DNA of 35,774 bases from a virus. Under the pieces are notes generated by a model. That model did no database searches. It worked only from the letters and a program-made list of their open reading frames with translations, and was not told the DNA's origin. The translations under genes and the position numbers were made by a program. Where the stretch lies: positions 1-35,774 of the IMG/VR virus record IMGVR_UViG_3300046683_000413. One strand, 5' to 3'. Every line of letters begins with the position of its first letter. Within the stretch, counting starts at the first letter, position 1. Shown in pieces: positions 1-35,774 of this stretch.

Positions 1-97
1 GCGCTAATTGCCGGTCGCCAACCCGTCGATGTTCTTGATTTATCAGAACATCTGTGAGGCTTTTTGCTTCGGCTGCTTCGGCCAACGCATTACTCAT
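1..97 (-). CDS. Truncated small leftward early gene, unknown
   Basis: Open leftward frame starting at ATG 97-95 (MSNALAEAAEAKSL...) and running off the left end of the window, so only about 32 codons are visible. A good ribosome binding site (GGAAGG) sits five bases before the ATG, and the start overlaps the end of the preceding small frame. It lies downstream of the Cro-like gene on the same strand, so it probably belongs to the leftward early transcript. No family is recognisable from this fragment. Confidence 0.5.
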   Translation of the reverse strand, partial: MSNALAEAAEAKSLTDVLINQEHRRVGDRQLA

Positions 98-209
98 TTG
101 TGCCTTCCAATGGATGGTTTATCCACATTTGTGGATGAATCTGCCGGATGAGACCGCAATGCTCGGCACATGGAAAATCCCTCGCCCGCGCTGATGGTTC
201 TCGTGACAT
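90..209 (-). CDS. Possible 39-aa leftward early peptide
   Basis: Small frame (MSREPSARARDFPCAEHC...) filling the gap between the Cro-like gene and the truncated gene at the window edge. Its stop overlaps the next start (ATGAGTAA), which suggests translational coupling. No strong ribosome binding site is visible and no family is recognised. It holds two cysteines and two histidines (CAEHC, then IHP and NHP), too few to call a zinc site. It could be chance. Confidence 0.33.
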   Translation of the reverse strand: MSREPSARARDFPCAEHCGLIRQIHPQMWINHPLEGTNE

Positions 210-220
210 CTCGTCCGCGG

Positions 221-427
221 TTATGACGATGCCGTCTGTGCAAGTCCAAAGAAGTCGTTTGGCGTTACGGCACCGTCGGTCACCTCGAAAATTTTCTCCA
301 TGGTGGCTTGATCAGGCATTCGATCACCGGAGCGATATCGGTGCACGGCTTGGCGCGACCGTTCGATCAGCGCGCCGAACTCAGCGTCTGAAAGGTTTCG
401 CTCGCCCATGAATGCGGAAAGTCGCAT
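221..427 (-). CDS. Cro-like transcriptional regulator
   Basis: 68-aa protein that is essentially one lambda-repressor-like helix-turn-helix domain. The stretch FGALIERSRQAVHRYRSG is the turn and recognition helix, followed by GDRMPDQATM and a C-terminal TDGAVTPNDFF typical of alphaproteobacterial phage Cro/CI-type regulators. It is divergent from the CI-like repressor and separated from it by three operators, the classic layout of a lysis-lysogeny switch. I infer that it represses the repressor promoter and helps commit to lytic growth. The start at 427 keeps the first helix intact. The best promoter (-35 TTGACG at 462-457, -10 AATTAT at 438-433) would place transcription start at about 426-427, so the mRNA may be leaderless. 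An internal Met at 411 is the alternative start. Confidence 0.8.
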   Translation of the reverse strand: MRLSAFMGERNLSDAEFGALIERSRQAVHRYRSGDRMPDQATMEKIFEVTDGAVTPNDFFGLAQTASS

Positions 428-432
428 TCCAG

Positions 433-512
433 ATAATTGTCACCATTATGGTGACCCGTCAACCTCTCCGTCACCAAATTGGAGCCTTCACCGCCGTCGC
501 CAATACGGTGAC
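433..512. promoter_or_regulatory. Switch operator region: three 17-bp operators plus leftward promoter
   Basis: Three copies of a 17-bp dyad lie between the Cro-like and CI-like genes: 439-455 (GTCACC-ATTAT-GGTGAC, perfect), 470-486 (GTCACC-AAATT-GGAGCC, degenerate right arm) and 496-512 (GTCGCC-AATAC-GGTGAC, one mismatch). The first sits exactly in the spacer between a leftward -35 (TTGACG, 462-457) and -10 (AATTAT, 438-433), so repressor bound there would block the Cro-like promoter. By analogy with lambda OR1-OR3 these are the binding sites of the CI-like and Cro-like proteins. The same dyad recurs twice at 1146-1193. Confidence 0.85.
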
Positions 513-521
513 ATTATAAGG

Positions 522-1121
522 ATGGTGCAGATTTACCGAAATGGACTTGCGGCTGCGATGAAGCGGCTCGGCATTGGGCCTACTGCGCTGGCGGCGGAGG
601 TCGGTACAACAAAGCAAAACATTGACCGATGGGCGCGGGGGGAGCGGAAACTCACCGTGCCTTGGGCCGAAAAGATAGCGCCGGTGCTCCAAACGACTGC
701 GGGGGAACTGCTGCTTTCCGATGGCGGCGGAATCCAGCGCATTCCTCTACTCGATTGGATACAGGCTGGCAGGCTTACCAACACGAGGAGCCAACTCCCC
801 ATGGAAGACGTACCGCTTTTGGCCTTTGCAGACTTGGGCCGCGGCGAGTTCTTTGCCTTGAGGGTTCACGGTGCCTCAATGGACCGAGTTTCACCGGACG
901 GATCGGTTATCGTCGTGGACAAATCAGACAAGACGCTGCTAGCCGGCAGGTTTTATGTTTTCGCCGTTCGCGGCGCGACGACCTATAAGCGATGGCAGGC
1001 CGGGAAGCCATCGTACCTAGCTGCATTTTCCACCGACCCCGCCGAGGGGCCTATTTTCATCGAAAAGCGCAAGGATTTTGAGGTGGTTGGGCGGGTGCGT
1101 CGGACCATGCTCGACCTATAG
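522..1121 (+). CDS. CI/LexA-type phage repressor (HTH plus S24 peptidase)
   Basis: 199-aa lysogeny repressor. Residues 7-57 form a helix-turn-helix (LAAEVGTTKQNIDRWARG as turn and recognition helix). Residues about 72-199 form a LexA-like autopeptidase with Ser119 (HGASMD) and Lys156 (TYKRW) as the likely catalytic dyad, and Ala82-Gly83 (WIQAGR) as the likely self-cleavage site. I infer that it holds the prophage silent by binding the GTCACC-N5-GGTGAC operators on both sides of its gene and is inactivated by RecA-stimulated self-cleavage after DNA damage. The frame is open upstream to 408, but that part is operator DNA. ATG 522 gives a complete first helix although its AAGG lies directly against the start; ATG 558 is the alternative. 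Confidence 0.9.
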   Translation: MVQIYRNGLAAAMKRLGIGPTALAAEVGTTKQNIDRWARGERKLTVPWAEKIAPVLQTTAGELLLSDGGGIQRIPLLDWIQAGRLTNTRSQLPMEDVPLLAFADLGRGEFFALRVHGASMDRVSPDGSVIVVDKSDKTLLAGRFYVFAVRGATTYKRWQAGKPSYLAAFSTDPAEGPIFIEKRKDFEVVGRVRRTMLDL

Positions 1122-1145
1122 CCTGGTTGCGGCATAGGAAAAATC

Positions 1146-1199
1146 GTCACCTTTTTGGTGACACGCCTATTGACCAGTCACCAAATTGGTGACAACACT
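1146..1199 (+). promoter_or_regulatory. Rightward early promoter with two repressor operators
   Basis: Two perfect dyads, GTCACC-TTTTT-GGTGAC at 1146-1162 and GTCACC-AAATT-GGTGAC at 1177-1193. The second fills the spacer between a -35 TTGACC (1170-1175) and a weak -10 AACACT (1194-1199), the same geometry as the Cro-side promoter. Transcription would start near 1206, ahead of the GGGGAG ribosome binding site at 1215 of the exonuclease gene. This looks like a second, lambda OL-like operator controlling the recombination operon. Confidence 0.8.
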
Positions 1200-1224
1200 G
1201 CTCCCCACTACAACGGGGAGCCTG

Positions 1225-2184
1225 ATGAAACCGATTGAGCGCGTCGAGATCACCGACACCTACGATTGGTTGGCCGAGCGACAGCGCTACATCGGCGCCA
1301 GCGAAGTCGCCACCGTCTGCGGCGTCGCGGCTTACGGCTCGCTCGCCGAACTCTACGCCGAAAAGAAGGGCCTGCGCCCGCCGATGGTTGATAGCGGCGT
1401 GCTACGCCGCGGCCGCTGGGGAGAATCGGCTGCGTTCCAGGCGCTCGCCGACGAGCGGCCCGAATGGGACGTGCAGCGCGCCCGCGTCCACGTCATCGAT
1501 CGCGAGGCGCGGATCGCCTGCACACCGGACGGCTTTGCGACCGCGCCCGATCGGGAAGGCTTCGGCCTCGTCCAGGCCAAGGTCGTGAGCCGCTCGGTCT
1601 ATCGTGCCAAATGGTTGGACGATCCCGAAGGGCCGTTCGACGGGCCGGCGATGCCGCCGGCGCACTTCCGACTGCAGACGGTCTGCGAGCGCATGCTCAA
1701 CGCCGACCGCTGCCCGTGGGCCGTGCTCGCGGTGCTGGTAAACGGCGAATACGACTGGTCGTTTCGCCTATTCGACATCGAGCCTGACCCAATCCTCGAG
1801 GATCGCATCCGCTACGACGTTGCCGCGTTCTGGCGCGACCATCTCGATCCCGGCGTGATGCCCGACTTCGAGCCGCAGCGCGACGAGGCGCTGATCAAGC
1901 AACTCTTTCCGCAGGACGATGGCAGCGAGATCGATCTGACCACCGACAACCGCGCGCTCGTCGCGGTCGATGAGCTGACCGAGGCGCAGGCGGCCCTTAG
2001 TCGGCTGAAAAAGACCGAGACCGCACTCAAAACCGAACTGACCGCGAAGTTGGGCGCCGCGACCTACGGGCGCCTGGCCGATGGCCGCCGTTTGTCCTGG
2101 CGCCTGCAGCATCGCAAGGGCTACGCGGTTGAACCGGCCGACTTTCGCGTATTCCGAATTCTCAAGCAACAACAGGAGGCATGA
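1225..2184 (+). CDS. YqaJ-type viral recombination exonuclease
   Basis: 319-aa nuclease of the YqaJ/lambda-exonuclease (PD-(D/E)XK) family. The motifs appear in family order: RYIGASE near residue 25 (motif I), RWGE, CTPDGF carrying the metal-binding Asp, and GLVQAKV carrying the Q-x-K nuclease signature, then a C-terminal coiled-coil-like segment (LTEAQAALSRLKKTETALKTEL). Proteins of this family resect double-stranded DNA ends to 3' overhangs for a partner annealing protein, which is likely the gene at 4128 in the same operon. The frame can be extended to a TTG at 1186, but that overlaps the operator; ATG 1225 has GGGGAG four bases upstream. It is first in the rightward operon behind an operator-controlled promoter. 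Confidence 0.85.
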   Translation: MKPIERVEITDTYDWLAERQRYIGASEVATVCGVAAYGSLAELYAEKKGLRPPMVDSGVLRRGRWGESAAFQALADERPEWDVQRARVHVIDREARIACTPDGFATAPDREGFGLVQAKVVSRSVYRAKWLDDPEGPFDGPAMPPAHFRLQTVCERMLNADRCPWAVLAVLVNGEYDWSFRLFDIEPDPILEDRIRYDVAAFWRDHLDPGVMPDFEPQRDEALIKQLFPQDDGSEIDLTTDNRALVAVDELTEAQAALSRLKKTETALKTELTAKLGAATYGRLADGRRLSWRLQHRKGYAVEPADFRVFRILKQQQEA

Positions 2185-2185
2185 A

Positions 2186-2266
2186 ATGGTTTCCGGCATG
2201 GCACGGCGCGGCATGGCGAGGCCGGGTGTGGTGAGGCACGGCACGGCGAGGCAGGGATTTGTTTGA
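2186..2266 (+). CDS. Possible 26-aa Arg/Gly-rich peptide read from the first pentamer array
   Basis: ATG 2186 lies six bases after a perfect AGGAGG (2174-2179) and opens a frame running through the first pentamer array, ending at a TGA in the conserved array tail. The peptide is built of five-residue units (MARRG, MARPG, VVRHG, TARQG) because a five-base repeat gives a five-codon period. The ribosome binding site makes translation plausible, but the repeat may act at DNA or RNA level and the frame may be incidental. Confidence 0.3.
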   Translation: MVSGMARRGMARPGVVRHGTARQGFV

Positions 2267-2378
2267 TGGGTTTCCAGTTGCGGCGCGGCGGGGCATGGCC
2301 CGGCAAGGCCCGGCTCGGCGTGGCCGGGCACGGCCCGGCAAGGCGGGGCACGGCACGGCTGGGTAGGGCACGGCAGGG
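2195..2378 (+). repeat. Degenerate pentanucleotide arrays 1a and 1b, (NNGGC)n
   Basis: Two arrays, 2195-2257 (about 12 units) and 2281-2378 (about 19 units), in which GGC recurs every five bases with two freely varying bases between. Both end in GGCAGGGATTTG. They are separated by a short spacer (TTTGTTTGATGGGTTTCC) that is nearly repeated in block 2. The array strand is G-rich on the coding strand, and the period of five excludes ordinary coding constraint. The block fills the gap between the exonuclease gene and the next gene, whose GGAG ribosome binding site follows at once. I do not recognise this element. Confidence 0.9.
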
Positions 2379-2399
2379 ATTTGAACACAGGAGAGCTTT

Positions 2400-3026
2400 A
2401 TGTTGGACAAGCCGAAGTCGAAGAAAATAACCGACGAGCTAATACCATACAGCTCCACAACGATCAAAGCGGCGCGATTGCTGATCGTCGTGCGGGGGCG
2501 CACGCCGCTCTTGACCCACAATCCACAAAGCATGGGCACCGCCCCCGAGGCCGGACGCGGCTCGCGCATCCCGGAAGCCGAGGTCGAGGCCGAGGCCGGT
2601 TGCTACAGGATGGAAGATGGCTCGCTGGCCATCAAGGGCGAGGCATTCCGGGGCTCGATCCTGGGCGCCGCCGGAGCCTGGAAGGTCAAGCGGGCAACAA
2701 TGAAATCACGGCTGTCCCACATCGTCGTAATTGAGGATCTGGTGCAGTTGGTCGATTCCAATGACGGCAAGCCGCTCACGTCCTACATCATCGACTCGCG
2801 CCGCGCGATCATCATGGGAAAGGGCATCGTCAGAAGGCGCCCGCGGTTCGACCGCTGGGGCGCGCAGTTCACCGTCGAATACGATCCGGTCTTGGTCGCC
2901 GAGCCAAAATTAATCGTCGATATTTGCGCCGATGCCGGTGGCCGGATTGGTGTTGGTGACTTCAGGCCAGCAAGAAATGGGTGGTTCGGTAGGTACGATA
3001 TCGTGTCGTACTTGGTGCTTGAGTGA
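2400..3026 (+). CDS. Conserved phage protein of the recombination module, unknown function
   Basis: 208-aa soluble protein without a recognisable catalytic motif. It has a pattern I associate with a conserved phage family found beside recombination genes: an early TPLLTHNP, a middle AFRGSILGAAGAWKVKR, then RPRFDRWGAQFTV and a C-terminal GGRIGVGDFRPARNGWFG. The function is not known to me. It lies between the exonuclease and the ParB-domain gene, flanked on both sides by pentamer arrays, and starts at ATG 2400 behind GGAG. A structural or accessory role in recombination is a guess from position only. Confidence 0.6.
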   Translation: MLDKPKSKKITDELIPYSSTTIKAARLLIVVRGRTPLLTHNPQSMGTAPEAGRGSRIPEAEVEAEAGCYRMEDGSLAIKGEAFRGSILGAAGAWKVKRATMKSRLSHIVVIEDLVQLVDSNDGKPLTSYIIDSRRAIIMGKGIVRRRPRFDRWGAQFTVEYDPVLVAEPKLIVDICADAGGRIGVGDFRPARNGWFGRYDIVSYLVLE

Positions 3027-3029
3027 TCT

Positions 3030-3210
3030 GGCGGGGCCAGGCCAGGCAGGGCCGGGCGGGGCGCGGCTAGGTACGGCGGGGCCGGGCGAGGCGCGGCAAG
3101 GCAGGGATTTGTTTGATGATTTTCCTTGATGAGTTTCAGTTCAGGCCGGGCAAGGCGGGGTCTGGCTTGGCACGGCGGGGCCCGGCGCGGCTGGGCGAGG
3201 CGAGGCAGGG
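3030..3210 (+). repeat. Degenerate pentanucleotide arrays 2a and 2b, (NNGGC)n
   Basis: Same element type as block 1: arrays at 3030-3107 (about 15 units) and 3143-3210 (about 13 units), both closing with GGCAGGGATT. The spacer begins GGGATTTGTTTGATG as in block 1 and again carries TTTCC and CAGTT before the second array. The variable dinucleotides differ from block 1, so this is not a recent exact copy, yet the GGC cores and the tail are kept. The block fills the gap before the ParB-domain gene, whose GGAGG follows. Confidence 0.9.
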
Positions 3211-3238
3211 ATTATTCGCTTAATCGGAGGAGAATGAG

Positions 3239-3910
3239 ATGGCGAAAGTGGCGATCGACAAAATCAAAATTGATGAATCAATCTATCCGAGAACCGGCGT
3301 CAATGAGTTTAACGTTGGCCGCTTGGTCTCGGCGCTCAAGACCGGCGTAAAACTGCCGCCGCTTCTAATCGAGGCCAAGACGCATCGACTTGTCGATGGC
3401 CGCCATCGGTTGCAAGCATTTCTGAAGTTAAAGATCGAGCGCATCGACGTTGTTGAAAAGGTGTATGCCAGCGAGGCCGACCTCTACGCCGATGCCGTGC
3501 GCGCCAACATCGGTCACGGCGAACCGCTCGATCAGTTTTCAATCCGCTCAGCTATCATCCGGCTGGAACAATACGGCTACTCACGCGATCGTATTTCAAA
3601 TGTCGTGCGGCTGCCGGCTGAGATGATCGAAAAGATTGCACGCGGATTTGCAAGCGACGCCGATACCGGTAAGCCGGTCGCACTCAAGGGCGGGCTCAGT
3701 CATTTGGCCGGACAATCCCTGAGCAGCGAACAACAGCAGGTCAACCGGCACTATGGCGGGCCGAAGGCCGTGTTCTATCTGCGCCAACTTTGCGAAATGA
3801 TCGAGAAAGATATGTGGCCACGCGACTCCGCGACATTTGTCTTTGAGATGGACCGGCTGGTCGGGTTGTGGTCGGCGATTAAGAGCAGCGGCAAGAGCGA
3901 AGCGGCATAA
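3239..3910 (+). CDS. ParB/Spo0J-domain protein
   Basis: 223-aa protein with an N-terminal ParB-type domain (residues about 1-100): LPPLLIEAKTHRLVDGRHRL gives the conserved strand and GxHR-like nucleotide-binding box, and ANIGHGEPLD matches the box that follows in ParB proteins. The middle segment (RLEQYGYSRDRISNVVRL) may be a helix-turn-helix. The C-terminal half is unlike the ParB dimer domain. Such phage proteins may bind DNA or nucleotides; true plasmid-type partition is not shown, since no ParA gene is present in the window. It is flanked on both sides by pentamer arrays, and the window also holds a parS-like site at 10535. The start has a strong GGAGG. Confidence 0.75.
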   Translation: MAKVAIDKIKIDESIYPRTGVNEFNVGRLVSALKTGVKLPPLLIEAKTHRLVDGRHRLQAFLKLKIERIDVVEKVYASEADLYADAVRANIGHGEPLDQFSIRSAIIRLEQYGYSRDRISNVVRLPAEMIEKIARGFASDADTGKPVALKGGLSHLAGQSLSSEQQQVNRHYGGPKAVFYLRQLCEMIEKDMWPRDSATFVFEMDRLVGLWSAIKSSGKSEAA

Positions 3911-3914
3911 AATT

Positions 3915-3988
3915 AGGCGGGGCAAGGCAGGGCGTGGCGCGGCCAGGCGGGGTCGGGCATGGCACGGCCAGGCAAGGCAAGGCAGGGA
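3915..3988 (+). repeat. Degenerate pentanucleotide array 3, (NNGGC)n
   Basis: A single array of about 15 units that starts four bases after the stop of the ParB-domain gene and ends in GGCAGGGAG, with the tail diverging afterwards. Same polarity and core as the other arrays, so all five point the same way relative to transcription. Confidence 0.88.
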
Positions 3989-4059
3989 GACTGCGTTCAA
4001 TGAAAAGCGGTCGCAACGCTACCGATGACTACTCGGGTCCGCTGCAATGCGACCGCCTC

Positions 4060-4101
4060 GCGCGCCCGGCCTGTTTTCGCCAGTGTTTGGGCCGGGCGCG
4101 C
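4060..4101. promoter_or_regulatory. 12-bp perfect stem-loop in the leader of the annealing-protein gene
   Basis: GCGCGCCCGGCC (4060-4071) is exactly repeated in inverse at 4090-4101, leaving an 18-nt loop. No T-run follows, so it is not a standard intrinsic terminator. It ends about 13 bases before the AAAGGAG of the gene at 4128 and could act as an attenuator, RNA stabiliser or protein-binding hairpin. A 43-codon frame (3999-4130) with GGGAG upstream runs through the stem and ends with an ATGA overlap on the gene at 4128, so this could instead be a short coupled leader peptide. Confidence 0.6.
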
Positions 4102-4127
4102 ACTCTTAACCCAAAGGAGATTACCCA

Positions 4128-5243
4128 ATGACCAACCCCGACATCGAAGACCGCCGCGGCGCGCTTGCGCAATTCGCCAATGCCGGCGGCCAGCTCCAGC
4201 AGCCCATCCCGTCCGGCCACGGCTTGGTGAGGCCAACCACCGGGCTTGCCGATCGCGTCATCGGCGCGCAGCACGTCGCGGTCTACCGTGACGACGCGAA
4301 AATATTGCAGAAGCTCTCCGCGCTCGCCGCGGCAGCCGGCACGGACTGGTTTTACCGCTTCCCGGTCAAGTCGAAGGACGGCCGCACCGATTACATCGAA
4401 GGGCCGAGCATCAAGCTCGCAAACGATGTCGCGCGCATCTTCGGCAACAACGTCAACGAAGTCCGCGAGATCGACAACGGCGACAGTTGGACCTTCTACG
4501 CGCGCTTCACCGACATCGAGACGGGCTTCTCGATGGAGCGCGCCTACCGGCAGCGCAAGTCGCAGACTTCGATCAAGACCAGGGACGCCGATCGCAGTCT
4601 CGATCAGACCTACCAAATAGGGCAATCGAAGGCGATCCGAAATTGCATCGTCAACTCGCTTCAGATCTATGCCGACTACGCTTTCGAGCATGCCCGCAAC
4701 TCGCTGGTCGATAAGATCGGCAAAGACTTGGCCGGCTACCGCCAGCGCGTCGTCGAGGGCCTCGCGCGCATCCCGGTCGAACTGAACCGCGTCGAGCGCG
4801 TCATCGGCCGTGCCGTCAAGGATTGGCTCGCGCCAGATGTTGCCCAGGTGATCGCGATGATGAAAAGCGTCGCGGACGGCATGGCGTCTGTCGAAGAAAC
4901 GTTCCCGCCGATCGAGCAAGTTGCGCAGCCGGCTGCATCGACAGCAAGTGCTACGCCGCCGCCCATGGAGTCAGGACCGGAGGCGGCCGGCGAGGCGCAG
5001 GGCGAGGCCACACCCAATCCACCCCGCCCTGCGCCGACCGCCGATAAGCAATCAGCCGTCGAAGCCGGTGGCCCCGTCGAGGTCGCCTACAAGCGCGGCG
5101 CGGCCTGGCGCACGACTGGCGGGGAGCGCAAAGCCATGCCGCCCGAATACCGTGATCTGAAACATTCGCGCGAGGCGCTCGCATGGGGGGCCGGTTTTGA
5201 CGGTAAGCCGATCCCGACATTTTCCGACGAGGGCGAAGCGTGA
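4128..5243 (+). CDS. Probable single-strand annealing protein
   Basis: 371 aa. The N-terminal two thirds (to about residue 245) looks like a compact annealing-protein fold: AAGTDWFYRFPVKSKDG, YIEGPSIKLANDVARIFG, a strand-rich DSWTFYARFTDIETGF, and SKAIRNCIVNSLQ as the conserved helix. This layout (substrate strand pair, GPSI-K-A helix, NxI helix) resembles RecT/ERF-type phage recombinases, but I assign the family by pattern only. After about residue 260 there is a Pro/Ala/Glu-rich linker, then a short C-terminal tail (YKRGAAWRTTGGERKAMPPEYRDL divided by the linker) that may bind a partner. It follows the YqaJ nuclease in the operon, as exonuclease-annealase pairs do. The AAAGGAG before ATG 4128 is strong. 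Confidence 0.6.
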   Translation: MTNPDIEDRRGALAQFANAGGQLQQPIPSGHGLVRPTTGLADRVIGAQHVAVYRDDAKILQKLSALAAAAGTDWFYRFPVKSKDGRTDYIEGPSIKLANDVARIFGNNVNEVREIDNGDSWTFYARFTDIETGFSMERAYRQRKSQTSIKTRDADRSLDQTYQIGQSKAIRNCIVNSLQIYADYAFEHARNSLVDKIGKDLAGYRQRVVEGLARIPVELNRVERVIGRAVKDWLAPDVAQVIAMMKSVADGMASVEETFPPIEQVAQPAASTASATPPPMESGPEAAGEAQGEATPNPPRPAPTADKQSAVEAGGPVEVAYKRGAAWRTTGGERKAMPPEYRDLKHSREALAWGAGFDGKPIPTFSDEGEA

Positions 5244-5256
5244 CGGAGCTGCCGCT

Positions 5257-5598
5257 ATGAGGGCGATCTATGCCGTGACCGTCGCCGCCATCGCGGTGTT
5301 GTTGGTGACGGTGTCGATGCGCGGATATGCGACAAAGCCGTCCACCGCCAAGCCGGCGCCGGTGTCGTTGCTCGTCGAGCCGCCGCTGAAGTCCGATCGG
5401 CTATCGGTCCCGAAGCCGCCACCGCCTCCGCCGAAGCCGGTGCCGCCGCCCCCACCGGTCGCCGAACTGATCGAGCCGCTGGCCGCAGTTGCTGAGGCGC
5501 CGCCGCCCAAGCCACACGCCGATCCGGTCTGCGGGGCGCGCGGGCGGACTTGGTACACGCGCGAGAACGGATGGAAGTCCTGGAGATGTAATCGATGA
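5257..5598 (+). CDS. Membrane-anchored proline-rich small protein
   Basis: 113 aa. Residues about 2-21 are a hydrophobic N-terminal anchor (AIYAVTVAAIAVLLVTV), followed by a long Pro-rich stretch (PKPPPPPPKPVPPPPP) able to span part of the periplasm and a cysteine-bearing C-terminus (CGARGRTWYTRENGWKSWRC). The shape recalls TonB-like or spanin-like periplasmic proteins, but no lipobox or lysis cassette is nearby, so the role is open. It sits 13 bases after the annealing-protein gene and overlaps the next start by four bases. Confidence 0.55.
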   Translation: MRAIYAVTVAAIAVLLVTVSMRGYATKPSTAKPAPVSLLVEPPLKSDRLSVPKPPPPPPKPVPPPPPVAELIEPLAAVAEAPPPKPHADPVCGARGRTWYTRENGWKSWRCNR

Positions 5599-5909
5599 GG
5601 ACGATCTCGGCGGCGCGGATGAAGGGCAACGGCATGGGGCATACGAACCGCATTCCGCGTGAGGGCACCCATCTGCGCAAGATATGGGACCTGTTCCAGT
5701 CCACGCCAGGAGTTGTCATACCCATGGTCATTCTCGGCAAGAACAAGAACGCCTTGTTTCAGCTCCGCGATTTCTACGGATTGGACATCCGCTGCATCAG
5801 GTACGGCAAATGGTGCCTGTGCGGCGAGTGGGTTGTTGGTGGCGGCTACATCGATTACGTGGCTGCGCGCCATCAGGACGCGGTGGATGGGTACAAAGGA
5901 GGGCGATGA
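5595..5909 (+). CDS. Small phage protein, unknown
   Basis: 104 aa with a basic N-terminus and a cysteine-rich middle (IRCIRYGKWCLCGEW), which could bind a metal, though no full motif is present. Coupled by an ATGA overlap to the preceding proline-rich gene. The segment IPREGTHLRKIWDLF looks like a helix of a DNA-binding or regulatory protein, but no family is recognised. Confidence 0.5.
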   Translation: MRTISAARMKGNGMGHTNRIPREGTHLRKIWDLFQSTPGVVIPMVILGKNKNALFQLRDFYGLDIRCIRYGKWCLCGEWVVGGGYIDYVAARHQDAVDGYKGGR

Positions 5910-5962
5910 ACAAACAACCAACTAGGCTGGGAATCAAACCACTTTTTCAACGAGGAAAGCAA

Positions 5963-6727
5963 ATGAAGCGACTACTAGCTACGACCGCCATCCTGGCGGC
6001 GCTTGCGGTGCCGGCTGCGGCCAGCACCGTCACACTAGGTGGCCAGACCTGGGACACCACCAATTCCGGCAGCCTGAGCCTCGGCGGCGTGGTGCCCGCC
6101 GGGAACCAACCGCAGAACGCCCCGTGCGTCATCTGCGGTGCCAACCAGCCGCAGCAGCCGGCGAACTTCGGCTACAACGACTACCAGAACGGCGGCAATC
6201 TGACGGCGGCTACCGCCTTCTCCGACCAAGGCAATGGTGCTCGGAATACGCTGACCAACAACACCGTCGGGGACGGCTACCAAGTCGGCGCGGGGAGTGC
6301 TTTGCTCGCCTTCCTGCTCGCCAACAACGATACCAGCCTCGGGTTCAGCATCGGCGTGGACGTGAACGACAACGGCAACGCGCAGACGCTCAACGCCTTC
6401 TACTTCCTCGACTACACCACCCACACCGTGTTGGCCTCCTTCACTGGCGGACTCACCGGCAACGTGCCGTCGGTTCACAACGGCACCGGGCTTCCGGACT
6501 ACAGCATCACCGGGAGCCTGCTCAACCTCAACGATGTCCACCTGGGCGACACGATTGGCTTCGTGGCGATCATGACTGGACTAAACGATGGGCCCGACTC
6601 GTTCTTCATCGAGGCGGCACCGGCGGTGGCGCAGACCCCGCTGCCGGCCTCGGCCTTCCTGTTCGGCATCGGCCTCGTCGGCCTCGCCGGGCTTGTGCGT
6701 AAGCGTCAGAGTAATCGTCTTGCGTAA
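5963..6727 (+). CDS. VPLPA-CTERM exosortase-type secreted protein
   Basis: 254-aa secreted protein. It has a clear signal peptide ([20 protein letters not shown]), a threonine/asparagine/glycine-rich mature region with beta-strand character, and a C-terminal sorting signal made of TPLPASAFLF, a hydrophobic helix (GIGLVGLAGLV) and a basic end RKRQSNR. That tripartite tail is the VPLPA variant of PEP-CTERM signals, which are cleaved by exosortase/archaeosortase enzymes of the host. The phage region has no exosortase, so host machinery would be needed. It is an unusual cargo in a phage early region and probably a moron that alters the lysogen surface. Start at 5963 behind GAGGAAAG. Confidence 0.75.
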   Translation: MKRLLATTAILAALAVPAAASTVTLGGQTWDTTNSGSLSLGGVVPAGNQPQNAPCVICGANQPQQPANFGYNDYQNGGNLTAATAFSDQGNGARNTLTNNTVGDGYQVGAGSALLAFLLANNDTSLGFSIGVDVNDNGNAQTLNAFYFLDYTTHTVLASFTGGLTGNVPSVHNGTGLPDYSITGSLLNLNDVHLGDTIGFVAIMTGLNDGPDSFFIEAAPAVAQTPLPASAFLFGIGLVGLAGLVRKRQSNRLA

Positions 6728-6737
6728 TAGCGCGTAG

Positions 6738-6818
6738 GCTGACGTTGCTTCCCGCTCCGTCAGCGTACAGGCCCGCCGGGTTGATACCGCCATCCATCGG
6801 CATCCCGCCCGGCGGGCC
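6738..6818. other. Two stem-loops after the VPLPA-CTERM gene
   Basis: GCTGACG (6738-6744) pairs with CGTCAGC (6758-6764), and GGCCCGCCGGG (6770-6780) pairs perfectly with 6808-6818. Neither is followed by a T-run. Their place right behind the secreted-protein gene fits RNA-end stabilisation or transcription separation of a moron. The second stem ends four bases before ATG 6822 and could also hide that start. Confidence 0.5.
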
Positions 6819-6821
6819 ACC

Positions 6822-6944
6822 ATGACGAGACACCGGCCCAGCAAGAAACGACGCCACACGGTGGTCGCCCATTGGCGGGTCATCCGTAACAAGAACGGCA
6901 GCACCAGACGCATCCGCGTCCGAGGCTCTAAACGAGGCAAATGA
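6822..6944 (+). CDS. Possible 40-aa basic protein
   Basis: Short frame (MTRHRPSKKRRHTVVAHWRV...) rich in Arg and Lys, with an N-terminus like that of nucleic-acid-binding peptides. It ends two bases before the next gene. No good ribosome binding site is visible and its start lies next to a strong stem-loop. Confidence 0.4.
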   Translation: MTRHRPSKKRRHTVVAHWRVIRNKNGSTRRIRVRGSKRGK

Positions 6945-6945
6945 G

Positions 6946-7164
6946 ATGGTGCCACCCAACCCCGACGAGATCGCTGGCAGCGTGCCGCGGCGGCGCATCG
7001 AGCGCCTGCGCGACGAGCTGGACGTCATGGACCTCGCCGCGATGCTGGCCACCTCCTACGAGGCCGGTCACATTCAGATCGAGATCGCCGACGCGCTAAG
7101 GCAGCGGCGCTTGGAACTGAAACTCAGAACGTGGAACCTCGACGGAGAAGAAGCATATGAATAG
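6946..7164 (+). CDS. Small early protein, unknown
   Basis: 72 aa, charged and predicted helical (RRRIERLRDELDVMDLAAML). Starts behind GAGG and overlaps the next gene by eight bases. No family recognised. Confidence 0.5.
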   Translation: MVPPNPDEIAGSVPRRRIERLRDELDVMDLAAMLATSYEAGHIQIEIADALRQRRLELKLRTWNLDGEEAYE

Positions 7165-7582
7165 CGAGCACGTAAACGGCGTGATGGAGAGCGACGACAT
7201 CCTCAAGCGCGGGCAGGATCTGGCGCAGGCCATCGTAGCTGCGGCAGAAAAGCATGTGACCAGGGCGCAGGCCAACCTCGACCGCGCCAAGTCGGTGGCC
7301 GATATCATCCTGGCCCAGACCAACGACGAGGTGCGGCGCATCAACACCAAGACCGCCAACGACAAGGCCGCCACCGAGAAGATCCTGGAGGGCTACCGCA
7401 TCATCGAGGAGAGCGGCGAGGAGCCGACCAAGCCAGCTCGGGAGTTGGAGCCGACCGACGCTATCCTGGACGACTTCGCAAATGCTGACCGGATCATGGC
7501 CGACATGAACTACGGCAAGGAGATTCGCAAGCTCAACTCCACTTCACCATACGACGGCCGCAGGGGCGCAGACAGCAGGTGA
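7157..7582 (+). CDS. Coiled-coil early protein, unknown
   Basis: 141 aa. Residues about 15-85 form a long amphipathic helix (LAQAIVAAAEKHVTRAQANL, later INTKTANDKAATEKILEGY), then an acidic tail. No enzyme motif. Strong GGAG before ATG 7157. Likely an early accessory factor; the function is unknown to me. Confidence 0.55.
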   Translation: MNSEHVNGVMESDDILKRGQDLAQAIVAAAEKHVTRAQANLDRAKSVADIILAQTNDEVRRINTKTANDKAATEKILEGYRIIEESGEEPTKPARELEPTDAILDDFANADRIMADMNYGKEIRKLNSTSPYDGRRGADSR

Positions 7583-7607
7583 GCAAACCGTTCATGGAGA
7601 TGAACAA

Positions 7608-7793
7608 ATGATCCGAGGCGAAGGCCCTATTACAAATGACTACTTGCGGCAGACCCTTGAACAGTGCGCGGAGATCATCATTCGCGCTGACGGAGATCGA
7701 GACTACATGAACCACAGCGACCTCACCGTGCAGCAGACTACCTCGATGGCCGCTTTCATGCGGCTGGCTGCTGAGCGCATCCCGATCAGGTGA
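7608..7793 (+). CDS. Small early protein, unknown
   Basis: 61 aa (MIRGEGPITNDYLRQTLEQC...), helical, with a GGAG ribosome binding site at a normal distance. It lies in a run of same-strand small early genes. No family recognised. Confidence 0.5.
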   Translation: MIRGEGPITNDYLRQTLEQCAEIIIRADGDRDYMNHSDLTVQQTTSMAAFMRLAAERIPIR

Positions 7794-7833
7794 CCCGCTC
7801 ACGGGAATAGTGGAAACCAGAAAGGACCGATAG

Positions 7834-8043
7834 ATGACCGATCTTGAGATCGCAGAGTGGGTTGGTTTTTACTACGGGCTGCAGCGTGCCGGCGACATGC
7901 ATGTCGCTCACACCACAGACGAGGCTGGTAGAACGCTCAATGCCCTGCGCCGGGTGATCCAAGCAGAAATGGACAAGACCAAAGCAAAGCTGCCGCCTGG
8001 GGCCTTGGAGGAATGGCCAAGCGATACGAAAGGCGCAGACTGA
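7834..8043 (+). CDS. Small early protein, unknown
   Basis: 69 aa (MTDLEIAEWVGFYYGLQRAG...), mostly helical, behind AAAGGA. No family recognised. Confidence 0.5.
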   Translation: MTDLEIAEWVGFYYGLQRAGDMHVAHTTDEAGRTLNALRRVIQAEMDKTKAKLPPGALEEWPSDTKGAD

Positions 8044-8081
8044 CCCGCACACGAGAGTTCTGCGCACCAGAGGGGATGAAG

Positions 8082-8312
8082 ATGTGCGAGAGATGCGAGG
8101 AGCTAGAGGACGCGCTGCATCGGATAGTGCGGTGGTCCGAAGCATATCCACCTGACGTTTTCCACGAACCCTCGCCGGAACAAAGCCACCGAGCGCACTT
8201 GCTGCTGACGGCCAACGGAATGACCTTGGACGCATTTAGCGCAAGCATGGGACGGCATTGTCTCAAAGGCATTGGCGATATCGCGCGGGGCGCACTTACG
8301 GGAATGAGCTAA
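8082..8312 (+). CDS. Small Cys-containing early protein
   Basis: 76 aa when started at ATG 8082, six bases after AGAGGGG; an upstream ATG at 8013 is in frame but overlaps the preceding gene by 31 bases. The N-terminus MCERCEELEDALHRI holds a CxxC pair followed by an amphipathic helix. No further cysteine pair is visible, so a complete zinc site is not shown. Confidence 0.5.
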   Translation: MCERCEELEDALHRIVRWSEAYPPDVFHEPSPEQSHRAHLLLTANGMTLDAFSASMGRHCLKGIGDIARGALTGMS

Positions 8313-8316
8313 CCGG

Positions 8317-8556
8317 ATGACGGACGAGACCGGCGAGCGCGATACCCTGTACGTCACGGACGCGGAGCTGATCCGGCGCATGGGCGTGCCTGAGAAGATC
8401 GCGCGGGAGGCCATCCGGGCGCTTGACGCGAACCACCGGGTCAGCGGTTTTCCCCAGAAGCAAAAGCTATTCGGGGACCGGAGATATTGGCCGGCGTGCA
8501 AGGCTTACTTTGATCGGGCGAGCGGACTTATCCCCCGGGAGCGCACATCGGCTTGA
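8317..8556 (+). CDS. Winged-helix DNA-binding protein, excisionase candidate
   Basis: 79 aa with the layout of small MerR-like/excisionase proteins: YVTDAELIRRMGVPEKIARE as the helix-turn-helix, then VSGFPQKQKLFGDRRYWPAC as the wing, ending with a short helix. The family knowledge is that Xis and AlpA proteins bend attachment-site DNA or regulate prophage genes. Its position, a few hundred bases before the integrase on the same strand, makes an excisionase role likely but not proven. Confidence 0.6.
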   Translation: MTDETGERDTLYVTDAELIRRMGVPEKIAREAIRALDANHRVSGFPQKQKLFGDRRYWPACKAYFDRASGLIPRERTSA

Positions 8557-8588
8557 CATAAGCGTATGCGCTGATTACATTCGGCAGC

Positions 8589-8798
8589 ATGGCAATTTAT
8601 ATCCCCGATGAAGAAATTGTTGCGGTCGTAAAGAAGCAGATCGGCCATGGCTCCCAAAAGGAGTGGGCTGAAAAGCACGGGATATCGGCCGCCTACCTCT
8701 CTGACTTTCTGCTCGGCAGGCGCCGCCCCGGTCCGGCCATTCTTCGCGGCGCTGGGTTCTCGGTGACCCCCTATTATCGGAAGCTTTCCCATGACTGA
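8589..8798 (+). CDS. Small HTH regulator
   Basis: 69 aa. SQKEWAEKHGISAAYLSDFL reads as a Cro/CI-like helix-turn-helix, followed by GRRRPGPAILRGAGF, where many phage HTH proteins have GxRxPGP-x-x-L. The C-terminus (YYRKLSHD) is typical of small Rhizobiales phage regulators. It probably controls integrase or excision genes nearby. Ribosome binding site weak. Confidence 0.6.
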   Translation: MAIYIPDEEIVAVVKKQIGHGSQKEWAEKHGISAAYLSDFLLGRRRPGPAILRGAGFSVTPYYRKLSHD

Positions 8799-8825
8799 TC
8801 ACGCCAAAGGATATCGAGGCCACCC

Positions 8826-9134
8826 ATGACCGATGACGATCTGCGCACGATTTTGCAGGCCGAGCTCGCGCCCGTCCGCGAGCAACTTAAGATAATCGAG
8901 ATAAAAGTCAGCGGTATTCCGCTGATAGCTGAGTCAACCCACGACTTGCGTCGCGACCTGCGAATGGTGAAGGCCGCCATCAACGACATGGCGCGCGTCA
9001 ACATCACCGCCGGAGAGGTTGAGGCGCTCCACGAAGAGATCGAGAAGATACAGGCCGAGAATGCAGAGCTTGCGACCCGCCTCGCCACCATCGAACGGCT
9101 GCTCGCCGATACTGGAGCTTCCGATGAGCGATAG
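8826..9134 (+). CDS. Coiled-coil protein upstream of integrase
   Basis: 102 aa, almost entirely heptad-like helix (EALHEEIEKIQAENAELATR). Starts behind GAGG and overlaps the integrase start by 11 bases, so the two are probably translated together. No family recognised. Confidence 0.5.
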   Translation: MTDDDLRTILQAELAPVREQLKIIEIKVSGIPLIAESTHDLRRDLRMVKAAINDMARVNITAGEVEALHEEIEKIQAENAELATRLATIERLLADTGASDER

Positions 9135-10353
9135 ACCGAAAGTCGCAGACGCCCCCGGCTTGGTGTGGGCGCCCCGTAAATCCGGCTGGGTGGCCGAATG
9201 GCACGCCCGCACCGATCTGATCAAGCGCGGGTTCCTGCCCCAGCGCGCCCGCGTCTGGGCCGGGGAATGGCCTTCGCAGACGGATTGCGCCCTGATCTCC
9301 GACCAGTGCACCCGCCTCCAGACCGAAATGCTGGTCTGGGGCCGCGGCGGCATCCCGGTGATCGCAGACGCCTTCGACGGCACGCTGGGCAGCCTGATCC
9401 GGCTCTACCAGACCGATAAGGATTCCTCGTATCAGGAGCTTCGCTACGCTAGCCGGATGAACGACGACAGCCGGTGCAAGCTGATCGCCAGGGACTACGG
9501 CGACACGCTGCTTTCGGACATCGACGCCCGCATGATCAAGGATTGGTGGCGGGCGTGGACCTCGGACGGCCGGACCCCGTCGGCCCATGGCAAGGTCGGG
9601 CAGCTCCGCACACTCTTCGCGTTCGGCTCCACCTTGGTCGGAAAGCGCGGAGATCCCGAATGCCGGCGGTTGCGCGAGGATGCCGGACTGCTGCGCTTCA
9701 AGATGGGCAAGCCCCGGAAGGAATACATCACGGCAACCCAGGCACTCGCCATCATCGCCAAGGCCCACGAGCTCGGCCGCCACTCGATCGCGCTGGCCCA
9801 GGCGTTCCAGTTCGAATGCACCCTGCGGCAAAAGGATGTGATCGGGGAATGGGTCCCGATAGGCGAGCCGGAACTGTCGGAGATCCACGACGGTCAATGG
9901 AAGTGGCTTCGGGGCCTCCGAGGCGAGGAGATCGACGCCAATCTGATCCTGCGCCACATGACCAGCAAACGGCAGAAGCCGGTCGAGGTCGATCTGCGCC
10001 TGGCCCCGATGGTCATGGCGGAACTGGATCTGGCCGGCAAGTTCCCCGAGAAGGGGCCGCTGATCATTTGCGAGGCAACCGGAGTGGCGTGGCAAGCCAA
10101 GAACTTCCGCGAGAAGTGGCGCAAGGTCGCGACTGCGGCCGGAGTTCCAAACCACGTCTGGAACATGGACAGCCGGGCCGGCGCGATCACGGAAGGGACG
10201 GACGTTGCCGCCATGGATGACGTTCGCCGCACCGCGACCCACAGCAACGTCAGCCAGACCCAAGCCTACTCGAGGGACGACACCAAGGCGATCGCCAGGG
10301 TCATGAAGGGCCGCGCCGCGAGCCGGAACAAGGCGGGAACGGATGCGTCGTAA
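9124..10353 (+). CDS. Tyrosine recombinase (phage integrase)
   Basis: 409-aa integrase that would join phage attP to host attB. The C-terminal catalytic domain shows Arg235 (CTLRQKD), Arg351 (NMDSRAG), His373 (ATHSN) and the nucleophile Tyr382 (TQAYSR), in the right order and spacing. The residue three before Arg351, usually His in the HxxR box, is Met here, an accepted but less common variant. The N-terminal 150 residues would be the arm-binding and core-binding domains. The start at 9124 removes an upstream extension that belongs to the overlapping coiled-coil gene. The attachment site probably lies just after the gene (10354-10530), though no tRNA fragment is visible. Confidence 0.88.
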   Translation: MSDRPKVADAPGLVWAPRKSGWVAEWHARTDLIKRGFLPQRARVWAGEWPSQTDCALISDQCTRLQTEMLVWGRGGIPVIADAFDGTLGSLIRLYQTDKDSSYQELRYASRMNDDSRCKLIARDYGDTLLSDIDARMIKDWWRAWTSDGRTPSAHGKVGQLRTLFAFGSTLVGKRGDPECRRLREDAGLLRFKMGKPRKEYITATQALAIIAKAHELGRHSIALAQAFQFECTLRQKDVIGEWVPIGEPELSEIHDGQWKWLRGLRGEEIDANLILRHMTSKRQKPVEVDLRLAPMVMAELDLAGKFPEKGPLIICEATGVAWQAKNFREKWRKVATAAGVPNHVWNMDSRAGAITEGTDVAAMDDVRRTATHSNVSQTQAYSRDDTKAIARVMKGRAASRNKAGTDAS

Positions 10354-10409
10354 ATCACCGTAAACGCAACGCGAACATCGATGACTAGCATACACTACCA
10401 GGATCTAGC

Positions 10410-10470
10410 GATTTCAATTGGTTAAGGGGTGTTTCCGCTCAGCGCCCAAAAGCGCGGGGCCATTGAAATC
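10410..10470. other. Inverted repeat behind the integrase, possible attP region
   Basis: GATTTCAATTGG (10410-10421) pairs with CCATTGAAATC (10460-10470) apart from one extra base, around a 38-base interior. A further CATTGAA copy follows at 10471. It may be integrase core or arm sites, or a terminator-like stem for the integrase transcript. No host tRNA end is recognisable, so attP is only suggested by position. Confidence 0.35.
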
Positions 10471-10534
10471 ATTGAATGTCAGCAGCGATTGAACAGGCAG
10501 AGAGACGCAGGAAGCCGCAAGGAGAGGATTGTTG

Positions 10535-10550
10535 AGTTTCACGTGAAACC
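10535..10550. promoter_or_regulatory. parS-like centromere site
   Basis: AGTTTCACGTGAAACC contains the 14-bp palindrome GTTTCACGTGAAAC, identical to the core of the parS site bound by chromosomal ParB (consensus TGTTtCACGTGAAACA, as in Caulobacter); only the two outermost bases differ. An exact 14-mer by chance in 36 kb is expected about once in several thousand such windows. It lies in an intergenic stretch between the integrase and a small gene. It may recruit host ParB or be read by the phage ParB-domain protein. Confidence 0.7.
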
Positions 10551-10577
10551 TTTCAGGTGAATGGCAGGAGGCGGAAG

Positions 10578-10805
10578 ATGGCGGACGGAACGGTTCGATG
10601 CTTCATGGACGGCATCGATTGGCAGCACCAACTCGGGGCCGACGCGGACGGAACAGTTCTTTTCCCGAGCGAAGATTCCCTCCGCAAGGCCAAGGCCTGC
10701 CTTGCTGGCGGGTGCGGTGTTGTCGAGGTCGAAGTTCGGCTGATCCGATGGGTTGAACCACAAAATTTGGAATATCACGATGCAGACGGACGCGACTTTA
10801 TTTAA
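10578..10805 (+). CDS. Small protein, unknown
   Basis: 75 aa when started at ATG 10578, six bases after GGAGG; an upstream ATG at 10557 lacks that spacing. The middle (GTVLFPSEDSLRKAKACLAG) suggests a small alpha/beta fold. It is the last rightward gene before the convergent late operon. No family recognised. Confidence 0.5.
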   Translation: MADGTVRCFMDGIDWQHQLGADADGTVLFPSEDSLRKAKACLAGGCGVVEVEVRLIRWVEPQNLEYHDADGRDFI

Positions 10806-10988
10806 GCGCGGCCCACATTGGTGAGCGCACTCATGAATGGTCCCGCAAGAAGCTTCCGAGTGCCACACTCCGCAGATCGATCTGATGTCAACCAACGAGA
10901 GAGTTTGACCGTCCTTGGCTTTCCCGAGCTATGTGATTCGGGACAGGAACCATTCATCGCCCGTCGGCACTCGGAACTCCTGGGTAAA
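10806..10988. other. Convergent intergenic region
   Basis: The 183 bases between the last rightward early gene and the last leftward virion gene. Several short frames exist on both strands, none with a convincing ribosome binding site. I see no clear hairpin plus T-run terminator on either strand. Confidence 0.4.
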
Positions 10989-11285
10989 TCAGGCGCGCGG
11001 TTTAATCGCGGGCAATGACTTATCCTTGGTGGTGTTCGACAGCTCGCCAGTTTTGCCAGACTTAGCATAGCTTTGGCGTTCGATATCGGTAGTGAAAACA
11101 TTCGGCGTTTTCATGAATCGGCTGGCCTGCGTTTGAATGACCGGCCCGCCCGCAGCATAGCTGGCGGGCATCGGCCCGGTGCCCTTGGTGAACTCCCGCC
11201 CGACCGATCGCGGGATACCGAGCGTGCTCTTGCCTTTTGCGGCGGCGAACATGGCCTTCCGTTGTGCGTCCGAAACTGCAGGCAT
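10989..11285 (-). CDS. Small virion-operon protein with YAAGGPV motif
   Basis: 98-aa basic protein. The N-terminal half ([20 protein letters not shown]) resembles the short DUF-like segment many phages place beside structural genes, and residues about 43-49 carry YAAGGPV, the motif shared by several other virion genes here. It is the last gene of the leftward late operon and starts behind AGGAG. Function unknown. Confidence 0.6.
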
Positions 11286-11301
11286 GATATTTTCTCCTGT
11301 G

Positions 11302-14300
11302 CTATGGCGCTGCTGCCGCCTGATGCTCCGCGTTCCACTGTCTTTTGGTGGCGGCTGAAGCGTGTGGCAGATACCGCGGAATTTCGTCCGGAGCGGCTTG
11401 GTTCAGAATAGCCATCTGGTGCTGCTGCGGCAGCCGCTGGAACATGTACTGGTCGCCCGCTTCCTTCCCGATGGCGGCGACGGACTTCGGCTTCATCCCT
11501 GCCTTAATGGCTGCGGCCCTGGCGGCACTGAGTGCTTGCGGGTCCTTGTTCTGCTTGGCCAGCAATATCTGGTTACGGGCCACCTGCTGATCATGCGTGG
11601 TGGCGTCGTCCTGATATGGCTTCGCCCCGGGGGAAACATAGTTCTGGTAGAGGTAGCCGATCCGGTTTTGGATCGCCGTCCTCGCGGCATAGGCTGGCGC
11701 CGGCCCAAACCCGAGATAGGCCAGCGGGGTCTCGATCGGGCGGCCGCCAGTTTCCTTGGCGTGCTCGGCGCCGGTTACCGACATCGGCGAGAGTTGCTGG
11801 CCGAACGTATGCCGAACCGCCTGGGCAATCTTTTGATATCCAGGAGCATTGGTGTCCCAGACCTCGCGGCCGAAATAGTCCCTGTTCTCCACCAACTCTC
11901 TGATCGGCTGGAACAGCGTCTTGTTCCACAGCATGCTCATGGCGCCGCCCAGCATGCCGCCGGGGCCGCCGCCCTGCTCCTGGACGTGCTTCTGTAGCAT
12001 CGGTATTTCGCGGAGATAGAACATCGTTGTGAGACGCCGCGGCGAGCCGTCCGGATTGAGACCGCCGACTCGCGGGAAAATATAGTCGTTCGTGTCCTGC
12101 GGATTTTCGCCGGTGAACATCTTGGTCATGATGCCGCCAATCATCGCGGCCGTGCCCATGTAGATGCTGGCGAATTTGATCTTGTTGGTCGCATCGCGAA
12201 TGATTTGCCGTTCTGCGCTGGGGGCCATGCCGGGTATGAATTTGCCGGCCGGGCGGGTAGCGGCCTCTATGGCCGCACCACCGAATTCGCGCGCAAAGCC
12301 CAGGTTCCAACCCAGTGACAACAACGAGCCGGTGCCAAGATCCTTGGTCATCTTGTTCCAGAACAGCCCGTTGTAAAACATCTCGCCATAGCGGTTGTCG
12401 GTGCTTTTGCCGAGCGCACGCAGCGCAATGCCGCGCGCCTCGTCGTTATTAACGAGGTCGGGCCTGCGCTTCATGAGTGCAGCGGCATCGTTGAGATATG
12501 ACGCTATTTTCACCCGTGGTATCCACATATCGAAGATCGGCGCTTGAATGCGTCGGACCAGTTCCTGGGGCGCATAATAAGCCAGCTTGAACGGATTTCC
12601 GGCCTGCCAGGCCTCGCTCAGCCTTTGCTCGGCGGCGCTGCGGAATTGCTCCGGCGCTCTCGGTATAACGCCGCCTTCCTCCATGTACTGGACGGCGAGT
12701 TTGCCTTCGGGCGTGCGAGCATTCTCACCGAGAAGCCATTGGTTCTGGACTTCCTTGGCCGAGATCGGCTTTCCGCCCACCTCGGCCGCCGGGCGGAAAG
12801 TCGTCGTCACCGCCTGCTTTGCGCTCTTGATGGCGCCATTGATGTCTCCCGCAATCGCCTGGTCGGCGGCGCGCGCGAGGTTGCTGGACATATTAATGTG
12901 AGCGACGTGGAGGGGGTGGAACGCGCTGACGGCGAGCTTGATCGGCACCCACGCAGACTTGAATTGCATCCAGCCGCGAAAGACGTCGCCGGCAACCCCT
13001 GGATTGCCCCATAGCCCTCTTTGCGCAACGACGTTGTTCCATATCGGCTGGATCTCGGGCGAGATCAGCCACTGCTCCCGATCAGGTGCATTGACCTTCT
13101 GCCAGCCTTGTTTGGCCAACGTGGCGGCCTGTGCGTCGTTCTTGACCTTGCCGGCCAACTGCATTTTCTCCAACCCGCCGAGCATTTCCATGGTCATGCG
13201 CATGTCGGCGCCGGCCAGAAGGCGAGAGCGGACGGCGGCATAGGGGTTGGTGTTCTTGAGCTTGTAGCCGCCGGCAAGTCCTTGCTCGATCAGATCGATG
13301 GTGCGTGCCTTCTGAAATCCGGTCTGGCCAAGCGTCTGGGTCAAATATTCCATGAGCGGCGGTTGACCCGGTCTCGGTGCCTCCCATTCGTGCGGGAAAT
13401 AATCGTCTCGATAAGCCGCCTTTGAGCCCCACTGCTTTTCCAGCTTGTCGGTTTCATCAAGCATTCGCCTGATGTGCTGGGCATCCGCCTTCACTTCCGG
13501 CTTTACAGTCCGGCCATTTTCGACGTCGGATAGAAAAGAAAAGCGATCCGCCTCGGGTATCTTGTTCCACCTCGCTTCGCCCTCCTGGGTTTCATGGAAT
13601 ATCCGATCATGCTCGCCCGATTGCGCCGATTTCATCTTGGCGAATACCGGCTCGGCCCGGAGCGCGTTTGAGCTGATGGTCTCCGGCTGGAACGTCTCCT
13701 GCCAGGTGCGCAGGAGCTTGCTCAGGAACGGGAAGCGCGCAGGCGGGGTGGGTGCCGGGCGTTGCGTGGGTGGCGTGCCGCCGAGGGGCGGCGGGGCTCC
13801 GGTGGGCGGCGTTCCACCAGGCGGTTGCCGCGGCGGCTGTTGCCGTTGCTGCTGCTGCTGCTGCTGTTGCTGGCTACGCTCGATCGCATCCGCGCCTTGC
13901 TCGAGCTGTCGCGCGCGTCCTTCCTGGCCCTGCGCCCGGTACATGGCCGCAGTCTCGCGCAGGTGTGCGGCTGTGTTGGGGACGTCAGCAGCCGTGTTGA
14001 CCCGTTGCTGCAGGAGCTCATTACGCCCGCCGGTAAACAGGTTTTCCTGCAGATGCGTGTCGCCGAACAGTCCTTCGTCCGCCGGCCGTTGCGGGGCTGT
14101 CGGTTTCAGACGTTGGTCGGCCTGCCGTTGCGCGAGCTCGGCTGCGCCGATGCGCTCGGCCCCTGGGATGACGCCTTGAGGTTTTCCCTCAGCGCCCATT
14201 TCGACAGTGCCGCGTGGTGCTTCGCCAGCATCTGGCGGCGCTGGAGGTCCTGCGGGCTCAGGTCCGGCCGCGGCTTCGCGTACACCTCGGCCATCGCCGC

Positions 14301-16383
14301 GTGCTGCCGCGGCGTCATCAGCATCCCACCCTTCAATGTGTCCAACGGTGACGTGCTGGTCTTGGGTGTCTTTTTCATACTGGTTGGCATGCTCCATTAG
14401 GGCCCGCTCATAAGCCACATCTGGATCGGAAACGCCCTCCTTCTCCATGATCTCGACAGTACGATCATATATTTTAGGGTCTATCGCGCCAAGTCCGGCA
14501 TCATGAGAAAAACCGTCAACGGCACGTTGGATTGCAACGCGGTTAAGCTCAGCCGCGCGCCCACGCTCGCCTGCGGTCGTCGTGCCTTCGCTGCCTACCC
14601 GATACTGTCTGGCTCCGCGGGCCTCTTTGTCGATCAAATCCAGCAGATCAGAGGTGGTCGTCTTGGCCACTCGGCCTTCGAAGTCGCTGGCGTCGTTGAG
14701 ATATCTGCCTTCGCGTGTGGCCTTGAGCCACGCCTGATCGAGCGACATGCCGTTCTGACGCAGCAAGTTGCCAAATCCGGGGATCAGACGGTTTTCCCCC
14801 CCGAATATGTCCTTCAACTCCGGAATGTCTTTCTGTAGGCCGCCATTGTGCGCCAGATACTCGAGCAGGCTGTAGAGCTGCTCGTTCTTGGCGCGTGGCC
14901 CCCGCACGGCGGCTGGCGGCTGGACCGGCGGTGCAGGCTCTTGTGTCTCTACCGGTGCAGCCGGGCGCGCTGGCGGCTCGCCGGGCGCGGGCGCAAACTC
15001 TTCGTCGGCGGGTCGCGCCATCCCGGCACCCTTGGCGGCCCGGTTCATGCCCACCATCGCTTGACCGAGATTGGGGTGCTCACTGAGAACGTCGCCCCCG
15101 CGCTTGACCACCCAGCCGGGCTTGGCGTCGTCCTTCTCGATATAAATATCGCCTACCCGCCGGGACGCAGGGATGTTCGCGGGTACCGGCTGCGGTTGGG
15201 CGGCGGGAGGCGGTTCGGCTGGCGGCTCCTCCGGCCGCAGCGGACGTGCCTGCTCCTCGGCGTTGGGCACCCGCGGGAAGTCGCGGGTGACCGCTTCCTC
15301 CCAGGGCCCGGCCGGTGCGGCTTGCTGCTCAGGCGGTGCCTCAGGCTGCACCTTGGCGTCGATCGCCGCCTTGAGCGTGGGGTCCACACCCGGTTCTGCG
15401 GCAGCGGCAGGAGGCTCTTCGTCTACAGGCGCCTTGCCGTAGTCCTCCGCGCCGCCTCTGTCCCCAGCCGGAGCCGTGGTCTCGGGCGTGGCTGCGGCAG
15501 CGCCACCCTCTCCCGGCGTTCCGGCTGCGGGCGGCGGCTGCTCCTTGGCGGTGCCGGCCGCCGCGTCGGATCCCGGGCTGCCGTGTGGCGTGCCGCTGAT
15601 CCGCGCTCCCAGCCTGGCGCCTGCCGCTTCGGCCGGGTTGAGGAAGGCACGCTGCTGTGGGAAGGCCGCGCCCACGCCCGCGCTCAACGCAATCGCCGCA
15701 GGGTCGATCGGCTGGCCCTGACCGTATTCGGACCCTGCTTCGGTGATGCCCGCCAGACCCCCGGAGAACGCCCGCTGTCCAAGCGTTGCGATCCTGGCGC
15801 CAGTGCCGAAGGGAACCACAGCCGGAAGCACGCTGCCTAATAGCGCCGATTTGGGGTTGGTCTGGGCGTTGGCGGTCCGCAGCAGATCGTCGTCGAGACC
15901 CAGCGCCTTGGCGCCTATGTCCTGCGCCTTGCCTGCCGCATAGCCGGCGATGCCGCCAGTCACGATACCGGCAGCTCCACCGATCAGCGTGCCACCAAGG
16001 GTGCCTAGACCAGGCAGTCCCAGGGTTCCCGCCGCTGCCCCATAACCGCCCATAGTGGCAGCGCCAGTCGCCGCGCCCGCAACCATGGGACCAACGCCGT
16101 GAGCGAACTCACGCAGCGCCGTCCAGAACGGACTCTCAGCCTTCGGTTGCTGTTGTTGATCCGGCTGTTGTTGCCTGGTGCGAAACGCCGCCCATTCGTC
16201 GCCAGCCGCGCGGGATGTCTGCGGCTGACGGAACGCTGCCCATTCGTCGGTCGGTCTGGAGGGCTGCGTCGCAGGCTGCGTGCGGAATGCAGACCAGTCG
16301 TCTGCTCCGGCGTCCGCTACCTGTGACGGCTGTTCCGACTGAACGTCATCATCGGGTTCATCGTCGTCGTCATCTTCGGCCAT
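11302..16383 (-). CDS. Giant virion or ejection-type polyvalent protein (1693 aa)
   Basis: Largest gene of the window. The N-terminus is acidic, then three copies of a W-x-A-F-R motif ([24 protein letters not shown]). Residues about 90-260 are glycine/alanine-rich and hydrophobic ([20 protein letters not shown]), as in injected inner-core proteins. A long Pro/Ala-rich linker follows, with a polyglutamine run encoded at 13838-13870. The C-terminal half is helical ([33 protein letters not shown]) and may cross membranes. No peptidoglycan hydrolase motif is evident. Length, position in the tail/ejection block and TGATG coupling to the previous gene suggest an internal virion protein delivered with the DNA, like T7 gp16 or phage polyvalent proteins; the homology itself is not established. 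Confidence 0.6.
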
Positions 16384-18404
16384 CAGGGTACTTGTCCCGG
16401 CGATCCGTCAGGTAGAGTTATCAGCGTGCCGCTCGGCAACTTACGTGCTTCCGCGATTGAGCCAACCTTGACTCGCGGTTGGCTACCTGCAGGCGCCCCC
16501 CCACCACCCGATTGGCGCTGAAGCTCCAGGGTGCGACGGACATGCTCATCCCGCAACGCCTTCTCGTCCGGCGTCAACGTATCTTCTCCTTGGGAATTTG
16601 CCTTGGTGTATATGCTCTTAATTAGATCTTGTTTTCCCTTGCTGAATGTATTCAGCGCAGCATCGGCAGATTTCTGCTGGTTGACCCGACGCGTCTCCTG
16701 AATTTTGTAGGCTTCGTTCGTGAACATTCGCTGCGCGTTTGGATCGCTGGTTTCTTTTGCCCGCCGCAGCAGATCCTGAACAGGGTCCGCAAGAACAGGA
16801 TTGTTCAATATTTCGCTTGCAGTACGCGCAGGCGCCTCACGCTGCCGCGCACCGAGAGGCGTCTCCATGACCTTTCCGGTCTTGGTGTCGGTAACGCGCA
16901 ACAGTCCCGTCTCGGACCCAGGACCGGTAAGACCGATACGCGCAGGAGCCACAGGAGCCACAGGAGCTGTAGGAGCAGCAGCGTAGCCGGTGCCCACGGT
17001 AGCATCGCCACTCGGAGCGACAGTGTCAGGGATTGCATTCTGCGCGCCCACGGGAGCGTTCAAGCTCGGGTTCTGCTCGGCGACTGCCCGCTGCACGGTT
17101 TCGGGGACAGTCAAGCCGGGATTTTGCTCGGCGACGCCTTGCAGCGTGCCGTCTACTTCCTGCGGAGACGCTGCATTGGCGCCGTTAATGTAATCAGCGA
17201 GACTTTTCTTGGTCGATCCCCACGCCCCGGATACAGCCCCGGATACGGCGCCTGGAACGTCAGCAGACTCCGGAGCATTCGCTTTGCTCCTCGCCCATTT
17301 TTCCTCGGCGGCCCTCTTCAGCAACGTAGCCATGGAGCTGTCGGCTGTAACGGGCTCGGGCGGTGAAGGAGGAGGCAACTGATGTAGATTGACACCCTGA
17401 TTATCATCAGGTGACTGAGTGATGACTTGATCGACAGGCTCTGCAGTATATTGCTGCCAATCATCACCGCCATCGACCTTGCCGCCGTTCGCGTATCCAC
17501 GCACCGGACCGCCACCTGCATAACCAGTCGGCGCCTGCTGTTGGCCGACCCGGTGCAATCCGAACATCTTGCGGGTATGCTGCAGCACCTGCCGCACCTT
17601 GTGGATCGGATCGGCGGGATGTTCCGGCACGCGCGGCTGTTTCTGACCGGAGGCGATAGCAAGGTTGTGCCCCACACTGTTGTCAATCACATGATCGAAG
17701 CTGGTCGCCGGACCCACCAGATAATGATGGAACTGCTGCGGCGTCATGACGTGCTGGCTATGCACGCCGGCACGCGAGCTGACCGTAGCGCCGACGTTGC
17801 CGTCGGGCGTGGGCTGCATCGACAGGCTCTTGCCGTCCGGCACCATGTCGTGGGCCTTGCCGGCGAGATGCGCGGCGGTCCTGATGTCGCCGTGGGCATG
17901 CGCGCCCTGTGCCATGCCAATCATAGCGTCGTAGCGCTTGCGCAGTCCGGCCAGAAGGGCGGCGCGCCTGTTCATGTCGGCACTGGGCTGAACAGCCCCA
18001 CCAGCCGCATAGCCTGCCGAAGCATCAAGCAACCCTTGCTCGGGCGTTAAATAATCCCACTTCGGCGCCGTCGTTGGATACACCGTGTCGTCATCTTGCT
18101 CGGCGTCCTCGACAGGGCCACCGCGCGCATAACCTAAATTTGTTGGGCCAAATCCTGCATTGGTGCCAAAGTCTGAATTGGTTTGGTTAAACCCAGGTTT
18201 TGGCGCCTGTCTGCGCACAGTTCGTGGCCTTGAACCCGCGCTACGGCCTACTACACCAGTGTTTACACTGCCTTCACCTGTATCGGGCTCCATGCCTGGT
18301 TCCGTATCTGGCTCCATGCCAGGTTCGTTATCCGGCTCCGTACCGGGCTCCATGCCAGGCAGGACGTTATTCGCGTAGCCGGGCTTCAATCTTGCTCTAG
18401 CCAT
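16383..18404 (-). CDS. Virion-associated repeat protein with YAxGG motifs (673 aa)
   Basis: 673 aa. The N-terminus has tandem acidic octapeptide-like repeats of the type PGMEPDTE. Four copies of GYA-x-GG follow (YARGGPV, YAAGGAV, YAGGGPV, YANGGKV) within the first half. The middle is helical with histidines (MTPQQFHHYLVGP), and the rest is Pro/Ala-rich with predicted helices to the end. No enzyme motif. Coupled by TGATG overlaps on both sides to the 354-aa and 1693-aa genes, so these three probably form one ejection or inner-virion set. The function is an inference. Confidence 0.6.
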   Translation of the reverse strand: MARARLKPGYANNVLPGMEPGTEPDNEPGMEPDTEPGMEPDTGEGSVNTGVVGRSAGSRPRTVRRQAPKPGFNQTNSDFGTNAGFGPTNLGYARGGPVEDAEQDDDTVYPTTAPKWDYLTPEQGLLDASAGYAAGGAVQPSADMNRRAALLAGLRKRYDAMIGMAQGAHAHGDIRTAAHLAGKAHDMVPDGKSLSMQPTPDGNVGATVSSRAGVHSQHVMTPQQFHHYLVGPATSFDHVIDNSVGHNLAIASGQKQPRVPEHPADPIHKVRQVLQHTRKMFGLHRVGQQQAPTGYAGGGPVRGYANGGKVDGGDDWQQYTAEPVDQVITQSPDDNQGVNLHQLPPPSPPEPVTADSSMATLLKRAAEEKWARSKANAPESADVPGAVSGAVSGAWGSTKKSLADYINGANAASPQEVDGTLQGVAEQNPGLTVPETVQRAVAEQNPSLNAPVGAQNAIPDTVAPSGDATVGTGYAAAPTAPVAPVAPARIGLTGPGSETGLLRVTDTKTGKVMETPLGARQREAPARTASEILNNPVLADPVQDLLRRAKETSDPNAQRMFTNEAYKIQETRRVNQQKSADAALNTFSKGKQDLIKSIYTKANSQGEDTLTPDEKALRDEHVRRTLELQRQSGGGGAPAGSQPRVKVGSIAEARKLPSGTLITLPDGSPGQVP

Positions 18405-19468
18405 CAGCTTGCTCCATAACCGACTTGAGCGCCGTCACTGCCTGCCGTTGCACGAGCTTTACGTGCTTGTGCCATAAGTTTATAGAAGTGGGCTTGGCCA
18501 AGCCATTGAGTTACATCGCGAGGCACAACAAATTCCCCGGCATTAAGCCGGGCGCTCACGTCGTCAACTTGTTGTCCATTGGACGGACTGTCAGTATACG
18601 AAACATCGCCACCAGGCTGATACCCGATCGAGTTATCCGGCACCGCGCCACCTGCCGCCATTGCGGTATGGTAAAAAATACCTGTACCGGTATCCAGTCG
18701 GTTACTGTAGCTGCCGCCACCGCTGCCGCCGCTGCCGCCGCTCATGCCGAAGCTGGACCCAGACGACGCCGAGGAGCCAGACGATTCCTGTCCCAACGGC
18801 GCGTATTTCAAACTACTGGCGGTCCCAAGCAGCGCGTTCGCCGCATTGGCCGCGCCATAACCGGTATTGACGTTCTGCAAGCTGGACGCAATCGCCTGGT
18901 TCTGCATGGCGTTTCCGGTGGCAACGTCGGCCATGCGCTGCTGGTTACCGGCGCCCGCTGCACTAGCGCCTGCCTGTACTCGCGCAGCTTGATCCAGCCC
19001 GGCATAGCGTCCAGCCGAAGGATCGATGCCATAGCTCTGCAGATCGCTGAGCGCGCTCTGCCGGCCGGCCTCGGACGCCTGCTGCACCCCTGCCTCGGCC
19101 TGTCCCATGTCGACCGCTTGCCGTTGCGGCGACGCATATGACAAGGCATTGCGCATCATGCTGTCGATGTTGCCCTGGTTCTTGTTGTATTGATCCATGC
19201 CCCATTGATAGACCTGCGGGGCCATGTTCTGAGCTTGTTTGGCAATGCTCTCCAGGATCGGTGTTTCGGAATAATCGGGGATGAACGACATGCTCTGTTG
19301 AGCGCTTTGCGCCTGATTGGCGCTGGTGTTCATGCCAAGCCCACCGAGACCATACATCTTCGCTTGTAGCGCGCTCTGCAGCAAAGGCGACATGCCGGAT
19401 GGGTAACCAGGAATTTGCCCGCCAACAGGCTCCGCAGCCTGCAGTAGTTCATTAGGATCAAAAGCCAT
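18404..19468 (-). CDS. Virion protein with C-terminal LNAGEFVVP motif
   Basis: 354 aa. The Gln/Ala/Ser-rich N-terminal two thirds is helical (SALQAKMYGLGGLGM; QAGASAAGAGNQQRMADVAT), then a serine/glycine linker and a C-terminal module VDDVSARLNAGEFVVPRDVT followed by WLGQAHFYKL. This module is common at the end of phage tail or internal virion proteins and is thought to be a structural or packaging element. MAAGGAV near residue 270 is another copy of the shared YAxGG-type motif. AGGAG lies eight bases before ATG 19468. Confidence 0.6.
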   Translation of the reverse strand: MAFDPNELLQAAEPVGGQIPGYPSGMSPLLQSALQAKMYGLGGLGMNTSANQAQSAQQSMSFIPDYSETPILESIAKQAQNMAPQVYQWGMDQYNKNQGNIDSMMRNALSYASPQRQAVDMGQAEAGVQQASEAGRQSALSDLQSYGIDPSAGRYAGLDQAARVQAGASAAGAGNQQRMADVATGNAMQNQAIASSLQNVNTGYGAANAANALLGTASSLKYAPLGQESSGSSASSGSSFGMSGGSGGSGGGSYSNRLDTGTGIFYHTAMAAGGAVPDNSIGYQPGGDVSYTDSPSNGQQVDDVSARLNAGEFVVPRDVTQWLGQAHFYKLMAQARKARATAGSDGAQVGYGAS

Positions 19469-19471
19469 CGA

Positions 19472-20788
19472 TCAACTCCTGATTTTAAGCCTTGGCCGCG
19501 ACCGGCTAACAGCCGTCGCGGTTGGATCATCCGGCACCCCGTGCAAGCTGGGGTCCGGCTTGTAGGGCTCGATCAATCCGGTTGGACTGAAGTGTCCAAC
19601 AAACCCGGTATTACGACCGGCAATCCAGTCCTTCGTCCCGTGCAACAGAATTTCCGGCGACCTGCCCAATATAGCGTGCGTCTTCTCTGGAGACTCTGGC
19701 TCTCCCGAAGCGGTGACGAAAGCACGGCGGATTTCCGTATTGCCGGTATCCAACGTAAGACCGGTAAAAATCTGCAGTTCCGCCATGATGGCGTGCTTGT
19801 TGCTAACTGTACCACGGGATTGGGTAAGTATTTCCGAACTACCGGGAACCCACAATGGGCTGGCCGGAATGGGCCCGTAGCCCATGGAAGCTGTCGCCGC
19901 GCTTCCAAACTGGCCGGTATAAGGTGATCGCTGATCGGGGTCGTAAATCAGACTGGCTATGTGCATGATTTGGCTGCAAGCAACCACATTCGGGTCGCCC
20001 ATCCCATCGTGTATTCCTATCCACGATGCCGGTAAATCCGGCCCACTCTTGTTTGCGTCATCGAATGCACAAAAGAACGTGCTGGTGGTAGATACTCTCC
20101 CGGCGTAAGGCTGATTTGCAAAAAAATCGTTCACCGTCATGCTATGGCTTGACTCCGCGCCCAACCCCCACGAAATCAGCAAATGATGCCATTGATCAGG
20201 CGCGACATCGACACTGCCGCCAAACGGACCGTGCTGACCAGCATGGGAATTACCTACGGCGCCTTCCTGCATCCCGTCGTCCGTGTAGGACGCATCGGAA
20301 ACCACCGGTACCACAGCTATAAAACCGGAACCCGGCGCGATCTCGATCGGCGGATAGGCGCAAGAAAACCCTGGGCCAATGTTACCGCTTGAATTGACGC
20401 ACGACACCCCATTATTTGGTTGAATGTGAACATACAAACTTGGGGATTGCCCCGGCCTACATTGAACCCCTATGCACGATTGTTGAACCGGACAACGGTG
20501 TGACCCGCTGACGTAAGCTAGACTATCGGTAAACGGATGGTCAGGTACACCTGGATTAGGGCACGATACTTCCGGAGTTTCGAACTCCCAAATAGTAGCT
20601 GTTTGTTGCGTGCCGAACATGATAAGCGGAACAACGAAGGCCATCACTTCGCAATCTTCACTAGACGTCAGTAGCGAAGCATCACGATCCTGCACAGCGA
20701 ACACCGCATCGGATGGCAGCAAGAACCACAACGAAATAGTGGCCTTGTTCATACTCAAATCTGACATATCGCCAGTCAGATAGCTCAT
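19472..20788 (-). CDS. LamG-like virion protein
   Basis: 438 aa. The alternating strands with ATISLWFLLPSDAVFAV, WHHLLISWGLG and FFCAFDD fit a concanavalin-like (LamG) beta-sandwich, which in phages decorates tails or binds glycans. The central loop holds an unusual run of cysteines (VSCPNPGV, HRCPVQQSCIG, GVSCVNSSG), which could form disulfides in a released particle. The start overlaps the stop of the 60-aa gene (TGATG). Family assignment is by pattern. Confidence 0.5.
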   Translation of the reverse strand: MSYLTGDMSDLSMNKATISLWFLLPSDAVFAVQDRDASLLTSSEDCEVMAFVVPLIMFGTQQTATIWEFETPEVSCPNPGVPDHPFTDSLAYVSGSHRCPVQQSCIGVQCRPGQSPSLYVHIQPNNGVSCVNSSGNIGPGFSCAYPPIEIAPGSGFIAVVPVVSDASYTDDGMQEGAVGNSHAGQHGPFGGSVDVAPDQWHHLLISWGLGAESSHSMTVNDFFANQPYAGRVSTTSTFFCAFDDANKSGPDLPASWIGIHDGMGDPNVVACSQIMHIASLIYDPDQRSPYTGQFGSAATASMGYGPIPASPLWVPGSSEILTQSRGTVSNKHAIMAELQIFTGLTLDTGNTEIRRAFVTASGEPESPEKTHAILGRSPEILLHGTKDWIAGRNTGFVGHFSPTGLIEPYKPDPSLHGVPDDPTATAVSRSRPRLKIRS

Positions 20789-20970
20789 CAGTCCTCCCCG
20801 TCGAAAAATTCCACCGCAAGCCCGAATTTATCTTTGTCTTTGTCCACCGGCTCGCGCCAATGCACGCCGACGATACGCTGAAAGAAATCCTCCCCATAGG
20901 CTGGCAATTTGCCGCCGCCTTCCGCGTACATGTATGGGTTTGGCCCAGGCATCAGTAATTCCACTGCCAC
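20788..20970 (-). CDS. Small virion-operon protein
   Basis: 60 aa with MYAEGGGKLPAYGEDFF in the middle, a relaxed version of the YAxGG motif. It overlaps its neighbours at both ends. No other clue to function. Confidence 0.55.
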   Translation of the reverse strand: MAVELLMPGPNPYMYAEGGGKLPAYGEDFFQRIVGVHWREPVDKDKDKFGLAVEFFDGED

Positions 20971-21287
20971 AAGCCGTTGGTCAGTTGATCCTGGAACGTC
21001 AGTTGCGCTATGCGTTCGACGTCAACCCACTGCTGATCATCGTTGGGATTGAAAATCCGCACAGGCGTCACAACGCGGTTTACTTCCTGCCATTGCGGAA
21101 TGCCGGTGGGATTGAGTATGTAAATGATCTGATTGATGGCGCGAATGGCCGACGGCAGGTCGACCGGACGCGGTATGGCCACCGACGCACGCTGTGCCGC
21201 AGGCGTCTGTGAACGTGACGTAGGGCAGACGGGAGCCAAGCTTCCGTTCGCGAACGTCATGGGTCTGAGAGGTCTGTTCATCTGCAT
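20952..21287 (-). CDS. Small virion-operon protein
   Basis: 111 aa when started at ATG 21287, which has AGGAG just upstream (TTTAGCAGGAGA, also found before the propeller gene). The C-terminal half (IRAINQIIYILN, TPVRIFNPNDDQQWVDVER) looks like a small beta-rich structural unit seen in phage tail clusters. Function unknown. Confidence 0.55.
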   Translation of the reverse strand: MQMNRPLRPMTFANGSLAPVCPTSRSQTPAAQRASVAIPRPVDLPSAIRAINQIIYILNPTGIPQWQEVNRVVTPVRIFNPNDDQQWVDVERIAQLTFQDQLTNGLWQWNY

Positions 21288-21295
21288 GTCTCCTG

Positions 21296-23560
21296 CTAAA
21301 TCGTCCCCAGCTCTTTGACCGACGTCGCAACTTGCCAATTACTGACCTGAACGCGGCCCTCAATTTCGAACTGCCAAGCCTCGACCTTCTCGCCGGAGTA
21401 AATGCGCAACAACTCGCCGCTCCTGCGCAGCTCGCGTGTCGTGTAAAGCTCGTCATCTGCATAAACCCGCACGATCCCGTACTGATCAGGAGCCAGCACC
21501 GGCTGTGGGTCGCTGGTATCCCGGTCGCCCTGTGCCGGCGTAGTCTCCGGAACAGTGAACCATAGTTTCATAGCAGCAAAATTCTTCGCGCTCATTTGTT
21601 GGTAAATCTTGGACCGCCACTTGTACGGTACGATGACCGGGTTCAAATCCGTGAAATCGTAAAACCAAATACCACCGTCCTGCACCAAAAGACCGACGCC
21701 GGTCCACGGATCAAGCAGCACGTTGTCGATATCGAACCCGTTGGGCGAGTTCAGCTGCGAGAACCCAAGCCTGTGGCCACCAGGCTGGGGCCATACGGTG
21801 AAGGAAGTCTGGTCCTGCGCCGACAGCTCGACCGTATATCCGTCACGCGCAAACGAAACATCGGCGCCGGCTACCGTTCCAAACGCGAAGTAAGACGTCG
21901 CATGCTTGATCGCCCGCACATGCTGCTGCGGCGTAAGTGCCTGCCAACGCTCGCGCGTAATCCAACCTTCGGTGACATTGGCGCCGGCTCCCGATTGGCT
22001 GATCTGAATCAAGCCGTTCTGACTTACATACAGCACTGTCGTGTCGGTGGAGACGATCGACCCCCTGTGCAGGCACGGCTCCGGCAGGTTGACCTTGATC
22101 ATCGACATGGAAGCCGGGTTGACGCCGGTGATGACATACGGCGTGCTCTGCGTGCAGACCACGATCGCCTGCCCGCACACACCAATCCCAACGATGGGAA
22201 ACTCGGTCGTCAACACGTAGTTGGGCGGCCAAGCATGCGGACGATAGGGCTCGGAAAACCAAATTTCGTTGTCTTTCCAGCCAATCGCGATGCCGTTGGG
22301 AAACACCACGAACCCCTGCAAATCGACTGGTGGCCCAAACCAATAAAGCGACTCCAGCTGTGAATTGAGCGCCACAGTAGCGTCGTCGATGGTGTCGACA
22401 TAGACCGCCTGGGTCACCGGGATTTCCGCAACCAGAAAATAAGTGCCCTGCCCAGACAGGTTGGTGATGGACCGATAGATGCGGGTATGAGTGATGTTGC
22501 GATCCACTCCCATGTCGGCAGGTGTCGGCGTAAACAGGCTTACGGTCCAGGTCGCATTCGACCAGCCGTTGACGACCGACGGATCGGAAGGCGGACCTTC
22601 CTCGCCATAAGCCGTCACCCAGGTGTAGACATAAGCCCTGGCTGTGAAGACCGACGCCCCCAGCAAGTCGCCCCACATCTGCCAGACCGGGCCCCCGCCC
22701 GTCGTCGACACAGGATCGGGCGGTCCGTTGGAATAGGTATTGATGGATGTGCGTCCGTTGCTGACGCGCGTATCCGCAATCGACAAATAGAACGGATTGT
22801 CGTGTGCAATCCCCACCCAATATGTCGTATTTGAAATGACGCTGACGCCGTTTGTAATCCCACTGCTGGCCGCAACTCCAGATGAAATGCCGGTGACCTG
22901 ATTGCCAACACCCAGCAATTGATCCGGCGCACCGTTGAGATCGCTGTAGACCACAGCCTGGTAATTCAACGCCCCGTCGGTGGACGCCGGCATGAAACTG
23001 ACGCTCTGAACCAGCATGCTGCCGTCAGGGACGATTGGGGTCAGAAAAATATCGTTGCCGGGCCGATAGTTGGTCAGACCAGCGGCGGCAGGCAGCACCG
23101 TCACATTGCCCACCTGGCTCGTGTCGCCACCGCCATCCACCGTCACACCAGGCGGGCACCCAGATGCCGGCACTCCCAACAGCCAGGCCGGATCACCGTT
23201 GAGAATACGATCGTAGGTGTTGTACTTCGGCGGCGTGGAAGGCGAAGACCAGTAATAGCGTTGGAAACTATCGTCTACCACGGGCGAACGAATAACGCGC
23301 GTGTCGGCATCCTCTGCCTCAAACCAAAAGCCATCGTTTGCAGTAATGGATGTGTTATTCGTCGCTCTATTGGGGATTCTATAAGCGTATTTTGAAGCAC
23401 TATTTTTTAACGTATAGAGTAATTTCGGTTGGCGCCAGCCCTGCAACTCGCCGGAAAAGAGGTAGGCGTTTAGAGAGTATGCGCTTTGGCCATCGGGGAG
23501 TAATCGGTCCGACCAAGCCGGGAGCATTCCGCCGAAACGATCCAACTTTATTGCAGACAA
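21296..23560 (-). CDS. Beta-propeller-like tail protein (754 aa)
   Basis: 754 aa made of beta repeats. Sections such as YTWVTAYGEEGPPSDPS, THTRIYRSITN, NGIAIGWKDNEIWFSEPYRP, FPIVGIGVCGQAIVV and STPYVITGVNP form a pattern common to podovirus tail or nozzle-type proteins with a propeller. It probably shapes the tail tube or its tip. Translation starts at a TTG (23560) behind AGGAG. A relic that looks like an older ATG start for the same N-terminus (MSAIK) lies at 24204, on the far side of the HNH endonuclease gene, so an insertion may have displaced the original start. Confidence 0.6.
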   Translation of the reverse strand: MSAIKLDRFGGMLPAWSDRLLPDGQSAYSLNAYLFSGELQGWRQPKLLYTLKNSASKYAYRIPNRATNNTSITANDGFWFEAEDADTRVIRSPVVDDSFQRYYWSSPSTPPKYNTYDRILNGDPAWLLGVPASGCPPGVTVDGGGDTSQVGNVTVLPAAAGLTNYRPGNDIFLTPIVPDGSMLVQSVSFMPASTDGALNYQAVVYSDLNGAPDQLLGVGNQVTGISSGVAASSGITNGVSVISNTTYWVGIAHDNPFYLSIADTRVSNGRTSINTYSNGPPDPVSTTGGGPVWQMWGDLLGASVFTARAYVYTWVTAYGEEGPPSDPSVVNGWSNATWTVSLFTPTPADMGVDRNITHTRIYRSITNLSGQGTYFLVAEIPVTQAVYVDTIDDATVALNSQLESLYWFGPPVDLQGFVVFPNGIAIGWKDNEIWFSEPYRPHAWPPNYVLTTEFPIVGIGVCGQAIVVCTQSTPYVITGVNPASMSMIKVNLPEPCLHRGSIVSTDTTVLYVSQNGLIQISQSGAGANVTEGWITRERWQALTPQQHVRAIKHATSYFAFGTVAGADVSFARDGYTVELSAQDQTSFTVWPQPGGHRLGFSQLNSPNGFDIDNVLLDPWTGVGLLVQDGGIWFYDFTDLNPVIVPYKWRSKIYQQMSAKNFAAMKLWFTVPETTPAQGDRDTSDPQPVLAPDQYGIVRVYADDELYTTRELRRSGELLRIYSGEKVEAWQFEIEGRVQVSNWQVATSVKELGTI

Positions 23561-23584
23561 CCTGCTCTCCTGCTAAAGTGCGCA

Positions 23585-23613
23585 GCGAGGTGGCGCTATC
23601 AACGCCATCTCGC
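23585..23613. promoter_or_regulatory. 11-bp stem-loop upstream of the HNH gene
   Basis: 23585-23595 pairs with 23603-23613 (one G-T pair, seven-base loop). It lies in the 5' region of the rightward endonuclease gene and, on the other strand, upstream of the TTG start of the propeller gene. Stem-loops before homing endonuclease genes are known to limit their translation; that role here is inferred. Confidence 0.45.
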
Positions 23614-23644
23614 CACTTGACCCTCGAACCGTAGGAGCGGATCG

Positions 23645-24151
23645 ATGCCCAAAGCGATTGATATCACAGGGCAGCGTGTTGGTCGCCTGGTTGCTATCCA
23701 ACCAACCCGCAAACGTGCCCACGGTAAAGTGCTGTGGCTTTGCCTTTGTGAATGTGGGAAACGTACACTTGTACCTGCAGGTGCCTTTCGACGTGGTAGA
23801 ATACACGCCTGCAAACATCACAAAAGCGGAACGAATAACCCTAACTATCGACACGGCTTTGCTGACAGTAAAAATCAAAAAGCGCATCCGCTCTATGAAG
23901 CTTGGTGTCAAATGCACCAACGCTGCCGAAATCCGTCGCACCCACGATTTAAAGACTATGGAGGGCGAGGTATTAACGTATACAAACGATGGAACAACTT
24001 CGCTGCATATCTTGCTTATGTTGGAGAACGTCCTCATCCTAGCCTCTCATTAGACCGTATCGATAACAATAAAGGCTATTTTCCTGGAAACGTTCGCTGG
24101 GCTACTAGCAAAGAACAACGAGCTAACAGTCGCTCTCCACGTAAAAAATAG
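23645..24151 (+). CDS. Free-standing HNH homing endonuclease
   Basis: 168 aa. The N-terminal part (GQRVGRLVAIQP, WLCLCECGKR, HACKHHK) is the cysteine-rich DNA-binding section usual in this phage family. The C-terminal part carries the nuclease core: NPRFKDYGGRGI-like FKDYGGRGINV, W-N-F, then LSLDRIDNNKGYFPGNVRWA and EQRANSR. The DRIDNN and NVRWAT elements are the HNH signature. It cuts a target lacking the gene and is copied in. It is on the opposite strand to all its neighbours, more AT-rich than they are, and interrupts a tightly packed late operon. Start chosen at 23645 behind AGGAGCG. Confidence 0.85.
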   Translation: MPKAIDITGQRVGRLVAIQPTRKRAHGKVLWLCLCECGKRTLVPAGAFRRGRIHACKHHKSGTNNPNYRHGFADSKNQKAHPLYEAWCQMHQRCRNPSHPRFKDYGGRGINVYKRWNNFAAYLAYVGERPHPSLSLDRIDNNKGYFPGNVRWATSKEQRANSRSPRKK

Positions 24152-24162
24152 CCGTCATTTTC

Positions 24163-24204
24163 TCACGCCAACTGTTGCCACTTGTCCGTCTTAATTGCAG
24201 ACAT
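24163..24204 (-). pseudogene. Relic start of the propeller gene
   Basis: Leftward ATG 24204 opens MSAIK and then TDKWQQLA and a stop. The first 15 bases match the present start of the 754-aa propeller gene at 23560-23546 at 13 of 15 positions. It looks like the original start region cut off when the HNH gene entered. A short chance frame is the alternative. Confidence 0.45.
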
Positions 24205-24206
24205 AG

Positions 24207-24443
24207 TTACCGCTGCCCTGCCTTGCGCCGGTTCTCCACATCCTCGGGACTGCCGCACCACGGCACACCCGGAGCAGCCCCGCCCACATCGCCATGCGCC
24301 GCGCACTGTGTAGAGCCAGGTGGGGCTGACTCGAACTCCGGCGGCGATACCGCACCGCCATCCGCATAACCCTTACGCAACAACGAACTGTCACCGGTCT
24401 TGCCGAACTTCAAATGCACGGGATTGGAATGCTTGTACGTCAT
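24207..24443 (-). CDS. Small virion-operon protein with YADGGAV motif
   Basis: 78 aa from ATG 24443, which has GAAGGAAAG just before it; an upstream ATG at 24470 overlaps the preceding stop (ATGA) but would translate the ribosome binding site. HLKFGKTGDSSLLRKGYADG leads into GGAVSPPEFES, the same YAxGG motif as other virion genes. The C-terminus has PGSTQCAAHG and CGSPEDV, two cysteines. Function unknown. Confidence 0.6.
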   Translation of the reverse strand: MTYKHSNPVHLKFGKTGDSSLLRKGYADGGAVSPPEFESAPPGSTQCAAHGDVGGAAPGVPWCGSPEDVENRRKAGQR

Positions 24444-24466
24444 TTGCTTTCCTTCTTCGGCTGTCG

Positions 24467-24967
24467 TCATTTTCTCACGCCGAGTGTCGCTCCTGATGTA
24501 GGGAACACGTCGCCTTGGGATGGGTTAGGTGCATAGACCGGCGTCATGGTGCCGGCCCGTTCCCGTTCGTCGGCCGCGATCTTCCGCTGGACTTCGCGGT
24601 TGCGCTCGATTTCCGCCTCGGCCTTCGCCACCATGGCTCGCCCCATCGCGACCTCGGCATCGTATTCCGCCTGCTGCCGCGGCGTGCGATGCGGTGCCGG
24701 AGTGATCTCGACCGGCTTCTCCTCGCGCATTTGCCGGATACGCTCGAGCAACTGATCGCGCGTTGCAGGCTCGAGGTTCACGTTCGAACTCGCCTGCTTG
24801 AGGTCGTCCTCCTCGATCAGGCGAGCCGCCACCTCCTGGGAGGCGCGATGGGCTTTTTGCCTTGTTTCGGCTTCGGATCTCTCGAGAGCGATGCGCGCGG
24901 ATTCGTCGCGAATTTTGGCGACCCGTTCTTCCGCCTTGATGATCGAGTCGGTTTTTTGCTGAGCCAT
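24467..24967 (-). CDS. Helical coiled-coil virion-operon protein
   Basis: 166 aa, strongly charged and helical from residue 5 to about 150 (IIKAEERVAKIRDESARIAL; AMVAKAEAEIERNREVQRKI), with a Pro-rich tail (MTPVYAPNPSQGDVFPTSGA). Could be an inner-virion or assembly protein. A scaffold role is less likely since it lies far from the capsid gene. No family recognised. Confidence 0.55.
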   Translation of the reverse strand: MAQQKTDSIIKAEERVAKIRDESARIALERSEAETRQKAHRASQEVAARLIEEDDLKQASSNVNLEPATRDQLLERIRQMREEKPVEITPAPHRTPRQQAEYDAEVAMGRAMVAKAEAEIERNREVQRKIAADERERAGTMTPVYAPNPSQGDVFPTSGATLGVRK

Positions 24968-24968
24968 C

Positions 24969-25175
24969 TTATGCAGCTCCGGTAGCTAGCGCAGCGCAAA
25001 CCCCGCCAGCCGCACGTTGATCGAGTGTCGGAGAGCCACAGACGACGCGCAGCTGCTCCCACGCACCGCCAGCCGCATACTGATTGTACGTAGTACCCGG
25101 ACCCTGAGCATCAGCATCCGATATTTGCTTGAAAACACCGCCTGCATTGTACTGGTTGAACACGATAACAGCCAT
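24969..25175 (-). CDS. Small protein with triple AGG repeat
   Basis: 68 aa. It is made of three related units: FNQYNAGGVFKQI, YNQYAAGGAWEQL and LDQRAAGGVCAAL. It belongs to the group of genes sharing the YAxGG motif and suggests that the motif is a repeat unit of its own. Strong AGGAGG before ATG 25175. Confidence 0.6.
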   Translation of the reverse strand: MAVIVFNQYNAGGVFKQISDADAQGPGTTYNQYAAGGAWEQLRVVCGSPTLDQRAAGGVCAALATGAA

Positions 25176-25184
25176 GTTGTCCTC

Positions 25185-25463
25185 CTATGGTGCCACCACC
25201 GTAAAGGCTATCGAATCGTTTTTGATATTTCCGAGATTGTCAGTCATCACCAACGACAACATCACCTGCTCGTTGACGATGCCGCCGGACAGGAAGAACA
25301 CAATCTCACGGCCCATGATCGAAATGTTGCCGACAGTGCAGGTAGCCGAATTCGATGTTATGTCGATCTGCTCGACCGTCGCGGAATTAGCCAACCAATA
25401 GTCATAATTGACTACCCAACGAATGACGTCGCCAGCTGTATGTGCCCTACTGCCCAAAATCAT
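25185..25463 (-). CDS. Small beta-rich virion-operon protein
   Basis: 92 aa with alternating strands (WVVNYDYWLANSATVEQIDI, IVFFLSGG, VMLSLVMTDNLG). It overlaps the stop of the 42-aa gene upstream. It may be a small adaptor or decoration protein. No family recognised. Confidence 0.55.
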   Translation of the reverse strand: MILGSRAHTAGDVIRWVVNYDYWLANSATVEQIDITSNSATCTVGNISIMGREIVFFLSGGIVNEQVMLSLVMTDNLGNIKNDSIAFTVVAP

Positions 25464-25575
25464 CGTCGTACGCCTCTATGATCCTACGTTCTCCCGGCAC
25501 CACGATCACACGTTCTTCGTCGTACACCAGCACTATCCTGTCCTGCTTCGGCACGACGATCGTATCCTCGCTCAC
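25447..25575 (-). CDS. 42-aa protein with repeated PxxDR/ER motif
   Basis: GTG start at 25575 overlapping the preceding stop by GTGA. The peptide repeats a V-P/Y-x-x-D/E-R unit (VVPKQDR, VYDEER, VVPGERR), a pattern known from short phage tail-cluster proteins. It is too short to assign a role, but the coupling and the repeat make it real. Confidence 0.55.
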
Positions 25576-26876
25576 AGCAACGCTCCATAGAACGTCGTGA
25601 CGAAATTGACCGCAGCCACCGTCGTCGTAGTGGCGGAAGGCGAGAAACAATAGCACTCGTAGTAGTCGGTACCGTTGGCTTGATCGATCGTATCCACCTG
25701 AGTATACGCCGAATTCGACGTTGATTGCGCGCCATTTTGCACGATGCAGGCGCCGTTCTTGAAGAGCATGACCTGCGGAAACACGTTGTTCCGAACACCC
25801 GCCGAGAAAAACAACCCAGCCCCGAGATGCACGATCCCTGCTGCTGGCGTCCATCGAGAATTGGTCGCGTCGTACTTGTTATTGACGTCGAACACCTTGC
25901 TGGTGAACTTCATCTTGGTGTTGGTGCTGTCGGGAATGCCGGTCTGGTTCGTTGCCAGCTTGGCCCGAAATGCATCTTTCGTGGCCGGCGACGTACCAGC
26001 CGGTCCCGTGATGCCGGTCGGACCCGTCAAACCGACAGGACCGGTAAAACCAGTCGGCCCGATCTGCCCGACTTGCCCCGTCGGCCCGATATTGCCGGTC
26101 GGGCCCGTAGCGCCCAGGCCCGTAGGACCAATGCCAAACGGACCGGTATTGCCGGTCGGCCCGGTAAGACCAAGCGGCCCTGTGGGCCCAGTTCGGCCAA
26201 TCGGCCCGGTATAGCCGGTCGGCCCGTCGACGCCGTTGTAGCCATCAACACCGCGAGGCCCGGTGGCGCCGACGCCAGGACCCGTGGGACCGGTGGCGCC
26301 GGTTGTCGACGCAAATCCCGCCGGTCCTGTCGCTCCGAGGCCCGTCGGTCCGGTGGCTCCTGTCGACCCCAACGCACCTGTCAGTCCGGTCGGTCCCGTC
26401 GAGCCCACGATGCCCTGCGGTCCCGCTATTCCCGCAATGCCTTGCGGTCCCTGCGGCCCCACCACACCCTGCACCCCGGCCAGTCCCGACGCACCAGTCG
26501 GCCCCGTAAAGCTCGCCCCGGCAGGGCCAGGTGGACCGTTGGCGCCCACGAACCCGATCGGCCCTTGCGGTCCTGTAGAACCAGTCGCGCCTTGCAGCGC
26601 TGCCTGACCAGGCGCGCCCGTGGGACCGGACGGCCCAATGAGTCCGGCAGGGCCCGTAGCACCGGTTGCCGATGCGGTGCCGGGAGCACCCGTCGGTCCG
26701 ATCGGGCCCACGTCACCGAGAGCGCCAAGCGCTCCCGTAGCACCAGCAGGGCCGGTCGGGCCGCCAGCAGGACCGGTCGGACCCGGACCACCCGCCGGAC
26801 CGGACGGGCCCGCAGGCCCCGACACCACCACGACAGGGCGGGTCGCGATCGGAGCTGCGGGAGCCGGGTTGGCCAT
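25572..26876 (-). CDS. Collagen-like fibre protein with C1q-like head
   Basis: 434 aa. After the module [19 protein letters not shown], residues about 20-290 are Gly-X-Y collagen-like repeats ([10 protein letters not shown] types). The C-terminal 140 residues look like a C1q/TNF-type trimeric head: [43 protein letters not shown] and a final VTTFYGALL. Such proteins form trimeric fibres on virions and bind host surfaces. It shares its N-terminal module with two other fibre genes here. Confidence 0.75.
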
Positions 26877-26877
26877 G

Positions 26878-27342
26878 TCAGCCTATTCTCCAAGCCGTTC
26901 CGTCGGCAAACACCGGCACCTTGTTGCTGCCACCACCAACGACGACGCTGCTGAATGTCGTAACAGTGGCGTCTGTAACAAAGTTACGGTCTCCCACCGT
27001 ACTCGCTGCCGGCAAACTAGACACCGTATTAGGTCCGCCGATCGTTCCGGTCGGACCAGTCGCTCCGATGGCTCCAGTCGGCCCAGCGACAACCGACGGC
27101 GAGCCGATCCCCGGCGGTCCGGTGTTTCCCGTCGGTCCTGTGAACGCACCAGCGCCCTGAGCACCCGTTATTCCGGTTGGCCCGGTATGACCTGTGAGCC
27201 CCTGCGGACCCGTCACGCCGGTACCTTGCGGACCAATCAAACCCGTCGGCCCGGTCGGGCCACCGGAGGGACCGGTGTGACCGCCGATGACGACGACCGG
27301 CCGAGTCTGAATTGGCGCAGGAACGCTGGGCTGTGATGTCAT
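26878..27342 (-). CDS. Short collagen-like fibre protein
   Basis: 154 aa when started at ATG 27342 (ATGA overlap with the tailspike stop). N-terminal [20 protein letters not shown], a Gly-X-Y stretch, then the compact end [20 protein letters not shown] and [12 protein letters not shown], a module found at the end of many phage tail proteins. It probably trimerises and attaches to the tailspike region. Confidence 0.7.
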
Positions 27343-29153
27343 GACAATACCACCATCGGGTCCAAATAGTAGGTCGTGCTCGGCTTGGCGGCCCGCACCC
27401 GCGCGTGCAGATAACCCGCCATGCCGGGCTGCGGCACGGACAGCGTGGCGGTGAGCTTGAACGGCAGCCAACCTGCACCACTGCCACCACCGTTCCACGT
27501 CGAACTGTCCGACGCCACCGCAGCATTCGCTGCCAGCAAATTCGATTTGGTCGTGCTGACGATCGTGCCAATCGGGGTCAGCGATGATCCGAGATACTCG
27601 ATCTCCAACCAAATATCATCATTGTTCGGCAACGCACCCGCGTTAATCGTCCCGCACACCGTCACGACGATATTGGCGCCCGTCGTCGGGTTCCAGATGG
27701 CGTAGGGCTCGGCCTTGAACGGACGTAGCCATTGTGAATTGACCGTAGTAACGATCTTGCGGGACTGCGCCTGCCCAGTCGGGTCGGACGCACCGCCAAC
27801 GCGCGTGATCGCCGTCTCGGTCGTCTCGGTGCCCTCGTAGGCGTAGCGGGCAGATTTGTAGCCGGTGCCGCCGCTGTCGGAACGAACGAGCTGAATAGTC
27901 TGCCCGAAAGCCAGCGGCGTCGGGATCGTCATCGAGGCGTTGAGCTTGCAGTCCTTGATCAGCCAATTGCCCATCTCATAGCTGATCGGAAGCTGAATTA
28001 AGTTACCCGTCAATTGGCTGAGATCGAGCCCTTCCAAGATGACATTGCATAGACGTCCAGTTGCCGCTTGCCCGATGAAAGCCGTAGGAACCGCAGAGCC
28101 GCTTACCAGTACCGGACCGGTGTTTCGCCAGGAGAAATCCGTTACCCCGACTTCAAGGTAGTTGTTGACGTGGCCGAAGCTCACCGTGCAATTATTCCAG
28201 ATGACGACACCGGCAATAGTAGTGTTGAGCTGTATTGTCGTCGCCGTTGCTGCCGTGTTTGCAACCTTGAAAATACAGTTGTCGAAATAATAAAACGCGT
28301 TGCCGGGGGTAATTATAATAAACGAAGAGCCGGATGATTGACCTGCTCCGGCTATGAACGAGATACCGTAGATATAAATCGACCCGAGCGTCGAGTTGAA
28401 GGTCAGGCTCACTGCGCCGGTCGTCGATATCGTCGCAGTCGTCCGCAAATCCGTTGACGCAGGCGGATAGCTGCCGGAATGATTGTGGCAGATGATCCGC
28501 CCCACGGTTGCAACGCTGAGGGTCGGAGCTATCGTGATCGCCGTCGCCTGCGACTCGGCGTGGTTGTCGCCGACGTAGATCGTGTTGCCGGCCGCAAACC
28601 AGGTCGTCACGCCAGCATTGCCCAGCCGCGCGTGCGGGGCTTGACCGCCAGTGAAGTTGCCCACCACACCAAGGCAAGTCCATGTGACCGTGCTGTCCGT
28701 CTGTGTTGTGCCAGCAGTGTTGTTCGCCCAAGCTGGCTCTGATGCGCCCGTGCTCCCCGCTGTGCTGCATATCCAGTAGCTCGCGCCGTTGTTGCGCTGG
28801 ATGATCGCGCCCAGCGTGACGGCAGAGTTTATTGCTTTGGCCGCCGCCCAGGTCGGTGTGTTGGTCAGATCGCCATTGACCGCCGACGCGCCGGTGCATT
28901 CCTGCCACGTGGCGGTTCCGTCCGTCGTCTTGGCGCCACGGGTCAGCACCCAAGTCGCGTCGGTGACGTTCCCGGTCGTGCCCGCAGCGACACAAACAAA
29001 CACCCGCTCGCTACCGACCGCAGGGGCCGTGAACTGGCGGACCAATTGACCTGCTGCTACTGCGGCATTCTGCGGACGCTTAGCAACGGCGTAGTGACCG
29101 GTTGTTGATTGGTCACCTGCGTTGCAGTACCAGCACTGATCATAGAAGGCCAC
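27339..29153 (-). CDS. Tailspike-like beta-helix protein (604 aa)
   Basis: 604 aa with GTG start 29153. The N-terminal part has two repeats of the type [12 protein letters not shown] and [11 protein letters not shown] (small Ig-like or carbohydrate-binding units). From about residue 190 to 400 there are runs of short strands and Asn/Thr ladders ([32 protein letters not shown]), as in right-handed beta-helix tailspikes. The C-terminal end is a beta domain. It is probably the receptor-binding or polysaccharide-degrading spike, with no catalytic residues assigned. It lies among the fibre genes. Confidence 0.6.
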
Positions 29154-29156
29154 AAC

Positions 29157-29477
29157 CTAACCCCTCATTCTCTGAACGAAATCCGCCATCGACAGCGGCG
29201 GCGCGCCCTCCTGCGCTCTTATCCGGTTCTCATGGTCGTAGAGCACGGTCGTTTGCGGATCGGCTTGTGGTGGCGGTGGCTCTGGCTCCGGCACCGGCTC
29301 TGGTTCCGGCGGCGGCGTGTAAACACCATCAATGTATGTTCCGCCGATTGCCATCGGCTCGCCCGTTTCCTCGACAAGGACATGACCTGCCGGCGGTTCC
29401 CATTGTGCCGGATCGTCCAGCACGATCCGATTGTCGATGATGCCGGTCGCTTGCTCGATTACGACATAGATGCCCAT
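29157..29477 (-). CDS. Small virion protein with Pro/Glu linker
   Basis: 106 aa: IYVVIEQATGIIDNRIVLDD and GHVLVEETGEPMAIGGTYID form a small beta unit, followed by a PEPEPVPEPEPPPPQ linker and a helical tail (MADFVQRM). This resembles small proteins placed beside tail fibre genes. Possible fibre chaperone or adaptor. Confidence 0.5.
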   Translation of the reverse strand: MGIYVVIEQATGIIDNRIVLDDPAQWEPPAGHVLVEETGEPMAIGGTYIDGVYTPPPEPEPVPEPEPPPPQADPQTTVLYDHENRIRAQEGAPPLSMADFVQRMRG

Positions 29478-29489
29478 GCGGCGCTGTCC

Positions 29490-30524
29490 CTAAAATTCCG
29501 TGATCATGACGACGCCGTTGCCGCCATTGCCGCCGCCGACGGCGCCGCTGGCTTGTCCGATCGAGCCACCGCTGCCGCCGCCGCCGGCGCCGAGGGCATT
29601 GAATCCGGTGGCAAATGTTGCAGTCCATTGCTGCTGCATGGCTCCCGGCCCCAGCAAACTATTGCCGCCGGCGCCTCCGGTGAAAACGGTGCCGCCCTGG
29701 GCTGCTTGAACGCCGAATTGCCCTGGACTGCCGGGGGCGGTGAAGTCCCCGACGCAGCCGGCCAGGACGGCGCCACCACCGGGAGCCAAGCCGCTGCCGT
29801 TCGATGGGGCGCCCTTGGCGACGCAGAGCACGCCGACGCTGCTATCGCCGCCGGCAGAGCCGGCGCTGTTCGTAGTGCCGGGGCCGCCGGTGCCGCCGCC
29901 GCCCACGGTAACGGCTTGTGAGGCGCCGATCTGGGCTGCGGTGCACAATCTACGTGCATATGCTCCTGATCCGCCGCCGCCGCCGATGTCATTATAGCCG
30001 CTTTGCGCTGCGTAACCGTTGCCGCCGGCGCCGGCACCAACCATTTCGATGATGCAAGTGGTCATGCCAGCGGTAGGGGTGTAAGTGCCGCTGGCGTTGA
30101 ACATTCTGATCGCCCGCACCGAGGGGTGGCTTGCGACTGCGGCCGTGACGAACGCGGTGCTCGCGGCCTGTGTTGTGTTGGTTGCGGGCGCTGCGGTCGG
30201 TACGGTTGGGGTTCCGGTCAAGGCCGGCGATGCGAGGGGCGCGCGAGATGTATCGCTTGGATGAACGTGATCCTCGCGCGAATAGGCAGTCGCCACACCA
30301 GGAGCGGCAATATTGTCCATAAGTGGATTGATACTACTTGGCGTCGACGGTCCTGTAGGACCAACAGAACCAGCTGCACCAGACGGCCCCGTCGATCCTG
30401 TAGGACCGGCCGGACCTCCACCAAGCGTTACCCACATGCCATGCGACGTAAACGTGTAGGTCACACCTAAAAACGTGTAGGTCTGGCCAATCGTCGGATT
30501 TGCTGGGAAATCGATGCTGGCCAT
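29490..30524 (-). CDS. Glycine-rich tail fibre protein
   Basis: 344 aa from ATG 30524. Module A (MASIDFPANPTIGQTYTFLG) is shared with the next gene upstream. A short Gly-X-Y segment follows, then LASPALTGTPTVPTA with AASTAFVTAAVA, a classic tail fibre motif, and a C-terminal 150 residues made of glycine-rich loops (GAGAGGNGY, GGGGSGAYA, GGAGGNSLLG), which recall polyglycine sandwich adhesins. It is a probable receptor-binding fibre. The upstream extension of the frame is discarded because it reads through the stop of the preceding gene. Confidence 0.7.
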   Translation of the reverse strand: MASIDFPANPTIGQTYTFLGVTYTFTSHGMWVTLGGGPAGPTGSTGPSGAAGSVGPTGPSTPSSINPLMDNIAAPGVATAYSREDHVHPSDTSRAPLASPALTGTPTVPTAAPATNTTQAASTAFVTAAVASHPSVRAIRMFNASGTYTPTAGMTTCIIEMVGAGAGGNGYAAQSGYNDIGGGGGSGAYARRLCTAAQIGASQAVTVGGGGTGGPGTTNSAGSAGGDSSVGVLCVAKGAPSNGSGLAPGGGAVLAGCVGDFTAPGSPGQFGVQAAQGGTVFTGGAGGNSLLGPGAMQQQWTATFATGFNALGAGGGGSGGSIGQASGAVGGGNGGNGVVMITEF

Positions 30525-31135
30525 CACACCCACCATCCAGGACAAAGCAACGTCACTGCCGCCATTGGACCTGTCGATCCAACCGGTCCCGTCGGTCCAA
30601 GCGAACCAGCCGTTCCCGTTGCTCCTGCCATTCCAGTCGGCCCAGCCAACGACGGCGCCACCTGCACCCACTGCGAAGAGCTGGTAGTAGCAACATAGAC
30701 CGCCAGCACACCCCCCGTGAGATCATACCAGAAATAGCCCGGCGGCACCGACGTTGGTGGAGGTGGCACCGATGCGGTGTAACCAACTCCCATTGCACCC
30801 GTAATTCCCGTCGATCCGGTAGGACCCGTGCTTCCAACTGCGCCTGGCGCACCGACACCTCCCGGCGACCCAGCAGCTCCCGTCGGACCTGTTGCGCCCG
30901 CGCCGCCCGTACCAGCCCCACCTGTGCCCGCCGGGCCGGCAGCTCCCGTCGGACCTGTCGGTCCCAATCCTCCAGGCCCGGTAGGACCTGACACACCAGT
31001 AGGACCGGAAGGCCCAGGCGGACCAGATGTCACCTGCACCACCCACACACCTCGTGATGTGTAGGTATAGGTCACGCTATTGTACGTGTAAGTCTGGCCA
31101 ATGGATGGAGAGTTGGGGAAATCGATGTTAGCCAT
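30524..31135 (-). CDS. Collagen-like fibre protein with module A
   Basis: 203 aa. Module A ([20 protein letters not shown]), Gly-X-Y repeats, then GYFWYDLTGGVLAVYVATTS and SSQWVQVAPSLAGPTG, ending in VTLLCPGWWV. The C-terminal part matches that of the next gene upstream, so the two are duplicates. TGATG overlaps join it to both neighbours. Confidence 0.7.
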   Translation of the reverse strand: MANIDFPNSPSIGQTYTYNSVTYTYTSRGVWVVQVTSGPPGPSGPTGVSGPTGPGGLGPTGPTGAAGPAGTGGAGTGGAGATGPTGAAGSPGGVGAPGAVGSTGPTGSTGITGAMGVGYTASVPPPPTSVPPGYFWYDLTGGVLAVYVATTSSSQWVQVAPSLAGPTGMAGATGTAGSLGPTGPVGSTGPMAAVTLLCPGWWV

Positions 31136-31947
31136 CAGACCACCCACCCGCCCAAGAGCAACGTCACCGCCCCACCGCTACCGCCAATCCCAGCCGGCCC
31201 CGTCGGCCCAGCCAGCGGCGGCGCCACCTGCACCCACTGCGTGGAATTGCCATCGTCGACCCAGATCGACAGGATGCCGGTCGTCAGATCGTACCAAAGA
31301 TAGCCAGGCGTCGGCGATGCCGGCGGCGTGCTCGAGCCCGTGTAACCACCGCCGCCGCTGCCACCACCGCTTCCCGCGGCTCCTGTAGGGCCCGTGGCGC
31401 CAGTGTTGGCAGCCGATCCGCCAGGGCCCGCAGGACCTACCGGCCCTTGTGCTCCCGCCGACCCGGGAAGGCCCGTCGGCCCAATAGGACCCGTCGTACC
31501 AGCCGCACCCGCCGGCCCGGTCGCGCCCGTGTTGACGGCAGATCCAGAAACACCGGTTGGCCCAGTCTGACCCACGCGCCCTGTCGGACCAGTGGCGCCT
31601 GTCGCACCGGTCGCAGACGCCGTACCCGGCGCGCCCGTAGGGCCCGTAGAGCCCGTGAGCCCAAGCCCGCTGGCACCCGTGGCGCCCGTCGGCCCAAGCG
31701 TTCCAACACCCACCGGGCCCGTAACGCCGATCGATCCCGTCGGGCCTGTGATTGCTAGCCCGGTCGGCCCGATTGATCCGGTCGGTCCAGTGAACGCGCC
31801 TAGTCCGGTAGGCCCGGTAGCTGCCGCTCCAGTAGGGCCTGTCGGACCGGTGCCGCCTGTGGGACCACCAGCCGGGCCCGTATGCCCACCCACGACCACA
31901 ACGGGGCGTGTCGACACGATAGCCGGTTCGTTCTTTATAACCGCCAC
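31135..31947 (-). CDS. Collagen-like fibre protein with module B
   Basis: 270 aa from GTG 31947. Module B ([20 protein letters not shown]) leads into a long Gly-X-Y region and then [20 protein letters not shown] and [14 protein letters not shown], ending GGWVV. It has the same C-terminal unit as the gene downstream of it, but a different N-terminal module. Confidence 0.7.
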
Positions 31948-31959
31948 CGTGTCACCTCG

Positions 31960-32334
31960 TCAGGGGTACGTAATTCCTTGTACGATTTTTACGGTTCCGT
32001 GCATGAACGGCCAACGGACCCCATAAGAATCAATCATCACGAGATCGTAGAAGTAAGTTCCAGGATCGAGACTGTCCTGGATGTCAGCAGCGGTTACGTT
32101 GAAGTGTATGACCCGCTGTACGACGTCATCGGTTATGATCCGCCCGTTGGCGGTCGTGAGCGACAGCAACGGTGTCTTGTCGTAAGCGTTCAGCTGCACG
32201 TCCATCTCAAATGTGCAGCCAGTAAGTGTCCACGTCAGATCGTCGGGATCGTCGAACTGGTAGGCGTCGCTCCAACTGCCGTTGTTGTCGACGACCATGG
32301 GCTCATATGCCGAAGTAACGCTATGCTTGTTCAT
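31960..32334 (-). CDS. Small beta-rich virion protein
   Basis: 124 aa. The central part (LTWTLTGCTFEMDVQL, GTYFYDLVMIDSYG, GTVKIVQGITYP) is a pattern I associate with short phage proteins next to head or tail fibre genes. It may be a small structural decoration. The ribosome binding site is weak. Confidence 0.6.
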   Translation of the reverse strand: MNKHSVTSAYEPMVVDNNGSWSDAYQFDDPDDLTWTLTGCTFEMDVQLNAYDKTPLLSLTTANGRIITDDVVQRVIHFNVTAADIQDSLDPGTYFYDLVMIDSYGVRWPFMHGTVKIVQGITYP

Positions 32335-32338
32335 GGCG

Positions 32339-32992
32339 CTATCTCAACGGCGTTGGTGTCGGATTGACGTTGTACGTGCTCATGCCGCGCTTCTGACCCG
32401 TCACCCGGAACTGCTGCGGATAGGCCCAGGCCTGCGAGCCAACGGTATTCGCCCGCATCATCGCCACCCGCGCCCGCGCGATCTTATCGCGGAACCTGGT
32501 CAGATGGAATTGCGCCAACGTAGGGTTGGAATAGCTCTGCCCCGGCTGCAGCATCATGTTGCCGAGAATGCCGTTGAGAATCGCCTGACCGTGCGCTGGC
32601 AGCACCCAATCCGGAATATGCGGCGGCACGCATTCCAGCGGATCGGTCACGTTCTTGACGACGATGGCCGTCATCGGCTGTGTGTTCGTATACGGATAAA
32701 GAAAATGCACCGTCCCGATCACCGGCATGACCGCAGATTGCGGTACGTTGTTCTGATCCAGTACACCGTACAGCCGCAATATCCGGCCAGTCGACGGATG
32801 CAGCGGATAGTCCAGCAACTCCGGTATCACCGTTATGCCGATGTTCTCCTGCCAGCAATTCGAGTCATTGAAAAATTCATCCAGCACATCGAACAGCTGC
32901 GCCTGCATGGCGGCCTGCGAGGCCCCCATCAACGCAGTGTCCGCCTGTCCGAGAATTTTAACCCAGTAGCCCGCAAGGTTGGATTTGCTCAT
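32339..32992 (-). CDS. Neck or tail completion protein
   Basis: 217 aa, started at ATG 32992 with an ATGA overlap on the upstream stop. LFDVLDEFFNDSNCWQENIG and LRLYGVLDQNNVPQSAVMPV are typical of a conserved phage structural protein found two genes after the capsid gene in this type of head-neck order. It is probably part of the neck or tail connection. The exact role is inferred from position. Confidence 0.55.
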   Translation of the reverse strand: MSKSNLAGYWVKILGQADTALMGASQAAMQAQLFDVLDEFFNDSNCWQENIGITVIPELLDYPLHPSTGRILRLYGVLDQNNVPQSAVMPVIGTVHFLYPYTNTQPMTAIVVKNVTDPLECVPPHIPDWVLPAHGQAILNGILGNMMLQPGQSYSNPTLAQFHLTRFRDKIARARVAMMRANTVGSQAWAYPQQFRVTGQKRGMSTYNVNPTPTPLR

Positions 32993-33441
32993 TGTCCTTG
33001 TTGTCCTCCGCCTGGCCCTGAACCACCGGCCACGCCAGGCAACGCACGGCCGACCAGTCCGGCGCTGAACAGCGCGAAATATGAAGTCGCCCGGCTGTCC
33101 TGGACGTCCTCTTGATCGCGTTCCAGCGCGTGCGCGCACAGCCCGTGCAGGATCGCCAACCGGAACTGCGGCTCCATGTCGACGTAGGTGTCATCCACCT
33201 CAGTGAACGCCTGCGTCTGCCCGCGCGTCTGCATGTTAAAGATGAACAGATCAGTGCGCAGCCGCCGTGCTTCCAGCAGAGTGACATTTAGAGACGTCAG
33301 CAAGGAAGCGTCGTCATACCGATAAGGCGAAATGATATCCTGCAAGAGCGTGCGCGCGGCGGCAACGTAATCGGCGACAGTGGCAAGCGTCGGCTGATCG
33401 CGGTCGCTGAAATTCCCGAAATAACTTGCGCTAGTCGGCAT
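32989..33441 (-). CDS. Head-tail adaptor-like protein
   Basis: 150 aa from ATG 33441 behind GGAGAAG. ADYVAAARTLLQDIISPYRY, LLTSLNVTLLEARRLRTDLF and LAILHGLCAHALER form helices like those of small adaptor or gp4-type head-completion proteins. It is the first gene after the capsid gene, the usual position of such adaptors. Gly-rich C-terminal tail. Confidence 0.6.
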   Translation of the reverse strand: MPTSASYFGNFSDRDQPTLATVADYVAAARTLLQDIISPYRYDDASLLTSLNVTLLEARRLRTDLFIFNMQTRGQTQAFTEVDDTYVDMEPQFRLAILHGLCAHALERDQEDVQDSRATSYFALFSAGLVGRALPGVAGGSGPGGGQQGQ

Positions 33442-33482
33442 GGGGCTTCTCCAGAGACGGCCACACACATGGAACTAACATT

Positions 33483-33515
33483 TATACAAAGGGGGCTGTA
33501 AACCCCCTCTGTATA
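33483..33515. terminator. Strong stem-loop after the capsid gene
   Basis: TATACAAAGGGGG pairs with CCCCCTCTGTATA around a short loop, one or two bases mismatched in the stem. The leftward reading ends in CCCCCTTTGTATA, a weak T-run. It sits between the capsid stop (33529) and the adaptor start (33441), and would lower read-through so that capsid mRNA is made in excess. Symmetric, so it could act in both directions. Confidence 0.7.
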
Positions 33516-33528
33516 CAATGAGCGTACC

Positions 33529-34368
33529 TTATCCGCCCGAGATGACCTGCGCCTGACAGAGCGCCGACGAATCGACTACTTGATATCCATAGATTTGCAG
33601 ACCACGAAGGATTTGACCGAACGTCAATTCGCTCCGAAGCGTCTCGACCTTGCTGATCTGGCTGGCAAACGTCAGAGCGTGGGCGTGGCCAGCAAAGATC
33701 GGATACTCGCCGGCCGCGAAGTTGGTCGAATCCGTCGTGGCGGTCGGCAGCAGGTTCGAGATATACAACGTGAATCGATCAATCATTCCGAGCCTGCCAT
33801 TGCGCAGCATGGAGACCGGATCGCCCGACAGATATGCCTGGCGCAGTTCCGACTGCTTGATCTGCCGCCCGGCCCATGACGGCAGCACCACCCAGCGGCC
33901 CATCTCGGGAATGTTCTGCTCGTCCAGGCACTGCCCCATCTTCAGGAGCAGATCGATCAGATTGGACTGGCCCGCCGTCGCACCCTGCCCAACCACCGTG
34001 ATCGGCGTGCCCTTGATCCCGAGATTGATGTTGGCGGAAATTTTCCCGGCCGCAGCACCCCGGTTGGTGACTGCCTGGGCGCCGCCGACAATGCCGTCCA
34101 ACACTTCCGTGTCGACCGCGATCTTCAACTGCTGAGCTGCGTCGTCGCTCCATATAGACAAGACATTCAGATCGCTCTGCACCTCCATCACGTCGTCGAG
34201 GATCAGAGAGAAGTAAAAGCCGTTGCCGATGTAGAGTTCGACCGAGCCTCCAGTCGGCCGATCAAGACCAAGCAAACCATCCGCCTGATACTTGCGGATC
34301 GTGATCGTAGGCTTCGTCCGGATCTTCACCCGGTCGCCCTGATTGGCTATCTCACCTTCGTAGTCGGT
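33529..34368 (-). CDS. Major capsid protein, exon 3
   Basis: 279 codons, from ACC at 34368 to the stop. It begins TDYEGEIANQGDRVKIRTKP, the conserved strand of P22-coat/HK97-fold major capsid proteins, and continues with SVELYIGNGFYFSLILDDVM, GQSNLIDLLLKMGQCLDEQN and WVVLPSWAG. The reading is open and in frame with exon 2 across the intron joint (N at the end of exon 2, T here). Without splicing the reading has no usual start: the first Met-like codon in frame is a GTG inside the conserved VKIR, which would remove the N-terminal third of the family domain. The strongest single evidence for the intron is this missing N-terminus recovered at 35739. Confidence 0.88.
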   Translation of the reverse strand, partial: TDYEGEIANQGDRVKIRTKPTITIRKYQADGLLGLDRPTGGSVELYIGNGFYFSLILDDVMEVQSDLNVLSIWSDDAAQQLKIAVDTEVLDGIVGGAQAVTNRGAAAGKISANINLGIKGTPITVVGQGATAGQSNLIDLLLKMGQCLDEQNIPEMGRWVVLPSWAGRQIKQSELRQAYLSGDPVSMLRNGRLGMIDRFTLYISNLLPTATTDSTNFAAGEYPIFAGHAHALTFASQISKVETLRSELTFGQILRGLQIYGYQVVDSSALCQAQVISGG

Positions 34369-35382
34369 CGATCAGCAATCAAACAGGATTGACTGTTTGA
34401 TCTGCTTCCCACTGTCGCTTACGCTGTTGTGCGCCCGGCCCCATAAACGACGGAATATCACGTACCGTCGCCAGAAGCCTGGCCACCTCAGCGCCCGGAC
34501 CACTCAGTCTGTGCGGCTGGACTTGGAGTTGTTTCATCGCCAATTGGATACGCTCCGCGTCGCGAAAGTGCCCCATCTTGGCGCAACCGAGAAGGAAATA
34601 GGCCTGATCGTTTTTGAGCACCATGTGCTTGGCCAATGCAGTTTTACCACTCTCAAACATCGAGCGGACTTTGGCCGCGTCCATAGACAGCACCCAACTA
34701 ACCATCGACGTACCATTCTCGGTTACAAACTCCTGAACGGATCCTCCGTAAGCCTTCTGCAACAGATCGATACCAACCCGTTCGAAGGCTTCATCGCATA
34801 CCGAAAGCACCGGCTGTGCCGACATGCCCTTTGGAATGCGAATTGCGAAAGACCCATTCCCGTCGATATATCCGGCGGCCCATTTTCGTGTCGGATGTTT
34901 TGGCATAGGTGAGGCGCCTCTCGCGGCGTCAAACCTTCGCTTCCCAACCTGCACGTCCATGACATCGCCGTTCATACCGATGGCGCAGTCGGCAAGTGCT
35001 CTTTTCAAGACCAGGAACTTGCGAAGCCGCATCAGAACGCTGACAGCTTTGGTACCCGCCACATTCCAGTGATGAGTGCCGCTGTACTCACGTATTCCAA
35101 AGCAGCCCCACACCTTTTCCAACGAAGGGGGTGTTAGGCTGGACGCGATCAACTCCATGAAACTCCGGCCTGGCGCTTTTTGATGAAACGAAACCACCGC
35201 ATAAGCTCGCTGCGGTCCTGTTCCATCCCAATTCTCGCGCCGCATTGGCGGATTCCACATGAGGTGAATGCATCCGTCGCTATCCAACAGTCCTGCAAGG
35301 TACTTGTCGCTGAGCCGGTCCTTGCCTCTGGTTCCCTTCGGTTCCAGTTTTTCAGGTCCGGTATTGCTCGAACTACCGTTTA
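34369..35382 (-). ncRNA. Group I intron B (1014 nt) in the capsid gene, with LAGLIDADG ORF
   Basis: P1 pairs exon end CUCGAAU with GUUCGAG (U-G wobble at the splice site). P3 pairs CCGGACC (35355-35361) with GGUCCGG (34495-34501). P4 pairs CUGG (35344-35347) with CCAG (35328-35331), with GAAAAA before it. P7 pairs GACUG in CACAGACUGAGUGG (near 34500-34512) with CAGUC (34391-34395). P9 is CAAUC/GAUUG. The last base is G at 34369, and P10 could use CGGU with the exon start ACCG. The endonuclease ORF fills the space between P4 and P7 (P6 loop). The core is clearly related to intron A. Splicing itself is a prediction. Confidence 0.88.
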
Positions 35383-35497
35383 ATTCGAGATCGCGCTCAA
35401 CACGGTTGAGGCGTAGCTTTCCGACAAAAGTCGGACCGACTATCGCTTCAGGGGTAACCCCTGCTGGATCACTTAGTCTGTGCGGGTGCGTGCTCAT
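34379..35497 (-). CDS. LAGLIDADG homing endonuclease spanning intron A, exon 2 and intron B
   Basis: 372 aa. Motif 1 KYLAGLLDSDG is at residues 65-75 and motif 2 WAAGYIDGNG at 206-215, each with the acidic residue used in catalysis, so this is a monomeric two-motif enzyme. Such enzymes cleave intron-less alleles and spread the intron. The start ATG 35497 follows GAGGGAAGC inside the core of intron A. The frame then crosses exon 2 in a different phase and enters intron B; residues 1-60 therefore reuse ribozyme core and exon sequence. The last residues (DQTVNPV) overlap P7 and P9. It can be made only from unspliced RNA. A start after exon 2 at a non-ATG codon is possible. Confidence 0.85.
   Translation of the reverse strand: MSTHPHRLSDPAGVTPEAIVGPTFVGKLRLNRVERDLELNGSSSNTGPEKLEPKGTRGKDRLSDKYLAGLLDSDGCIHLMWNPPMRRENWDGTGPQRAYAVVSFHQKAPGRSFMELIASSLTPPSLEKVWGCFGIREYSGTHHWNVAGTKAVSVLMRLRKFLVLKRALADCAIGMNGDVMDVQVGKRRFDAARGASPMPKHPTRKWAAGYIDGNGSFAIRIPKGMSAQPVLSVCDEAFERVGIDLLQKAYGGSVQEFVTENGTSMVSWVLSMDAAKVRSMFESGKTALAKHMVLKNDQAYFLLGCAKMGHFRDAERIQLAMKQLQVQPHRLSGPGAEVARLLATVRDIPSFMGPGAQQRKRQWEADQTVNPV
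35383..35416 (-). CDS. Major capsid protein, exon 2 (34 nt)
   Basis: Minute middle exon: one base completing the codon begun in exon 1 (TT plus C, Phe), then TAC GCC to AAT, giving YASTVLSAISN. It links KLVEKF of exon 1 to TDYEGEI of exon 3, reproducing the family pattern K-L-x-x-K-F-Y-x-x-T-V-L-x-x-I-x-N-T-D-Y-E-G-E-I. The phase agrees on both sides. The same 34 bases are also read in another frame by the endonuclease ORF. Confidence 0.82.
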
Positions 35498-35566
35498 GCT
35501 TCCCTCGGGTTCCAGCCAACTATGAAGGTTCCCGTTTTTCAGATCCAGTTTAAAGAAGTCCTAGCG
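35417..35566 (-). ncRNA. Group I intron A (150 nt), minimal core
   Basis: P1 pairs exon end GAGAAGUU with GACUUCUU (U-G wobble at the splice site). P3 pairs CUGGAUC (35542-35548) with GAUCCAG (35464-35470). P4 pairs CGGG with CCCG, with GAAAAAC before it as in intron B. P7 pairs GACUA in CAGACUAAGUG (35470-35480) with UAGUC (35438-35442). P8 is a perfect 6-bp hairpin CAGGGG-UUA-CCCCUG. P9 is UCCGAC-UUUU-GUCGGA. Last base G at 35417. P10 uses UAG with exon CUA. Everything a group I ribozyme needs is present in 150 nt, without P2 or other extra domains. Confidence 0.82.
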
Positions 35567-35739
35567 AACTTCTCGACCAGCTTAGCTGCATTCAGAGCTG
35601 ATCAAATTTGGCCAGCTTGGAACCAAATTTCAGGGATGAATCCCGTCGATTGGAGTAGGTTTCCGGTAGACCCTACGGGGGTCAGGGGCGGGACTGAGCC
35701 TGACGTTGCGCCAGGAAAACCCGCACTCGGGATAGCCAT
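35567..35739 (-). CDS. Major capsid protein, exon 1 (with unexplained in-frame TGA)
   Basis: Starts at ATG 35739 with GGAG eight bases before. Encodes MAIPSAGFPGATSGSVPP, then STGNLLQSTGFIPEIW, the conserved N-terminal signature of this capsid family, and ends AAKLVEKF at the intron A joint. The family normally has only about two residues between W and K-L. Here there are 13 codons, including TGA at codon 46 (35604-35602), within about 33 extra bases that contain the 8-bp perfect hairpin AAATTTGG/CCAAATTT and a partial duplicate of the AAGCTGG exon sequence. The rest of the frame agrees on both sides of the insert. Possible explanations: sequence error, inactivating duplication, or a read-through, bypass or splicing event not yet described. 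Confidence 0.7.
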
Positions 35740-35742
35740 GAG

Positions 35743-35768
35743 GGTAGCTCCATCGCTTGGGAGCTACC
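35743..35768 (-). promoter_or_regulatory. Leader hairpin covering the capsid ribosome binding site
   Basis: GGTAGCTC pairs exactly with GAGCTACC (8 bp, ten-base loop) in the 26 bases ahead of the capsid ATG. The GGAG ribosome binding site lies at the start of the downstream arm, so folding would hide it. It may time or limit capsid translation. The upstream gene is outside the window. Confidence 0.6.
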
Positions 35769-35774
35769 GGTCCT

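What the first reader, a model, noticed from the sequence alone, without database searches (positions are those of the whole stretch)
33529..35739. Major capsid gene split by two closely spaced group I introns
The conserved capsid N-terminus (FIPEIW), the KLVEKF/YASTVLSAISN block and TDYEGEI are found in order on one strand, but interrupted by 150 nt and 1014 nt. Both interruptions show P1 with a U-G pair at the cut, P3, P4, P7, P9 and a final G, and both splice joints restore the reading frame. The two introns lie 34 nt apart, and their cores are similar (GAAAAAC before P4, CCGCACAGACURAGUG at P7), which suggests duplication or a second homing event by a relative. Two introns in one structural gene, both inside one conserved stretch, is rare.
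Basis: partly seen in the sequence, partly recalled or inferred. Interest (0 to 1): 0.93.

Follow-up and report, generated by a model that had tools for sequence, protein, structure and literature searches.

The report
Tiny coreless introns borrowing neighbouring ribozymes
A phage capsid gene is broken not by two but by three inserts, and the third, only 33 bases long, looks like a self-splicing intron that kept its guide sequence but lost its catalyst, apparently relying on the ribozyme of the intron next door; the same design recurs in other phage capsid genes.

Summary
The two introns are real: 150 nt (35566-35417) and 1014 nt (35382-34369), 34 nt apart, with exact joints. The 150-nt one has a covarying group I core (107 of 107 cells paired), though Rfam misses both. 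I found such 29-41 nt inserts in 18 variants from two capsid families. All 18 have a P1 hairpin with U·G at the cut, an adjacent P10 guide, a final G and an in-frame stop, but no room for a core. In 18 of 18 an intron with its own P1 starts 21-81 nt downstream. The insert's tail pairs with the exon just before that P1 (72 of 72 pairs in 12 variants, flipping with serine codons) and follows the neighbour to whichever site it occupies. Best reading: non-autonomous mini group I introns spliced in cis by the neighbour's core. No RNA was examined; splicing is inferred. Nearest precedent: 63-75-nt Phialophora rDNA introns. Several introns in one phage gene is otherwise known.

The parts
35622..35739 (-). 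coat-protein exon 1a, ATG to first base of codon 40 (..FIPEIW|S)
   Evidence: conserved in intronless relatives
35589..35621 (-).
   Evidence: same type in L003, L006, L440, L441, L442, L443, L445, L446
35604..35630 (-). P1 of the mini intron: exon AAAUUUGGU (35630-35622) with GCCAAAUUU (35612-35604), U·G at the cut
   Evidence: exon and guide change together between window and L069 (AUUUGGU/GCCAAAU vs AUCUGGU/GCCAGAU)
35584..35617 (-). P10 of the mini intron: 3' exon CAGCU (35588-35584) with AGCUG (35617-35613), directly beside P1
35573..35605 (-). tail:exon helix: UUGAUCAGCU (35605-35596) with AGCUGGUCGA (35582-35573); two bases at either end can also pair in the mini P1 or in P1 of the 150-nt intron, which it abuts
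   Evidence: shuffle p 0.0026; MFE fold of the excerpt
35567..35588 (-). micro-exon 1b, 22 nt, encodes (S)AKLVEKF
35417..35566 (-). 150-nt group I intron: P3 35548-35542/35470-35464, P4 35534-35531/35509-35506, P7 35480-35474/35442-35438, P8 35462-35458/35454-35450, P9 35434-35430/35425-35421
   Evidence: P9 placed by eye, not in the count
35383..35416 (-). exon 2, 34 nt (YASTVLSAISN)
34369..35382 (-). 1014-nt group I intron with LAGLIDADG-type open frame; P3 35361-35355/34501-34495; P7 5' 34511-34505; P7 3' homologue 34414-34408 with C-to-G change
34379..35497 (-). 372-codon frame of the LAGLIDADG-type endonuclease; no ATG/GTG/TTG inside intron 2 before motif 1, open back to ATG 35497 in intron 1
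   Evidence: Pfam LAGLIDADG_1 E 0.0058, below cutoff; motifs otherwise read by eye
33529..34368 (-). coat-protein exon 3
   Evidence: Pfam Phage_capsid_4 E 5e-6; 63% identical to Rhizobium phage RHph_TM3_14A capsid

Best explanation
The gene carries two full group I introns plus a 33-nt non-autonomous group I intron. The mini intron keeps only the substrate part of a group I intron: the P1 hairpin with U·G at the 5' cut, the P10 guide for the 3' exon, and a final G. It has no catalytic core. Its tail pairs with the micro-exon directly beside P1 of the next intron, giving three consecutive helices (mini P1, tail helix, neighbour P1) in front of the neighbour's P3. I infer that the downstream core first uses the mini P1, with the tail helix standing in for P2, to cut at the mini 5' site. 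It then joins exon 1a to the micro-exon, with P10 placing the 3' site that sits in the loop of the tail helix. The same core finally excises itself with its own P1, so one ribozyme removes two introns in order. Shown: boundaries, P1, P10, tail helix, covariation, co-occurrence and polarity. Inferred: that splicing occurs, that the neighbour's core does it, and the order of steps.
For: All 18 variants (29-41 nt): U before, G at the end, P1 of 7-9 bp with U·G, P10 of 4-7 bp at shift 0, an in-frame stop inside; lengths mod 3 are 6/5/7. With inserts removed the frame is open over the 95 codons printed in 9 of 9 genes checked. Co-occurrence: in 18 of 18 an intron with its own P1 starts 21-81 nt downstream; no mini was seen without one. 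In the capsid scans alone, 6 of 6 mini types against 3 of 203 mini-less genes, Fisher p 8e-10 (related genes, so a guide only). Tail helix: in 18 of 18 the best tail-exon helix is the one within 4 nt of the neighbour's 6-bp P1; shuffle p 0.0002-0.069 with that position required, 0.0024-0.165 without; mean score 20.1 against 11.3 for 284 swapped pairs, 6% of which reach the own median. In 12 variants 72 of 72 cells over six pairs are paired, slid versions 15-37 of 72; pairs 3 and 4 flip with serine TCN/AGY (2 of 12) and pair 5 has five types. Among seven candidate neighbour sites the tail scores best, or ties for best, at the occupied one in 9 of 9 genes. RNAfold gives the three helices side by side in 14 of 14 excerpts. 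In L325 Rfam's group I model took P1 from the mini hairpin and the core from the neighbour.
Against: No RNA evidence of any kind. No reported ribozyme that excises a second intron upstream of itself was found in ten searches of open-access papers. The mini 3' site lacks P9.0, so how its final G reaches the guanosine site is not explained by a known interaction. Group I identity of the neighbours is not uniform: Rfam reaches its cutoff in 5 of 18, 36-49.5 bits (below cutoff, E 2e-5 or less) in 6, and gives nothing for the other 7, the window's included; there it rests on P1, P3 and P7 motifs and, for the 150-nt type, covariation. In L010, L041 and L069 the Rfam match starts at the neighbour's own P1, and in mini-less L271 it starts 92 nt upstream of the intron, so the L325 alignment is not specific. 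Tail helices of L387 and L388 are weak (6 bp; p 0.05 and 0.07). In one search the register was chosen as the best in each tail, and permuting tails gave a mean of 60 of 72 and reached 72 once in 2000. 12 of 18 variants come from pattern scans that fixed part of P1 (P10, the final G and the tail were not fixed). The window's 1014-nt intron has an odd P7.
Confidence: 0.68

Rival explanations
1. The mini introns are spliced by a group I core acting in trans (an excised neighbour RNA, or another intron of the same phage); the tail helix only presents the substrate.
For: Group I ribozymes modified to remove introns in trans are described (PMC4094466, start of abstract in a search listing). The minis carry complete P1+P10 substrates.
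Against: Trans action predicts minis anywhere in the gene. All 18 lie upstream and within 81 nt of the next intron, with the tail pointed at that intron's P1.
Confidence: 0.12
2. The mini introns are autonomous ultra-small group I introns, like the 67-nt PaSSU intron of Phialophora, using exon pairing for stability.
For: PMC3160393: 63-75-nt introns with P1, P10 and a pairing between mid-intron and 3' exon; one splices in vitro, but inefficiently or not at all without about 300 nt of flanking sequence.
Against: Those introns are reported to have a P7 and to end in U; the phage minis are about half the length, end in G and have no two strands left for a P7. Autonomy does not explain 18 of 18 co-occurrence or a tail that follows the neighbour's site.
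Confidence: 0.07
3. The insert is bypassed or read through by the ribosome instead of being spliced.
For: In the window the 33-nt insert is in frame with a single TGA.
Against: 12 of 18 minis have lengths that are not multiples of three. At the FIP|EIW site none of the 15 minis ends in a codon matching the CCT take-off codon (the matching-codon rule is recalled from T4 gene 60). It explains neither P1, P10 nor the link to an intron.
Confidence: 0.04
4. The inserts are dead remnants in defective genes, or assembly errors.
For: No expression data; the contigs are metagenomic.
Against: The same inserts occur in independent contigs (for example the window type in L003, L006, L440, L441, L445). Upstream exons are conserved between most mini-bearing genes (window against L069: 19 synonymous and 2 non-synonymous codon changes; but comparisons with L331 give 12-16 against 10-11). 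Tail and exon covary.
Confidence: 0.05

Closest known systems
Small putative group I introns of Phialophora SSU rDNA (PaSSU type, 63-75 nt; PMC3160393)
   Same: P1 with the wobble pair at the cut, P10, no standard core, and a pairing of mid-intron with the 3' exon; splicing needs flanking sequence (two of three parts of the text read).
   Different: About twice as long, with a reported P7, ending in U, in fungal rDNA, monophyletic. The phage minis end in G, have no P7, sit in capsid genes at two positions of the FIPEIWSAK stretch and are tied to a neighbouring intron.
Phage genes with several group I introns (Twort orf142; SIOphi terminase; phiNIT1 reductase; PMC11878797, passages)
   Same: Several introns close together, small exons between them, exon skipping reported.
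   Different: I checked the phiNIT1 reductase: two Rfam group I matches (94 and 42.7 bits, the second below cutoff) around a short exon, and no mini insert was evident. Each intron there has its own core.
Group I introns as modelled by Rfam RF00028
   Same: The neighbours of the minis in L010, L041, L069, L325 and L331 score 62-78 bits; six more score 36-49.5, below the cutoff of 50.
   Different: The window's own two introns do not match RF00028; the 150-nt one is unusually compact.
Engineered spliceozymes / trans excision-splicing ribozymes (PMC4094466, start of abstract in search listing)
   Same: A group I core removes an intron that is not itself.
   Different: Made in the laboratory and act in trans; here the guide lies in the mini intron and the link is in cis (details of the engineered kind are recalled).

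Membership tests
group I intron (150-nt insert) | P1 with U·G at the 5' cut | tested here: met
   GAGAAGUU/GACUUCUU
group I intron (150-nt insert) | core helices P3, P4, P6, P7, P8 with covariation | tested here: met
   4 sequences (two nearly alike): 100% of 107 cells paired, 10 of 27 pairs changed on both sides, covariation score, each 0/500 shuffles; number of pair types 149/500; slides 30-40% paired
group I intron (150-nt insert) | match to Rfam RF00028 | tested here: not met
   no match up to E = 10
group I intron (150-nt insert) | terminal G and exact exon joining | tested here: met
group I intron (150-nt insert) | splicing shown on RNA | not testable with these tools
   no RNA data
group I intron (1014-nt insert) | P1, P3 and 5' strand of P7, terminal G | tested here: met
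   CUCGAAU/GUUCGAG, CCGGACC/GGUCCGG, CAGACUG
group I intron (1014-nt insert) | match to Rfam RF00028 | tested here: not met
   no match up to E = 10
group I intron (1014-nt insert) | intact P7 with the G-C guanosine-binding pair | tested here: inconclusive
   homologous strand CAGUGGG; an alternative CAGUC lies at 34395-34391 and is absent from the 3' ends of L445 and L387 as printed
group I intron (33-nt insert) | P1 with U·G, P10, final G | tested here: met
   18 of 18 variants
group I intron (33-nt insert) | own catalytic core P3-P9 | tested here: not met
   33 nt; outside P1, P10 and the tail helix only 4 and 7 nt remain
Phialophora-type small introns | P7 present and terminal U | tested here: not met
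   no room for P7; 18 of 18 end in G
translational bypassing | matching take-off and landing codons | tested here: not met
   at the FIP|EIW site minis end ATG, TCG, AAG, CAG, TTG, TAG, CTG or ACG against take-off CCT
P22-type coat protein (Phage_capsid_4, PF25209) | profile match above cutoff | tested here: met
   27.4 bits, cutoff 27

The most novel reading that the evidence does not exclude
A class of non-autonomous group I introns exists in phage capsid genes: 29-41-nt elements that hold only the guide (P1+P10), a neighbour-specific docking tail and the final G, and are spliced in cis by the ribozyme of a downstream intron. One core then serves two introns, and each mini evolves a tail that tracks wherever its helper sits. 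The minis may persist because they split the target sites of homing endonucleases at almost no cost.
Probability: 0.62. Interest if true: 0.93.

Novelty: new variant of a known kind. Interest (0 to 1): 0.87.

Why it matters
Group I introns are taken as self-contained: each carries its own ribozyme. A natural pair in which a bare guide element depends on a neighbour's core would be the group I counterpart of non-autonomous transposons, and a step toward a shared splicing machine with separate substrates, the logic assumed for the origin of spliceosomal introns. It would also show that covariance-model searches miss both halves: the minis are too short, and the window's full introns score nothing in Rfam. 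The claim can be tested at once, since the constructs are small (mini, micro-exon and the 150-nt intron together span 205 nt).

Tried and rejected
Rfam on the window at gathering level and on the gene region at E up to 10: nothing. A tail pairing with P3' of the neighbour was considered first; it looked partial by eye in the introns listed and was dropped once the exon pairing was seen (no formal test of it was run). MAFFT of the mini regions misaligned the tails, so covariation was counted by script from anchored pairs. The phiNIT1 reductase 'small exon' of PMC11878797 was followed as a possible spliced mini: it is flanked by two group I matches. Homologous DNA in the cultured-phage collection: none for the window stretch; for L402, 60 records matched, the ten listed all at the 3' part of the intron.

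Rows dropped. Of the 67 contigs of pattern 1 I kept 19 with capsid context and dropped 48 as chance, judged by eye from the printed flanks and a tblastn; L398 is among the dropped because its reading frame makes no sense. Of the 13 stretches of pattern 2 I kept 10 and dropped 3. Contigs that repeat one type were not counted as further variants (e.g. L003, L004, L006, L011, L042, L071, L257, L334, L335, L391, L393, L407, L414, L419, L425, L439-L443, L446, L447, L449, L450). The 203 mini-less genes are 195 distinct uninterrupted DNAs plus L007, L009, L014, L032, L055, L056, L271 and L337; truncated loci and those with N-terminal length differences (L005, L074, L097, L133, L134, L155, L180, L198, L199, L202, L203, L251, L283, L320) were left out. 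L320 gave a meaningless alignment path. In L396 the alignment window was too short and the intron end was set by eye. In L385, L392, L424 and L433 the neighbour was not delimited by alignment; 814, 619, 437 and 741 bases of it and what follows are held. A search for the smallest known group I intron gave two papers, one relevant, PMC3160393. No structure prediction was run.
Full report
Observation. On the - strand the window carries a P22-type coat protein gene (Pfam PF25209; 63% identical to Rhizobium phage RHph_TM3_14A). Uninterrupted relatives read FIPEIWSAKLVEKFYASTVLSAISNTDYEGE or close to it. Joining at the two sites, however, leaves a TGA in exon 1. Alignment to relatives shows a third insert, 33 nt at 35621-35589, between TGGT and CAGCT.

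The two introns. Rfam finds nothing in the window. Aligned with its counterparts in L445 (nearly the same sequence), L387 (160 nt) and L337 (137 nt), the 150-nt intron pairs in P3, P4, P6, P7 and P8 in 100% of 107 cells and 10 of 27 pairs change on both sides. No shuffle of 500 reaches these two or the covariation score (149 reach the number of pair types), and slid versions pair in 30-40%. So it is a compact group I intron that Rfam's model misses. The 1014-nt intron has P1, P3 and a LAGLIDADG-type frame with two motifs, but its homologous P7 3' strand reads CAGUGGG, also in L003, L004, L006, L440, L441, L445, L387 and in the divergent L055 and L072. Its own activity is therefore uncertain.

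Survey. Six capsid scans of viral contigs and one of genomes gave, with two loci fetched otherwise, 372 loci: 319 uninterrupted (195 distinct DNAs), 52 fragmented or truncated, 1 without a match. Each scan returned at most its best 80, so this is a sample. A splicing-aware alignment of 21 of the fragmented loci showed tiny inserts in six types: window type 33 nt and L069 31 nt at codon 40; L010 35, L041 40, L325 37, L331 40 nt at codon 36. Full-size introns without a mini occur at the same codon-36 site (L007, L009, L014, L032, L056) and further down (L055, L271, L337). Two pattern scans added L387, L388, L392, L406 and, in a different capsid family (...NADKFIP|EIWSDE...), L383, L385, L396, L402, L424, L430, L433; they also gave L445, a form of the window type. 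I count 18 variants.

Anatomy. All 18 follow a U and end in G. All have a P1 of 7-9 bp with U·G at the cut and a P10 of 4-7 bp directly beside it. By comparison, 17 full-size introns of these genes have a P10 directly beside P1 of 0 to 9 bp, 0 bp in seven of them. All 18 carry a stop in the upstream frame; lengths mod 3 are 6, 5 and 7. The pattern scans fixed part of P1 for 12 of the 18, but not P10, the G or the tail. P1 covaries between window (AUUUGGU/GCCAAAU) and L069 (AUCUGGU/GCCAGAU). Once P1, P10 and the tail helix are taken out, a handful of bases remain, too few for P3-P9.

Link to the neighbour. Each of the 18 is followed 21-81 nt downstream by an intron with its own P1. Thirteen neighbours were delimited by alignment, L396 partly by eye; in L385, L392, L424 and L433 only the 5' part up to the contig end or an undelimited stretch is held, with P1 and, as printed, an endonuclease-type frame. 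Rfam RF00028 reaches its cutoff for 5 of the 18 neighbours (62-78 bits), gives 36-49.5 bits for L402, L383, L396, L385, L430 and L433 (E 2e-5 or less), and nothing for the window, L445, L387, L388, L392, L406 and L424. In the capsid scans alone the link is 6 of 6 mini types against 3 of 203 mini-less genes (p 8e-10). Collapsed over both collections it is 13 of 13 against 3 of 203, with mixed ascertainment.

The tail. The tail of each mini pairs with the exon just before the neighbour's P1: L069 AAUCGGUGUU:AACACCGAUU, L430 UCGCUCC:GGAGCGA, L383 UCACUCC:GGAGUGA, L402 CCGACC:GGUCGG, window UUGAUCAGCU:AGCUGGUCGA. Shuffle p values run from 0.0002 to 0.069 with the position required and from 0.0024 to 0.165 without it, weakest for L387 and L388. 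Own helices score 20.1 on average; 284 swapped tail-exon pairs score 11.3, with 6% reaching the own median. Combined over 13 lineages, treated as independent, p is 1e-17. Across 12 variants six pairs are kept in 72 of 72 cells, with U-A/A-U and C-G/G-C flips in the two variants where serine TCN is AGY, and five pair types at pair 5. Slides give 15-37 of 72. The register was chosen as the best in each tail, and permuting tails among variants gives a mean of 60 and reached 72 once in 2000. Minis at one site with neighbours at different sites have different tails, and the occupied site scores best or ties for best in 9 of 9 genes; the ties are with a site 1 nt away in L325, L331 and L387, and in L388 also with another site. 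MFE folds of excerpts show mini P1, tail helix and neighbour P1 side by side in 14 of 14. In L325 the Rfam model joined the mini hairpin to the neighbour's core, and its matches in L331 and L383 start inside the mini. In L010, L041 and L069 it used the neighbour's own P1, and in mini-less L271 it starts 92 nt before the intron, so this is weak support.

Mechanism. The simplest reading is a shared core: mini P1 plus tail helix (as P2) plus the neighbour's P3-P9 make a ribozyme that excises the mini, after which the neighbour excises itself. Polarity, distance and tail tracking follow from this and not from autonomy or free trans action. What is not explained is how the mini's final G is placed without P9.0; the adjacent P10 is my guess. 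No RNA was examined.

Comparison. Ten full-text searches over open-access papers showed no such dependence in their listings; subscription papers and preprint servers were not covered. PMC3160393 (two of its three parts read) is nearest: 63-75-nt fungal rDNA introns with P1, P7, P10 and an exon pairing 'PM', one of which splices in vitro but needs about 300 nt of flank. Twort, SIOphi and phiNIT1 show several introns per phage gene (PMC11878797, passages). PMC10136302 (abstract) engineers tandem group I introns around a short exon. PMC3984707 was seen in passages.

Side result. The endonuclease frame of the 1014-nt intron has no ATG, GTG or TTG before its first motif. It is open back through exon 2 to an ATG with GAGG upstream in the 150-nt intron, both in the window type and in L387, where that intron has another length and site. 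The endonuclease is thus probably made from unspliced RNA starting inside the first intron.

Verdict. The two-intron claim is right but ordinary in kind. The missed 33-nt insert is the strange part. Boundaries and coupling to the neighbour are well supported; shared catalysis is likely but unproven.

Noticed in passing
window 34379-35497 (-): The LAGLIDADG-type frame of intron 2 has no ATG/GTG/TTG before motif 1 inside that intron; it is continuous with an ATG preceded by GAGG in intron 1 (35497), also in L387 where intron 1 is 160 nt at another site.
   Followed up: partly
window 34414-34408 (-); L055, L072, L387, L440, L441, L445: P7 3' strand of the codon-58 intron reads CAGUGGG, replacing the C expected in the guanosine-binding pair, in several lineages.
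   Followed up: partly
L337:3842-3978: A 137-nt group I intron at codon 65 of a related capsid gene, smaller than the window's 150-nt one, with P3, P4, P6, P7 and P8 paired.
   Followed up: partly
L445:353-2073: One capsid gene with at least four inserts (33, 150, 1008 and 249 nt) and a further Rfam group I match at 2611-2831.
   Followed up: no
window, L010, L387: Exon 1 up to FIP is identical in DNA although mini and intron sites differ, which suggests rapid exchange of intron sets by homing.
   Followed up: no
L453 (NC_055885.1 crAss-like cr128_1): Capsid gene annotated as three pieces around two endonuclease frames; not checked for mini introns.
   Followed up: no
window 25572-26876, 26878-27612, 30524-31147, 31135-31947 (-): Several collagen-like GPTGP-rich open frames in a row, perhaps tail or fibre proteins.
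   Followed up: no
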